Source: Flavobacteriales bacterium (GTDB taxonomy: Bacteria; Bacteroidota; Bacteroidia; Flavobacteriales; Weeksellaceae). Taken from it: 64,000 nt of DNA. The position numbers and the translations under genes are program-made. Within the stretch, counting starts at the first letter, position 1; every line of letters begins with the position of its first letter. Location: positions 1 through 64,000 of the forward strand of contig PDSY01000022.1 in assembly GCA_002747105.1 (NCBI GenBank), written 5' to 3'. Below, in pieces: positions 1-64,000 of this stretch. The notes under the pieces were generated by a model that saw only the letters and a program-made list of their open reading frames with translations, made no database searches and was not told the origin of the DNA.

Positions 1-537
1 TCTATTACTGAAGTAATGGTAATGGTTACCGTTTCCGTCTTACATAAAGCTGGAGTTGTACCATTTACACATACTTCGTATTCTACAGGATAAGTTCCTG
101 CTGGCACTGCTCCTGTTACATTCACTTCTCCTGTTGCAGGATCTAATGTAATACCTGCTGGCCAAGTTCCTGACTGAGACACAGCTACCTCTCCTGGGTT
201 AGTCCCTATTACTGGAGTATTTCCATCTAAAGTATCATTCCCCAAGATATTTGGAACCGTAAATGGCGTTCCAAATGTTCCTGAATCTGCATCTGGATTT
301 AAATCTAATTCATAACAAACAGCATCTTTTTGTGACGCATCTTGTGATGTTCCTACTGCTTGACCTGTTGCTCCTGCTTGTGTTGGAACTCCATTCGCAT
401 CTACAGCTCCACTTAAAGAACCTCCTGCAGCAAGATTAGCATCAGTAAATGCTCCTGCTCCTTCTACCGCATCTGGACATCCATCATTATCAGAATCTAA
501 ATCTAAATAATCTGGTGTACCATCTCCGTCGGTGCCA
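1..537 (-). pseudogene. Downstream (C-terminal) segment of the TSP3-repeat adhesin, partial at window edge, in a different frame from the upstream segment
   Basis: Minus-strand frame reads [52 protein letters not shown]...[21 protein letters not shown], open to the window edge; no ATG, so absent from the ORF track. Confidence 0.65.
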
Positions 538-1030
538 ATCCTGTCACATCAATCTTTCCTGATACGGTTACTCCTCCTGAACCTACTAATGTTACTTTAA
601 GTTTATTAACGATTTGATTTCCTTCTCCAGTAGGAGTACCATTATACCAATAGAAACTCATAGTACTGTTTAATGAAGAACTCAAGTTTAAGTTCATATC
701 ATCAGGACTAAAAAATGTAACCGTTCCAACATCCGAAGACTCATCACTAGCTACTATAAAGTTTCCTGAAGGAGCAGCAGGCACATTACTAATAGGACAT
801 CCAGCAGCTGTATTCGTTTCTGTTGAATGGTTTAGTTCATTTCCTGTGTTTCCTTTAGTCCACCCTTCTTTTCCAGATTCAAAATTAATCTCGAAAGGAG
901 TACATGAACCTTCATCGCTGTCTAAAATACCATCATTATCATTGTCTAAATCACACTTATCACCTACACCATCACCATCGACATCGGTAAACAAAGTACT
1001 ACCAGCATTACAAGGGTCGCACTGCTGTAG
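503..1030 (-). pseudogene. Middle segment of the TSP3-repeat adhesin, frame-shifted relative to 1008..3383
   Basis: Frame reads CDPCNAGSTLFTDVDGDGVGDKCDLDNDNDGILDSDEGSC..., a direct continuation of the TSP3 module in another frame; ends [14 protein letters not shown]. Confidence 0.6.
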
Positions 1031-3383
1031 AACCTGTTCCTACGGTTACCGTTCCTCCTGCATTGACAACATTATTATAAGTGAAGTTTCCTCCTCCTTC
1101 TATCGCATCTAAACATCCATCGTTATCTGAATCTAAATCTAAATGATCTGGGATGCTGTCGCCATCGGTGTCTCCACAAGGTGCTGATATTCCAACAAAG
1201 TAGTTGTCTCCTGCAGCATTTGGGAAAGTAAGTGAAAATTCAGTTTCGCCAGCAGGCAGTATCGCTGAAAATCCTCCATCATTTAGAATGTTTGGATCAT
1301 TAATCAATGTAAACACATTTGTACCTACTCCTGTTCCATTTACCAATGTCTCAATCGTTACATTTGGTGAAAATTCTACAACACTTGTATCAAGTGATGT
1401 TATATGTAAATACAAATCTGATGTTGTTGGAGCATCAAAAGTAAAGGTGTAAGTTACTCCTGCCGCTGAATTAACTAAACTCATAATTGGCTTACCTTCT
1501 ATATTAGCTCCATTGATATTTAAACCTGCCGTACCTGGATAATTTGCATGAACGCTAGTTGCTGTTGTTTTTTGAGGATCTCTTTTATCAGAGTTATTAG
1601 TAACAGTTACGGTCATTCCATTAACAACACCTGTAACCGTAGCATCTCCAGCTGTGCTAGGGGAACCTGGGGCAGGGTAACTTGGGGTAGGGTCTACTAC
1701 TGTCCAATTCATCCAAGGAGCGTTACATTCATCGCTGTCTAAAATACCATCATTATCATCATCTAAGTCATCGATATCATTTACTCCATCACAATCGGAA
1801 TCTCCAGCAATAACGATATCAAATTCATAGCTACAATTCGGTGCATTATTGCTTATTTCTAAATGATAAGACCCCTCGCCTAAAGTAAGAGTTGTGCTCG
1901 TAGTAGTACCTGTATAAGTGTTTTCCGATGTTCCTGTTTGGGTAATTGTCCAACCTGTTTGGGGTAGATTTGTAATTTGAATATCTGTAGTCGTATTAAC
2001 ACAATCTACTCCTGCTTGTAATGGTGCTACTTCTGGCACCATAAATTCAATCTTATAATCCTCTACTTCTCCACTGGTTGCTAAGTCTGAAGCGCCTAAT
2101 ATTTGGTCATAAGATACTCTAAAACGCATTATACGAGTATCGCCAACCTGAGGTTGGAATCCCGTACCAAAATGCCCTTGGAAGTCAATATATTTATAAC
2201 CATCAAAACCTGGAAGAATTGGTTCTGTGATTTTTTCATTGGAATCAAAGGTTCCATTATCGTTGGCATCTATCCAAACATGTAAATATCCTGTTTTAGT
2301 ATCATGATCATTATGTACTTTTACAGGACCTTGACAATCTTTAAACCACTTAGCTCCTGGTATTCCGTCTTCGTCATTAGGTGTTCCATCATTATCATCT
2401 CCATCTGCATTAGCACTATGAAGAGCATTATCTTCTGAATCTACATATTTACCAATACCAAGAATGGGTTCGTCTAAAGCTACCAAGTCTTGTGAATTAG
2501 GCTGAGCGTCCCAAACCTTTTGGGTTGTCATCAACGAACCACCAAGAGATGGTAAAGTATAGTGTCTTGCGCCTTGGCTTACATCATAAGAAGCTGGAGC
2601 ATCTCCGAAATCTAATAAATCTATCAAGCCTAAGGCAATGGTTTGTTTTCCTCCTCCTTTGACATTCACTCTTAATTTATTAACATGGGTTGCAGCAAAC
2701 ATTACATCCCCTTTACCGTCTCCCTGATTACTATGATTGATAGCTTGTAATTTAGCTCCCATAGTCGTATTTGTCGTAGGTGTAGTTCCTACAGAAGGCG
2801 TTACTGTAACATGAAATTCGCCATTAGGATCGTAAGTATACGTTTCCACTGGCTGTATAACAGCGTCAGGTTGTATTTGTCCGTTTGAATCAGGTAGGAT
2901 TTCTAAAGAGTAATACTCATTACTACTTCCTAAACTTTCTGAGCCTGCAATAATAAAAGCAAAGTCGTTTACTGGAATTGCAGTCCCTGATAAGGAAGCG
3001 GTAATCTCCACATCAAAAGAAACTAAACCTCCACTTTGTGTATTGATTGCTATAACTTTATCATTATAGCCATTAGCTCCAGAACCTGTTCCCCAGTTAT
3101 ACGCTTTAGGGAAATTATTTTTATACCAACTATTGTAAATGTCAGCATAAGGATTTCCACTTACATTGGATAATTCTATTGTGTAAGTAATTCCTGAATT
3201 GGTTGCTGTGAAACTAATCGTTTTACCATCAGTGATAGGATTATACCTATTACCCCATTCCAACCAGTAAATATCGTCTTTATATTTACCAGTACCTCCC
3301 GTTGCTTTTGAAGCTTGTGCAGACGAAAGCGTCGTTGCACAAAACGGGATAATCATAAAAAGTGTTTTTAAAAATTTTCGCAT
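1008..3383 (-). CDS. Secreted adhesin N-terminal part: signal peptide, GEVED domain, thrombospondin type-3-like DxDxDGxxD repeats
   Basis: MRKFLKTLFMIIPFCATTLSSAQA signal peptide; SGEVEDYKIEF motif; DSDCDGVNDIDDLDDDNDGILDSDE and [28 protein letters not shown] repeats; ends abruptly TGSTAVRPL*. Confidence 0.75.
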   Translation of the reverse strand: MRKFLKTLFMIIPFCATTLSSAQASKATGGTGKYKDDIYWLEWGNRYNPITDGKTISFTATNSGITYTIELSNVSGNPYADIYNSWYKNNFPKAYNWGTGSGANGYNDKVIAINTQSGGLVSFDVEITASLSGTAIPVNDFAFIIAGSESLGSSNEYYSLEILPDSNGQIQPDAVIQPVETYTYDPNGEFHVTVTPSVGTTPTTNTTMGAKLQAINHSNQGDGKGDVMFAATHVNKLRVNVKGGGKQTIALGLIDLLDFGDAPASYDVSQGARHYTLPSLGGSLMTTQKVWDAQPNSQDLVALDEPILGIGKYVDSEDNALHSANADGDDNDGTPNDEDGIPGAKWFKDCQGPVKVHNDHDTKTGYLHVWIDANDNGTFDSNEKITEPILPGFDGYKYIDFQGHFGTGFQPQVGDTRIMRFRVSYDQILGASDLATSGEVEDYKIEFMVPEVAPLQAGVDCVNTTTDIQITNLPQTGWTITQTGTSENTYTGTTTSTTLTLGEGSYHLEISNNAPNCSYEFDIVIAGDSDCDGVNDIDDLDDDNDGILDSDECNAPWMNWTVVDPTPSYPAPGSPSTAGDATVTGVVNGMTVTVTNNSDKRDPQKTTATSVHANYPGTAGLNINGANIEGKPIMSLVNSAAGVTYTFTFDAPTTSDLYLHITSLDTSVVEFSPNVTIETLVNGTGVGTNVFTLINDPNILNDGGFSAILPAGETEFSLTFPNAAGDNYFVGISAPCGDTDGDSIPDHLDLDSDNDGCLDAIEGGGNFTYNNVVNAGGTVTVGTGSTAVRPL

Positions 3384-3803
3384 AATTTTATTTAACTTAT
3401 ATATTAAATGTTTGATTTTTCCTAAAATTATTTTTAGTATTCAATTTTTTTAGTATTTAGACACTTTAGTTTGTTTATAAAATACTGAAAATCACCGCAA
3501 ATTTAATTGTTTTTTTTTATATAAAATTGAAAATAGGGATTAAAATCCCAAGATAAGTCCATATTTTTTTTAGTTTATATTGTGTACTGTATTAATATTC
3601 GTTTGTTTGGATTAGGTATTGCTCGTTTATACTGTTGTTAATCATTGGTTTGTGTTTTTGGAGAATAGATGAATTAATATTAGTGCTTTATCCGATAGAG
3701 CTATTTTTTAGTGCCGTCAAATTGAATGGCATTCAATTGTTTGCTTTTTGTTGATACTCTGAAAAAAGAGGTTATTTTACCTTAAAACAGATTCCGTATA
3801 AAA

Positions 3804-3834
3804 TTGTCATATTAAAATTAAATGCGTATTTTTG
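3804..3834 (+). promoter_or_regulatory. Bacteroidota-type promoter for recA
   Basis: TTG (3804-3806), 20-nt spacer, TATTTTTG (3827-3834) matching TAnnTTTG, 23 nt before recA ATG. Confidence 0.6.
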
Positions 3835-3856
3835 ACAAAAATAAATTTGAATTAAA

Positions 3857-4858
3857 ATGGCAAAAGCAGACGATAAACAAAAAGCCCTTTCATTGGTTTT
3901 AGAAAAGTTAGACAAAACCTATGGAAAGGGAACAGTAATGAAATTGGGCGATAGTGGAGTAGATGACTCTATTGAGGTCATTCCTTCAGGGTCTTTAGGA
4001 TTGGATATAGCATTAGGTAATGGAGGTTATCCGAAAGGGAGAATTATAGAGATTTATGGACCTGAATCTTCTGGTAAAACCACCTTGACTTTACATGCTA
4101 TTGCCGAAGCACAAAAACAAGGAGGAACTGCCGCTTTCATTGATGCGGAGCATGCTTTTGATAGATATTATGCAGATAAATTAGGAATTGATGTAGAAAA
4201 TTTAATTATTTCTCAGCCCGATAATGGCGAACAAGCATTGGAGATTGCAGATAATTTAATCCGTTCTGGTGCAATAGATATTTTGGTAATCGACTCTGTG
4301 GCTGCACTTACACCGAAAGCCGAAATAGAAGGCGAAATGGGAGATTCTAAAATGGGTCTTCACGCAAGGTTGATGTCTCAGGCATTGAGGAAACTAACCG
4401 CTACTATTTCTAGAACCAATTGTACCGTTATCTTCATTAATCAGTTAAGAGAAAAAATCGGGGTGATGTTTGGAAACCCTGAGACAACAACGGGAGGAAA
4501 TGCCCTTAAATTCTATGCGTCAGTTCGTTTGGATATTAGGAAATCTGGTTCACCGATTAAGAAAGGAGATGAAGCCATTGGAAGCAAGGTAAGAGTAAAA
4601 GTGGTAAAAAACAAAGTTGCTCCACCGTTTAAACAAGCCGAATTTGATATTATGTATGGTGAAGGAATTTCTAAAACAGGAGAAATTTTAGATGCTGCGG
4701 TAGATTATGGCATTGTCAAGAAAAGTGGCTCTTGGTTCAGTTACGGAGATACAAAATTAGGTCAGGGTAGAGATACTGTAAAAGATTTAATTAAAGACAA
4801 TCCAGAACTTGCCGAAGAATTAGAAGACAAAGTAAAGGAAGCGATTGCGAATAAATAA
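3857..4858 (+). CDS. recA: Recombinase RecA
   Basis: [23 protein letters not shown] Walker A and full-length RecA core. Confidence 0.98.
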
Positions 4859-4886
4859 AACAGATTTAGAAAAATAATGACAAACA

Positions 4887-4915
4887 AAAAGCCTATTTGT
4901 TGAAAATAGGCTTTT
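4887..4915. terminator. Bidirectional terminator between convergent recA and ftsY
   Basis: AAAAGCCTATTT-GTTGA-AAATAGGCTTTT perfect 12-bp stem. Confidence 0.75.
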
Positions 4916-4940
4916 ATTCTTATTCTGTTGATTGAATTTA

Positions 4941-5900
4941 TTAATCCTCCTTTCCACCAAAGAACGAATCCACAAATTCCATTGCGTTAAAGACTTGTAA
5001 ATCGGTCATTTTTTCACCAACACCAATATATTTCACAGGAATACTAAATTGGTCAGAAATCCCGATGACAACACCTCCCTTCGCTGTTCCATCCAATTTG
5101 GTAACCGCCAATGCACTCACTTCCGTAGCAGCGGTAAATTGTTTGGCTTGCTCAAAGGCATTTTGTCCTGTGGAGCCATCTAAAACCAATAAAACTTCGT
5201 GTGGAGCATCAGGGATTACCTTTTGCATCACTCGCTTAATTTTAGAAAGTTCGTTCATTAAATTCACCTTATTATGAAGTCGCCCTGCGGTATCAATAAT
5301 AATCACATCGGCGTCTTGAGCGACACCACTTTGCACCGTATCGAAAGCTACAGATGCAGGATCAGAACCCATATTCTGTTTTACAATAGGAACGCCTACT
5401 CGTTCGCTCCAAATTACCAATTGATCAACAGCAGCAGCACGGAATGTATCCGCCGCACCTAAAACGACCTTTTTCCCTTGCGATTTAAACTGATGAGCCA
5501 GCTTACCGATTGTAGTTGTTTTTCCAACACCATTTACCCCAACCACCATTATCACGAAGGGTTTTTTAGTTTCGTCAATATTTCCTGATTGAGCGTGAGG
5601 GTTTTCTAATAATAAATCTGAGATTTCCTCTCTTAAAATTTTATTCAGTTCGCTCGTGCTCACGTATTTATCTCGTGCAACTCGCTCTTCTATTTTCTCA
5701 ATAATTTTAATCGTTGTATTCGCTCCTACATCGGAAGCGATAAGCGTTTCTTCCAAATCGTCTAAAACTTCATCATCTACCTTGCTTTTACCAACGACTA
5801 CTTTTGCCATTTTATCAAAAAAACCTTCTCGGGTTTTCTTCAGCCCTTCATCTAAAGTTTCTTTTTCTTTTTTATTGAATATTTTTTTAAACCAACTCAT
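4941..5900 (-). CDS. ftsY: Signal recognition particle receptor FtsY
   Basis: GVNGVGKTTTIGKLA, DTFRAAAVDQL, DTAGRLHNK, TKLDGTAKGG motifs. Confidence 0.97.
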   Translation of the reverse strand: MSWFKKIFNKKEKETLDEGLKKTREGFFDKMAKVVVGKSKVDDEVLDDLEETLIASDVGANTTIKIIEKIEERVARDKYVSTSELNKILREEISDLLLENPHAQSGNIDETKKPFVIMVVGVNGVGKTTTIGKLAHQFKSQGKKVVLGAADTFRAAAVDQLVIWSERVGVPIVKQNMGSDPASVAFDTVQSGVAQDADVIIIDTAGRLHNKVNLMNELSKIKRVMQKVIPDAPHEVLLVLDGSTGQNAFEQAKQFTAATEVSALAVTKLDGTAKGGVVIGISDQFSIPVKYIGVGEKMTDLQVFNAMEFVDSFFGGKED

Positions 5901-5997
5901 CGTTTTGAAAGATTACATATTAGATAGTTTGAGGATGAACCGATTAGATGGTTACCTCACTATCTTGTTATTATACTTATGAAAAGCAAATATAAAC

Positions 5998-6026
5998 AAA
6001 AAAACTATCTCAAAAAGATAGTTTTT
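5998..6026 (-). terminator. Terminator after rpmB-rpmG-DUF4295
   Basis: AAAACTATCT-CAAAA-AGATAGTTTT stem. Confidence 0.6.
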
Positions 6027-6052
6027 ATATTTATTTACTGTAAAAATAAGGA

Positions 6053-6202
6053 TTATTTTTTCAAATAATCGTTTACTTGATCAGCATTCATTACTTTTTC
6101 TTCAAAAACATACGCTCCTGTTTTTGGTGATTTTACCATTTTCACAACCTTAGTCATTTTCTTTGAACTAGATTGAAGTGATGCTACTACTTTCTTTGCC
6201 AT
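6053..6202 (-). CDS. DUF4295 family small protein (49 aa), missing from ORF track
   Basis: Translation MAKKVVASLQSSSKKMTKVVKMVKSPKTGAYVFEEKVMNADQVNDYLKK*; conserved position next to rpmG/rpmB in Bacteroidota. Confidence 0.9.
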   Translation of the reverse strand: MAKKVVASLQSSSKKMTKVVKMVKSPKTGAYVFEEKVMNADQVNDYLKK

Positions 6203-6220
6203 CTTATATTGTTTTTAAGA

Positions 6221-6403
6221 TTACTTAATTTCTTTATGTACAGTGTACTTTTTCAAAACAGGATTGTACTTTTTAAGCTCCAATCTTTCTGTTGTATTTT
6301 TCTTATTCTTGGTAGTAATATATCTAGACATTCCTGGCATACCACTATCCTTATGCTCTGTGCATTCAAGGATCACTTGAACTCTATTTCCTTTTTTTGC
6401 CAT
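6221..6403 (-). CDS. rpmG: 50S ribosomal protein L33
   Basis: [37 protein letters not shown]. Confidence 0.97.
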
Positions 6404-6412
6404 AGTTGTTTA

Positions 6413-6649
6413 TTATTTAATAAATCCGTTTCTAATTCCTCTTTGTACTGCTTCTTCAATACCAATCTTGTTGATAATTCTCAATCCGTGAGCAGAAACT
6501 TTTAAGCTAATGTGTTTCTCTTGCTCTGGAAGGTAAAATTTCTTCTCCAATAAATTAATTTCAAAACGACGTTTTGTTTTATTATTGGCGTGAGAAACAT
6601 TATTCCCCACCATTGCACGCTTTCCTGTTATTTGGCAAATTCTTGACAT
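6413..6649 (-). CDS. rpmB: 50S ribosomal protein L28
   Basis: [33 protein letters not shown]. Confidence 0.97.
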
Positions 6650-6777
6650 ATCTCTATCTTCTACTTTTTAAATATTTGAGAGTGCAAAATAACGAATAAA
6701 AAAAATAATAGACAAGTTTTTCACAAAATAATTTTAAAATATTTTCATTTTTTTGATGCTAACATTCATTAAATCCG

Positions 6778-8409
6778 TTATTTGACGATTTTTTCTTTCA
6801 CTTTTTTAGCAATCGGATAAAAAAGTAAAAATCCTAAAATTAAAATACATATCCTCGATAAAACATCCCCTGTTTTTGCATAAGGAGTAAGGATGTCATA
6901 GAGTTTTATTTTCGAAAAAAGAGCCGTTTTGTCGCCATAAAGCGTGTCTTCTATCACTTCTCCTTTTGCATTGATATGCGCCGAAATTCCCGTATTCGCA
7001 GAACGAGCAATTTCTCGCCTTGTTTCAATCGCTCTGAGGCTTGCATACGCCAATAACTGACGATGCCCTTCGGAAACACCCCACCAAGAATCATTGGTCA
7101 TAATCGTTAAAAAGTTAGCCCCCTTTTTCACATATTCCGTAACAAATTCACCATAAATACTTTCATAACAAATAATGGGTGCAGGTTGTCCTTTATTATA
7201 AGGATTATCAAATGCTTTTCGCTCTTGATCAATCCCTAAAGATGCTGTTGTCCCACCAAAATCGAACATCGCATCGCCCAATATTGGTTTTAAGACATTG
7301 ATATAAGGGAAAATCTCAACCCCTGGAACTAATTTCCCTTTATGGTAAGTTTCAATTTCGGGCTGAGTATTGATTTGCAATGCCGTATTATAACTTTCCA
7401 CCCAAGTATTTGGCGAAACTAAATAGGCATTGTCTGTTTTTTCATTTTCATTAAAATAAAATCGGTGGGTAGATGCTCCTGTAAGGAAGTTAGATTCAGG
7501 ATGGCGTTGAGTGAAGTTTTTAATCTTACGAATGATTTCGCTGTTTTTAAATCCTCTTTCTGATAACGAACCTCTCCCTGGAATGGCAGTTTCTGGAGCG
7601 ATATAAAAATCAATTTTCCCTGCCGAATTTTCCTCTGCCAAATTCAACAATTCATTCGAAATACTAAGGCTATCTTTGGTGTATTTTTCTACATAAGGGT
7701 CAAGGTTAGGTTGCAACATTAATACCTTTACCTCACCGATAGGTTTTTCATTAAAATCGTAATATTTCCAAAGCGAAATAAAGATAGGAATTAAAATCAG
7801 TCCGCTTAAAATCGCTATATTTTTCAATAAGGCGTTCAGTTTCCTTCCTGCTTCCCAAATTCTAATGGTATAGAAAATAAAGATGTTAATTAATAAAATC
7901 CAAAGACTTCCTCCCGTAGCTCCTACTGTATCATACCATTGAATGATTTTTGGATTTTCGGCAAATACATTTCCTAAATTTAGCCAAGCCCAACTGAGTT
8001 CCCACTCCAAATGGAATTTCTCAAAACCTATCCAAATGCAAACTAAAAAGACCAATCCCCAATATGTTCCTTGCGTTTTTTTGTAACGATGATAAAGCGT
8101 AAAAACCAATGAATATAATAACGAATTCGCTAAAATAGGAATCGCAACAGCCAATATCGCATTGCTTCCGTCGGGGTTTTTAGCACCATAAAGCCAACCT
8201 GTCGTCACAACATTCCAGATGAAAAAAGTGAGGTAGGAAAGTCCAAAAACCGCCCAACCTTTTCTTTTTAGTTCCGAAAAAAGACTGATATTATGCTCCG
8301 CCATGAGTAAAGGAACTAAGGCAAAGAATATAAAAAAAGGTATTCCGTAAGTAGGCCACGCAATGGCTAACAACAACCCACTGATAAGCGAAAATAATAA
8401 GTTTTTCAT
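6778..8409 (-). CDS. lnt: Apolipoprotein N-acyltransferase
   Basis: Multi-TM N-terminus plus nitrilase-like domain: APETAIPG, ICYESIYGE, TNDSWWG..EGHRQ. Confidence 0.93.
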   Translation of the reverse strand: MKNLLFSLISGLLLAIAWPTYGIPFFIFFALVPLLMAEHNISLFSELKRKGWAVFGLSYLTFFIWNVVTTGWLYGAKNPDGSNAILAVAIPILANSLLYSLVFTLYHRYKKTQGTYWGLVFLVCIWIGFEKFHLEWELSWAWLNLGNVFAENPKIIQWYDTVGATGGSLWILLINIFIFYTIRIWEAGRKLNALLKNIAILSGLILIPIFISLWKYYDFNEKPIGEVKVLMLQPNLDPYVEKYTKDSLSISNELLNLAEENSAGKIDFYIAPETAIPGRGSLSERGFKNSEIIRKIKNFTQRHPESNFLTGASTHRFYFNENEKTDNAYLVSPNTWVESYNTALQINTQPEIETYHKGKLVPGVEIFPYINVLKPILGDAMFDFGGTTASLGIDQERKAFDNPYNKGQPAPIICYESIYGEFVTEYVKKGANFLTIMTNDSWWGVSEGHRQLLAYASLRAIETRREIARSANTGISAHINAKGEVIEDTLYGDKTALFSKIKLYDILTPYAKTGDVLSRICILILGFLLFYPIAKKVKEKIVK

Positions 8410-8437
8410 TTTATTTTAAAGAAAATTTTCGGCAAAG

Positions 8438-8755
8438 TTACTTATTTTTAGTGGTGATAACAATAATTGTATTTTTATAACTCCTACAAGAGGTCTGCAA
8501 CACCTTAGCATCTTCTTTCAATACGGTTATTCCTTTAATATTTTTGGGATCTATTTCCTTAAATTCTTTGTGAGTAATCACTTTTCCGTCTAAAATATAC
8601 AAAGGCTTTTCTTTAGCTGATAAAGAATTACGCATGATGATTTTAGCTTTTGGCGTATCAATAATTTTGTTTAAACTATCTTCCTCTTGTGCATGAATAA
8701 CAATACCAAATATCAAGCCTAAAACAATAACTAATTTTTGTAAATTCTTTTTCAT
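8438..8755 (-). CDS. Small secreted protein with TonB plug-like domain
   Basis: Signal peptide; PLYILDGKVITHKEFKEIDPKNIKGITVLKE...IIVITTKNK resembles plug 'VVDG...IESIEVLKD...GVIIITTKK'. Confidence 0.6.
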   Translation of the reverse strand: MKKNLQKLVIVLGLIFGIVIHAQEEDSLNKIIDTPKAKIIMRNSLSAKEKPLYILDGKVITHKEFKEIDPKNIKGITVLKEDAKVLQTSCRSYKNTIIVITTKNK

Positions 8756-8823
8756 TATTTTATGGTGTTATATTAATTAATATGGGCGTTGCAATACAAC
8801 ACCCATACAAAATACAAATTATA

Positions 8824-10812
8824 TTATTTAATTAAATCTTCATCCACAAAATTAGGTAAAGTGACCTTTAAATTCGGCTCCACTTCCATTGCTCTTTTAA
8901 TGGCAAAAATGGCTCCTTCGTTTCTTGCCCAACTTCTTCGTGAAATTCCGTTGTTGACATCCCAGAATAACATTGATTTTAAGCGTCTTTCGGCATCCGC
9001 AGAACCGTCTAACAACATTCCGAAACCTCCGTTAATCACTTCTCCCCAGCCAACGCCTCCGCCGTTGTGGATAGAAACCCAAGTCGCACCACGGAACGAA
9101 TCTCCAATTACATTATGAATTGCCATATCCGCTGTGTAACGAGAACCGTCATAAATATTGGAAGTTTCACGATAAGGCGAATCTGTACCCGAAACATCGT
9201 GGTGGTCACGACCTAAAACAACATTTCCTATTTCACCTTTGGCAATGGCTTTATTAAACGCATCAGCGATTTTCATTCGTCCTTCGGCATCTGCATATAA
9301 AATTCTCGCTTGAGAACCAACTACCAATTTATTTTCTTGTGCTCCTTTAATCCACTGAATATTATCCGCCATTTGTTGCTGAATTTCCTCTGGCGAATTT
9401 TTCTTGATTTCCTCTAACACCTGACAAGCAATTTCATCGGTTTTTTGCAAATCTTCCGGTTTTCCACTCGTACAAACCCAACGGAAAGGACCAAATCCAT
9501 AATCAAAACACATAGGTCCCATAATATCTTGCACATAACTTGGATATTTAAACTCTCTTCCGTAAGTTGGATTTGGATTCATTACATCAGCACCTGCACG
9601 AGAACATTCTAACAAAAAGGCATTTCCGTAGTCAAAGAAATAAGTCCCTTTATCGGTATGTTTATTCACTGCTTTGGCGTGTCTTCGTAAACTTTCCTGT
9701 ACTTTTTCCTTGAATAATTCAGGATTTTCCGCCATCATTATATTCGATTCTTGAAACGATTGTCCCACAGGGTAATATCCACCAGCCCAAGGATTATGCA
9801 ATGATGTTTGGTCTGAACCTAATTCAATATGTACATTTTCTTCGTCGAATTTTTCCCAAACTTCAACCACATTTCCTAAATAGGCTATTGAAACCGTTTC
9901 TTTATTTTCTTTTGCCTTGCGAACTCTTGCTACTAACTCATCTAAATCGGTAATTTTTTCATCAATCCAACCTTGCTCTAAACGAATTTGCGTAATTTTT
10001 GGGTTTACTTCAGCACAAACGGTAACGCAACCTGCAATATTTCCTGCTTTTGGTTGAGCTCCGCTCATTCCTCCAAGTCCTGATGTTACAAAAAGATGTC
10101 CTTTTGGTGATTTATTGATTTTTCTAAATCCATTTAAAACCGTAATCGTTGTTCCATGAACAATTCCTTGAGGACCAATATACATATAACTTCCCGCAGT
10201 CATTTGTCCGTATTGCGTTACTCCTAAAGCATTGTATTTTTCCCAGTCATCAGGTTTTGAGTAATTAGGAATCATCATTCCATTGGTTACCACTACTCTC
10301 GGAGCATCTTTGTGCGAAGGATATAATCCCATTGGATGTCCTGAATACATCACCAAAGTTTGCTCGTCAGTCATTTCTGACAAATATTGCATTGTCAATA
10401 AATATTGAGCCCAATTTTGAAAAACTGCTCCATTTCCTCCGTAGGTGATTAATTCGTGAGGATGTTGAGCCACCGCATAATCCAAATTATTTTGAATCAT
10501 CAACATAATAGCTTTGGCTTGGTCAGATTTCCCCGGATATTCCTCTACGGGACGAGCGTACATTTTGTAAGTAGGACGAAAACGATACATATAAATTCGT
10601 CCGTATTTTTCTAATTCTTCCTTAAATTCAGGAAGTAATTCAGCGTGATGTTTTTTATCAAAATAACGCAACGCATTTTTTAAAGCGAGTTTTTTTTCTT
10701 CGTCTGTTAAAATTTCCTTTCGCTTTGGTGCGTGGTTAATGGTGGTGTCGTATGCTTGTTTTGGTGGTAATTCGTTTGGAATACCTTGTTGTATTTGCTC
10801 TTTGAATGTCAT
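8824..10812 (-). CDS. hutU: Urocanate hydratase
   Basis: TYGGNGAVFQNWAQYLLTM, TAGSYMYIGPQGIVHGT, SGLGGMSGAQPKA. Confidence 0.95.
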   Translation of the reverse strand: MTFKEQIQQGIPNELPPKQAYDTTINHAPKRKEILTDEEKKLALKNALRYFDKKHHAELLPEFKEELEKYGRIYMYRFRPTYKMYARPVEEYPGKSDQAKAIMLMIQNNLDYAVAQHPHELITYGGNGAVFQNWAQYLLTMQYLSEMTDEQTLVMYSGHPMGLYPSHKDAPRVVVTNGMMIPNYSKPDDWEKYNALGVTQYGQMTAGSYMYIGPQGIVHGTTITVLNGFRKINKSPKGHLFVTSGLGGMSGAQPKAGNIAGCVTVCAEVNPKITQIRLEQGWIDEKITDLDELVARVRKAKENKETVSIAYLGNVVEVWEKFDEENVHIELGSDQTSLHNPWAGGYYPVGQSFQESNIMMAENPELFKEKVQESLRRHAKAVNKHTDKGTYFFDYGNAFLLECSRAGADVMNPNPTYGREFKYPSYVQDIMGPMCFDYGFGPFRWVCTSGKPEDLQKTDEIACQVLEEIKKNSPEEIQQQMADNIQWIKGAQENKLVVGSQARILYADAEGRMKIADAFNKAIAKGEIGNVVLGRDHHDVSGTDSPYRETSNIYDGSRYTADMAIHNVIGDSFRGATWVSIHNGGGVGWGEVINGGFGMLLDGSADAERRLKSMLFWDVNNGISRRSWARNEGAIFAIKRAMEVEPNLKVTLPNFVDEDLIK

Positions 10813-10813
10813 T

Positions 10814-11101
10814 TTATAATGGTTTTTGTTTATTAGAACGAAAATATTCTATTATGATTTTATCATTTTTGATTTCATAATATAATGCAAACTTTCCTTT
10901 GAAAAAGTTTTTCTTGTATAAATTTAGTTTTGATGAATAGGTTGCTAAAAAGGAAGGGTTTGATAAAATTTCAACTAGTACTAAATCTACTTCGTTTACA
11001 ATTTTATTAGAATAAGTATTTGATTTATTATGATTTCTCCAATACTTTAATGTATCGAAATAACTATATTTTGCCCTTGGTGTCCAAATTATTTCATACA
11101 T
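10814..11101 (-). CDS. Type II toxin, RelE/ParE superfamily
   Basis: WTPRAKYSYFDTLKYW...FKGKFALYYEIKNDKIIIEYFRSNKQKP; overlaps upstream antitoxin ORF. Confidence 0.8.
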   Translation of the reverse strand: MYEIIWTPRAKYSYFDTLKYWRNHNKSNTYSNKIVNEVDLVLVEILSNPSFLATYSSKLNLYKKNFFKGKFALYYEIKNDKIIIEYFRSNKQKPL

Positions 11102-11313
11102 AATTCTCGTGCTTCGCTTTGAACCTCATCATTAGAAATAAATAAACCCTGCTCGGCTTCTTTTTTTGATTGAGCGATTATTTCCAAATCTTTTTTAGTC
11201 AGTTCAAAAGTATCTTCCTCTTCAGAATTGATTTTAATCAACTCTAAATTGGCGAGGTTTTTAAGTAAATCGTAAGCCTTTGGGTTCAGTATATCAATAC
11301 TTAATGTTTGCAT
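11089..11313 (-). CDS. Putative antitoxin (start at MQTLSIDIL rather than at 11364)
   Basis: Small acidic ORF ...AEQGLFISNDEVQSEARELCMK overlapping the toxin by 13 bp; upstream promoter lies inside the longer ORF. Confidence 0.7.
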   Translation of the reverse strand: MQTLSIDILNPKAYDLLKNLANLELIKINSEEEDTFELTKKDLEIIAQSKKEAEQGLFISNDEVQSEARELCMK

Positions 11314-11333
11314 AATTTTAATATTTTGTATCA

Positions 11334-11364
11334 CAAAGGTAGTGATTTTATTAGTACAAACCAA
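11334..11364 (-). promoter_or_regulatory. Promoter of TA module
   Basis: Minus strand TTG-N20-TACCTTTG (plus strand CAAAGGTA at 11334-11341). Confidence 0.5.
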
Positions 11365-11389
11365 TATAAGGAAAGTTGCAACAAAAAAA

Positions 11390-11419
11390 AGCCTATTTAA
11401 AATTTGTTTTAAATGGGCT
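11390..11419. terminator. Terminator downstream of DUF389 gene
   Basis: AGCCTATTTAAAA-TTTG-TTTTAAATGGGCT stem with one G-T pair; minus-strand poly-T follows. Confidence 0.6.
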
Positions 11420-11434
11420 CTTGAGTTTTGGGAT

Positions 11435-12751
11435 TTATTTTGTGATAATCACTTTCGCCGAGTTGTCTTTAATCCTGACTTTAAGGTAACTTTTAAGTTT
11501 CTCCTTTTGTTCATCACTTAGTAAAGTATCCAATTTTACAAAGATGAGTTTATTTTTATCAATTCCCGTGGAACCTTGACTGAAAAAATCATCGGTAATG
11601 GTGAATCCTTTAATATGTGTATTTTGGGTTTTTAATTCTTGAAAGATATCTAATACGAGTTCTTTTTTTCTGGCAATACTGTCTTGGAAGGCAATCATTT
11701 TCGCCATATTTTCTTTCTCAATACGTGATTTTTCATTTTCTTGAAGAAGTGCAGACACCTCTTGCTTGTCATTGGTGAAATTGAAACCTTGATTGACTTT
11801 GATTTTCACACTGTCCAAGCCATATATTCTCAATCTTTTATCCAATTGGTTTAAATCTTTTTCCTCTAATTTTTGCCCACCATAAGTCAGTTGGATTTCA
11901 TTGTTTTCGTAAGAAATTTCTTTTTGTAATAAGAAATTGTTAGGGAAGATGGCTTCATTGGTGATAAAATTATTAGCGGTGTTTTCAAAATTATTCTTTC
12001 TGATCATGCTATAACCAAAATAAATACTCGGAATTAAAGTAGCAATTACCAAGCCCCACATTATTTTTTGCGAACGCTTTTCTAAACTTGCATTTTTGGT
12101 ATAACGATAAGTAGGAAAGTTTAAAACTTTTACCACCAAGAAAGTGGAAACAGCAATATAAACCGTATTAATGAAGTACAAATACAAAGCACCAAAGAAA
12201 AAACGCCATTCTCCTGTTGCAATTCCGTATCCTGCCGTACAAAGCGGTGGCATTAAGGCTGTTGCAATGGCAACTCCTGGTATCACATTTCCTTTTTGCT
12301 TACTTCCATTCGCCAACATTCCCGCGGCTCCACCGAAGAATGCAATAAATACATCATAGATATTAGGTGAAGTTCGGGCTAAAATCTCCGAATGCGCATC
12401 ACTTAATGGCGTGATGAGAAAATACACCATAGAAGTGATTAACCCAATAATGGAAGCAAAGGCATAATTTTTCAATGCTAATTTTAGCATATTAGGGTGA
12501 TTAATTCCCACGGAAAACCCAATTCCAATAATTGGTCCCATTAATGGAGAGATAAGCATGGCTCCGATAATAACAGCCGTAGAATTGACGTTTAATCCCA
12601 AACTGGCAATGAAAATAGCAAATATCAAAATCCAAAGATTAGTACCCTTGAAAGGAATGCTATTTTCAATACTTTCCATTACCTCAGAAAAATTTTCCTT
12701 CTGAGCGTAAAGACTAAATACCTTTTCTAATTTGTCTATTATTTCTTTCAT
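11435..12751 (-). CDS. DUF389 / TIGR00341 family membrane protein
   Basis: NSTAVIIGAMLISPLMGPIIGIGFS...GVAIATALMPPLCTAGYG; start MKEIIDKLEK. Confidence 0.85.
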   Translation of the reverse strand: MKEIIDKLEKVFSLYAQKENFSEVMESIENSIPFKGTNLWILIFAIFIASLGLNVNSTAVIIGAMLISPLMGPIIGIGFSVGINHPNMLKLALKNYAFASIIGLITSMVYFLITPLSDAHSEILARTSPNIYDVFIAFFGGAAGMLANGSKQKGNVIPGVAIATALMPPLCTAGYGIATGEWRFFFGALYLYFINTVYIAVSTFLVVKVLNFPTYRYTKNASLEKRSQKIMWGLVIATLIPSIYFGYSMIRKNNFENTANNFITNEAIFPNNFLLQKEISYENNEIQLTYGGQKLEEKDLNQLDKRLRIYGLDSVKIKVNQGFNFTNDKQEVSALLQENEKSRIEKENMAKMIAFQDSIARKKELVLDIFQELKTQNTHIKGFTITDDFFSQGSTGIDKNKLIFVKLDTLLSDEQKEKLKSYLKVRIKDNSAKVIITK

Positions 12752-12822
12752 TATTTTTGTGTTTAGAATCAAGAGCCCGAGATACAAGAATCAAGATTAG
12801 TCTTGCATTTTGGTTCTTTTAT

Positions 12823-13482
12823 CTATCCTTTTAATTTTGCAATTACATCTATTCCGCCTACGGTTTTATCTCCTATTTTACAAAGGATTTCGGTGTCTAA
12901 TGGTAAGAAAACATCCATTCTCGAACCAAATTTAATGAATCCAAACTCATGTCCTGCTTTAGCTTGGTCTTTTTCGTTACAATAGAAGACGATTCTTCTC
13001 GCTACATAACCTGCAATTTGTCGGAATAAAACTTTGTGGTTTGTAGGTGTTTTTACTGCTATGGAAGTTCTTTCGTTGTCAGTTGAAGATTTCTCGTGCC
13101 AAGCAACCAAATATTTTCCTTTGTGATATTTTTTATAAATTACCTCTCCACTTACAGGATAACGACAAATATGCACATTGAGTGGCGACATAAAAATAGA
13201 AATCTGAATACATTTTTCGTTTAAAAATTCATTTTCTTCCACTTCTTTTATCATGACTACTTTTCCATCTACAGGAGCGATAACATTTTCTCGGTGTTCC
13301 AAAATTTTCCTATCAGGAACTCTGAAAAACCAAAATACTAGTCCGTATATGATTAATAATGGTAAAATAATAATTAATGCCCATTGGTTTAAAAAATAAT
13401 ACGCTAACGAACCAACAATCGCTACAAATAGCGTTGCTACAATAATCGTCCCTTTTGATTCTTTATGTAGTTTCATGATCAA
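12823..13482 (-). CDS. psd: Phosphatidylserine decarboxylase, short form
   Basis: SIFMSPLNVHICRYPVSG..; FIKFGSRMDVFLP processing site motif. Confidence 0.93.
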   Translation of the reverse strand: MIMKLHKESKGTIIVATLFVAIVGSLAYYFLNQWALIIILPLLIIYGLVFWFFRVPDRKILEHRENVIAPVDGKVVMIKEVEENEFLNEKCIQISIFMSPLNVHICRYPVSGEVIYKKYHKGKYLVAWHEKSSTDNERTSIAVKTPTNHKVLFRQIAGYVARRIVFYCNEKDQAKAGHEFGFIKFGSRMDVFLPLDTEILCKIGDKTVGGIDVIAKLKG

Positions 13483-14358
13483 TTAAGTTAATGTTTCTAA
13501 AATAAAATATAAATAAACAACAGGAGCTACAATAATAAAGCTGTCCAACCTATCCAAAACACCACCATGTCCTGGAATAATATTCCCGCTGTCTTTCACG
13601 CCAAAGCTACGCTTTAATTGGCTTTCTACCAAATCTCCTAATGGAGCAAAAGATGCGACCAATAACCCAACAATAATCCAGTTACCTCTCAGTTCCTGAA
13701 AGTTTTGCTCCAAAAAATAGGAGAGGACTAAAGTTAAGATAACGCCACCAGCAAAGCCTTCCCAAGTTTTTTTAGGGGAAATTTTGGGTGCCATTTTGTG
13801 CTTTCCTAAAAATTTACCCGAAAGATACGCAAAAGTATCGCTACTCCATATCAGTATAAATAAAAAGAAAACTTCTTTTGTGAAAAACCCTTGATAAGTA
13901 TTCGAATACTGTGGTAATCCAAGGGCGAAACCAAAAGGTAACGCTAAATAAATGACAGCGAAAATCAGTTTGCCACTATCATAATCTAATTCTTCTTTGA
14001 ATCTGAATAAAGTGATGCATGCAATCAAAATTAAAGATAAAGCCAATACCTCGGAATACCTGAAATGATAGCTAAAGTCGTGATAAAAATAGCGTTTCGA
14101 AAAGAAATAATAGACCAATAAAGCCAATGGAAATACCACCCATTTTTGATAACCATTATCAAATTTCATAATGCTTACACATTCCTTTAATCCTACGATG
14201 AAGAACAAAGTCATTAATCCATAAAATAAATAACTTTGATGAATCGTGAAAGGCGATATTTTGTTGAGCATCTCACTGCCCAAAGGATGGGTGCAGATGA
14301 AAATAGTCAATGCATAAAATATTCCCGATATAGCTCTTTGAATAAAATTTTTGTCCAA
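13483..14358 (-). CDS. cdsA: Phosphatidate cytidylyltransferase
   Basis: SPKKTWEGFAGG ... APLGDLVESQLKRSFGVKDSGNIIPGHGGVLDRLDS signature. Confidence 0.96.
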   Translation of the reverse strand: MDKNFIQRAISGIFYALTIFICTHPLGSEMLNKISPFTIHQSYLFYGLMTLFFIVGLKECVSIMKFDNGYQKWVVFPLALLVYYFFSKRYFYHDFSYHFRYSEVLALSLILIACITLFRFKEELDYDSGKLIFAVIYLALPFGFALGLPQYSNTYQGFFTKEVFFLFILIWSSDTFAYLSGKFLGKHKMAPKISPKKTWEGFAGGVILTLVLSYFLEQNFQELRGNWIIVGLLVASFAPLGDLVESQLKRSFGVKDSGNIIPGHGGVLDRLDSFIIVAPVVYLYFILETLT

Positions 14359-14379
14359 TTTTTTGAGTTTAAAGATGGT

Positions 14380-14964
14380 TTAATCCTCTAATAAAAGAAG
14401 AAATATTTTTTTGTTGTGATGAGCATCAGAGATTTCTAAATCCGATTTGTTTCCACTGAGTGAAGTGACATTTTTTGCATTTTTTTGGCGTTTTATTTTT
14501 GCCATTGCATCGGTGAAGTTGCTCACAATTTGTGAAACGGTAGCCATTACAATAATATTTTTTGGTAATTGGATGGCGTTATAATGTTCAATATTTTGAT
14601 TGGAAAGCATTATTTTTCCATTAAATGCAATTAAATATTCGCAGGTGATAAAAGCAGTATCACTTTCGTAATCTAACTTATCAGAATACGAAATATTGAG
14701 TACATTTAGAAAGTTTTTCAGGTTTTCGTCGGGACAATAGGTCGACTGAAGACCTTCCACTTGATAGATTTGTTTCAAAGTGTGAAGGGCTTCGGTTTCG
14801 TCCATACAATAATTGAACAAGCCTCCCGAACGGGTGAATTCTTGAGCGAATCTATAGTCTAAATCTTTGGCAAAACGACTGCTATCAAGTTCTTTTGAGT
14901 CTTGATTGTCCTCCTTGTCATTAGATTTGACTAATTTACCAAATATTTTATCGAAAATCCCCAA
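14380..14964 (-). CDS. LUD-domain-like protein
   Basis: DTAFITCEYLIAFNGKIMLSNQN...LPKNIIVMATVSQIVSNFTDAM; position next to cdsA/psd as in other flavobacteria. Confidence 0.6.
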   Translation of the reverse strand: MGIFDKIFGKLVKSNDKEDNQDSKELDSSRFAKDLDYRFAQEFTRSGGLFNYCMDETEALHTLKQIYQVEGLQSTYCPDENLKNFLNVLNISYSDKLDYESDTAFITCEYLIAFNGKIMLSNQNIEHYNAIQLPKNIIVMATVSQIVSNFTDAMAKIKRQKNAKNVTSLSGNKSDLEISDAHHNKKIFLLLLED

Positions 14965-15034
14965 TTTTTTACCTTTATGAAAAACAAATACAAATATAGC
15001 AAATATTATTGAATGTACAAGTTCTTGATTTTAA

Positions 15035-15550
15035 TTAATAAAACCACTCAATACTGTATTCTATTTTATTTTCATTTTTTGGAATAGTGATTTTTTCCAC
15101 TTCTAAACTCTCGTAACAACCAGTTGAGTCCATCGGTGTCTCATATCGCAAGTCTCCATTATAATTTCTCCAATAGGATTTGCTATTTTTGGGTATTGGA
15201 AGAATATCAACACTATCTATTCTGCTTTCAAAAATCCGATTAAGTCTTTGATAGTCTTTCTGTGAAATTTTTAAAATAAATGAAGTATAATAAATGTTAT
15301 CTTCTTTTTCTATAAATTCAAAATCGTCGTTTAGGGTTATTTTTTGCCTTGCCAAAAGTTCTCTTGCATCATTTTTGGTAAAAAACAAACTCAAATTAAA
15401 CCAATAAAAAATTGGAAGTATCATCAATAAAAAAATAACGAATGCTAAAATAATTCCTGTTTTTTTACTTTCTAAGGATTTTCCCAAAAAGAAAAATAGC
15501 ATTGGAACTCCTATGAAAACCAAAATTATTAATAGTACAAAATACACCAT
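15035..15550 (-). CDS. Hypothetical membrane protein
   Basis: ORF with two N-terminal TM segments. Confidence 0.5.
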   Translation of the reverse strand: MVYFVLLIILVFIGVPMLFFFLGKSLESKKTGIILAFVIFLLMILPIFYWFNLSLFFTKNDARELLARQKITLNDDFEFIEKEDNIYYTSFILKISQKDYQRLNRIFESRIDSVDILPIPKNSKSYWRNYNGDLRYETPMDSTGCYESLEVEKITIPKNENKIEYSIEWFY

Positions 15551-15596
15551 CTCAAAAAATCACATTACGTTAATCATTGTACAAAAAGTCAAATAA

Positions 15597-16118
15597 TCAT
15601 TTCTTATCCTTATACCACCCAGAATACTTCACATAATTATCAGCGATTCTATTCACTTCGCCTTCTAACAAATCCGGAGAAATGTCTTTGAGTTTTTTCG
15701 CTGGAATGCCACCCCAAACTTCACCAGATTTAATATGTGTTCCTTTGGTAACGACCGAACCTGCTCCCACAATAGAATTAGATTCCACCACACATTCGTC
15801 CATTACAATCGCTCCCATACCGATTAAAACATTATCGTGAAGCGTACAACCGTGGACAATCGCATTGTGTCCAATAGAAACATTATTTCCGATATTCAGA
15901 GGGTGTTTTTCGTAAGTGCAATGTAACATTGCATTGTCTTGAACATTGACTTTATTCCCCATTTTAATATAATGAACATCACCACGAATCACTGCATTAT
16001 ACCAAATACTACACTGTTTTCCCATTTCTACATTACCGATAATGGTCGCTGTTTCCGCTAAAAAAGTATCTTCTCCAATTTTTGGTGTGTGTCCTAAAAG
16101 TTCACGAATAATTGCCAT
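15597..16118 (-). CDS. Gamma carbonic anhydrase-like hexapeptide-repeat protein
   Basis: NVEMGKQCSIWYNAVIRGDVHYIKMGNKVNVQDNAMLHCT; left-handed beta-helix repeats. Confidence 0.9.
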   Translation of the reverse strand: MAIIRELLGHTPKIGEDTFLAETATIIGNVEMGKQCSIWYNAVIRGDVHYIKMGNKVNVQDNAMLHCTYEKHPLNIGNNVSIGHNAIVHGCTLHDNVLIGMGAIVMDECVVESNSIVGAGSVVTKGTHIKSGEVWGGIPAKKLKDISPDLLEGEVNRIADNYVKYSGWYKDKK

Positions 16119-16291
16119 AAGTTTAAATTTTGTTTAAGTTTAAATTTTGTTCAAAGTTCAAATTCGTTCAATGTTTACTTTTGTTTAGAGTTTTCAAAGC
16201 TTAATTCCTAAGCCCTCTAATTCCTAAATCCGAATTCCCAATTATCTAATTTTCAAATTCTCAATTTGTCTTGATTCTTAATTCTGGACTC

Positions 16292-16321
16292 TTGGTTCTA
16301 AATATAAATTCCGTACTTTTG
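16292..16321 (+). promoter_or_regulatory. Promoter for NifU-family gene
   Basis: TTG (16292-16294)-N19-TACTTTTG (16314-16321). Confidence 0.6.
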
Positions 16322-16340
16322 TCGCTCAAATATAGAAAAA

Positions 16341-17219
16341 ATGCACGAAATACAAATAGAACCTACGGCGAATCCAAAAGTAATGAAGTTTGTCGCTGAT
16401 TATACACTTATTCCCGGTTCGTTGGAGCTGAATAGAGATTCTGATATTTCTGAGATTCCTATTGCAGAAGAGTTGTTTAATTTTCCTTTTGTGGAACAGA
16501 TTTTTATTACGGCTAATTTTATTGCGGTAGCAAAACAAGATTTGGTAGAATGGGAAATGGTTCAGCAGAATTTAAAAAATGTTATTGAAGACCAATTATT
16601 AGAAAACCCTCGTATTTACAGGAGGAAAGCCAAAGAAGTTTTTCCCATTTATGCCGAGATGACTCCCAATCCTGCTGTAATGAAATTCGTTTCAAGTAGA
16701 ATTATTTTGGAAGGTTTTGTGGAAGTGACTTCTCGTGATAAAGCTGCGGATATTCCTTTGGCACAAGCGATTTATGACGAGTTTGATTTTGTAACCGAAG
16801 TTTTTATTTCTGATAATTTTGTAGCCGTAACCAGAGATGATTCTGTAGAATGGCACGAAGTAATGGTAACAATGAGAAGTCTTATCGCTGATTTTCTTCA
16901 AGAGGGAAATAAAGTGAGTAATATTGCTCCTCAACAACACGAAAAACCTGTTGAGCAAATTACCAATCGTGAATACACCGAAGATGAACAAAAGATATCC
17001 GCTATTTTAAATGAATATGTTGCCCCAGCAGTAGAAAATGATGGTGGTAAAATTTCGCTTTTGGAATATGATAAGGAAACCAAAACCGCCAAAATGCTCT
17101 TACAAGGAGCGTGTTCTGGTTGTCCTAGTTCCACGGCTACGCTAAAAGGAGGGATAGAAAATGTTTTAAAACAATTTTTACCTGATTTGGTAGACAATGT
17201 AGAGGCGGTGAATGGTTAA
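16341..17219 (+). CDS. NifU-family Fe-S scaffold with duplicated Nfu_N domains
   Basis: Two tandem Nfu N-domains (NPKVMKFVADYTL.., NPAVMKFVSSRIIL..) plus C-terminal NDGGKISLLEY...GACSGCPSS. Confidence 0.92.
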   Translation: MHEIQIEPTANPKVMKFVADYTLIPGSLELNRDSDISEIPIAEELFNFPFVEQIFITANFIAVAKQDLVEWEMVQQNLKNVIEDQLLENPRIYRRKAKEVFPIYAEMTPNPAVMKFVSSRIILEGFVEVTSRDKAADIPLAQAIYDEFDFVTEVFISDNFVAVTRDDSVEWHEVMVTMRSLIADFLQEGNKVSNIAPQQHEKPVEQITNREYTEDEQKISAILNEYVAPAVENDGGKISLLEYDKETKTAKMLLQGACSGCPSSTATLKGGIENVLKQFLPDLVDNVEAVNG

Positions 17220-17344
17220 ATTACAACCAACACTAGTTTGCGTATAAGTAAAAATGGCAATGTAAGATTTAATCATTAACATCGTATAACAATTAACTTA
17301 ACAAATAAACACCTTAACGCTTAAATCAACCAAACAAAAAATAA

Positions 17345-18352
17345 ATGAAAAAAGGAATATTACTCGTTAATTTAGGTTCGCCGAAATCCACAGCAGTAGC
17401 TGATGTAAAGGAATATTTGGATGAATTTTTAATGGATGAAAAGGTAATTGATTACCGTTGGATTTTCCGTGCATTGTTGGTTCGTGGAGTTATTTTAAAA
17501 ACAAGACCTCAAAAATCTGCGGAAGCTTATAAAACGATTTGGACAGATCAAGGTTCTCCATTGATTATTTTCGCTGAAAAAATTAAACACAAACTTCAAA
17601 AAATGGTCGATATTCCTGTGGAAATCGGAATGAGGTACGCCGAGCCATCTATTGAAAGTGGACTTCAAAAATTAGTCAATCAAGGAGTAGAAGAGGTGGT
17701 GTTTTTTCCTTTGTATCCTCAATATGCGATGAGTACAACGGAAACGGTTATCGACAAAGCCGAAGAAGTTAGAAAAACAAAGTTCCCGAATCTGAAAATC
17801 AATTATGTGGCTCCTTTTTATGATAAAAAAGTCTATATTGATTGTTTGGCCGAAAGTATTCAGGAAAAATTACCCGAAAGTTTTGATTTGTTACAATTTT
17901 CTTATCATGGGTTACCTGTGAGGCACCTGAAGAAAGTGAAGCCAAGAGATTATTTCGCTGTCGATAAAACTTGGTCGGAGGAAAAACTCATGAACGAATA
18001 CAATTATCGCAGTCAGTGTTTTAAAACCTCCGAATTAGTAGCCGAAAAAATAGGTTTGTCTAATGAAAAAATTAAAGTTACTTTTCAGTCAAGATTAGGA
18101 AGAGATCAATGGATAGAGCCTTATACGGATGATACTTTGGAAAGTTTACCTAAAAATGGGGTCAAAAATTTAGCCATTGTTTGTCCTGCTTTCGTTTCCG
18201 ATTGCTTGGAAACTCTAGAAGAAATTTGTGAAGAAGGAAAAGAGGATTTTATAGAAGCAGGAGGAGAGCAGTTTCATTATATCCCTTGTTTAAACGATGA
18301 AGATAGATGGGTGAAAGTGGTAAAGCAACTTTGTGAGGAAGAGTTGTATTAA
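17345..18352 (+). CDS. hemH: Ferrochelatase
   Basis: GILLVNLGSPKS..., FSYHGLPVRHLKK, YRSQCF, FQSRLGRDQWIEPYTDD. Confidence 0.96.
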   Translation: MKKGILLVNLGSPKSTAVADVKEYLDEFLMDEKVIDYRWIFRALLVRGVILKTRPQKSAEAYKTIWTDQGSPLIIFAEKIKHKLQKMVDIPVEIGMRYAEPSIESGLQKLVNQGVEEVVFFPLYPQYAMSTTETVIDKAEEVRKTKFPNLKINYVAPFYDKKVYIDCLAESIQEKLPESFDLLQFSYHGLPVRHLKKVKPRDYFAVDKTWSEEKLMNEYNYRSQCFKTSELVAEKIGLSNEKIKVTFQSRLGRDQWIEPYTDDTLESLPKNGVKNLAIVCPAFVSDCLETLEEICEEGKEDFIEAGGEQFHYIPCLNDEDRWVKVVKQLCEEELY

Positions 18353-18404
18353 GGCTGAAAAAGACTTGTTATCAATCAAATTAATTATATAAAACTTAAA
18401 ACGG

Positions 18405-19094
18405 ATGTTTGTTTTGTCTTTTTTTCAAGGAACTCAAGTGGTAGAAAACAGTACTCGAATCATAGAAAATAATGATGGGGTCATTGGAGCGATATTGCTT
18501 TGTATCTGTTTGTATTTATTGATGATTTTCTATTTTAGGGGAGAGTATAGTATTAAGGAATTTTTTGTATCCAATGTCGAAGAAACGAGTAATGCTAAAG
18601 TAAGTTGGGGGATTACAAGCTTTTGTTTTATGCTGTTAACGTCGGTTTTGTTGGTCGATTTTGTGCCTTTTGTGCCTAGTTTTATTAAAGGAATTGTGCT
18701 GAATGGGTATTCGTTGAGTAAATTTGGTTTTGTATTTTCGAGTTTGCTCGCTTTTTATTTTTTGAGATTGGTTTTTACGTATTTTTATTATCAAAGTATT
18801 GGCGAATGGAAAAAGTGGAAAGTTTTTTATTTTTATGTGACTAAGTATTATTTTTCGGCATCTATTCTATTGATGATATTAAATTTTATCAATTATTATT
18901 TGATAATAGATAAGGTGATTTTCTTTTCTTTTTTAAATGTATTGCTAGTAATTTTAGTGATTTTTAAATTATTATTTTATCGTTTTCATTACGCTCATTT
19001 TTTACCCGAAAAATGGTATTATAAATTTTTGTATATTTGCACGCTCCAAATAGCCCCTATGTTGGCACTTTGGAAATTATTATTTATTAAGTAA
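18405..19094 (+). CDS. DUF4271 family membrane protein
   Basis: Multi-TM protein immediately upstream of hemD, typical in Flavobacteriia. Confidence 0.7.
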   Translation: MFVLSFFQGTQVVENSTRIIENNDGVIGAILLCICLYLLMIFYFRGEYSIKEFFVSNVEETSNAKVSWGITSFCFMLLTSVLLVDFVPFVPSFIKGIVLNGYSLSKFGFVFSSLLAFYFLRLVFTYFYYQSIGEWKKWKVFYFYVTKYYFSASILLMILNFINYYLIIDKVIFFSFLNVLLVILVIFKLLFYRFHYAHFLPEKWYYKFLYICTLQIAPMLALWKLLFIK

Positions 19095-19102
19095 AATTTG
19101 AG

Positions 19103-19843
19103 ATGAAAATAAAATCTATTTTGGTTTCTCAACCAGCACCGAGAGAGAATTCGCCATATTTAGAAATTGCTAAAAAACAAAAGGTTCAGATTGACTTCAG
19201 ACCTTTTATAGAAGTGAAAGGAGCGGATAGCAAAGATTTAAGAACGCAAAAGATTGATTTATCTCAGTACACGGGAGTCGTTCTTACGAGTAGGAATGCG
19301 GTAGATCATTATTTTCGTTTGGCGGAAGAAATGAGATTTGCTGTGCCTAATGAGATGAGGTATATTTGTCAGTCCGAAGCGATTGCCAATTATTTACAAA
19401 AGCATATTGTATATAGAAAGAGGAAAATCAGTTTTGGAGCGAAAAGTTTTTCAGATTTGCTTCCACTTTTCAAAAAATTTCCAGACGAAAAATACCTTTT
19501 ACCTTCTTCAGAAAGCATCAGTCCTTTGGTAACCAATACACTCAAAAAAGCAAAAGTAGATTGCACGAGAGCGGTGATGTTTAGAACGGTAAGTTCGGAT
19601 ATCACGGATATTAAAATCAATGAATATGATATGTTGGTGTTTTTTAGTCCACATGGGATTAAATCGCTACAAGAGAACTTTAAAGATTTTGAACAAGGAG
19701 ATACTAAAATTGCTATTTTTGGGAATACAACAGAAAAGGCAGCCAAAGAAGCAGGGCTAAAGATTGATATAAAAGTACCAAGTAAGGAAAACCCATCAAT
19801 GACAATGGCAATTGACAATTATATTAAAAAAATGAACAAATAA
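19103..19843 (+). CDS. hemD: Uroporphyrinogen-III synthase
   Basis: ILVSQPAPRENSPY...VVLTSRNAVDHYF...MLVFFSPHGIKSL...IAIFGNTTEKAAKEAG. Confidence 0.88.
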   Translation: MKIKSILVSQPAPRENSPYLEIAKKQKVQIDFRPFIEVKGADSKDLRTQKIDLSQYTGVVLTSRNAVDHYFRLAEEMRFAVPNEMRYICQSEAIANYLQKHIVYRKRKISFGAKSFSDLLPLFKKFPDEKYLLPSSESISPLVTNTLKKAKVDCTRAVMFRTVSSDITDIKINEYDMLVFFSPHGIKSLQENFKDFEQGDTKIAIFGNTTEKAAKEAGLKIDIKVPSKENPSMTMAIDNYIKKMNK

Positions 19844-20003
19844 AAATTAGGCGATTCAGAAAATAAACTGATGAAGAGATTAAGCGATTGAGAAATTAAG
19901 CAATGAAAAACTAATTACTCGATATCTTAATCTCTTTATTTTTATACTATTTAAAGAGTGTTGTAATTTTTCAATCTTTAAATATTTTAATAATTAAAAA
20001 AAA

Positions 20004-22052
20004 ATGAATGTTCCCAAGGCGAAAAAGCAAACACAAGTTTTAGAAAAACATAACGATAAAAGGCAAGATGATTTTTTTTGGCTCAATAAAAGAGATGATA
20101 AAGAAGTTTTAGATTACCTTGAAGCTGAAAATAAATATACCGAATTTCAACTTAAAGACACCGAAAATCTTCAAAAGGAACTTTTTGAAGAAATGAAATC
20201 TCGTTATAAAAAAGATGACCAATCTTTGCCTTATTTTTTTAATGAATATTGGTATTATACAAGGTTTGAAGACGGACAAGAGCAACCTTTGTTTTGTAGA
20301 AAATCATTGCGTTTAGATAACGAAGAAGAAATCATGATTGATGCTAATGAATTGGCGAAAAATCAATCTTTTTTTGAGTTGCGAAGTCTTGCAGTGAGTA
20401 CCAATAATAAAATTGTGGCTTTCTCGTCTGATAAAGTAGGAAGGAGAATTTTTGATATTCATTTTAAAGATTTGGAAACGGGAGAAATGCTCGATGATAA
20501 AATCGAAAATACCACAGGAAAAATTGTTTGGGCGAATGATAACGAGCATATTTTTTATATTAAAAAAGATGAAAGTTTAAGGGCTTTTCAGGTTTTCAAA
20601 CATAAGGTAGGCACCGATGTTTCGGAAGATGTGTTGGTGTATCACGAGAAAGATGAAACTTTTGATGTGTCTTTATACAAAACAAAATCTTTGCAATATA
20701 TTTTCATTGCCAGTTCAAGTACGCTTTCCGACGAACATCGTTTTTTACCTGCTAATAATATTAATGCCGATTGGAAGGTAATTCAGCCGAGGGAAAAAGG
20801 ATTGGAATATTCTGTGGAGCATCACGAAAATCATTTTTATATCATCACGAATATTGATAATGCAACGAATTTCAAATTGATGAAAACCCCTGTTGCTCAA
20901 ACTGAAAAAGAACATTGGCAAGAGGTTATTCCGCATCGTGAAAATATTTTGTTAGAAGGATTTGAGCTTTTTCAAGATTATTTGGTGCTAGAAGAAAGAC
21001 AAGAGGGCTTAATTCATTTAAGGGTAATGGATTGGCAAACAAAAACGACTTATGATTTACCCTTTTCTGACCCTGCGTATGCTACTTATATTGGGATTAA
21101 TTTAGATTTTAATACGGATAAACTAAGGTACGGCTACACTTCACTCACCACACCGAGTTCCATTTTTGAGTGGGATATGACCAATAAAACTTCAAAACTT
21201 CTGAAACAGCAAGAGGTTTTGGGTGGTGATTTTGCACCTGAAAATTATATTTCCGAGCGAGTTTGGGTAGCATCAAGAGATGGAGAAAATAAAATTCCTG
21301 TTTCTTTGGTGTATCATAAAGAAACTAAAAAATCGGACAAAACACCAATGTTGCTTTATGCTTATGGAAGTTATGGGCATACTGTAGATGCAGGGTTTTC
21401 GAGTATAAGATTATCGCTTTTGGATAGGGGATTTATTTTTGCGATTGCCCATATTCGGGGAGGCGAATATTTGGGAAGACAATGGTATGAGGATGGCAAA
21501 ATGCTGAAGAAGAAGAACTCTTTTTATGATTTTATCGATGTAGCTCAGTATTTTATTGATGAAAATTATACTTCATCTCAAAATTTATATGCGATGGGCG
21601 GAAGTGCAGGCGGTTTATTAATGGGAGTAGTAGCAAATTTAGCACCTCATTTATTCAACGGGATAGTGGCACAAGTTCCTTTTGTAGATGTAGTTACGAC
21701 GATGTTGGATGATAGTATTCCTTTAACGACGGGGGAATACGACGAATGGGGGAATCCTAATGAGGAAGCGTTTTATCATTATATGAAATCGTATTCGCCT
21801 TATGATAATGTCAAAGAACAAGATTATCCCAATATGTTGATTACAAGCGGCTATCATGATTCTCAGGTGCAATATTGGGAGCCTGCAAAATGGGTGGCAA
21901 AATTACGAGATTTGAAAACGGATAATAATTTACTACTCTTAAAAACCGAGATGAGTGCTGGGCATAGCGGACGAAGTGGGAGGTTTGAAGGTTTGAAAGA
22001 AGATGCTTTGGAATATGCATTTATTTTGAAGGTTTTGAGTGGTGAATTTTAA
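20004..22052 (+). CDS. S9A prolyl oligopeptidase / oligopeptidase B
   Basis: AMGGSAGGLLMG serine site, YGSYGHTVDAGFSSIRLSLLDRGF, HSGRSGRFE. Confidence 0.93.
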   Translation: MNVPKAKKQTQVLEKHNDKRQDDFFWLNKRDDKEVLDYLEAENKYTEFQLKDTENLQKELFEEMKSRYKKDDQSLPYFFNEYWYYTRFEDGQEQPLFCRKSLRLDNEEEIMIDANELAKNQSFFELRSLAVSTNNKIVAFSSDKVGRRIFDIHFKDLETGEMLDDKIENTTGKIVWANDNEHIFYIKKDESLRAFQVFKHKVGTDVSEDVLVYHEKDETFDVSLYKTKSLQYIFIASSSTLSDEHRFLPANNINADWKVIQPREKGLEYSVEHHENHFYIITNIDNATNFKLMKTPVAQTEKEHWQEVIPHRENILLEGFELFQDYLVLEERQEGLIHLRVMDWQTKTTYDLPFSDPAYATYIGINLDFNTDKLRYGYTSLTTPSSIFEWDMTNKTSKLLKQQEVLGGDFAPENYISERVWVASRDGENKIPVSLVYHKETKKSDKTPMLLYAYGSYGHTVDAGFSSIRLSLLDRGFIFAIAHIRGGEYLGRQWYEDGKMLKKKNSFYDFIDVAQYFIDENYTSSQNLYAMGGSAGGLLMGVVANLAPHLFNGIVAQVPFVDVVTTMLDDSIPLTTGEYDEWGNPNEEAFYHYMKSYSPYDNVKEQDYPNMLITSGYHDSQVQYWEPAKWVAKLRDLKTDNNLLLLKTEMSAGHSGRSGRFEGLKEDALEYAFILKVLSGEF

Positions 22053-22110
22053 ATTATATAGTTTATACTTCAGTATTTTGTATATTGAACTAATTTGTAC
22101 GCAATATTTT

Positions 22111-22300
22111 TAACGTACAGTTGGTTTTCATACAGCGATAGCGAAATGCTGAGTGTAGTTGCGTTGTTGAAAAATTATAAAGCAGAATTTATTTAAATTT
22201 TTCAACAAACAAGCACGAAACGATAAGCATGAGTGGTGCGGAGCAATCGCCTTATGGAAACCTTGAATTTTTGGTTCTTTTGCTTCAAGGCAAAATGAAC
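22111..22300 (+). repeat. Structured intergenic repeat, copy A
   Basis: ~190 bp similar to 28962-29150; nested arms 22123-22131/22254-22262, 22135-22139/22246-22250, 22146-22150/22226-22230, 22164-22176/22196-22208, plus 3' hairpin 22274-22300. Confidence 0.85.
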
Positions 22301-22343
22301 AGAATAATAATTAGTAAAATAAAAATTTTTAGGTTTATACGAA

Positions 22344-22745
22344 ATGTTTAAATTAAAAAGAAAAAAGATGAAAAATATAAATGAAAAACAGCTTTGGGCA
22401 GAGGTAGAACAATTCTTTGCAACTCATTTTGGCGTAGAAAAAAATGCTCCTGTCGAGACGATGCTCTTTTTGATTGGTGTTCAAGAATTGGGCAGTGGAA
22501 TGCAAAAATACACTAAAGATGATAAGGTCAATTTGGTGCATATAGCGGTTTGTAGATTATTAGAACCTTTTGGTTATTATCGTTTTTCGCATTATGATGA
22601 TGACGGTTATCCTCATTTTGAAACCATAGAAGAATTGCCTGAACTTAAACCTAATGAACAACAAATTCTAATGAAAAAAGCCATTGTACAGTATTTTGTA
22701 GATGAAAAGTTGTTTGATGAAAATATTTTGAATCAGTTGGAGTAA
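22344..22745 (+). CDS. Conserved hypothetical protein
   Basis: 133-aa ORF, likely start MKNINEKQLW at 22368; flanked by repeats. Confidence 0.65.
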   Translation: MFKLKRKKMKNINEKQLWAEVEQFFATHFGVEKNAPVETMLFLIGVQELGSGMQKYTKDDKVNLVHIAVCRLLEPFGYYRFSHYDDDGYPHFETIEELPELKPNEQQILMKKAIVQYFVDEKLFDENILNQLE

Positions 22746-22758
22746 AATTTTTATAAAC

Positions 22759-22790
22759 CGTAGAAACGCAATATTTTGCGTCTTTATAAA
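22759..22790 (+). repeat. Palindromic repeat GTAGA-ACGCAA(n)TTGCGTCTTTATA, degenerate copy
   Basis: cgtagaaACGCAAtattTTGCGTctttata; similar to 22919-22949. Confidence 0.65.
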
Positions 22791-22836
22791 AGTTTATTTT
22801 ACGAACGCTTTAAACATTGCCTTGTAGCGTGCGGTC

Positions 22837-22857
22837 ATTCCAAACTTGCTTTGGAAT
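22837..22857. repeat. Palindrome ATTCCAAA-CTTGC-TTTGGAAT
   Basis: Perfect 8-bp arms. Confidence 0.6.
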
Positions 22858-22868
22858 CTTTGTGTAGT

Positions 22869-22912
22869 AATTCCCCTCTAAAAAGAGGGGTGCCACGCAG
22901 TGGCGGGGTGTG
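22869..22912 (+). repeat. Double-hairpin intergenic repeat, copy 1
   Basis: aattCCCCTCTaaaaAGAGGGGtGCCACgcaGTGGCggggtgtg; reverse complement of 61272-61315 with one mismatch. Confidence 0.85.
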
Positions 22913-22918
22913 TAAAAG

Positions 22919-22949
22919 AGTAGAGACGCAATGCATTGCGTCTTTATAT
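22919..22949 (+). repeat. Palindromic repeat GTAGAGACGCAATGCATTGCGTCTTTATA
   Basis: AGACGCAATGCATTGCGTCT perfect 20-bp palindrome. Confidence 0.75.
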
Positions 22950-23124
22950 AAATTCATTATCCTGAACTCTTTTTTAAAGAATATTTTTAATTATAAATAC
23001 GTAGAATTAATAAAAAAATGTTAAAATTGATAAATTTAACATAAAAAACATATTTTTATAGCGTTAAATTTGTTTATTTCATCTTAAAATGACTAATTTT
23101 AACACTTTAAATTCAAAACTGATA

Positions 23125-24672
23125 ATGAATAATAAATTCATACCGATTATTTCGTTTTTTATGACCATTTCTTTGCTCGTTTTTGTAGCGATGCAATTTT
23201 ATTGGCTTAGAGATTATTACGACGCTTTGGAGCAAGATTTTTCTAATAAGGTGCATTCGGTTTTGGAAAATACCACGAAAAAAATCAACGATATTGAAGT
23301 CGAAAAATATTATGCCAAATACAAAGATTTCGATAAAAGCATCGTGGCGAATGGCAATAAACCTACCTATACCATAACGCAATCTATTGAAGATAAGGAA
23401 AGTAAAAGACAGATTACCACTTATAAAAGTATTATTGCAAGTAACGAAATTCCGATTTCCAACGATGGCGATAGCCTGAAAGTAACCAAAATGTACACGG
23501 ATGAATCTTTGATTAATATTCAAAAAAATCAAAATACTCCTGAGCAACTTACAGCGGATTTAGACCGAGAGATAGCATCGGGGGAGTTTGATATCAAGGA
23601 GTTTGCGAAAATTAATGCCAATCATTTACCGATTGAAGAAAGGGTAGAGCAAAAAGTATTGGCAGAGGTGCTTCAAAAGGAATTGAAACGAAAAGGTATC
23701 AATGCTGATTTTGGCTTTGGTGTTATTGATGTGAAGGACAAAAAAGTTTCGATTTTTGATTCGATTTACCAAGAGAATAAAACCAAAAAAGAATATACTT
23801 ATCCATTGTTTACGGATAGAAAAGACAAAGCTTTGTACGACTTATCGGTGGTTTTTCCCAAAAAAGGCTATGTGTTTGCGAAGAGTAATTGGTTTGTACT
23901 GGTGGGAACGCTCATTTCTTTATTAACGATTTTGGTGGTGTATATTTTTTCGGTTTATTATATGTTGAAACAAAAGAAAATATCCGAAATTAAAACCGAT
24001 TTTATCAACAATATGTCGCATGAGTTTAAAACACCTATTGCGACCATTTCGGTAGCGACAGATTCTCTGGCAAGTGATAGAATTGCCCATAATCCAGAAA
24101 AGGTAAAATATTATTCTTCGCTCATTAAAAATGAAAATTTGAGAATGAAAAAACAGGTGGAAACCGTTCTCAGTATGTCGAAATTGGAGCGAAACGAAGT
24201 GCAGCTTTTCTTAAAAGAAATGGATGCTCATGATTTGATAGATAGGGTTTGTCGCTCTTTTAATTTAATTATTGAAAAAAGAGACGGAACACTGAAAAAA
24301 TCATTTTTAGCCGAGAAAAGCACTTTTAAAATAGACGAATTTCACTTTTCTAATGTGATGACCAACCTATTGGATAATGCCAATAAATACTCTCCAGAAA
24401 GTCCTGTAATTCAGGTGGAAACCAGCAATGAAAACGATTTTTTTGTAGTGGCTGTTTCGGATAAGGGAATGGGGATGGATGCTCAAAATATTTCCAAAAT
24501 TTTTGATAAATTTTTCCGTGAAGAAACAGGGAATATTCACAATGTAAAAGGGCAGGGGCTTGGTTTGTCTTATGTGAAAAAAATCATAGCACTCTTTGGT
24601 GGTGATATTAAGGTGGTTTCACAGAAAGGAAAAGGAACGACATTTACAATTAAAATACCAATGAACAAATAA
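23125..24672 (+). CDS. Sensor histidine kinase (two-component system)
   Basis: Two TM, FINNMSHEFKTPIATIS H-box, NLLDNANKYSP N-box, GQGLGLSYVKKI; ORF track start 23089, MNNKF start at 23125 is equally plausible. Confidence 0.95.
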   Translation: MNNKFIPIISFFMTISLLVFVAMQFYWLRDYYDALEQDFSNKVHSVLENTTKKINDIEVEKYYAKYKDFDKSIVANGNKPTYTITQSIEDKESKRQITTYKSIIASNEIPISNDGDSLKVTKMYTDESLINIQKNQNTPEQLTADLDREIASGEFDIKEFAKINANHLPIEERVEQKVLAEVLQKELKRKGINADFGFGVIDVKDKKVSIFDSIYQENKTKKEYTYPLFTDRKDKALYDLSVVFPKKGYVFAKSNWFVLVGTLISLLTILVVYIFSVYYMLKQKKISEIKTDFINNMSHEFKTPIATISVATDSLASDRIAHNPEKVKYYSSLIKNENLRMKKQVETVLSMSKLERNEVQLFLKEMDAHDLIDRVCRSFNLIIEKRDGTLKKSFLAEKSTFKIDEFHFSNVMTNLLDNANKYSPESPVIQVETSNENDFFVVAVSDKGMGMDAQNISKIFDKFFREETGNIHNVKGQGLGLSYVKKIIALFGGDIKVVSQKGKGTTFTIKIPMNK

Positions 24673-24683
24673 AATTACAACAA

Positions 24684-25370
24684 ATGAATAACAGAATATT
24701 ATTAGTAGAAGATGACCAAAGTTTTGGTGCAGTTTTAAAGGATTACTTAACGATTAATAACTTTGAAGTAACTTTGGCGGAAGATGGAGAAAAGGGATTG
24801 GAAGAGTTTACCGAGAAGGATTTTGATATTTGCATTTTTGATGTGATGATGCCCAAAAAAGATGGATTTTCTTTGGCGGAAGATGTTAAAAAGATGGATA
24901 AAAACACACCGATTATTTTCTTAACAGCTAGAAATATGCGGGAAGATATATTGAAAGGTTATCAGCTGGGAGCAGATGATTATATTACGAAACCTTTTGA
25001 TACTGAGTTGCTTTTATATAAGATTAAGGCCATTTTATCCAGAAGCTCTAATGTAGAGGACGAAAGTCAGGAGCAGTTTGCATTTAGCAATATTGAGTTT
25101 GATTCTTTGTTGAGAAAACTAAAAGTCAATGGAGAGGAACACAAACTTTCTCCTAAAGAAAATGAATTGTTAAAATTGCTTTGTTTACATCGTAACGACT
25201 TTATGCCGAGAGATTTAGCATTAAGGAAGATTTGGAAAAAAGAGAATTATTTCACGGCGAGAAGTATGGATGTGTATATCGCCAAACTGAGAAAATTACT
25301 CAGACCCGACGAAGGTTTAGAGATTATCAATGTGCACGGAGAAGGGTTTAGGCTTTTGGTGAAAAACTAA
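24684..25370 (+). CDS. OmpR-family response regulator
   Basis: ILLVEDDQSFG, IFDVMMPKKDGF, ITKPFD; C-terminal winged helix. Confidence 0.96.
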   Translation: MNNRILLVEDDQSFGAVLKDYLTINNFEVTLAEDGEKGLEEFTEKDFDICIFDVMMPKKDGFSLAEDVKKMDKNTPIIFLTARNMREDILKGYQLGADDYITKPFDTELLLYKIKAILSRSSNVEDESQEQFAFSNIEFDSLLRKLKVNGEEHKLSPKENELLKLLCLHRNDFMPRDLALRKIWKKENYFTARSMDVYIAKLRKLLRPDEGLEIINVHGEGFRLLVKN

Positions 25371-25431
25371 GGTTGAGGTTAAGGCTGAGACTAAATTTAA
25401 TCTTAGCCTTCATTATTTAAAACCTAACTCA

Positions 25432-26157
25432 ATGAAAAGAATCATACCAATAGTATTGTCTTTATTCGTTGTTTCTTGTAATAACGAAAAGGTGGACAAG
25501 GATAAAACAGTCAGTACTGATAAAATCATACAGCACCACGATTATACCAATATGGTGTTGTACGATACTATTCAAAAAGAATTAGTGCTTGATACTTTGT
25601 CAAATGGTGAAATAGCAGATTTTCCAATATTATATATTGGCAAAATAAAGGATTCTATCAAGTTGAAAAGGGGCGATTTTGATGATTACAGTTATAGTTA
25701 CGAAGAGTTTGCTCGTACACAAAATCACGAGGAACTACCGCCACCTCTTAATAAATATCCATACCCGTATCAAAAAAATCAGATTTCTATTTTTATTGAC
25801 ACTACTAAAACAGTAGGTTTTTATGAGTACGATTCACCTATTGGTATAAAATCCTATCCTGTTTTTATTGAAAATTTAAGTCAAGACACATTGTATATTG
25901 CAAATAATGGATCTTTGCCAATGCTTACAGAAATGAAATCCAATTCAGAAGATTGGAAAGAGATAGAAAAACCTTTTTTGTTAATGTGTGGAGTGGGAAT
26001 TAGGCATGATTTTCTTCCACCCAACCAAATAGTCATCACTACATTAAGACAAAATTATGGTACTACAAAAGTTAAATATCGTTTGAAACTTAAATGTTTT
26101 GACAAAAACTTTTATTCAAACGAAATTAATGGTAAATTTCAAACTAAACTTAAATGA
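25432..26157 (+). CDS. Lipoprotein, tandem paralog 1
   Basis: Lipobox LFVVSC; strongly similar to following ORF at N- and C-ends. Confidence 0.8.
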   Translation: MKRIIPIVLSLFVVSCNNEKVDKDKTVSTDKIIQHHDYTNMVLYDTIQKELVLDTLSNGEIADFPILYIGKIKDSIKLKRGDFDDYSYSYEEFARTQNHEELPPPLNKYPYPYQKNQISIFIDTTKTVGFYEYDSPIGIKSYPVFIENLSQDTLYIANNGSLPMLTEMKSNSEDWKEIEKPFLLMCGVGIRHDFLPPNQIVITTLRQNYGTTKVKYRLKLKCFDKNFYSNEINGKFQTKLK

Positions 26158-26918
26158 AAAGAATCATACTAATAGTACTGTCTTTATTCTTTATTGCTTG
26201 TAATAACGAAAAGATAAAGGAGAATAAAAGTGTCGTTAATACCGACAAAATAATTAAATGCCACGATTATACCAATATGGTGTTGTATGATACTGTTCAA
26301 AAAGAATTAGTACTTGATACTTTGTCGTCATCAGGCTATGAAATTCCAGATTTTCCAATATTATACATTGGTAAAATAAAAGACTCTATTAAGTTGGAAG
26401 AAGATGATGTATTAATTAGCAAATATAGGTGTTCAGAATTAGAAGAAGATTTTATTGATTTTAAGGGAAGAACAGTTCCCAAACTGAAATGCAAAAAGCC
26501 AAATGATAAAAACCCAATTTCCATATTTATTGATACTACCAAAACAATAGGTTATGATCGATATTGTTCATCTGTTGGTATAAAATCCTATCCTATTTTT
26601 ATTGAAAATTTAAGTCAAGATACTTTGAAATTCGGTATTGAAGATTATATATTAATTAAAACACAAATCAAGGATTCCCATTCTCAGTGGAAAGACCTTG
26701 ACTGTGAACCTGAAATTTGTGAGGTAATGAGCGGTAATTACCTTCCTCCCAATCAAATCGTTATCACTTCACTAAAACGATATTATGGAACAAAAGATGT
26801 AAAATATCGTTTAAAATTTGAAGGCTTAAATAAAACTTTTTACTCAAACGAAATTAATGGTAATTTTCAACCTCAATCATCAGCCTCAAAATCCAAACTA
26901 ATAGAATTCATACAATAG
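26154..26918 (+). CDS. Lipoprotein, tandem paralog 2
   Basis: Lipobox LFFIAC; overlaps previous gene by ATGA; 3' end overlaps msrB. Confidence 0.8.
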   Translation: MKRIILIVLSLFFIACNNEKIKENKSVVNTDKIIKCHDYTNMVLYDTVQKELVLDTLSSSGYEIPDFPILYIGKIKDSIKLEEDDVLISKYRCSELEEDFIDFKGRTVPKLKCKKPNDKNPISIFIDTTKTIGYDRYCSSVGIKSYPIFIENLSQDTLKFGIEDYILIKTQIKDSHSQWKDLDCEPEICEVMSGNYLPPNQIVITSLKRYYGTKDVKYRLKFEGLNKTFYSNEINGNFQPQSSASKSKLIEFIQ

Positions 26919-27373
26919 CGAACACCTGTTGGTTTGGGTCCATCGTTGAAAATATGCCCAAGATGAGAATTACACCTTTTACAAAGTACTTCTATGCGTT
27001 CCATTCCGTGAGAAGTGTCCCTCTTGTAGGTTGTTCCGTTCTTGTCCGCCTCAAAGAAACTCGGCCAACCACACGAAGAGGCAAATTTTGCCGTTGAACG
27101 AAATAAATGATTACCACATACGGCACAATAATATTCGCCTTTTACATCAAAATCGTTGTATTTTCCTGTAAAAGGTCTTTCGGTAGCTGCTTCTCTGGCT
27201 ACGGCATAGAGGTCAGCAGGGAGAATTTTTTTCCATTCTTCATTGGAAATGTTTAAAGTGGTTTTGTCGGTTCGTGAGTAATAAGGGTTTTTCATTATTG
27301 ATGTTGGTTTTTGAATTTTGGCACAAGATAAAATAAATAGAAATATAAAGACGAAAGGTAAATATTTTTTCAT
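26873..27373 (-). CDS. msrB: Peptide-methionine (R)-S-oxide reductase, lipoprotein form
   Basis: AREAATERPFTGKY, CAVCGNHLF, SSCGWPSF, CKRCNSHLGHIF, RYCMNS; N-terminal lipobox LFILSC. Confidence 0.95.
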   Translation of the reverse strand: MKKYLPFVFIFLFILSCAKIQKPTSIMKNPYYSRTDKTTLNISNEEWKKILPADLYAVAREAATERPFTGKYNDFDVKGEYYCAVCGNHLFRSTAKFASSCGWPSFFEADKNGTTYKRDTSHGMERIEVLCKRCNSHLGHIFNDGPKPTGVRYCMNSISLDFEADD

Positions 27374-28020
27374 TCGAAAAGGGAGGTGTTTTGGGTTAGG
27401 CTTCCAATCATAAAAGATTTTGAAGCGTGCAAAGCTTTTGAATTTTCAATTTTTTCTTTCACTACGCCTTCTTTTTGGATATAGTTAGAATGCAAAAAGT
27501 AAAAATTATTTTCATCTTTAATAATGAAGCCTGTATGATAATCTAAACCGATGATGAAAATTTCTTGCTTTAAACCATTGGAAAGGTACTTTTTAAGTTG
27601 GTTAAAATCAGCAAAACGCCGAATGCTTTTCCGATTACATAATTTTTTAATCATTTTGGAAGAAGGTTCTTGTGCCAAATGAATTCGGTTTATTTTTAGT
27701 CCGAAATCACTTAAAGTATTCGTAATAAAGTATCCACAAGCGATTTTTCCCTGTTGAGGCAATCTTGTATTGCCATTAAAATCCCATTTTGTTCCTGTCC
27801 AATAATTCGGAATATCTTGATTGATAAACGAAAAAAATAGATTTCTTTTTTCAATTGCGGTTAATTTTTCCACCCCCAATTCATTTAGAAAAAGCCTATA
27901 ATCTTTAGGCTTGGGAGGTTCTTCAGAAATGCTTACTTCTGTTGGATTTACATCGTTATTCACTTTTTTACAATTAAAAGTAAATAGAAATACAAAAGCG
28001 AAAGGTAAATATTTTTTCAT
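27370..28020 (-). CDS. Lipoprotein, putative NlpC/P60-like cysteine hydrolase fold
   Basis: ACGYFITNTL and GLDYHTGFII..FLHSNY (Cys..His pattern); lipobox-like FTFNC. Confidence 0.5.
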   Translation of the reverse strand: MKKYLPFAFVFLFTFNCKKVNNDVNPTEVSISEEPPKPKDYRLFLNELGVEKLTAIEKRNLFFSFINQDIPNYWTGTKWDFNGNTRLPQQGKIACGYFITNTLSDFGLKINRIHLAQEPSSKMIKKLCNRKSIRRFADFNQLKKYLSNGLKQEIFIIGLDYHTGFIIKDENNFYFLHSNYIQKEGVVKEKIENSKALHASKSFMIGSLTQNTSLFE

Positions 28021-28082
28021 GGGTTGTCAACTGATGGCATAGTTTTCGCAAAGTACAAAATATAGATTAAAAATTAAAAGTT

Positions 28083-28847
28083 ATGAAGGGTATTTTATCA
28101 TTTTTAGGAATTGTGATGTCGGTTTTAATGTTTTCTCAAATACCAAAAGGGAAAACAAAATCAGAGCGAAAATTGAAAAATACTTTAAATTCAAAAGCTT
28201 TGAAATCACAGAAGAAAAACCTTGTTTATTCCTACGGGGAAAAGCGTGTTGCTAAGAGAATGAATAATACAGGGAGAAGGTTTGGTCGCTCTTCGGAGGT
28301 GTTTATAGAAATTTTAAATTCTGATTACTACACCGTAGAATTGAATGATGAAATCATCAGTAGTCCTTATGGGAAATTTAGGTTTTTCGAAGTGCCTTCT
28401 GGGTATCAGACTTTATCGATTTATAATGATGGCTATTTGATTTACCGAACTTATGTAGAGGTGGAGCGTAATGCAAGAACAGTTTTAGAATTTATAGAGG
28501 GAGAGGGTTTGTTCTTGGTAGGTATATTGGGGATTAATGGCGTAGGTGGAACAATGCCCAACATAATGAGTCCAGTTGAGTTTACTCAGTTTAAACAAAT
28601 GCTTAAAAACAGTGCCTCTTTTGATGAGGATAGAATACAAATGATAAAAGGACAGTTGTCCGCAGGTAGGGTATTTAATGTATATCAAATAAGGCAAATG
28701 GTGTCGATGTTTTCTTTTGATAACAATAGACTTAAAATTTTAATAGAAATATTGCCCAATTGTATAGACCCACAAAATTATTATTTATTAGAAAATGAAT
28801 TATCTTTTATGAGTAATAAAAGAAAGTTTAGAAAGATAATTGAATAA
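28083..28847 (+). CDS. Secreted DUF4476-like protein
   Basis: Signal peptide; MSPVEFTQFKQMLKNSASFDEDRIQMIKGQLSAGRVFNVYQIRQMVSMFSFDNNRLKIL. Confidence 0.75.
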   Translation: MKGILSFLGIVMSVLMFSQIPKGKTKSERKLKNTLNSKALKSQKKNLVYSYGEKRVAKRMNNTGRRFGRSSEVFIEILNSDYYTVELNDEIISSPYGKFRFFEVPSGYQTLSIYNDGYLIYRTYVEVERNARTVLEFIEGEGLFLVGILGINGVGGTMPNIMSPVEFTQFKQMLKNSASFDEDRIQMIKGQLSAGRVFNVYQIRQMVSMFSFDNNRLKILIEILPNCIDPQNYYLLENELSFMSNKRKFRKIIE

Positions 28848-28852
28848 AATTA

Positions 28853-28886
28853 AAATCCGTTTGATGAGCATTTTCAAACGGATTTT
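28853..28886 (+). terminator. Rho-independent terminator
   Basis: AAATCCGTTTGA-loop-TTCAAACGGATTTTTTA. Confidence 0.75.
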
Positions 28887-28961
28887 TTAGGTTTAAATTT
28901 CATTTATATTATCTAAGAATAGATGTTTCCGTGTGTTAAAATGGTTTTTAAATCAATGTTT

Positions 28962-29150
28962 TAACGCAAAGTTGGCTTTCATCCAGCGATAGCGAAACGC
29001 TAAGTGGAGATGCGGTTGTTGAAAAATTATAAGGTGTTATTTTTTTAATTTTTCAACAAAAAAGCACGAAACGGAAGCGTGAGCGGTGCGGAGCAATCGC
29101 CTTATGAAAGCCTTGAATTTTTGGTTCTTTTGCTTCAAGGCAAAATGAAC
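28962..29150 (+). repeat. Structured intergenic repeat, copy B
   Basis: Same element as 22111-22300; arms 28974-28982/29104-29112, 28986-28990/29096-29100, 28997-29001/29076-29080, 29016-29028/29047-29059. Confidence 0.85.
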
Positions 29151-29217
29151 AATAAATAATAATTAGAACATAAAAGTTTTTAATTAAACTTGTAAAAATA
29201 TTTATCTGCAAATTGTA

Positions 29218-30249
29218 TTAAACCGACTTTAAAATCGCCTGATTAATATCATTAATCAATTTTGGACCTTCATAGATGAAGCCCGTATAAATTTGCACTA
29301 AATCTGCCCCTGCGTTGATTTTTTCCATTGCATCTTCTGCTGAATGAATACCTCCAACACCAATGATAGGGAATGCTTTATTCGATTTCTCAGCAAGGTA
29401 CTGAATGATTTTGGTGCTTTTGTCTTTTATCGGCTGACCGCTTAGTCCACCATTGCCAATTTCATTCAGTCTTTCGGTAGAAGTTTTTAAACCTGTTCTA
29501 TCCACCGAAGTATTAGCCGCAATAACGCCATCTATTTTTGTTTCGGCTACTAAATCAATGATTTCATCTAATTGAATTTCGTTCAAGTCAGGAGCTATTT
29601 TTAATAAAATAGGTTTAGGTTGGTTTTCTTTTTGATTGATTTTTTGAACTGCTGTAATCAGTTCTTTAAGATAATCGGCATCCTCTAATTTGGCGTGACT
29701 ACCTACATTGGGGCAACTTACATTGAGTACGAAATAATCCACATACGGGTGTAATCCTTGAAAGCAAGTCAGGTAATCTTCAGTATAGTTTTCGGGTGCA
29801 GTAGCTGTGTTTTTACCGATGTTGCCTCCGATAATGATTTTCTTTTTATTTTTTTTCAGTTGTTGAATAGCTGACGCTAAACCTTCGTTATTAAATCCCA
29901 TTCGGTTGATAACCGCCTTGTCTTCAGGTAATCTAAAAAGTCTTTTTTTAGGATTTCCAGCCTGTGCCTTTGGGGTAACCGTTCCTATTTCTACAAAGCC
30001 AAATCCCAAATCTGCCAATTCATTATAAAGCACTGCATTTTTGTCGAATCCCGCCGCTAAACCAACTGGGTTGTCGAATTTTAATCCAAACAATTCTCGT
30101 TCTAGTTTTTTATTTTTGATAGGCTTCGGGGCAACTAATCGCATTAAAAAAGGAATTTTGTTGAAGAATTTCAATGCCGAAAAGGTAAAGTGATGTACTT
30201 TTTCTGGATCAAATTGAAACAGCATAGGACGAATAATAGACTTGTACAT
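29218..30249 (-). CDS. pyrD: Quinone-dependent dihydroorotate dehydrogenase
   Basis: [51 protein letters not shown]; start MYKSIIRP. Confidence 0.96.
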
Positions 30250-30347
30250 AGATTGTTTTTTTTGTTGGCACAAATTTAGTGATTTTTTTGGTATCAATCT
30301 ACCGATGGATTAATGTATATTAAGTCGATAAATCATCATTTATTAGA

Positions 30348-30376
30348 TTGCATTATTCAAATATTTTATACCTTTG
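30348..30376 (+). promoter_or_regulatory. Promoter of OmpA-family gene
   Basis: TTG-N18-TACCTTTG, 22 nt before ATG. Confidence 0.55.
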
Positions 30377-30398
30377 TACTATCTAAAAATTTATCAAA

Positions 30399-32216
30399 AT
30401 GAAAAAGAATATTATTGCACTTTTTGCATTGGCAAGTGCGTCTGTTTTTGGGCAGTCATACACAGGCTATTTAACGGATAATTATAGTGGAGTACATACT
30501 GTTATTAACAATCCTGCGAATATTGTGGATTCTCATTTTCGTACGGATATTAATTTGATAGGTGCTTCTGTTGGTTTTGGAAATGATTATTTTGGGGCAG
30601 ATAAACTTTTGAGCGAATTAATATCAAACCCTGATGGTATACAAAGTTTTTTGAAACAAAATACCGAAAGATATCCTTCGACTCGTAATAATGCTGTTAT
30701 GAATATGGATATTTTGGGTCCTTCGTTTATGTTTAACCTTAATAAGAAAAATGCTCTTGCTCTTTCTTCAAGATTAAGAGGAGTGGTAAATGCTAATAAT
30801 ATTAATGGAAGACTTTATGAAATTTATTCCGGCTTTGATAAAAGTAAAAATGCAACACTTGGCATTAAAGATATGAATGTTAATCAACATTTTTGGGGAG
30901 AGCTAGGATTGAGTTATGCTACAGTTTTAATGGATAATAATGAACATTTTTTAAAAGGAGGTGTAACGGTGAAGTATTTACAAGGTATCGCTTATAGTAA
31001 GGCGAATGCGGATGCTTCTTTTCAATATGACGCGAACGGAACCCCTAATAATGATAACGATAATACCCTTGATATTGATGGCACTGTAAATTATGGATAT
31101 ACTTCTAACATAAATGATATTAGAGAGAATTTTAGCGTTGGGAAGTTATTAGAATCGATGAATGCGGGAAGTGGTTTTGGTGGAGATATTGGTCTGACTT
31201 ACGAGTGGAGGCCTGATTATACTGAAACGGATAGAAATAAATACAAATTGAAATTCGGATTATCTGTTACCGATATTGGTAAAATTAATTATAAAGATGC
31301 TACACAGGATACCTACACTGGTCAAACTACCATTGCTAATCAAGCTTTTCAAGATGAAAAATTAGAAGACCTTTTAAATGGTCTTGATAAAACATCTAAG
31401 AAATCTTTGGAGGCAAAATTACCAACAGCATTACACCTGAATGCAGATTGGAATATCAACCAGAAGTTTTACCTGAACTTTAATGCCAATATGGATATTG
31501 CAGGGGATAAAATAAATGCCAATAATATCGAAAATTCTTATATATTAACGCCTCGTTTTGAATCAAAATTATTCAGTGCTTATATCCCAATGGGCTTATA
31601 TGAATACAGTGGTTTTCAGGCAGGTTTTGGATTAAGGGCAGGTCCTTTGTATGTGGGTTCTGGTTCTGTGATTACTAATTTAATAGGAGAAACCAAAGGT
31701 GCAGACTTTTATTTTGGACTGAAAATTCCGCTTTATAAAAAAGTAAAAGGTAAAAAAGACACCGATAGAGATGGGATTGTAGATGCTATGGATGCTTGTC
31801 CAGAAGTACCAGGAGTAGTAGAAAATAATGGTTGCCCAGAAGAGGAAGTTGTTTCCGTTGTTCAGGTTGAAGAAGAAATAGGGATGCACACGAAATCTAT
31901 TTATTTCAACTATGCTAAGTCCACCTTTAAAGAGGGCGTTACACAAAAGTTAGATGCAATTGTAGCCGTGATGAATGAGTATCCAGAAAACCAATTTTCT
32001 ATTGAAGGGCATACTGATAATAAGGGTACTCCAAATTCAAATCAAATCCTTTCCGAAAAAAGAGCCAAAGCAGTGATGAATTATCTTATTAAAAAGGGAA
32101 TAAGTGCTTCTCGTTTGTCCGCTCGTGGATTTGGACAAACCAAGCCTATTGATACAAATGATACCAAAGCAGGTAGAGCTAATAATCGCCGTGTGGAGAT
32201 TAAAGTGAAAAAATAA
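30399..32216 (+). CDS. OmpA-family outer membrane protein (DUF5723-like barrel, TSP3 linker, OmpA C-domain)
   Basis: DTDRDGIVDAMDACPEVPG linker; SIEGHTDNKGTPNSNQILSEKRAKAVMNYLIKKGI. Confidence 0.92.
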   Translation: MKKNIIALFALASASVFGQSYTGYLTDNYSGVHTVINNPANIVDSHFRTDINLIGASVGFGNDYFGADKLLSELISNPDGIQSFLKQNTERYPSTRNNAVMNMDILGPSFMFNLNKKNALALSSRLRGVVNANNINGRLYEIYSGFDKSKNATLGIKDMNVNQHFWGELGLSYATVLMDNNEHFLKGGVTVKYLQGIAYSKANADASFQYDANGTPNNDNDNTLDIDGTVNYGYTSNINDIRENFSVGKLLESMNAGSGFGGDIGLTYEWRPDYTETDRNKYKLKFGLSVTDIGKINYKDATQDTYTGQTTIANQAFQDEKLEDLLNGLDKTSKKSLEAKLPTALHLNADWNINQKFYLNFNANMDIAGDKINANNIENSYILTPRFESKLFSAYIPMGLYEYSGFQAGFGLRAGPLYVGSGSVITNLIGETKGADFYFGLKIPLYKKVKGKKDTDRDGIVDAMDACPEVPGVVENNGCPEEEVVSVVQVEEEIGMHTKSIYFNYAKSTFKEGVTQKLDAIVAVMNEYPENQFSIEGHTDNKGTPNSNQILSEKRAKAVMNYLIKKGISASRLSARGFGQTKPIDTNDTKAGRANNRRVEIKVKK

Positions 32217-32239
32217 TTTCGCTTACTTTTAGATTATTG

Positions 32240-32271
32240 GAAGCCTTTAACCCTATAAAGTTAAGGGCTTC
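32240..32271 (+). terminator. Rho-independent terminator after ompA-like gene
   Basis: GAAGCCTTTAAC...GTTAAGGGCTTCTTTTT. Confidence 0.7.
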
Positions 32272-32376
32272 TTTTTATCGAATTTTTCCAATTTTCACTT
32301 GCTATGTTCTAAAAAATGACTAATTTCGTGCTATGTTTTTGTGTGAATGCAAAAATAATTTTTAATTTAAAATAAA

Positions 32377-34125
32377 ATGGGCAATAATAGAATAAATCTG
32401 TTTTCCTTTTATACCAGTTTTGTAGCCCTCGGAATAATGATTTTCGAGGCAGGGTTTTATAAGGAATTATTGTATAAAACCAATGTCATTTACTTTTATG
32501 ATTTTAGTCTGGTGCTCACTTTTATCAATATGATTTCTTTTTATCTTAAAAATAAATTTAAGAAAATAAGATGGTTGGATGTGGTGCTCACTTTGTTGAT
32601 TGTCGCTTATTATTCTGCGAGGGTAGAGTACAGTTTTTATGAAACCAGATATTTTCAGTTTTTTAATAAACGGATTTTATATTTATTAATCATATTATCT
32701 TTTCTAAGGGATTTTTCCAGTTTAAAAATTAATTTTAAACGAACTTTTATCAATCCAGCTCAATTGTTTATTTTGAGTTTTATATTGATTATTTTATTGG
32801 GTGCAGGATTTTTATTAATGCCTAATGCAACGGTTTATGGGATAGAGCCTTTGGATGCTTTGTTTACTTCTACAAGTGCCGTTTGTGTTACAGGCTTAGC
32901 AGTGCTGAATACAGCCAGTGATTTCACTCTTTTTGGAAAAATTATTATCCTTAGTTTAATTCAGATTGGGGGATTAGGAATAATGACTTTTGCGAGTTAT
33001 TTCTCTTACTTTTTCCGTGGTGGAGCATCTTATGAAAATCAGTTAACACTCAGTGAAATGACGAGCTCTGATAAATTGGGAGATGTTTTCAATACCTTGA
33101 AACGAATTATCATTATTACCATTTCGGTGGAAGTTTTGGGAGCGATTTTAATTTTTTTCACTTTAGATTTAGAATTATTGGGAGACTCGGTAAATCAAGG
33201 GGTTTTCTTTTCTGTTTTCCATTCTATTTCTTCATTTTGTAATGCAGGGTTTTCCACTTTGGGAGGAAGTTTGGCAGAGTCAGGCTACGAATACAATTAT
33301 CTATTGCATTTCATAGTGGCGGTTTTATTTATTTTTGGAGGAATGGGTTTTCCGATTGTGTACAATGTGTATCGATATGTAAGACACCTCATTCAAAATG
33401 TATTATTAGGACGGTTTATCACCCAAGAAAAAAAGTATTGTTATGACCCTTGGGTTTTAAATTTGAATAGTAGAATTTTATTGATTACCACTTTTTCTTT
33501 ATTGATTGTAGGAACGCTTTTGGTCTATATCTTTGAGGTAGATGGTGTTTTAAAAGAACATTCGTTGGTAGGTTCTTGGGTAGAAGCCTTTTTCATTTCT
33601 GCAACAAATAGAACGGCAGGGTTTAATACCGTAAGTATGACTGCATTGTCTGCTCCTACATTGATGATTTCCCTTTTATTAATGTGGGTAGGAGCATCAC
33701 CAGCCTCAACAGGAGGTGGTATCAAAACGAGTACTTTTGCCATTGCTACGATGAATATTTTAAGTTTGGTAAGAGGAAAACAACGAACTGAGGTTTTTAG
33801 TAGAGAAATTGGAGAATCATCTATCAGAAGGTCGTTTGCCATTATTGCATTATCTTTAATCGTAATAGGCTTAGCGGTTTTTGTGTTGGTAATTATCGAA
33901 AAGGATAAAGATTTAATGAGTTTAGCATTTGAGGCTTTTTCTGCTTATTCTACGGTAGGATTGAGCTTGGATGTAACGCCTAATTTATCTTATGGAGGTA
34001 AAATAGTGATTATTTTAGTCATGTTTATTGGTAGAGTGAGTATGTTCTCTTTACTGATAGCCATTGTGAAAAGAGAGAAATATTTTAATTATCGTTATCC
34101 AAAAGAAGAGATTTTGATAAATTAA
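32377..34125 (+). CDS. TrkH/KtrB-family potassium transporter
   Basis: TSTSAVCVTGLAVLNT, SSFCNAGFSTLGG, SATNRTAGFNT, SAYSTVGLSLD selectivity filter repeats. Confidence 0.95.
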   Translation: MGNNRINLFSFYTSFVALGIMIFEAGFYKELLYKTNVIYFYDFSLVLTFINMISFYLKNKFKKIRWLDVVLTLLIVAYYSARVEYSFYETRYFQFFNKRILYLLIILSFLRDFSSLKINFKRTFINPAQLFILSFILIILLGAGFLLMPNATVYGIEPLDALFTSTSAVCVTGLAVLNTASDFTLFGKIIILSLIQIGGLGIMTFASYFSYFFRGGASYENQLTLSEMTSSDKLGDVFNTLKRIIIITISVEVLGAILIFFTLDLELLGDSVNQGVFFSVFHSISSFCNAGFSTLGGSLAESGYEYNYLLHFIVAVLFIFGGMGFPIVYNVYRYVRHLIQNVLLGRFITQEKKYCYDPWVLNLNSRILLITTFSLLIVGTLLVYIFEVDGVLKEHSLVGSWVEAFFISATNRTAGFNTVSMTALSAPTLMISLLLMWVGASPASTGGGIKTSTFAIATMNILSLVRGKQRTEVFSREIGESSIRRSFAIIALSLIVIGLAVFVLVIIEKDKDLMSLAFEAFSAYSTVGLSLDVTPNLSYGGKIVIILVMFIGRVSMFSLLIAIVKREKYFNYRYPKEEILIN

Positions 34126-34217
34126 TCAGTTATCTAGTGGTTTAGTAGTCTAGTGGTCAGTGTTTAGCAACTAGATTACTGGTGTACTAGCTTACTGAAA
34201 AACTTAAAATAAAAAAA

Positions 34218-34904
34218 ATGAAATATATAGTAGTAGGTTTAGGGAATTTCGGTCTTTCGTTGGCGGAAAAACTAACCAAATTAGGAAACGAGGTCATCGG
34301 AATAGATAGTTCGATGAGTAAAGTGGAATCGGTAAAAGAGAAGATTTCTCATGCCATTTGTATGGATGCTACCGATGAATATACGATGGGCGGATTGCCT
34401 TTCAAAGATACCGATGTGGTTATTATTGCCATTGGTGAAAATAAGGGAGCCAATATTATGGCGACCGCAATGGTGAAAAAATTACACCCCAAAAAAATCA
34501 TCAGTAGGGCGATTGACCCGCTTCACGAAACTATTCTTCAGGCGATGGATATACGAACTATTGTTCACCCAGAGGAGGAAACCGCAGAAAAATGGGCGAA
34601 AAAACTTTCTTTAAAAGGAATGGTAGATTCTTTTGCATTGAGTGGTAAAGACAGTATTGTGGAAATTGCTTTGCCTGAAAGGTATATTGGGAAAACGATT
34701 GAAGAAGTTGGTTTCAGAAGTCGTTATAATCTAGCATTTTTGACCATTATTAAAAAGGTGGCAGAGAAAACTTTATTTGGTAAAGCAAAGAGAGTGAATG
34801 AAGTGCAAGGTGTTCTGAATTATGACGCTGTCTTAGAGTCTGGAGATATTTTGGTGCTTTATGGAAAAAATGAAGATATTAATCAGTTTATAAAGGAGAG
34901 TTAA
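34218..34904 (+). CDS. TrkA/KtrA-family RCK potassium uptake regulator
   Basis: YIVVGLGNFGLSLAEKL Rossmann; RCK_C domain. Confidence 0.95.
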   Translation: MKYIVVGLGNFGLSLAEKLTKLGNEVIGIDSSMSKVESVKEKISHAICMDATDEYTMGGLPFKDTDVVIIAIGENKGANIMATAMVKKLHPKKIISRAIDPLHETILQAMDIRTIVHPEEETAEKWAKKLSLKGMVDSFALSGKDSIVEIALPERYIGKTIEEVGFRSRYNLAFLTIIKKVAEKTLFGKAKRVNEVQGVLNYDAVLESGDILVLYGKNEDINQFIKES

Positions 34905-35035
34905 TTTTATTAATGTATAATGATGAGATGTACAATGATGGTTGATGAGATGTATAATGATAAATATGGTCAGTGAATCAATAATCAATAATCAACAATC
35001 AATAAATCAATAAGTCAACAAATCAAAAAAGAAAA

Positions 35036-36577
35036 ATGGCAAAACAAGAAGATGTATTTAAAAAAGTAGTTTCCCACGCAAAGGAGTATGGGTTTATTTT
35101 TCCGTCAAGTGAAATTTACGACGGGCTTTCAGCAGTGTATGATTATGGACAAAATGGAGTGGAACTTAAAAATAACATCAAAACTTATTGGTGGAAAGCC
35201 ATGACGCAACTCAACGAAAATATCGTGGGAATAGATTCTGCCATTTTAATGCACCCAACCACTTGGAAAGCCTCTGGACATGTAGATGCATTTAGCGACC
35301 CATTAATTGATAATAAAGATTCTAAAAAGAGATTTAGAGCCGATGTTTTAGTGGAAGATTATTGTGCTAAATTAGAAACCAAAGCCGAAAAAGAAATCAA
35401 AAAGGCTCAAAAAAGATTTGGGGAAGACTTTGATAAAGCTCAGTTTGAAGCAACGAACCCAAGAGTTTTAAAATATAGAGAACAACAAAAAACAATTCTT
35501 TCAAGATTAGCCCAATCATTAGACAACGAAGATTTAGCTGATGTAAAAGCTTTGATAGAAGAGTTAGGAATTGCAGATCCAGATACAGGTTCTAAAAATT
35601 GGACAGATGTAAGGCAATTTAATTTGATGTTTGGGACTAAATTAGGAGCGTCGGCAGAGTCTGCAACAGATTTATATTTAAGACCAGAAACAGCACAAGG
35701 TATTTTTGTGAATTTCCTCAATGTTCAAAAAACATCAAGGCATAAATTACCTTTCGGAATTGCTCAGATAGGAAAAGCATTCAGAAATGAGATTGTGGCA
35801 AGGCAGTTTATTTTCAGAATGAGAGAGTTTGAGCAAATGGAAATGCAATTTTTTGTACCACCAGGGACAGAATTGGAATTTTATAAAGAGTGGAAAGAAA
35901 AACGCTTGAATTGGCATTTAGCATTGGGCTTAGGAGAAGATAATTATAAATTCCACGACCACGAAAAATTAGCTCACTACGCCAATGCAGCCGCAGATAT
36001 TGAGTTTAAATTTCCATTTGGTTTTAAGGAATTAGAAGGTATTCATTCGAGAACAGATTTTGATTTGTCGGCTCACGAAGAACATTCAGGAAGAAAATTG
36101 CAGTACTTTGACCCAGAGCGAAAAGAGAGTTATGTGCCGTATGTAGTCGAAACTTCTATTGGTTTAGATAGAATGTTTTTGGCGTTGTTATCTCATTGTT
36201 TAAAAGAGGAGAAGTTGGAAGACGGTTCAGAGCGAACGGTTTTATCTTTACCGCCAGCCTTAGCACCTGTGAAAGCTGCGATTTTACCATTGATGAAAAA
36301 AGATGGTTTGGGCGAATATGCAGAGAAGATTTTCAATGATTTGAAATATGATTTCAATTTAATTTATGAGGAAAAAGACAGTATCGGAAAACGCTACCGA
36401 AGAAATGATGCTTTAGGAACGCCTTATTGTATTACGATAGATCATGATTCTCTCAAAGATAATACGGTAACTTTACGAGACAGAGATACGATGAAGCAAG
36501 AGCGAGTTCCTGTATCCGAATTACGAAGAATCATCGATGAAAAAACAAGTTTTAGAAATTTATTGTCGAAAATATAG
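35036..36577 (+). CDS. glyS: Glycyl-tRNA synthetase (single-chain type)
   Basis: FIFPSSEIYDGLSAVYDYG, LRPETAQGIFVNF, class II motifs. Confidence 0.97.
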   Translation: MAKQEDVFKKVVSHAKEYGFIFPSSEIYDGLSAVYDYGQNGVELKNNIKTYWWKAMTQLNENIVGIDSAILMHPTTWKASGHVDAFSDPLIDNKDSKKRFRADVLVEDYCAKLETKAEKEIKKAQKRFGEDFDKAQFEATNPRVLKYREQQKTILSRLAQSLDNEDLADVKALIEELGIADPDTGSKNWTDVRQFNLMFGTKLGASAESATDLYLRPETAQGIFVNFLNVQKTSRHKLPFGIAQIGKAFRNEIVARQFIFRMREFEQMEMQFFVPPGTELEFYKEWKEKRLNWHLALGLGEDNYKFHDHEKLAHYANAAADIEFKFPFGFKELEGIHSRTDFDLSAHEEHSGRKLQYFDPERKESYVPYVVETSIGLDRMFLALLSHCLKEEKLEDGSERTVLSLPPALAPVKAAILPLMKKDGLGEYAEKIFNDLKYDFNLIYEEKDSIGKRYRRNDALGTPYCITIDHDSLKDNTVTLRDRDTMKQERVPVSELRRIIDEKTSFRNLLSKI

Positions 36578-36594
36578 AATGATTTTATAAAATG

Positions 36595-36620
36595 AAACCT
36601 CTCAATTTTTGGGAGGTTTT
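36595..36620 (+). terminator. Terminator after glyS
   Basis: AAACCTC-loop-GAGGTTTTTTAT. Confidence 0.6.
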
Positions 36621-36679
36621 TTATTTTGATAGGGTGTAAATTCGTTCAATAATAAAGCTTTCAATTATTTAAAATTCAC

Positions 36680-36687
36680 TATTTTTG
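36680..36687 (+). promoter_or_regulatory. -7 element of purB promoter
   Basis: TATTTTTG; lies at the upstream ORF start, so translation begins at 36721. Confidence 0.45.
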
Positions 36688-36720
36688 TGAAATATTATTT
36701 TAAACTCAAAAAAACAAGTA

Positions 36721-38147
36721 TGGACGCTTACAAAAATCCTTTAGAAGAAAGATATTCAAGTAAAGAAATGTTACATGTATTTTCTCCGAACCATAAATTT
36801 GGAACTTGGCGAAAATTATGGATTGCATTGGCAGAAATTGAAAAAGATTTAGGTCTTGATATCACCGATGAGCAAATTGCAGAACTAAAAGCACAACAGT
36901 CGAATATCGACTTTGAAAAAGCCAAAGTATATGAAAAGAAATTCAGACACGATGTAATGGCTCACGTTCATACTTATGGTGATGTAGCACCTTCTGCAAA
37001 GGGGATTATTCACTTGGGAGCGACTTCTGCTTTTGTGGGAGATAATACAGATTTAATTCAGATGAGAGATGCTTTATTGATTGTGAGAAAACAGTTGGTA
37101 AATGTCATTGATAAATTATCTAAATTTGCTTTGGAGCAAAAAAACACACCAACACTTGGTTTTACACACTTTCAACCCGCACAATTAACAACCGTTGGAA
37201 AAAGAACAACCCTTTGGTTACAATCGTTAATTTTAGATTTTGAAGAATTAGAATTTTTCATCGAAACTTTGAGATTTAGAGGAGTGAAAGGAACTACGGG
37301 AACGGCAGCGAGTTTCTTGGAGTTATTCAATGGAGATTACGACAAAGTAAAAACGTTGGATAAAGAACTTTCTAAGAGATTTGGATTCGATAAAGTGTTC
37401 GGTGTTTCTGGGCAAACTTACGATAGAAAATTAGATGCCAAAGTGGTAGCTTTATTGTCTAATATCGCTCAGTCGGCTCACAAGTTCACGAATGATTTAA
37501 GGTTGTTACAAAACTTAAAAGAAATTGAAGAACCGTTTGAGAAAAATCAAATTGGTTCATCGGCAATGGCGTATAAACGAAATCCAATGCGTTCTGAAAG
37601 AATTGGGGCGTTATCAAAATTCGTAATGTCTTTATCTTCAAGTTCGGCGATGGTAGCATCTACGCAATGGTTTGAGAGAACTTTGGATGATTCAGCGAAT
37701 AAAAGATTAACAATTCCTCAGGCATTCTTGGCAGTTGATGCTATTTTATTGATTTGGAATAATATTATGGACGGCTTAGTGGTGTATGAAAACCGAATTA
37801 ATAAGCACATTATGGGGGAATTACCATTTATGGCGACGGAATATGTGATTATGGAAGAAGTGAAAGCGGGTGGAGATAGACAAGAAATTCACGAGGTTAT
37901 TCGTACACATTCTATGGAAGCATCTAAAAAAGTAAAAGTAGAAGGGAAAGAAAATGATTTAATTGAAAGATTAATGAATGACGATTCTCTTAAAATGGAT
38001 AAATCTAAAATTGCCGAGGTAATGGATCCTAAAAACTTTATTGGATTTTCGCCAATTCAAACAGAGGAGTTTGTGAAAAATGAAGCACAACCGATTTTAG
38101 ATAAATATAAAGAATTATTAGGATTAGAAGCGGATTTGAAAGTCTAA
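36721..38147 (+). CDS. purB: Adenylosuccinate lyase
   Basis: HLGATSAFVGDNTD, GSSAMAYKRNPMRSERI; start MDAYKNPLEERY. Confidence 0.95.
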
Positions 38148-38303
38148 ATATTAGATTGTAAAGTGTAAAAGTAAAAATTTGATAAAGTTGAGATGATTTA
38201 TTTCATCGTTTATTGTCTTGATTCTTGGCTCTTGCATCTAACAAATAAAAAATAAAAATCGTGATTCTTGGCTCTTGGTTCTTGAATCTAAATAAATAAA
38301 AAT

Positions 38304-41300
38304 ATGAATAAAAGAATTTTCGTAGAAAAGAAAGCCATTTTTGATGTGGAAAGCCCAAAGGTTTTGGCAGAAATTAAAAATGTGTTACCAGAAATAAAAT
38401 CGGTGAAGGTCTATAATGTTTATGATGTTTTCGGATTAGATGACAATGATTTCCAAAAGGTCGTGAATAACACTTTTGTAGATGCTGTTACCGATATTTT
38501 ACATCATCAGAATCCAAGTGAAAAATTACATTTCGCTACTGAATTTTTACCAGGGCAATACGATCAAAGAGCCGATTCTGCTCAACAATGTATCGCTTTA
38601 TTAACGGATGTTGAAAATGCAACGGTACGAAGTGGTAAATTAATCGAATTGGAAGGAATCCAAGAAACTGACTTACCAAAAGTAAAAGATTTATTAATCA
38701 ACAAAGTGGAAAGTCAGGAGAAAGATTTATCGGTTTTGGAAATTCCTGCCGAGGAAGAACCAAGCGAAGTAATCACTTACGATGATTTTAACACCTTAAC
38801 GATTGAACAACTCAACGATTTTTACAATGCTCACGGTTTTGCTTTTGGTTTGGATGATTTGGAGCATATCCAAAAATATTTCCAAGAGGAAGGAAGAAAC
38901 CCTACCGAAACAGAATTGAAGGTTTTAGATACTTATTGGAGTGACCATTGTCGTCATACGACTTTTGAAACTGAGTTGAAAAATATCGAATTTGAAGGCG
39001 ATTATAAAATTACTTTACAACAAATTTTTGATGATTATTTAGCCAAAAGAAAATTCTTAAAAAGAGAGCATAAGCCTATTTCATTAATGGACTTAGGAAC
39101 TATCTCTGCTAAATATTTATACCAAACAGGTAAATTGGATAATTTGGTTATTTCCGATGAAATCAATGCTTGTACGGTAGAAATTGACGCTGAATACGAC
39201 GGTAAAAAAGAGCCTTGGTATTTATTATTTAAAAATGAAACGCACAACCACCCGACGGAAATTGAGCCATTTGGTGGAGCATCTACTTGTTTAGGTGGAG
39301 CGATTAGAGACCCATTGTCTGGGCGTTCGTATGTGTATCAAGCGATGCGTTTGACTGGTGCTGGAAATGTTTTAGAGCCTATTTCTGAAACAATGAAAGG
39401 TAAATTGCCACAAAGAACCATTACGAAACAAGCAGCGAACGGATATTCTTCTTATGGAAATCAGATTGGTTTGGCAGTAGGAGGAGCAACGGGAAGTTCT
39501 AAGGAGCAAGATGAAACCTCTATTCATACGCTTTCTACCGAAGTTCAGAAAGGTAATGCCGTAGAGGAAAGAAAAATTCAGAGGTTGTTTAGAAATCCAA
39601 AAGTTACTCGTTTAATTAAGAAATCAAATGACTTTGGAGCGGGAGGAGTTTCCGTAGCGATTGGTGAAATTGCCGATTCTTTGGAAATCAATCTTGATGT
39701 AATGCCTTTGAAATATGAAGGATTAAATGGTACTGAATTAGCCATTTCGGAATCTCAGGAGAGAATGGCAGTCGTGATTGATGCGAAGGATAAAGAAGAG
39801 TTTATCAATTACTGTCAAAAAGAGAATGTTTACGCTTTTGAAATCGCAAAAGTAACCGATTCAGGAAGAATGAAAATTGCTTGGAGAGGAAACACGATTG
39901 TAGATTTAAGTAGAGCATTTTTAGATACCAATGGTTGTCCAAAATCTCAGGAAGTAAAGGTAAATCATTTGGAACGAAAAGCGAGTGAAAGCATTGATTT
40001 TAATAAAGAAAATTACTTCCAAATTTTAGCCGATAAAAATGTTTCTTCACAAAAAGGATTGGTAGAAATGTTTGATTCTTCGGTAGGAGGAACAACGGTA
40101 GCAATGCCTTATGGAGGTAAATATCAAGATACTTTAATGGAGGGAAGTGTGCAAGCATTACCTGTGTTAAATGCTGAAAGCGTAGATACTGTTTCTTTGG
40201 CGAGTTGGGGATTTGATGCCGATGTATCTTCGGATAACTCAATGATTGGTTCTGCCAATGCGGTAGTGGAATCTGTAGCGAAAATTGTGGCTATGGGTGG
40301 AAAATACCAAAATATTAGATTGAGTTTCCAAGAGTATTTTGAAAAATTAGGAGATCAACCAGAAAAATGGGGTAAACCTTTGGCGTCGTTGCTTGGTGCG
40401 TATGATGCTCAGATGAATTTGGAATTGGCAGCGATTGGTGGAAAAGACTCAATGAGTGGAACTTATCAAGATATTAATGTGCCACCAACTTTAATTTCTT
40501 TCGCTTGTGCTAATGGAAATAAAGACAATATTATTTCTCCTGAATTGAAGAAAGCCGATAATGGAATTTATTGGTTTAATCATCAGCCACAAGAAAATGG
40601 ATTACCGAATTACGATCAATTGAAATCGGTGTTTGATTTTGTATATCAAGGAATTAAAGACCAAAAAATTGTTTCTGTAAAAACTATCAAGGAAGGTGGT
40701 GTAGCCGTAGCCTTGGCGAAAATGAGTTTCGGAAACGAATTGGGTGCTGAAATTAATATTGATGAAAAAGCATTATTACATAAAAATATCGGAAGTTTAA
40801 TCATTGAAACAACGGAAGATATTAGCCACGATTTATTCCAGAAAATTGGTCAGGTTACCGAAAATAAAGCATTGAAAATTAATAATGAATCTTTTGATAT
40901 TGCAGAACTGAAAAAGGTGAATCAATCTGTATTTGAGGGATTATTCCCAACGAAAGAGCAAGAGAAAATCGTGATTAATTTAGATGAAAAACTGAATAAT
41001 ACTTCGGCGAAGAATATCATTATTAAGAAACATCATATTGCGAAACCAAAAGTATTTGCTCCGATTTTCCCAGGGACAAATTGCGAGTACGAAACGCAAA
41101 ATGCATTCAGAAAAGAAGGTGCTGAGGTAACGAGTTTGCCATTAATCAATTTGAATAACGACTTACTGAATGACAGCATAGATGCTTGGGTAAAAGAAAT
41201 TGAAACGGCTCAGATTTTAATGTTTTCAGGTGGATTCTCGGCAGGAGATGAGCCAGATGGTTCTGCGAAATTCATTGTCAATGTCTTAAAAAACGACAAG

Positions 41301-41834
41301 ATGAAACAAGCGGTTCATCAGTTATTGGAAAGAGATGGAATGATTTTAGGAATTTGTAATGGTTTCCAAGCCCTTGTGAAGTCAGGATTGTTACCTTACG
41401 GACAGATTAGAAATTTAGATGAAAATTCTCCAACTTTGGCACATAATGCGATTGGAAGACATATTTCTCAGATGGTAAATGTGAAGGTAATTAATGATAA
41501 TTCGCCTTGGTTAAAAGGAATGAAAGGTCAGGAATTTACGATTCCAATTTCTCACGGAGAAGGTAGATTTATGGCATCGGAAGAAGTATTGACGGATTTG
41601 TATAAAAAAGGTCAAATTGCTACGCAATACATTGATTTAGATGGAAATATTGCTCACGGAATGCCATTTAACCCTAATAATTCGTTATTTGGAATTGAAG
41701 GAATTACAAGTGAATGTGGAAAAATTTATGGTAGAATGGGACACCCAGAAAGGTTCGCAAAAGGTTTAATGAAAAATATCCCTGATGCCAACTATCATAA
41801 TATTTTCAAAAATGGAGTGGAATATTTTAAATAA
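38304..41834 (+). CDS. purL: Phosphoribosylformylglycinamidine synthase
   Basis: YWSDHCRHTTFET, FKNETHNHPTEIEPFGGASTCLGG; C-terminal GATase FPGTNCEYET, GICNGFQALVK, SHGEGRF. Confidence 0.96.
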   Translation: MNKRIFVEKKAIFDVESPKVLAEIKNVLPEIKSVKVYNVYDVFGLDDNDFQKVVNNTFVDAVTDILHHQNPSEKLHFATEFLPGQYDQRADSAQQCIALLTDVENATVRSGKLIELEGIQETDLPKVKDLLINKVESQEKDLSVLEIPAEEEPSEVITYDDFNTLTIEQLNDFYNAHGFAFGLDDLEHIQKYFQEEGRNPTETELKVLDTYWSDHCRHTTFETELKNIEFEGDYKITLQQIFDDYLAKRKFLKREHKPISLMDLGTISAKYLYQTGKLDNLVISDEINACTVEIDAEYDGKKEPWYLLFKNETHNHPTEIEPFGGASTCLGGAIRDPLSGRSYVYQAMRLTGAGNVLEPISETMKGKLPQRTITKQAANGYSSYGNQIGLAVGGATGSSKEQDETSIHTLSTEVQKGNAVEERKIQRLFRNPKVTRLIKKSNDFGAGGVSVAIGEIADSLEINLDVMPLKYEGLNGTELAISESQERMAVVIDAKDKEEFINYCQKENVYAFEIAKVTDSGRMKIAWRGNTIVDLSRAFLDTNGCPKSQEVKVNHLERKASESIDFNKENYFQILADKNVSSQKGLVEMFDSSVGGTTVAMPYGGKYQDTLMEGSVQALPVLNAESVDTVSLASWGFDADVSSDNSMIGSANAVVESVAKIVAMGGKYQNIRLSFQEYFEKLGDQPEKWGKPLASLLGAYDAQMNLELAAIGGKDSMSGTYQDINVPPTLISFACANGNKDNIISPELKKADNGIYWFNHQPQENGLPNYDQLKSVFDFVYQGIKDQKIVSVKTIKEGGVAVALAKMSFGNELGAEINIDEKALLHKNIGSLIIETTEDISHDLFQKIGQVTENKALKINNESFDIAELKKVNQSVFEGLFPTKEQEKIVINLDEKLNNTSAKNIIIKKHHIAKPKVFAPIFPGTNCEYETQNAFRKEGAEVTSLPLINLNNDLLNDSIDAWVKEIETAQILMFSGGFSAGDEPDGSAKFIVNVLKNDKMKQAVHQLLERDGMILGICNGFQALVKSGLLPYGQIRNLDENSPTLAHNAIGRHISQMVNVKVINDNSPWLKGMKGQEFTIPISHGEGRFMASEEVLTDLYKKGQIATQYIDLDGNIAHGMPFNPNNSLFGIEGITSECGKIYGRMGHPERFAKGLMKNIPDANYHNIFKNGVEYFK

Positions 41835-41841
41835 AACGATA

Positions 41842-42468
41842 ATGAAAAAAATATTTTTATTACTTTTTCTGAGTCTTCATGCCCTTGCATTTTCACAAGC
41901 GTATAGGAAGAAAGTAGCCAAAGAAGTTTGTGCTAAATTAAAGAAAATGGATGTGTCTAACAAAACAGAATCTCAATTAAAAAGAGCGTTTGGATTGGCA
42001 GGTGTGACGGTGGCTTTTCGTTATCAGTCAGAGATAAAGAAAAATTTGGATATTGATTTGGTACGAGATATCGGAGATCAATCAAAAATGGAGCGTTTAG
42101 GTGTTGAGATAGGTCTTATGGCAGCATCAGAATGTCCAGAAGTGTTTAAGACGATGTTTTTGAATGAAGAACGATCTCAAGAAAGGGTAGCCGTATCTTC
42201 ACCTCCTGTATCTTTGGTTAGTGGAAAGATTACAAAAGTAAAAAAAGGTAATTTTGTTGTTTTTTATTTGAAAGGAGATAATGATATTTTGCAAGAGTTC
42301 TATTGGGTAGGAAAAATTTCTTCTAATATCAATTTGCCCGATGAATATTTAAACTTGAAAAATAAAAGAGTGTTTATAGGCTCTCACAAAAGCACTATTT
42401 TTGATGCGGAGGTCAATGCCTATAAGACCGTTAATGAAATACATCATTTGAAGGTAGATACACCATAA
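41842..42468 (+). CDS. Secreted hypothetical protein
   Basis: Signal peptide MKKIFLLLFLSLHALAFSQ; ORF-track start 41785 lies inside purL. Confidence 0.65.
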   Translation: MKKIFLLLFLSLHALAFSQAYRKKVAKEVCAKLKKMDVSNKTESQLKRAFGLAGVTVAFRYQSEIKKNLDIDLVRDIGDQSKMERLGVEIGLMAASECPEVFKTMFLNEERSQERVAVSSPPVSLVSGKITKVKKGNFVVFYLKGDNDILQEFYWVGKISSNINLPDEYLNLKNKRVFIGSHKSTIFDAEVNAYKTVNEIHHLKVDTP

Positions 42469-42477
42469 CAAAACTTA

Positions 42478-42506
42478 GAGGTAGGGCGATAAGCTTTACC
42501 TCTTTT
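42478..42506 (+). terminator. Terminator
   Basis: GAGGTAGGGCGATAAGCTTTACCTCTTTTTTT. Confidence 0.55.
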
Positions 42507-42561
42507 TTTGATTTTTAGAAAATTAAAAATATTCATGTTTTCCTTTTTCATTTTTTTTCAT

Positions 42562-42569
42562 TATATTTG
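42562..42569 (+). promoter_or_regulatory. -7 element upstream of dnaN
   Basis: TATATTTG, 23 nt before ATG; -33 weak. Confidence 0.45.
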
Positions 42570-42592
42570 CTCATAAAATTAAATTTTAGCAT

Positions 42593-43717
42593 ATGAAATT
42601 TATTGTTTCGAGTGGAGAATTACAGAAGTCTTTACAGACGATTAGTGGTGTGATTTCTACCTCTCAATCAAGACCGATATTAGAGAATTACCTTTTTGAA
42701 ATCACTCAAAATAATCTTCAAATTACAGCTTCGGATGGCGAAACTACGCTGATGACTTCTTTGGAAATAAAGTCCGAAGATGAAGGGAAAATTGCTGTTC
42801 CTGCTAAGATTTTTCAAGATTTCTTGAAAACTTATGGAGAGCAACCTTTAACTCTATCTGTAAAAGCCTTAGAAGAGGGTGGAGGTTTATTGGAGATTTT
42901 GGATGAAAAGGATAATTTCGAGGTAGCTTTGGATAATGCAGACGATTACCCAGAATTACCAGAATTTGATGCTTCACAAAGTGTAACAATGCCCGCAGGT
43001 GTTTTATCTGATGCGTTGAGTAATACACTTTTTGCAACGAGCAACGATTCTCTACGACCAGTAATGACGGGAGTTTTATTCCAATTTGGAGAAAATGAAA
43101 CTAACTTTGTTTCTACCGATTCTCATCGTTTGGTGGTTTATAAAAGAACCGACATCAAGTCTGAGCCAATGGATTTCATTATGCCAAAGAAACCATTGAG
43201 TATTTTTAAGAATATTTTGGGAGGTTCAAATGCCGATTTGGTAATTGATTTCAATGAAAATATGGCGAGATTTACTTTCGAAAATCATGTTTGGATTTGT
43301 AGATTAATCGATGGTAAATATCCAAATTACAATGCTGTAATACCAAAAGACAACCCTAATGTATTGACGATTAACAGAAGTTTGTTGCTTAATTCTATGC
43401 GAAGAGCTTCTATTATGTCTAATAAATCGACCAATCAGGTAAGGTTTAAATTGTCAGGGAATATTTTACATCTTCATGCAGAAGATACGGAGTATGCAAA
43501 TAAGGCAGAAATGCAAGTGCCTTGTGATTATCAAGGAGAAGACATCAATATTGGATTCAGTTCTAAATTTCTAACAGAAATGTTGTCAATTTTGAGTTCT
43601 GATGATATTACGATTAAAATGTCGGTGCCTAATCGCCCAGGAATTGTAGAGCCAATCGATGGTTTAGAAGAAAATGAAAGTGTATTAATGCTTTCCATGC
43701 CAGTCATCGGTATGTAA
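42593..43717 (+). CDS. dnaN: DNA polymerase III beta subunit
   Basis: MKFIVSSGELQKSLQTISGVISTSQSRPILENYLFE; three-domain clamp. Confidence 0.97.
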   Translation: MKFIVSSGELQKSLQTISGVISTSQSRPILENYLFEITQNNLQITASDGETTLMTSLEIKSEDEGKIAVPAKIFQDFLKTYGEQPLTLSVKALEEGGGLLEILDEKDNFEVALDNADDYPELPEFDASQSVTMPAGVLSDALSNTLFATSNDSLRPVMTGVLFQFGENETNFVSTDSHRLVVYKRTDIKSEPMDFIMPKKPLSIFKNILGGSNADLVIDFNENMARFTFENHVWICRLIDGKYPNYNAVIPKDNPNVLTINRSLLLNSMRRASIMSNKSTNQVRFKLSGNILHLHAEDTEYANKAEMQVPCDYQGEDINIGFSSKFLTEMLSILSSDDITIKMSVPNRPGIVEPIDGLEENESVLMLSMPVIGM

Positions 43718-43759
43718 AAACTGAATTTATTTTCATAACAAATTATAAGTTAACAATCT

Positions 43760-43790
43760 AAATAGAAATCCAAAATTTGGGTTTCTATTT
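43760..43790 (+). terminator. Terminator after dnaN
   Basis: AAATAGAAATCCaaaatttGGGTTTCTATTTTTTTG. Confidence 0.7.
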
Positions 43791-43878
43791 TTTTGCCCTA
43801 ATTTTTAAGATGAATTATTTCCCATTTTCATGAAAAATAACGATATTTGTAAATTATATTTTAATTAAATCATAGTCG

Positions 43879-46281
43879 ATGAAAATTTCAAATAATTGGT
43901 TGCAAAATTATATTCAAACAGATTTAAAAACTGAAACCATAGGAGAAATCCTAACGGACATCGGTTTAGAAGTAGAGGGAATAGACCGTTTTGAAAATAT
44001 TAGAGGAGGTTTAGCAGGAATTGTAGTGGGAAAAGTACTCACCTGTGAAAAGCACGAAAATGCCGATAAACTAAAGGTTACTACCGTAGACATTGGTCAA
44101 GGGGAACCTTTGCAAATTGTATGTGGTGCTCCAAATGTAGAGGCGGGACAGTTGGTTCCTGTGGCAACGGTAGGTACCATTTTATATGATGATAAAGGTA
44201 ACTCGTTTGAGATTAAAAAAGCAAAAATTAGAGGTGAAAGATCTTTTGGGATGATTTGTGCCGAGGACGAATTAGGTTTAGGAAATAATCATGATGGAAT
44301 AATGGTGCTTGACCCCGAAAAATATGAAGTAGGAAAACCTTTTGCCGAATATTTTGATATTGTAACAGATGAAGTTTTTGAAATTGGTTTAACTCCCAAT
44401 AGAACCGATGCAATGTCGCATTATGGTGTAGCGAGAGATTTGAATGCGTATTTAAAATCTAACCAAATGTCTTCTGATTTTGAGAAAATCAGTCAGCAAG
44501 TTTTAGACACCAATACTGAAAGCCATGGCTTTAGTATCGAAATTGAAAACGATGAACTTTGTCCAAGATATGTGGGAGCGATGATTAAAAATGTAGTCGT
44601 GGAAGAATCTCCAGAATGGTTACAAAACAATTTGCAAGCCATTGGTTTAACGCCTAAAAATAATATTGTAGATATTACCAATTATATCCTCCACGGATTA
44701 GGGCAACCTTTACACGCCTTTGATGCTGATAAAATCAAAGGGAATAAAATTAAAGTTGGAGTAAATTCAGCAGGAACTATTTTCAAAACCTTAGATGAAG
44801 TTGAGCGAAAACTCAATGGTTCGGAGATTATGATAAAAGACGCCGAAGATAATCCTTTGTGTATTGCAGGAGTGCTCGGCGGAGCAGATTCTGGCGTGTC
44901 CGAAAATACAACGACTATATTTTTAGAAAGTGCGTATTTCAACCCTGTGGCAATTCGAAAAGGAGCGAAATTTCACGGCTTAAACACCGATGCTTCTTTT
45001 AGGTTTGAAAGAGGAGTTGATCCCAATACAGTCAAAACAGCTATCACTTATGCTATTCAATTGATTCAGGATATCGCTGGTGGAGAGTTGGTTGGGGAAC
45101 TCATGGAGCATTATCCAAAGAAAATCGACAGTACGAATATTATTTTAAGATATTCAATGTTAGACCAAATTTTAGGTTTAAAAATTCACCGTGAAAAGGT
45201 AAAAGAAATTTTAAAACATTTAGATATTGAGGTCTTAAATGAAATTCCAAATGGTTTAGAAATATTATCTCCTCCTTATCGAGCAGATGTAACAAGGGAG
45301 ATAGATGTCATCGAAGAGATTTTGAGAATCTATGGCTATAATAAAGTAGAAGCTCCTCAGAAATTTTCTTTTACACCAGTAGAATTGGATACCTTAACAC
45401 AAGATGAATTGGAAAATTCATGGGCGAGAACTTTACAGTCTAATGGCTTCAATGAGGTGATGAACAACTCTTTAACTTCGGTAAAAGATGAAACTGATGC
45501 CGTGAAATTATTAAACCCATTGAGTAATGAGTTGTGTTTTATGCGAAAATCTTTATTGGAAGGTTTATTGCAGAATACAATTTATAATATCAATAGAAAA
45601 AATGCAGATATTAAGTTTTTCGAGTTAGGGAAAATCTATCATAAAAGAGCAGAATACGAAGAGCGAAAGCAGTTGGCAATGTTGATTTCAGGAAGAAATC
45701 ACAAAGAGAATTGGTTAGAACCAAAGGCGTTTAGTCATTTTTATGATTTAAAAGGATTTGTTCAGGTTTTATTACAAAGATTAAATATCGAATTAACCGA
45801 AAAATCGCTTGAAGATGAGCGTTTTGCTGATGCAATTGTTTTGGAATATAAAGGAAAAGTAGTAGCGAGATTAGGAAAAGTTTCGACACAATTATTGAAA
45901 GATTTTGATATAGAGCAAGATTGTTTCTATGCCGAAATTGAGTTAGAAACGGCTCAGGAATTAAGAAACAAAGAGAACTTTAAATTTGTAGATATTCCGA
46001 AATTCAATAAAATTAGAAGAGATTTGGCATTATTGGTGGATAAAAAAGTAACTTATGCCGACTTATACCAAGCTGCGAAAAGCCAATCTTCCAAATACCT
46101 GAAAGACATTAATTTATTTGATGTTTATGAAGGGAAAAATTTACCAGAAGGCAAGAAATCTTATGCTTTGAGTTTCCACTTATTAAAAGAGGAGAAGACG
46201 CTCGAAGAAAAAGAGATTACAGCAGTGATGAATAAACTGATTAAAATATTTGAAAAACAATTTAATGCAGAACTAAGATAA
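43879..46281 (+). CDS. pheT: Phenylalanyl-tRNA synthetase beta subunit
   Basis: MKISNNWLQNYIQTDL, EAGQLVPVATVG, B3/B4, FDX-ACB C-domain. Confidence 0.97.
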   Translation: MKISNNWLQNYIQTDLKTETIGEILTDIGLEVEGIDRFENIRGGLAGIVVGKVLTCEKHENADKLKVTTVDIGQGEPLQIVCGAPNVEAGQLVPVATVGTILYDDKGNSFEIKKAKIRGERSFGMICAEDELGLGNNHDGIMVLDPEKYEVGKPFAEYFDIVTDEVFEIGLTPNRTDAMSHYGVARDLNAYLKSNQMSSDFEKISQQVLDTNTESHGFSIEIENDELCPRYVGAMIKNVVVEESPEWLQNNLQAIGLTPKNNIVDITNYILHGLGQPLHAFDADKIKGNKIKVGVNSAGTIFKTLDEVERKLNGSEIMIKDAEDNPLCIAGVLGGADSGVSENTTTIFLESAYFNPVAIRKGAKFHGLNTDASFRFERGVDPNTVKTAITYAIQLIQDIAGGELVGELMEHYPKKIDSTNIILRYSMLDQILGLKIHREKVKEILKHLDIEVLNEIPNGLEILSPPYRADVTREIDVIEEILRIYGYNKVEAPQKFSFTPVELDTLTQDELENSWARTLQSNGFNEVMNNSLTSVKDETDAVKLLNPLSNELCFMRKSLLEGLLQNTIYNINRKNADIKFFELGKIYHKRAEYEERKQLAMLISGRNHKENWLEPKAFSHFYDLKGFVQVLLQRLNIELTEKSLEDERFADAIVLEYKGKVVARLGKVSTQLLKDFDIEQDCFYAEIELETAQELRNKENFKFVDIPKFNKIRRDLALLVDKKVTYADLYQAAKSQSSKYLKDINLFDVYEGKNLPEGKKSYALSFHLLKEEKTLEEKEITAVMNKLIKIFEKQFNAELR

Positions 46282-46291
46282 AATAAAGATT

Positions 46292-46696
46292 ATGAAAAAA
46301 GGATTATTATTAATTGTAATGAGTTTGTTTTTGGTTTCTTGTGGAATCAACCAAAACACCGTGAAGCATCAAAAAGCACAAAAAATAAAATTAGAAAACA
46401 CTTCTTGGAAGTCAATAGAATCGGTAAAAGGGAAAGTTCCTACTTTGCAGATTAGCAATGGAAAAATACATGGAAATGCGGGTTGCAACAATTATTTTGG
46501 TAGTCTAACCATCAATAAAGCAACAGGTCTATTTTCTGTCGGAAAGTTAGGTGTAACCAAAATGGCTTGTCGAAATATGAAGGTCGAGCAAAACTTTTTA
46601 CAAATGTTACAAAAAGTAGATCATTATAAAATAGAAGAGGGTATTTTAAAATTATATCACAACAAAATCTTAATACTGAAATTTGCTCAAGAATAA
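46292..46696 (+). CDS. META-domain lipoprotein
   Basis: Lipobox LFLVSC; GNAGCNNYFGS, KMACRNMKVEQNFL. Confidence 0.88.
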   Translation: MKKGLLLIVMSLFLVSCGINQNTVKHQKAQKIKLENTSWKSIESVKGKVPTLQISNGKIHGNAGCNNYFGSLTINKATGLFSVGKLGVTKMACRNMKVEQNFLQMLQKVDHYKIEEGILKLYHNKILILKFAQE

Positions 46697-46699
46697 AGA

Positions 46700-46724
46700 A
46701 AAGGACTCAAATCGAGTCCTTTTT
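46700..46724 (+). terminator. Terminator after META lipoprotein
   Basis: AAAGGACTC-AAATC-GAGTCCTTTTTT. Confidence 0.75.
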
Positions 46725-46729
46725 TGTTT

Positions 46730-46969
46730 TTATTCATCTTCCAAATCGTCATATTGAGCGATTTCTGCTTCTGCCCATTTGAAGGCTTGTTCTATAACTT
46801 TGGTTGCTTCATCAGCAAGTGTTTCTTCGTTATCACCATCCAAATCATCTAACCACTCTACTTCTTCCTCCTCGATATTTAAAATAAATCTTGGGTATTC
46901 GGTATGAACAACAAATAAATCTTCTGGAAACTCGTTGTTATCTGCCATTAAAAACTTTGGTAATTTCAT
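46730..46969 (-). CDS. Small acidic conserved hypothetical protein
   Basis: 79-aa highly acidic ORF with own upstream region. Confidence 0.65.
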   Translation of the reverse strand: MKLPKFLMADNNEFPEDLFVVHTEYPRFILNIEEEEVEWLDDLDGDNEETLADEATKVIEQAFKWAEAEIAQYDDLEDE

Positions 46970-47076
46970 TTTTTTTCGATTTTAAATTTAATCAAAGGTA
47001 TAAAAAATATTAAAACTATACTATTGATTCTTGTAACATTTTGTTTTTTTAAACAACTAATAAATAAAGTAATAAA

Positions 47077-49176
47077 ATGAAAAATCGCAAAATAATTCTC
47101 TTAGCCTTATCCCTGATGATGAATTTTTCGTTCGCTCAAAGAAAAAAAATCAAAGAAAAAGAAATTAAAGGAGTGGTCATCCGAAAAAAGAAAAAAGCGG
47201 TGGAACATAAGCCCGATCGCACTATTTTCAATTTTTCAGAACAGCCACACCTGAATACAGGAACGGCAATGGAAGGTATCAAAAAATTACCCGGACTTAT
47301 CGTTTCCGATATAGCGGGCATGATGTATCAGGGGAAAATATTGGATGTATATATGGACTCCCGCCCTTTGAATATTACTTCCAACGAACTCAATTCGTTT
47401 TTAGAGGGAATACCTGCCAGTGCTATCGAAAAAATAGAAGTGATCACCCAACCTGGAGCAGAATATCCTGCCACTTCTGGAGGAGCTATTTTGAATATTA
47501 TTACCAACAAAAATGCAAAGAAATATTTAACAGCCACTTACTCTGGCGGTTATCGGTTTTCTCATTATGATAAATTGAGACAAAGAACCAATCATTCCCT
47601 GAATATCAATGCTAAAAACAAATATTTTGCTTGGCAGTTGAATGTAGGGCAAAATTATGCCGAATCCAATTCTTTTAATAATATGGCGGATATTTTTAGC
47701 ACTGATACAGAGCAACAACGAAGAGGTTATTTTGCAAAAGGAGCGATGACTTTTAATTTGGGAAAAGACAGAATGATTTTAAATTATGACCTTTTCCATA
47801 GGAACAATGATAATACGGTTGTCAGCGAAGCGCTTCAGTATTTTGTAAAAGACCATTCTAAAAATAAAAATCTTCGTCAGAATGCATCATTAACGTATCA
47901 GAAAAAATTCTATGATAAAGATAAAAAACTGAACTTCAAGGCTTCTTATACCGATTCCAAAAGAGATTTTACTCAAAATGGATTAACACAATCAACACAA
48001 TATCAAAATGCTTCTCATTTTCAAAATGGAGAATTTAAAATAGATTACACTCAGCCTATTCAGTTATTAGATGAAGGAAAATTAAACTTCGGAGGTTTAT
48101 ACGAAAAGACCTTTTTTGAAGCAAAAAATGAAGGAATCACCAATTTGGATTATTCTCGACAAACCGCCTCTTCGTATTTGGAACTTCAAACGAAATGGAA
48201 AAAATTAGATTTCATTCTTGGAGCAAGGTTGGAAAACTATGATATTTTTGGAACAACCCTAGCAGAAGGAATAGAAGAAAATTTAACGCCATTTAAAAAG
48301 ACCAAACTCTTTCCCAATGCTAGCGTACAATATAATTTTATAGACAAGGTCTATTTTGGACTGAATTACAATAAGAAAATTCGGCTCCCAAGTATCTCTG
48401 CATTAAATCCTAATAATAATACTTATCAAAATCCTAATGCTAGTATTACAGGAAATCCTAATCTTCAACCCACGATTTTTGACAATTATGAAGCCAAATT
48501 GTCCGTTTTTGATTACGCATTTATTTCCTACAATATCAGTAGAGCGAAGAATCAAGTGGCTAATGTCATCTATACAAAAAGTGATAATACTTTCGCCAAT
48601 GAGCAAATCAATATTAATGACATGAAAATTCATAATGTTAATATCGGACTACCTTTGCCATTCATGCTTTTCACCAAACCTCTATCCGAAGTAATGAAAG
48701 TGAACTTCAACCCTGATAAAATCAATTTCATGTATCTCTATGCAGGATACCAAAAACATCAGTTACCTGATATTCAAACAAAAGGCTTCTGGGTTTTTAA
48801 CCTAATGACGCAACTGATTTTACCAAAAGAAATAAAATTAGTAGGAAATTATAGTCATATTACCAAAAATGGTTCTTACTATTATTATAATATCATTGAA
48901 CCTTTCAATCAATCTTTTGACCTGACTTTATCTCGAAAATTCTTAAATAAAAGATTGAATGTTTCGCTCTATGCCAATGATATTTTTAACCAACGAAGAG
49001 TAGCATTGAGTTCTAATTATCAAACGCCTATTTATTTTGATGCCAAAAGAGATACGAGAAGCTTTGGGATTTCTTTAAGTTATAAGATTAGAGCAAAGAA
49101 AAATAAATTAGCCACTGAGGAAAGAAACCTGCTCAATTCGTCTAATACAGAAGAAGACACTTCTATTTTGAAATAA
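47077..49176 (+). CDS. TonB-dependent-receptor-like outer membrane beta-barrel protein
   Basis: Signal peptide; plug-like AIEKIEVITQPGAEYPATSGGAILNIITNK; C-terminal barrel. Confidence 0.88.
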   Translation: MKNRKIILLALSLMMNFSFAQRKKIKEKEIKGVVIRKKKKAVEHKPDRTIFNFSEQPHLNTGTAMEGIKKLPGLIVSDIAGMMYQGKILDVYMDSRPLNITSNELNSFLEGIPASAIEKIEVITQPGAEYPATSGGAILNIITNKNAKKYLTATYSGGYRFSHYDKLRQRTNHSLNINAKNKYFAWQLNVGQNYAESNSFNNMADIFSTDTEQQRRGYFAKGAMTFNLGKDRMILNYDLFHRNNDNTVVSEALQYFVKDHSKNKNLRQNASLTYQKKFYDKDKKLNFKASYTDSKRDFTQNGLTQSTQYQNASHFQNGEFKIDYTQPIQLLDEGKLNFGGLYEKTFFEAKNEGITNLDYSRQTASSYLELQTKWKKLDFILGARLENYDIFGTTLAEGIEENLTPFKKTKLFPNASVQYNFIDKVYFGLNYNKKIRLPSISALNPNNNTYQNPNASITGNPNLQPTIFDNYEAKLSVFDYAFISYNISRAKNQVANVIYTKSDNTFANEQININDMKIHNVNIGLPLPFMLFTKPLSEVMKVNFNPDKINFMYLYAGYQKHQLPDIQTKGFWVFNLMTQLILPKEIKLVGNYSHITKNGSYYYYNIIEPFNQSFDLTLSRKFLNKRLNVSLYANDIFNQRRVALSSNYQTPIYFDAKRDTRSFGISLSYKIRAKKNKLATEERNLLNSSNTEEDTSILK

Positions 49177-49285
49177 TAGCATTTAGATTTTAAAATGTAA
49201 ACAGGCTCTAAAAAAAGAAATACCTGACCGAAGAAAAAATGGCTTGAATTTTGCATTCATCTTTCAGTAATAAAATAATTAATTT

Positions 49286-49930
49286 ATGAAAAAATATATT
49301 ATTTCGATTGGTTTATTGGTAGGAGCAGGAGCTTTTATCACAACCACAACACAATCTTGTTCTGTTTTAGCAACAACAGATGTTGGAATGTCTGTGATTA
49401 AGAGTTTATTAAACAGAGGAATTGATAAGGCATCGGCAATCTATAGCAACGAAAAAGAATTCCTTTCTAATAATCAGATAGACAAAGCGTTACCAAGCCA
49501 ATTGAGAAAAATAAACGATATTTTAAATAAAGTTTCTCCCGATTTGGTTAAAAAAGAGAAAATATACATTGCAAAAGCGGCGGCTTATACTGTAAAAACT
49601 TCTACGCCTATTTTGAAAAATACGGTGAATAACTTGACCAAAGCAGATGTAGCAAGAATTACTCAAGGTGGAAAGGGAACTTTAACGCAAGTTTTAAAAG
49701 AAAAAGCTTATCAGCAAGTGGTTTCTGCCATTGTGCCAAAAGTAGATGAAAAATTGAACCAATTTGGCATCGTGAAAACGATTAATACCGCACTTAGGGG
49801 AAATCAAAATAATCCTGCCACTGGAGGTATTAGTAAATTGGCTTCGGAGCAAATTGCTACTGGACTTTTCAACATCATTGAAAAGTATGAAAAAGACAAT
49901 AAAAACAGCATTTTAGGACTGAAACTTTAA
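49286..49930 (+). CDS. DUF4197 family protein
   Basis: Signal peptide; VIKSLLNRGIDKAS...LLN...ATGLFNIIEKYEKD. Confidence 0.75.
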   Translation: MKKYIISIGLLVGAGAFITTTTQSCSVLATTDVGMSVIKSLLNRGIDKASAIYSNEKEFLSNNQIDKALPSQLRKINDILNKVSPDLVKKEKIYIAKAAAYTVKTSTPILKNTVNNLTKADVARITQGGKGTLTQVLKEKAYQQVVSAIVPKVDEKLNQFGIVKTINTALRGNQNNPATGGISKLASEQIATGLFNIIEKYEKDNKNSILGLKL

Positions 49931-50026
49931 ATTTTTATTAACTACAACAAATGAAATAGTGTAGCAGTTTTATGATTGTTACACTATTGGATTTGATGAT
50001 TTGTTACACTAATAAATTAGAATAAA

Positions 50027-50308
50027 ATGTCAAACAAAGAAGATTTTTATACCTCGTTAAAAGTTAAGTTAGAGGAAAACCATCATTTTCCAGAAGATTA
50101 TCTTTTCAAATTTATTATACCCAATGATAAAGCGAAACTTACAGCCATTTATCAAATTTTTGATGAAGTAAAACATACAATTAATACTCGAGAGAGTAAA
50201 AATGCAAAATACATTTCCGTGAGTTTATTGGCTTTTGTATTAGACGCTAATCAGGTAATTGATATTTATCAAAAAGTTGGAGAGATAGACAATGTTATTA
50301 TGCTTTAA
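50027..50308 (+). CDS. DUF493 family protein
   Basis: FPEDYLFKFIIPNDKAKLTAI..; ~90 aa ACT-like fold. Confidence 0.8.
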   Translation: MSNKEDFYTSLKVKLEENHHFPEDYLFKFIIPNDKAKLTAIYQIFDEVKHTINTRESKNAKYISVSLLAFVLDANQVIDIYQKVGEIDNVIML

Positions 50309-50339
50309 AATTGATTAATAAAATAATAAGCACCAATAA

Positions 50340-51236
50340 ATGAAAATTCTCATTACAGGAGCAACAGGTTTAGTAGGCACAAAATTAGTCCGAAGATTAG
50401 AAGATAGAGGACATTTTGTGTCTGTTTTGGTTAGACAACAACCTCAAAAAAAGAATGAATTTTATTGGAATCCCGCCCAAAATGAAATTGACAAAAACGC
50501 ATTTTCGGACATTGATGCAATTATCCATTTAGCAGGTGCAAATATTGGTAAAAAATGGACGAAAAGTCATCGAAAGGCAATCGTTTCAAGTAGAATAGAG
50601 ACGGCAGATTTAGTATTAAACACCTGTAAAGCATTGAATACTAAACTGAAATGTTTTATCTCGGCAGGAGGAATTAATTACTATGGTACTTTCAGTTCCG
50701 ATGAGGTTTTAACCGAGGAAACGCCTATTTTACATCAAGATTTTTTATCAAGTGTTTGTCAGCAATGGGAAAATAAAGCTGACGAATTTTCCAGCATTTC
50801 GGAGCGAGTGGTTGTATTACGCACCGCTCCTGTTTTGGCTTCTAAAGGAGGCTGTTTGGATAATATTAAAACCATTACCGATTTGCATTTATCGGCAGGG
50901 TTGGGAAGTGGTCAACAATGGTTTAATTGGATTCATATCGACGATTTGGTCGAGATGTATATTTTTGCATTAGAAAACAAAACTGTACAAGGAGCCATCA
51001 ATGCTGTTGCCGACGAGATTCCTACCAATCAAAATTTCATGAAGTCGGTGGCGAAAAGCAGAGGGAAATTATTTATTCCTATTACTATTCCTGCTTTTTT
51101 ATTGAGATTCGCCCTAGGTGAAATGAGCGAAATATTATTAGAGGGAACAAGGATTTCCAACAAAAAAATCAAATCACTGGGATTTGATTTTAAATATAAA
51201 AGCTTAACTGATGCTTTGCAAAGCGTGAATGAATAA
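50340..51236 (+). CDS. TIGR01777 family epimerase (SDR superfamily)
   Basis: ILITGATGLVGTKLVRRL, IIHLAGANIGKKWT, WFNWIHIDDLV. Confidence 0.92.
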   Translation: MKILITGATGLVGTKLVRRLEDRGHFVSVLVRQQPQKKNEFYWNPAQNEIDKNAFSDIDAIIHLAGANIGKKWTKSHRKAIVSSRIETADLVLNTCKALNTKLKCFISAGGINYYGTFSSDEVLTEETPILHQDFLSSVCQQWENKADEFSSISERVVVLRTAPVLASKGGCLDNIKTITDLHLSAGLGSGQQWFNWIHIDDLVEMYIFALENKTVQGAINAVADEIPTNQNFMKSVAKSRGKLFIPITIPAFLLRFALGEMSEILLEGTRISNKKIKSLGFDFKYKSLTDALQSVNE

Positions 51237-51242
51237 CACAAT

Positions 51243-52520
51243 TTAAAAACGATAAACAGCTGTTGCCGAAACTCTTACATTACCTACTGTCGAAGGATTG
51301 GCATTGGCTTTTACATTATCGTCAATATCGCCAAATGTAGCAGAAGTGTATTCTATTTCTGGTACAACACTAAACTTATTTTGTTTAAAATGTACTCTTC
51401 CCGAAACTCTCCACACATTATCAATCATTCTTGCTCCAAGTCCTCTACCATGCACATCTGTAAATTTATTATGTTGGTCGCGTTCAGCACCACTTAATTG
51501 AGTGTAACCAAAGAACATCCCGGGTGCTATTTTTTTATTGGCACTCGAGATATCAACCCATGCAGAAGAAGTGCGGATAGGTTGATAAGCTTCCTGACCA
51601 TTGGTTTTGGTATAACTTGCATAACCACCCAACATTACGAGGTGATGCATATTTCCACCTGTTAGTCCATAAGCTTTCGCAATAATTTTATCGTTTTGAT
51701 ACTTAAAATAAGCAAGGAGATGGGCGGAATTCACCCTTTCGTTAGATACCAATCCATTAGAAACGGTAGTTGGTTTTATCGACTGATATTCTCCAGCGAT
51801 ACCTGCGGTGATATGGTCTTTTTTGTATTTCAGTTGTCCATGAAAAACGGGTAATATCGAATTGGTAGAACCACTGTTGAAATGTCCTTCGTTAGCGATA
51901 GGTGCAGAAAATTCTCTATCCTTATACGCTACAGCAACGAAATCTAAATGAGGTGTAATCTGTTGAGTAAGCTTTATCTGAGCAGATCTTCCAAAAGGAT
52001 TAAACATGATTCCTACATTGAAGTTGGCTACCCCAGGATAAACATCGGTGATGAAAGAAGGATTCCAAGTTTGCCCTAATAATAAAGATGTTTTTGCCCA
52101 ATCCAATTTGACATAAGCATGTCTAAGTCTTAATAAACCTATAGAACCTGTGCTTTTCACGGATTTATTGAGTTCAGTATTTCCAAAAAAGTCTCCTTCG
52201 ATGACCGCAGCTGTTTTAGCTCCCCAAACTTTTTTACCTTTCACTTTTAATCCAAATCGTGAAGTGATTGCCAATAAACTGCTCGACAAACTAGCATTAA
52301 TATCTTCTCCATTAGCATCTAAGTTTTTATCTAAAGGATACAAGTTCACTTGATATTCTCTCACATTAGCCGTTTTTCTTGAATCAAAAACATAATCAGT
52401 TCTGATAAACCCATAAGGCTTAACACTCCAATCTGATTTTTGTTGTGCCATCATTATACCGCTTGATATGATCCCTAAAATCATAAAGGTACATAACTTC
52501 AATGCTTTCATAATTTTCAT
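51243..52520 (-). CDS. Outer membrane porin, DcaP-like
   Basis: Signal peptide; YGFIRTDYVFDSRKTA...LRLRHAYVKLDWAKTSLLLGQTWNPSF; C-terminal aromatic AVYRF. Confidence 0.7.
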   Translation of the reverse strand: MKIMKALKLCTFMILGIISSGIMMAQQKSDWSVKPYGFIRTDYVFDSRKTANVREYQVNLYPLDKNLDANGEDINASLSSSLLAITSRFGLKVKGKKVWGAKTAAVIEGDFFGNTELNKSVKSTGSIGLLRLRHAYVKLDWAKTSLLLGQTWNPSFITDVYPGVANFNVGIMFNPFGRSAQIKLTQQITPHLDFVAVAYKDREFSAPIANEGHFNSGSTNSILPVFHGQLKYKKDHITAGIAGEYQSIKPTTVSNGLVSNERVNSAHLLAYFKYQNDKIIAKAYGLTGGNMHHLVMLGGYASYTKTNGQEAYQPIRTSSAWVDISSANKKIAPGMFFGYTQLSGAERDQHNKFTDVHGRGLGARMIDNVWRVSGRVHFKQNKFSVVPEIEYTSATFGDIDDNVKANANPSTVGNVRVSATAVYRF

Positions 52521-52608
52521 TTTTGGGGCAAATATAATTAAAAATACAATAGGGATTTTTAGTGGGATTAATGAATTTTGAGCAAAGTAAAGTGTAGGGA
52601 AGTTTTTC

Positions 52609-52639
52609 TTGTAAAATTGATGCTGATTTTATATATTTG
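52609..52639 (+). promoter_or_regulatory. Promoter for 52665 gene
   Basis: TTG-N20-TATATTTG. Confidence 0.55.
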
Positions 52640-52664
52640 TTAGGTATACTAAATTTCCGATAAA

Positions 52665-53141
52665 ATGTTAATTGCTTCATCGTATAAGTATGGTTCTAAT
52701 GCATTATTTGTTTTTCAAAAATTGCAGGATAATGGATTTAGTGCAATCGTGAAGGAAGAACCTGATGAAGCTTTCCCTTTTCAGATTTGGGTAAAGAAAG
52801 CAGATTTAAAAGGTGTAATGCCGATTATTGAGCGTTTGACAATTGTAGAAAACGATTTAGATCCACAATCCGAAGGCTGTATTGAAGGCTATGTCGAATG
52901 GAAAGGTAATATGTATAATGCTGGATATTATACAGGTGGTAGAATTCCTTATTGGCTTTACAATAAAAAAAAGTGGAAATACCTTGTGCCTGTATATTTG
53001 TTTTGTGGTATTTTTTATATGATATCGTTCATTTTTTTTGACCTTGAAATCACTTTTTATAGTTTGATGTGGATGATGATTTATTTTTTTATCGGTATAG
53101 CGATGTTATTTCAACTTTACGATTCGAAAGGCAATAAATGA
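52665..53141 (+). CDS. Hypothetical protein with DUF2007-like N-domain and two C-terminal TM helices
   Basis: FQKLQDNGFSAIVKEEPDEAFPFQIWVKKADL; two hydrophobic stretches at C-terminus. Confidence 0.55.
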   Translation: MLIASSYKYGSNALFVFQKLQDNGFSAIVKEEPDEAFPFQIWVKKADLKGVMPIIERLTIVENDLDPQSEGCIEGYVEWKGNMYNAGYYTGGRIPYWLYNKKKWKYLVPVYLFCGIFYMISFIFFDLEITFYSLMWMMIYFFIGIAMLFQLYDSKGNK

Positions 53142-53147
53142 AAAATC

Positions 53148-53389
53148 TTAAAATCTATAAACCAATTTTAAAGCAAGATTAAAGTTGAAATTTGTTTTCA
53201 CACCTTGTTGATTTGTATTAAGGCTAAATACAAAAGGATTGGCACCTCCACAAGTCCAATGGTTGTTTTCGTATTTTTCTTTACCAATAATATTTTTATA
53301 TTGTATATCTCTAATACGAAGTCCAAAGCCAATTTTAGGCATAACAGAAACACTATTTTTCTTATACCCTAAAATACTATAATTTTTTC
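53148..53389 (-). pseudogene. C-terminal remnant of a paralog of 53393..54058
   Basis: In-frame sequence KNYSILGYKKNSVSVMPKIGFGLRIRDIQYKNIIG...NFNLALKLVYRF* aligns with C-terminus of the adjacent gene (NYNLLYYFGKRFGLMQKVGIGIRNRNVQYNNIVG...INLNLAFRFFYKF). Confidence 0.75.
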
Positions 53390-53392
53390 ATA

Positions 53393-54058
53393 TTAAAATT
53401 TATAAAAAAATCTAAAAGCAAGGTTCAAATTAATACCGACTTCATTACCTGCCTTAATTCTGTAATTCGACCCAGATAATTCCGTTGAATAGTGTTTACT
53501 ATAGTCTTGCTCTAACCCAACGATATTATTGTATTGTACATTTCTATTTCTGATTCCAATACCGACTTTCTGCATTAACCCAAATCGTTTTCCAAAATAA
53601 TACAATAAGTTATAATTGATATTTGCTCCTATTTTTATTCTTTTATAATCGGCTTGTTGGTATTTGTAATTTTGTGGTAATCCAAAATTACCACCTTTCT
53701 GCTGAAACCAACTGTTTTTAAAGGTGTCGGTATGTTTAATATAAAAAGGTTCAATGGAAACTAAGTGCTTGAGTTTGGTAGAAGGTCTTAAATCATAATA
53801 AACCTCTGGGCGAACTTCAAATAATTGGTAGTTCTCTCTAATTCGGTGATTTGTCCCTATTAGTCCTGCATTTCCATAACCTACATCTACACCTACCCAA
53901 ACTCTTTCATCAATCTTTTGAATAAACCCTGCGTTAATTCTTGGATTAAAACTAAACGAACCTGTTAGTACATCAAGAGTAGCGAGGGATTGAAACTTTT
54001 CTTGGGCATTCCCGAAAAAACAAAGCCCAATACCAATAAAAATGCCTATTTTTTTCAT
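53393..54058 (-). CDS. Outer membrane beta-barrel protein
   Basis: Signal peptide MKKIGIFIGIGLCFFGNAQ; amphipathic strands; C-terminal FRFFYKF. Confidence 0.7.
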   Translation of the reverse strand: MKKIGIFIGIGLCFFGNAQEKFQSLATLDVLTGSFSFNPRINAGFIQKIDERVWVGVDVGYGNAGLIGTNHRIRENYQLFEVRPEVYYDLRPSTKLKHLVSIEPFYIKHTDTFKNSWFQQKGGNFGLPQNYKYQQADYKRIKIGANINYNLLYYFGKRFGLMQKVGIGIRNRNVQYNNIVGLEQDYSKHYSTELSGSNYRIKAGNEVGINLNLAFRFFYKF

Positions 54059-54099
54059 GACTTATTTATATTGGGTAAAAATAATAAAATTTGTTGAAT

Positions 54100-54441
54100 T
54101 TAAAAAAGTTGCTCTACCTTTTCCAAAGGTCTTCCAACTACCGCTTTGTTACATTTGATAACGATAGGTCTTTGGATTAATTTGGGGTTTTCTGCCAAAA
54201 TACTGATGAGTTCTTCTTCGGAATATTCCTTGCCTTTGAAATTTTCTTTCCAAATCTTCTCCGTCGTTCTCACAATATCCATCGCTGGAAGTTGAAGCTT
54301 TACTAATAAATCTTTTATTTCCTCTACCGAAAGCGGGTTTTCTAAATATTTTATCACTTCAAAATCTTCGTTTTTATCTTCTAAAAACGCCAAACATTGC
54401 CTTGATTTTGAACATCTATTATTGTGTAAAATTTGTATCAT
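54100..54441 (-). CDS. ArsC/Spx-family (arsenate reductase-like) protein
   Basis: ILHNNRCSKSRQCLAFLEDK; C-terminal LIQRPIVIKCNKAVVGRPLEKVEQLF. Confidence 0.9.
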   Translation of the reverse strand: MIQILHNNRCSKSRQCLAFLEDKNEDFEVIKYLENPLSVEEIKDLLVKLQLPAMDIVRTTEKIWKENFKGKEYSEEELISILAENPKLIQRPIVIKCNKAVVGRPLEKVEQLF

Positions 54442-54449
54442 TGTAATTA

Positions 54450-55067
54450 TTATTTAAAAAGTCCATTCAGTTCTGCGTCTATTTTTTCCAAGATAAACCC
54501 AAAATCCTCTTGTCGCTCTACAAAATCCAAATCATCTACTTCGATGATTAATAATTTCCCGTCTTTGTAGTTGGTAATCCATTTTTCATATTTATCATTG
54601 AGTTTAGATAGATAATCTATACTAATAGACGATTCGTAATCCCTTCCTCTTTTGTAGATTTTCTTGACCAAATTGGGTACATCGGAGCGGAGGTAAATCA
54701 ACAAATCTGGGGCAGAAACAAAGTCTTTCATTAATTTAAATAATGAAAAATAATTATTGAAATCTCTCTCAGAAAGTAGTTTCATATCATTCAGGTTCTC
54801 GGCAAAAATATGGGCGTCTTCATAAATCGTTCTATCTTGAATGATGTTTTTTCCGCTCTCTCTAATTTCTTTCACTTGCCTAAATCTACTCCCTAAAAAA
54901 TACATCTGGAGCGCGAAACTCCATTTACTCATGTCTTCATAGAAGTCTTCCAAATAAGGATTGTCGTCTACATCTTCAAATTGAGCTTCCCAACCAAAAT
55001 GCTCCGAAAGCATCCTTGTTAAAGTCGTTTTTCCTGCTCCTATATTTCCTGTAATTGCGATGTGCAT
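54450..55067 (-). CDS. Deoxynucleoside kinase
   Basis: IAITGNIGAGKTTLTRML; QDRTIYEDAHIFA. Confidence 0.92.
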   Translation of the reverse strand: MHIAITGNIGAGKTTLTRMLSEHFGWEAQFEDVDDNPYLEDFYEDMSKWSFALQMYFLGSRFRQVKEIRESGKNIIQDRTIYEDAHIFAENLNDMKLLSERDFNNYFSLFKLMKDFVSAPDLLIYLRSDVPNLVKKIYKRGRDYESSISIDYLSKLNDKYEKWITNYKDGKLLIIEVDDLDFVERQEDFGFILEKIDAELNGLFK

Positions 55068-55121
55068 ATCTATTTTAGATTAAAAGATTAAAAATTAGTG
55101 TATTGGTGGATTGTTACAATG

Positions 55122-56150
55122 TTAATTTGTTATACTCACCTCATAGATAGTGTTCCAGTTTTTTCCTGTAATAAGCATATTATCACCTTTAAAGGTAATT
55201 CCGTTGAGAACATCATCGTCTGCGGTGGTGTGTTTTTTTACAATTTCCGAAAAGTCGAATTTACCAACGGCTTCACCTGTTTTCGGGTTGATTTTTACAA
55301 TGATAGGCTCTTGCCACACATTAGCATAGATAAAACCATTATGGTATTCTAACTCATTGAGCCTTGGGTAAGCTCTTTGATTCCCTGCCACGAAGATAGT
55401 TTTAACCATTTCTGATGGGTTTTCAGGGTCTAAGAAATATAACTGATTGCTTCCATCGGAAACGATAAGGTGTTCTCCGTCGTAGGTTAATCCCCAACCT
55501 TCACCCAATGAATTGGGATAATCAAACTCTTTGATTAATTTCAAGGTAGCTTTATCATAAATAAAGCCTTTTTTGTTCAACCAAGTTAGCTGATAAATTT
55601 TGTCGCCTATAACTGTACAACCTTCTGCAAAAATTTCTTCGGATTGAGGTATGCTAACCGTAGGATGAGTCTGCCCTAATTGATATTTTAAGATATGAGA
55701 ATTCCCTTGTCCTCCCTCGCTTTCATAAATGGTATTGCCTTCTAATTCAAATCCTTGAACAAAATTTTCGGTGCTATGAGGGTATTCTTTTGCGATGGTA
55801 TAATTGATGTTTTTTTCCCCATTATCGGTAAAAACATTAATAATTGCTTCTTGCTGAATGTTTTTTCCGCCTTTGGTTTGAATATTGAAATTCACTTTAT
55901 TTCCTCCTAAATGAAAATACTTTGGAGTAATCGTTAAATCATCTGATTCTTCTTCCCCAAAACTGATATTCACTTTGTCGATATTTTTTGTAATTTCTTC
56001 TGGAAAACTGATTTTCTCTCCAAAATGATAACCTTGAAGTTCTTTCTCTTGGTTGAAGTCAATTAAAGAATTGGTAAACTCCTTGTCGCTTTCACAAGAA
56101 AAAAGGAATACACCTAATGTCAACGAAAAAATAGCCGATTTTACTTTCAT
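55122..56150 (-). CDS. Glutaminyl-peptide cyclotransferase, lipoprotein (beta-propeller type)
   Basis: Lipobox VFLFSC; FVQGFELEGNTIYESEGGQGNS, GWGLTYDGEHLIVSDGSN, LNELEYHNGFIYANVWQ, LNGITFKGDNMLITGKNW. Confidence 0.9.
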   Translation of the reverse strand: MKVKSAIFSLTLGVFLFSCESDKEFTNSLIDFNQEKELQGYHFGEKISFPEEITKNIDKVNISFGEEESDDLTITPKYFHLGGNKVNFNIQTKGGKNIQQEAIINVFTDNGEKNINYTIAKEYPHSTENFVQGFELEGNTIYESEGGQGNSHILKYQLGQTHPTVSIPQSEEIFAEGCTVIGDKIYQLTWLNKKGFIYDKATLKLIKEFDYPNSLGEGWGLTYDGEHLIVSDGSNQLYFLDPENPSEMVKTIFVAGNQRAYPRLNELEYHNGFIYANVWQEPIIVKINPKTGEAVGKFDFSEIVKKHTTADDDVLNGITFKGDNMLITGKNWNTIYEVSITN

Positions 56151-56294
56151 TTTGTTTTTAAATTTGACCAAAGATAATAAATAATTTTAAAAATGCTATA
56201 AGTAGTCAGTAGTCTATTTTTTGATTCATCAATATTAGCTTTCTACATCAAGTTGATTCACCATTCTATACTAAGTCATTAAAATTAATTTTCG

Positions 56295-56302
56295 TACTTT
56301 TG
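56295..56302 (+). promoter_or_regulatory. -7 element of thiolase promoter
   Basis: TACTTTTG, overlapping the ORF-track start at 56300; -33 weak. Confidence 0.45.
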
Positions 56303-56320
56303 ATAAATTTTAAAAAAGAT

Positions 56321-57535
56321 ATGAAAGCAACTTATATTATAGACGGGACTCGTTCTGCTATTGGTAAATTTAGAGGAAGTTTGGCAAGTGTAAGAACAGA
56401 CGATTTAATGGCATCCGTTATTAAAAGTTTAATTGAAAAAAATCCTAACCTACCAACGGACAAAATAGATGATGTGATTATCGGTTGTGCTAATCAGGCA
56501 GGAGAGGACAATAGAAATATTGCGAGAATGGCTTTGCTTTTGGCAGGCCTACCGATTAATATTCCAGGAGAAACAGTGAACCGACTTTGTGCTTCGGGAA
56601 TGAGTGCTATTGCTCAGGCGAATAGAGCTATAAAAGCAGGGGAGGGCGACATTTTTATCGCTGGTGGAGTAGAAGGAATGTCAAGAGGTCCTTATGCAAT
56701 TTCTAAACCTCAGATGGCTTATGGTACGGATGCTAAAATGTATGACACCAGTTTTGGTTGGCGTTTTATCAATCCAAAAATGGAGCAAATGTACGGTACA
56801 GAAGCAATGGGAAAAACGGCTGAAAATTTAGCTCAAAAATATCATATTTCCCGAGAAGCGCAAGATGAATTTGCTTATCATTCTCAAATGAAAGCTAAAA
56901 AAGCTCAAGAAAGTGGAAGGTTAGCTGAAGAGATTTCGGACATTGTTATTCCACAGCGAAAAGGAGATGATGTTATTGTTAATCAAGATGAATTTATTAA
57001 ACCGAATACAACAGTCGATATTTTATCTAAACTAAGAGCAGTTTTTGTAAAAGAAAATGGAAGTGTTACGGCAGGAAATGCCTCTGGGCTTAACGATGGA
57101 GCGGCAGCAACCATTATCGCTTCCGAAGATGCAGTAAAAGAATACAACCTAAAGCCTTTAGCAAAAGTAGTCAGTTCTGCTGTTGTAGGGGTAGAGCCGA
57201 GAATTATGGGGATTGGCCCTGTAGAGGCTACTAAATTAGCGTTAAAAAGAGCAGGTTTAACACTTGACCAAATCGATATTATAGAACTAAATGAAGCGTT
57301 TTCGGCTCAGAGTATCGCTTGTTTAATGGAACTTGGTTTGGAGAATGATGATGCTCGTGTGAATGTGAATGGGGGAGCTATTGCCCTTGGGCATCCTTTA
57401 GGAATGAGTGGAACAAGAATCACTTATTCTGCGGCATTGGAATTACAAAAAACAGGTAAAAAATATGCATTGGCAACCATGTGTATTGGTGTAGGGCAAG
57501 GTTACGCCATGATTTTGGAAAATCCAAATGTGTAA
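56321..57535 (+). CDS. Thiolase (acetyl-CoA C-acyltransferase)
   Basis: [62 protein letters not shown]; start [12 protein letters not shown]. Confidence 0.95.
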
Positions 57536-57559
57536 TTTGTATCATCAAATATGAAAATA

Positions 57560-57589
57560 AATAAAGACGCCTTTTATGGCGTCTTTATT
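57560..57589 (+). terminator. Terminator between convergent thiolase and mqo
   Basis: AATAAAGACGCC-TTTTAT-GGCGTCTTTATT perfect 12-bp stem. Confidence 0.75.
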
Positions 57590-57661
57590 ATTGGTATCAA
57601 ATAGATGAATAGGCTGAATTTTATAAGCATTTCAGCGCTTATTCAAACATTAAATTTGTTA

Positions 57662-59170
57662 TTAGTATTCTAATCCTAATTTTTCTTTGGTGTATTCCCT
57701 TACTTTTTGTGTCAATTCTACATCATCGGCTAAACTTTTACCATAAGATGGAATCATTTCGGTAAGTTTTTCCTTCCATTCTCCTTCTAATTTTTCTGGG
57801 AAGCATTTTTCAAGAACTTGAAGCATTGCCGAAACCGAAGTACTCGCGCCAGGAGAAGCACCTAATAATGAAGCTAAATTTTTCTTTTTATTGGTAACTA
57901 CCTCTGTACCAAATTCTAATTTACCTCCTTGCTTTTCATCTTTTTTAATGATTTGAACCCTTTGTCCTGCAATTTTTAGTTCCCAATCTTCTTCTTTGGC
58001 ATCTTTTAAGAAAGTTTGTAAATGTTCCATTCGTTGAGATTTCGTCATGGCTACCTGCTGAATAAGGTATTTAGTAAGAGGCATATTGTGCCAACCTGCG
58101 CCCAATAAGGAGCGTAGATTACCAAAATTCACACTTTCTAATAAGTCCAAATAACTACCTTCTTTCAGGAATTTGGTAGAGAAACCTGCGAAAGGTCCAA
58201 ACAATAATGCCTTTTCGCCATTTATCACCCTTAAATCAAGGTGGGGAACGGACATTGGTGGAGCATCTACAGATGCTTGGGTATAGACTTTTGCCTGATG
58301 TTTTTTGACTAATTCTTGATTATGAGAAACCAACCATTGCCCTGAAACAGGGAATCCTCCATAACCTTTACTTTCTTCGATATTAGCAGTATCTAATAGG
58401 TTTAAAGCATAACCTCCTGCACCGATGAATAAAAAGTCGGTTTTTACTCGAAGTTTTTTGTTGTTTAATCTGTTTTTAACGGTTATTCCCCAACGGTCGT
58501 TTGTTAATTCTTTCAATTTTTTAACATCGTGATAAAGAAAAACATCTACATTAGAATCTTCTGCCAAGAATCTCCCAATTTTCCTTGTGAGTATTCCAAA
58601 ATTCACATCTGTTCCGAGATCCATTTTAGTAGCGGCTAAAACTTCTTTATTAGGCTTTCTGCCTTCCATTACCAAAGGGAGCCATTCTTTCAGTTGTTTA
58701 AAATCCGAAGAATATTTCATTTCGGAAAAAAGATGAGATTTGGTGAGTTTTTCGTGTCTTCTTTTTAGAAAATCGGCATCTTTTTCACCAAAAACCAAGC
58801 TCATATGAGGACAAGAATGAATGAAATCTTCAGGTTGTTTGATGTGTTTTTTCTCTAACATATACGCCCAAAATTGTTTTGAAATCTCAAATTGTTCTAC
58901 AATTTTTTGAGCTTTAGTGATATTAATATTTCCGTTTTCGTCTTCTGGTGTGTAATTCAATTCACAGAAAGCCGAATGTCCCGTTCCTGCGTTATTCCAA
59001 GCAGCGGAACTTTCTTTAGCAAATCTACCCAATCGTTCAAAAATAGCAATATTGAGTTCAGGATTGAACTCATGAAGTAGTGTAGCCAATGTTACACTCA
59101 TTATTCCTCCTCCGATGAGGACAATATCATATTTAGATTTGGGGGTTCTATTGGTTAGCATTTCAGACAT
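57662..59170 (-). CDS. mqo: Malate:quinone oxidoreductase
   Basis: DIVLIGGGIMSVTLATLL, ESSAAWNNAGTGHSAFCELNYTP, LLGASPGASTSVS. Confidence 0.95.
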   Translation of the reverse strand: MSEMLTNRTPKSKYDIVLIGGGIMSVTLATLLHEFNPELNIAIFERLGRFAKESSAAWNNAGTGHSAFCELNYTPEDENGNINITKAQKIVEQFEISKQFWAYMLEKKHIKQPEDFIHSCPHMSLVFGEKDADFLKRRHEKLTKSHLFSEMKYSSDFKQLKEWLPLVMEGRKPNKEVLAATKMDLGTDVNFGILTRKIGRFLAEDSNVDVFLYHDVKKLKELTNDRWGITVKNRLNNKKLRVKTDFLFIGAGGYALNLLDTANIEESKGYGGFPVSGQWLVSHNQELVKKHQAKVYTQASVDAPPMSVPHLDLRVINGEKALLFGPFAGFSTKFLKEGSYLDLLESVNFGNLRSLLGAGWHNMPLTKYLIQQVAMTKSQRMEHLQTFLKDAKEEDWELKIAGQRVQIIKKDEKQGGKLEFGTEVVTNKKKNLASLLGASPGASTSVSAMLQVLEKCFPEKLEGEWKEKLTEMIPSYGKSLADDVELTQKVREYTKEKLGLEY

Positions 59171-59239
59171 AATTCAAATTTTGCTATTTTTATCTATATT
59201 TTTTTGTGGCGTAAATCGTTTTTACATGAGTTTTGCTCA

Positions 59240-60265
59240 TTATTTCAATTTCGCCGTTAATTTTTTAAACTGTTTTGTTGCCTTCTTATCATCATAAAGT
59301 ATGCCATAAATGGTATCGATGATAGGCGTTTTTACTTTTTTTAGTTTAGCGGTTTCGTAAACAGAACTTACCGCATAATATCCTTCTGCGATCATATTCA
59401 TGGATTGAATGGCAGATTTTACGGTATAGCCTTTACCAATCAGATTTCCTAAACTTCTATTTCTCGAAAATAAAGAATAGGCTGTTACCAGTAAGTCACC
59501 CAAATAAGCACTATCATTCACCGACCTTGGCGTGTCATAAATGGCACTCAGAAAACGCTCCATCTCCTGAATGGCATTGGATACAAAAACGGCAATAAAA
59601 TTATCGCCATATCCCAATCCACTTGCAATTCCTGCACCTATGGCATAGACATTTTTAAGGATAGCGCTAAATTCGTTTCCTAAAATATCGGTACTTCGAT
59701 TGACTTTAATAAAAGGAGATTCAAATAACTGTACCAATTGATCCATTACCTCGTCTTCCACTGTCGCAATGGTCAGGTAAGATAGTCTTTCCATGGCCAC
59801 TTCTTCTGCGTGGCAAGGTCCCGCAATGACCGCTTGGTTTCTAAATCCAATATTAAATTCATCCTTTAAATAATGAGCCACAATATCGTTTGCTTTAGGG
59901 ACAATTCCTTTAATCGCAGAAATGAAAATTTTATCACTACCATCTACTGTTAATCTTTCCATGGTATCGGATAAATAAATAGAAGGTGTTGCTAATACAA
60001 TGATGTCACAATTCTCTACCAATTCGTTAACATCGGTCGTCAATTCCAAATTTCTATTATTGAAACTTACAGAAGTAAGGTAATTAGGGTTATGCCCTCT
60101 TTGCCTAATCGCACCTTTTACGAATTCGTCTCTAACGCACCATCGTACTTTTTTGCAATTTTCGACAAGCATTTTTACAATCGCTGTTCCAAAACTTCCA
60201 CTACCGATAACTCCGACGGCAGTATTCAATTTTTTCTTTCTCTTGTAGTTCTTCTTTTTCGACAT
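59240..60265 (-). CDS. gpsA: Glycerol-3-phosphate dehydrogenase (NAD(P)+)
   Basis: VGVIGSGSFGTAIVKML, ILKNVYAIGAGIASGLGYGDN; start MSKKKNYK. Confidence 0.94.
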   Translation of the reverse strand: MSKKKNYKRKKKLNTAVGVIGSGSFGTAIVKMLVENCKKVRWCVRDEFVKGAIRQRGHNPNYLTSVSFNNRNLELTTDVNELVENCDIIVLATPSIYLSDTMERLTVDGSDKIFISAIKGIVPKANDIVAHYLKDEFNIGFRNQAVIAGPCHAEEVAMERLSYLTIATVEDEVMDQLVQLFESPFIKVNRSTDILGNEFSAILKNVYAIGAGIASGLGYGDNFIAVFVSNAIQEMERFLSAIYDTPRSVNDSAYLGDLLVTAYSLFSRNRSLGNLIGKGYTVKSAIQSMNMIAEGYYAVSSVYETAKLKKVKTPIIDTIYGILYDDKKATKQFKKLTAKLK

Positions 60266-60411
60266 AATCATTATAATGATACTTGCAAAGATAATCAAAG
60301 TGAATTAAATCAGTTTTTGCATTTTTGAAAAAAATATTTTATTTGTAATCAAATACTTTTTTTTATTGGTTTTAAATAATGAATGGCGATAATAATTGTA
60401 AAATAACTAAA

Positions 60412-61098
60412 TTAATTCTCAAAAATTTGTTGAAGAATTTCTAGTGATTTAGGTCTTTTAAAATCAGGAAAATGAATGGTGAAATACAATAAAATACTAT
60501 CCATTACCTTTTTTCTCAAACGATTGTTGATTTTGATATCATATTGATTGTCATTGGTTAAAATACTGCTCCAAATCATGGAAACCTCTGCGTCAAAAAA
60601 ATGATGAGCCTGTTCGTGGGTGCTTTCCCCAGAAATAGGATTGATAAAAGGTTGGTTGTTTATTAATGGAAAGAAACCTTGCAACTCAATAAAAATAAGT
60701 AATAAAACCAAATGAGATTGAAAATTTCGTTTTTTGAGCTGAGTTAAAAACCTTTGAATTTCCTGATAAATAGGCTCGGCGTTGCGTTCATTTTTCAACA
60801 TCTGATTGAGGAAATCGGCGACAAAAAATAAAATACTACTTATTTTGATATCAGGTTCTTGAAGGTGACTCACCAAATTGATTTTACTCACCGTGGCAAG
60901 ATTTCCCCCTTTTTGGGGATGGACTTGTAGCTGAATTTCATTCAGTGGACTGAGGTAAGCTTTTTTCTTATTTCTTAGCGTATAAATACCTTTTACAAAA
61001 AAGCTTTCGTAACCCTCGCTTTGGGTAAAGCAATGGATAACGGCATCGTTATCGCCGTATTTAACATAAGAGAGTAAGAAACCTGTTTTTAAAAGCAT
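60412..61098 (-). CDS. recO: DNA repair protein RecO
   Basis: GFLLSYVKYGDNDAVIHCFTQSEGYESFFVKGIY; OB-fold start and helical C-domain. Confidence 0.88.
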   Translation of the reverse strand: MLLKTGFLLSYVKYGDNDAVIHCFTQSEGYESFFVKGIYTLRNKKKAYLSPLNEIQLQVHPQKGGNLATVSKINLVSHLQEPDIKISSILFFVADFLNQMLKNERNAEPIYQEIQRFLTQLKKRNFQSHLVLLLIFIELQGFFPLINNQPFINPISGESTHEQAHHFFDAEVSMIWSSILTNDNQYDIKINNRLRKKVMDSILLYFTIHFPDFKRPKSLEILQQIFEN

Positions 61099-61271
61099 AG
61101 GGGTTTTAGAGTTTGAAGTTTAAAAAGTTCAAGGTTTACAATGCTGTTGGTGCAAAAATAAAAAAAATGACTATTCTGCCAATTACAGGTTGGATATTCA
61201 TTAAGTCAAACGCATGAAATTTTCATTGGGTATAAGATTAACGCAATGATAAACAAAGGGTTTTAACCATA

Positions 61272-61315
61272 CACACCCCGCCACTACGTGGCACCCCTCT
61301 TTTTAGAGGGGAATT
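61272..61315 (-). repeat. Double-hairpin intergenic repeat, copy 2 (inverted relative to copy 1)
   Basis: cacaccccGCCACtacGTGGCacCCCTCTttttAGAGGGGaatt; 43/44 identical to reverse complement of 22869-22912. Confidence 0.85.
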
Positions 61316-61512
61316 AACAAATTATTTTCGTAATAAAGATTAGTGTTTCTTTGATAAATGAAATGCCTTGGTATTTCTTAATTATTGGTTGTTTGGTTTG
61401 TTTCTTTGTTTTCCTTTGCGTTTTATATTTTACGCCTTATTTTTTGCATTTCAATATTTCGTGCGTTTGACCTAGATATTCATTTACAGCTTTGGTCTTT
61501 TAACGAAAAAAA

Positions 61513-61536
61513 AGCGACCCTTCGAAAAGGGTCGCT
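61513..61536 (-). terminator. Terminator of T9SS protein gene
   Basis: AGCGACCCTT-CGAA-AAGGGTCGCT followed on the minus strand by TTTTTTT. Confidence 0.8.
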
Positions 61537-61563
61537 CTTGGATTAATTATAAGTCAATAAAAA

Positions 61564-63861
61564 TTATTTCTTAATCGCTTTGAATGGTTTCACAGAACCA
61601 TCTTTGTAAGATAAGTTAATCATGTACATTCCTGAATTTAATCCTCCAAGATTCAATTCATTTTGTGGTTTGAACGATTTCACTAATCTTCCTGATGCGT
61701 CTAACACATGGATAGCCACTACATCCTTGATATTATCTATTCTTACCACATCTTGGAATGGGTTAGGATAAAGTACTGTATCATTTTTAGCCATTCCTAC
61801 ATCTACTGTAGATAAGCTTTCTGTTACATTTAATTTACCATCTACAGTCATACCCCAATCACTACTATTACAAGGGTTGTCTAAATCAGTTGCTGTGTAA
61901 TCTGAAAGAAGTCTAAATCTATGCTCTCCTACTACTGCGTCTGCTGGCACTGTGAATGTTCCTGTATAAGAGTTGCTTGCACACTGCCCTGTGAACATTT
62001 TTTCACTTGCTTCAAAAGTCATATTGTCATTCCAGTCTACATATAAAGCAACATGGTAGTTCCAACTTCCTGTATCCGTTGTAACAACTACAGTAACCTC
62101 TTCTCCTTGCTCTACATCTACTGGTGTAGCGGTATGGTCTTGATAAGTAGTATCACTTCCTGCTAAATCTGTTTCTTTTACTTTTGTATTTGCAATACCT
62201 GTTCCATCTTTAGAAGCTGGTACAGATTCACAGAAGCAACCATCCGCTGCCGTTGTGTAATTCATTTCTGTACAACCTGTAGAGTCTCCAACTCCATTAT
62301 AAGCCACTACAGTATAATAGTAAGTTGTTCCAGCATTTCCTTCGTGAGCATAAGATGTAACAAGACCTAAATCTTGTGCATTTAAAACATCTGTACCACC
62401 AGCTGTTGTACCAATAGATAATTTATATCCATCTACATTACCTGTTGCAGGTGCTTCCCAAGTAATTTCTGTTGCAAAATTACCACAAGCTGCATCAGGC
62501 GTAGCGGTTACATTCTCAGCGCAATCTGGTACTGTAGTAGGTTTTTCTTCAAAACAAATATCATCAAGATATACTGATTTATAAGTACCACCTAAACCGT
62601 GTTTAAATGCAAAATGTTTATCCGCTCCCGCAGGAATTTGCACAACATGTGCTGTAAAACTATCAGTCAATGTAATTGTTTCTAAAGCTGTAAAAGTAGA
62701 AGCGTCTGCTGGGTCTGTCATTGTTCCAAAAATCACTGTAGCATCAGAGTAACCATATCTTGCAAAAAACTTCACTTGATGATTTCCATCAGATAAATTT
62801 GTCGTTTCTGGAGAAATCAACATATAATCTCCTGTTGCATCATCACTATTAGATAATTGATATCCTTTTGTTCCTCCATTTGCAAAACTCGTTGATACCT
62901 TAACGTATCCAGCGCCAGCATCTACCATGCTCCAACAATTAGGTGCGTTAGACTCGTTCCATACAGCAGGTGCTTCTGCATTTTCAAAATCCATACAATA
63001 GGTGTTTGCATAAGCCTCACATGGTGTTGTGAAAGTAACAGCTTGTGTAGTCCAGTCACTTTGCCCATCAGTAGCACCACAATCTGCTTGTACATAAACA
63101 TCATAGTCAGTACCTGGATTTAATCCAGATAATGCATGTGGGTTAGTTGTTGTATTCACTACTGTACCACTTCCTTGTGTAAATCCTTTTGGTCCATACT
63201 CTATATTCCAAGCCGTTTCTGCACCTCCTGCTGTCCAAGAAATATTAGCAGAATTTGTTGTTATATCTGCAACAGCAACATTTGTAGGCTTCATACAACT
63301 AGGTAAAGCATCTACTACAAAATCATCTGCATATAAAAAATATTTATCAGTACTGGTTGCTTTAAGAGCTACATAAACCGTTTGTCCTACATAAGGAGTT
63401 AGGTCAAACTCTTTCTTTTCCCATTGATCACTAGGACCGTAAGAACCTTCTAGTTCTACAGTGAAAGACGCTTTCGCTTGGTCAGTTGTAGAAAGTAGTG
63501 TAGTATATTCATCTATAAAAGTCGTAGATCTATTCTTTACCCAAAAAGAAAGTCTATCACTCACCCCTGCTTGTACGACAATTTCTTTTGTAATTAAATA
63601 ATCATCGTGTGCAGCAGAACTATATTTAATACTCGCTGCATTATCTCCAGAGTGGGCACCATTATAAATATCACCAGATACAACCCATTCCTGTGCTGCA
63701 TCTCCATCATTGATGACTGCCCAACCTGCTGGTAAGTTGGTGTCAGCGTCAAAATTTTCTGTCCATTGCCCATAAGACATCGCACTCATTGCGGTCAAAG
63801 ACAAGGCTAATAATCCTTTCTTGACATTCCGCCAAGAAAATAACTCGTAATTTTTCGTCAT
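61564..63861 (-). CDS. T9SS type A sorting-domain secreted protein with choice-of-anchor J/cleaved-adhesin, fn3 and GEVED-like domains
   Basis: Signal peptide; WTENFDADTNLPAGWAVIND; fn3 NVAVADITTNSANISWTAGG; C-terminal YPNPFQDVVRIDNI..DASGRLVKSF...LNSGMYMINLSYKDGSVKPFKAIKK. Confidence 0.9.
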   Translation of the reverse strand: MTKNYELFSWRNVKKGLLALSLTAMSAMSYGQWTENFDADTNLPAGWAVINDGDAAQEWVVSGDIYNGAHSGDNAASIKYSSAAHDDYLITKEIVVQAGVSDRLSFWVKNRSTTFIDEYTTLLSTTDQAKASFTVELEGSYGPSDQWEKKEFDLTPYVGQTVYVALKATSTDKYFLYADDFVVDALPSCMKPTNVAVADITTNSANISWTAGGAETAWNIEYGPKGFTQGSGTVVNTTTNPHALSGLNPGTDYDVYVQADCGATDGQSDWTTQAVTFTTPCEAYANTYCMDFENAEAPAVWNESNAPNCWSMVDAGAGYVKVSTSFANGGTKGYQLSNSDDATGDYMLISPETTNLSDGNHQVKFFARYGYSDATVIFGTMTDPADASTFTALETITLTDSFTAHVVQIPAGADKHFAFKHGLGGTYKSVYLDDICFEEKPTTVPDCAENVTATPDAACGNFATEITWEAPATGNVDGYKLSIGTTAGGTDVLNAQDLGLVTSYAHEGNAGTTYYYTVVAYNGVGDSTGCTEMNYTTAADGCFCESVPASKDGTGIANTKVKETDLAGSDTTYQDHTATPVDVEQGEEVTVVVTTDTGSWNYHVALYVDWNDNMTFEASEKMFTGQCASNSYTGTFTVPADAVVGEHRFRLLSDYTATDLDNPCNSSDWGMTVDGKLNVTESLSTVDVGMAKNDTVLYPNPFQDVVRIDNIKDVVAIHVLDASGRLVKSFKPQNELNLGGLNSGMYMINLSYKDGSVKPFKAIKK

Positions 63862-63892
63862 AACTTTATAATTTTAAATATTAAACTTGAGG

Positions 63893-63924
63893 CAAATGTA
63901 AAATCTTTTTTTTAATAAAACAAA
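63893..63924 (-). promoter_or_regulatory. Promoter of T9SS-secreted protein gene
   Basis: Minus strand TTTG-N20-TACATTTG. Confidence 0.6.
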
Positions 63925-64000
63925 TATTTTTATATAAAATTATTAAGCAAAGGTTTTTAAAATTATCAATTTAACAAAATATATAAGTGTAGTTTTAATT

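Follow-up and report, generated by a model that had tools for sequence, protein, structure and literature searches.

The stretch of DNA analysed here ("the window", 64,000 nucleotides of a Weeksellaceae contig) carries two copies, A and B, of an intergenic repeat of about 190 bp, whose parts and neighbouring genes are listed in Table 1. Our direct reading of the sequence found every stem that the original prediction had assigned to A and B, and the counterparts in B of the stems of A fall at 28974-29150. That prediction placed both copies downstream of a plus-strand gene; both are indeed 3' of such a gene, and it should be added that the gap containing B is convergent, its downstream gene being on the minus strand. 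Two other features of the window may be mentioned. A 47-bp sequence (TAATTCCCCTCTAAAAAGAGGGGTGCCACGC...) is present twice in inverted orientation, at 22868-22914 and 61270-61316, with 98% complementarity, and this pair is probably another dispersed repeat; at 25431-26918 two lipoprotein-like paralogues (241 and 254 aa) lie side by side as the result of a tandem duplication.

Table 1. Copies A and B of the element and the genes that flank them (positions in the window)
Feature	Position	Strand	Basis or remark
Prolyl oligopeptidase family gene (Peptidase_S9_N + Peptidase_S9), upstream of A	20004..22052	+	Pfam
Copy A, upstream block TTTTAACGTACAGTTG	22105..22122	+	Partly common to the five copies of this genome; outside the fold (five-copy alignment)
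Copy A, body (nested hairpin)	22123..22262	+	Pairs kept in 5/5 copies, three covary
Copy A, outer stem	22123-22131/22254-22262	+	Read from sequence
Copy A, stem GCGAT/ATCGC	22135-22139/22246-22250	+	Read from sequence
Copy A, inner stem ATGCT/AGCAT	22146-22150/22226-22230	+	Read from sequence
Copy A, 13-bp stem	22164-22176/22196-22208	+	Five-copy pair check
Copy A, 3' module	22262..22300	+	Covariation across the phylum
Copy A, pseudoknot helix, CTTGAA with hexaloop TTCAAG	22262-22267/22284-22289	+	
Copy A, linker TTTTT	22268-22272	+	
Copy A, 3' hairpin, GTTCTTTTGC/GCAAAATGAAC	22274-22283/22290-22300	+	T22296 bulged
133-aa protein gene, downstream of A	22344..22745	+	No Pfam family
DUF4476 protein gene, upstream of B	28083..28847	+	Pfam
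Copy B, body (nested hairpin as in A)	28974..29112	+	Outer stem 28974-28982/29104-29112
Copy B, 3' module	29112..29150	+	Sequence identical to that of A
Dihydroorotate dehydrogenase gene, downstream of B	29218..30297	-	Pfam

Five copies in one genome

The genome to which the window belongs is 56.6% complete (27 contigs, 1.2 Mb). A search of all of it found five near-full copies with 87-89% identity, namely A, B and a new one on each of contigs 13, 1 and 14; the copy on contig 14 (locus L005) has a 52-bp insertion in the 3' arm that splits its outer stem. In the five-copy alignment we modelled 51 pairs (46 nested and 5 loop pairs), which comprise the four stems originally described, the 3' hairpin and the pseudoknot pairing discussed below. 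All 51 are standard in all five copies, with two T.G cells and no A.C cell, and three of them covary, one in the outer stem (T-A/C-G) and two in the inner stem (T-A/C-G/T.G and G-C/A-T). The RNA folds of A and B are more stable than those of dinucleotide shuffles (z = -2.95 and -3.48, respectively); the minus strand of A also folds well, as is expected of any palindrome.

The same genome contains a second family of elements, about 250 bp long, in which a nested hairpin is followed by the same 3' module; it has outer inverted repeats around CAGGGCAAAATCATACTT, and terminal inverted repeats are evident. Examples are found at L010 (1200-1540), L011 and L014 and on contigs C24, C14, C4 and C27, and several copies are at contig ends.

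The 3' module

The last ~40 bases of the element, CTTGAATTTTTGGTTCTTTTGCTTCAAGGCAAAATGAAC, form what we call the 3' module, which recurs in many other elements of this genome and of its relatives. Its hairpin had been described as separate, which is not the case: the hexaloop TTCAAG pairs with CTTGAA immediately 5' of the hairpin. When this pseudoknot is written out for 17 module sequences, 98.9% of cells pair and the covariation score is 0.273, versus 0.091 in shuffled sequences. Natural variants of the loop helix include TTGAA/TTCAA, TTGAT/ATCAA, TTGAC/GTCAA and, once, TTGGC/GCCAA. Among 65 distinct modules from across the phylum 99.2% of cells pair (at most 56.3% in slid controls), seven pairs have changed on both sides, compensatory changes are present in both helices, and the covariation score is 0.233 versus 0.056 in shuffles; these modules were aligned to a hairpin model, so the values are biased toward the hairpin helix and unbiased for the loop helix. 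Comparison of sequences thus clearly predicts a pseudoknot, in which the hexaloop of the hairpin is paired to the upstream six bases.

The linker between the two helices may take part in the structure as well. Its TTTT is invariant in our hand-made module set, and TTTT and the AAAA of the hairpin are invariant, or almost so. The linker faces these four paired As in the orientation, parallel to the purine strand, that U.A-U triples need. The sequence thus allows for a triple helix, with the TTTT placed in the major groove of the hairpin where AAAA pairs with TTTT. In most modules the A-run is 4 long and the T-run 4 or 5; both runs are longer in two variants (A5/T6 and A6/T7), but not in a third (A6/T5). 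An apparent correlation between linker length and stem length was discarded as a product of over-extended pairing. Some modules (L015 1505-1570, L149, L162, L169, L185, L194, L205 and L207) carry an extra insert of ~22 nt or longer in the hairpin loop, for example GACTACGTCGAATCTTCGA, which is a small palindrome.

Distribution among the Bacteroidota

The element matches 22 of 58 relatives, nearly all of them in the 3' module only, and a covariance model search of 299 sampled Bacteroidota genomes from 142 genera found the module in 79 genomes and 41 genera. The A/B-type body, by its outer arms, had no other match among 325 genomes of the family, with the best two candidates per genome scored, so the module and not the body is the truly conserved part. 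At most loci that we folded, the module stands directly 3' of a long interrupted hairpin whose sequence is specific to the lineage, and the aligned loci firmly suggest a unit made of these two adjoining parts, a lineage-specific long hairpin and a phylum-conserved module of ~40 nt. In a genus that we label Chryseobacterium-like by inference, the element is ~200 bp long, extends from GAC.TAGGAA to the module and has sharp fold ends; five genomes searched have 4 to 13 matches each, some in tandem arrays. The search of relatives proposed with the original prediction yielded further copies. The repeat and its structure were correctly recognised there, and the pseudoknot and the phylum-wide module were both overlooked.

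The element is unannotated in Rfam: release 15 gave no match on it at the gathering score in the window and 14 related loci, and permissive thresholds gave chance hits only. It had no match in a plasmid search and a single weak 28-base match, to an unannotated record, in a phage search, and our literature search, mostly outside subscription journals, returned no paper that prints the module or describes the element.

The folded strand

Pairs changed on one side only tell the two strands apart. Read on the sense strand, G.U outnumbers A.C by 20:4 in the module and by 23:3 and 14:5 in two groups of bodies, where the consensus fold slightly favours G.U. Such an excess implies that it is one particular strand that folds, be it RNA or single-stranded DNA, and on these counts the strand whose pairing is kept appears clearly to be the sense strand; a symmetric palindrome acting at the DNA level is disfavoured. 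Together with the covariation and the pairing in five copies, this asymmetry carries the case for selection on structure well past the two pairs from which it was first argued. It is not diagnostic of RNA, since G.T is also better tolerated than A.C in folded DNA; compensatory change and tolerance of G.U on the sense strand fit a structured RNA, and a folded single-stranded DNA would fit them too.

Gain, loss and conservation at orthologous sites

Two sites have the element inside runs of arg genes. In the gap between argC and argD about half of 100 Chryseobacterium-like species have a full-length match, and in the others the element is missing or only a remnant remains (truncated or decayed remnants are seen at L217, L219 and L221). 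The elements are mostly 199-203 bp long (or ~223) between spacers of 15 to 87 bp, and they have at least three arm types, which are exchanged as blocks with both sides matching; given such type swaps, simple vertical conservation does not suffice as an explanation. Elements of the same type are 0.86-0.87 identical, versus 0.41-0.61 in the spacers and 0.68-0.71 at fourfold-degenerate sites, the last comparison being uncontrolled for codon usage. At a site elsewhere, 3' of a gene for an aldehyde dehydrogenase (Pfam), genome G020 has an intact element and its close relative G231 a decayed one, and the other loci that we read have none. This site (L113-L140) carries, in almost all the Chryseobacterium-like species read, a different structured element of ~150 bp, GGGCGTGCCCG...CGGTCGGGCTATCCAGGGCT...CCCTTCCTATCCCTCACGC. 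From these alignments, copies are evidently gained and lost at orthologous sites, and those that persist evidently evolve more slowly than fourfold-degenerate sites. Homogenisation within genomes was rejected as the source of the slow change, since copies are no more alike within a genome (0.759) than between genomes (0.753), and recent amplification is likewise not its cause.

These results bear on the simplest explanation of such a repeat, that it is a passive DNA palindrome (a MITE) with no present role, whose pairing is a relic of a symmetric origin. The element is mostly dispersed and intergenic, and remnants such as those between argC and argD and that in G231 are what a passive element would leave. 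But a relic should not change more slowly than fourfold sites where it persists, nor show the G.U over A.C asymmetry or compensatory changes across the phylum, and in view of these three observations we consider this explanation very improbable.

Gene direction, replication and candidate mobilising enzymes

Between codirectional genes in the family-level set, 48 copies are in the sense and 10 in the antisense direction; these include orthologous sites and arrays and so are not 58 independent events, as P = 4.5e-7 assumes. A phylum-wide sample has 6 sense, 7 antisense, 7 divergent and 6 convergent copies, so the gene-sense bias of the family-level set is rejected as a general rule, and a general 3'-UTR role is not supported. 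Some copies are antisense to both neighbours, as might be expected if the element were an independent small RNA, or belonged to an RNA-protein system acting in trans, and had a weak promoter of its own; a pseudoknot with a possible triple helix is typical of functional RNAs. However, a search for sigma-70 type promoters and for terminators with shuffled controls found no signal above chance at A or B, the body sequence varies between lineages, and the neighbouring genes examined are ordinary metabolic ones among which we noticed no recurrent partner; we regard an independent RNA of this kind as improbable.

In the Chryseobacterium-like genus the orientation of the element tracks the replication arm, with gene direction not fully separated from it. 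In G123, with 15 clusters, the strand changes just twice around the chromosome (permutation P = 0.0028), in agreement with the broad GC-skew arms, and the coding strand there has little leading bias; in G087 the orientation agrees in 7 of 7. Most other complete genomes of the genus have the minimum of two switches, with few clusters and each individually non-significant, and G080 and G223 have four. Orientation by arm fits insertion at the replication fork as in IS200/IS605, whose orientation follows replication (PMC5371812), and it points to DNA. It supports the explanation that the element is a non-autonomous mobile one, IS200/IS605- or REP-like, whose working form is a single DNA strand that folds at the fork, on the template of the lagging strand. 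The structure would then be kept because the enzyme that moves the element has to recognise the top strand in its folded state. A gain at an orthologous site, differences in presence and absence, and tandem arrays all agree with this. On the other hand, G568 and G445 (labelled Flavobacteriaceae-like by inference) show no arm segregation of the element, comparison with sites that lack it gave no readable target duplication, and recent amplification is slight.

The enzyme that such movement calls for was sought among Y1 transposases. The Y1 family is present in 67 of 79 module-bearing genomes and in 149 of 220 others (Fisher P = 0.003, uncorrected for kinship), which leaves 12 module-bearing genomes without it; G209 has copies of the element and no Y1 hit, and G078 and G084 have Y1 hits and no intact copy. 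None of 30 Y1 loci, with flanks of up to 1.5 kb, contained the module. A RAYT/Y1 link was thus rejected, as there is neither adjacency nor strict co-occurrence. A Bacteroidetes-specific TnpA-REP subclass, 2.6 (RAYT group 5), has atypical flanking structures, further copies of which are reported from other parts of the host genome (PMC6006769). The 2.6-like RAYT genes at L081-L084 have palindromes of a different kind on their flanks, such as CGCTGGCGCGAGCATCATGCTCGTG, and not the element. These RAYT genes, which have a YIH(Q/N)NP motif, with their own inverted palindromes alongside are a candidate REP family of the Bacteroidota. No cognate transposase was found among the Y1 and 2.6-like RAYT genes examined, and with these points against it we judge movement as single-stranded DNA to be a rather unlikely account of the present structure, though a close second choice.

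Interpretation

We favour the view that the element is old, was once mobile and is now held by selection as a folded single strand. The original prediction offered three functions (an unannotated RNA, a mobile palindromic element or a transcript-end processing element), and the dispersal, the gain and loss and the constraint on one strand all bear these out in part; RNA and single-stranded DNA are not separated by them. Our first choice, held tentatively and with somewhat less than even confidence, is that A and B belong to an old and dispersed element of the Bacteroidota, derived from a mobile one, and that its folded strand works in cis, for the most part as RNA and in intercistronic or 3' positions. 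There a long hairpin with a knotted tail would stop exonucleases that proceed 3'-to-5', or would mark where a transcript is processed. REP and BIME elements act in this way within enterobacterial operons. The persistence between argC and argD and the sense excess of the family-level set speak for this choice; the even counts across the phylum, the orientation by arm and the lack of a promoter or terminator signal above chance at A and B speak against it.

A bolder form of the cis-RNA reading, which we think unlikely as a whole, is that the element represents an uncatalogued, phylum-wide folded RNA in which a fixed triple-helix pseudoknot caps exchangeable hairpins, adopted by its hosts for operon transcripts such as those of arg. 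The host would then use it to protect or to cut transcripts inside operons.

A 40-nt knotted module that is conserved throughout the phylum, while the bodies change from lineage to lineage, provides a strong handle: with a single model the elements can be located in any Bacteroidota genome. In Chryseobacterium-like genomes the element may account for some of the intergenic repeat load, and the argC-argD gap, which occurs with and without the insert, is a natural test of an intercistronic element.

Comparison with known systems

The element is best described as a variant of dispersed structured repeat outside REP, BIME and MITE, because the testable links that define those classes are not found. 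With REP/BIME and RAYT it shares a short palindromic form, dispersal between genes, occasional tandem clusters, the position of some copies within gene runs, and a folded strand that is the one that counts. It differs in its unit of ~180-200 bp with a pseudoknotted tail, and in its absence from the flanks of the RAYT genes in the genomes that have it; by eye, the alignments showed no GTAG/GGAG foot, and the GGAG inside the body of A and B is away from the hairpin foot. TnpA-REP subclass 2.6 belongs to the same phylum and likewise has structures copied elsewhere in the host genome (PMC6006769), but the 2.6-like genes at L081-L084 carry palindromes other than the element. IS200/IS605 and their non-autonomous derivatives resemble it in strand-specific hairpins and in the replication-tied orientation that it shows in the Chryseobacterium-like genus; the element, however, has no linked transposase, and its orientation trend is not universal. 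A loop-to-upstream helix like that of the element is also not known from the ends of IS608.

Two kinds of structured RNA may also be compared. Flavo-1 RNA (RF01705) is a structured Bacteroidetes element that adjoins ours in one genome (in G006 Flavo-1 RNAs flank one copy, at L032 1239-1317 on the minus and 1609-1685 on the plus strand), but it is a distinct family of 76 positions that matches neither the window nor the element. Telomerase RNA and ENE elements contain pseudoknots with U.A-U triple helices, and the module is like them in having a U-run so placed that it could run alongside the purine strand in an A-U helix, parallel to it; it differs in that its putative triple helix would cap a dispersed bacterial repeat.
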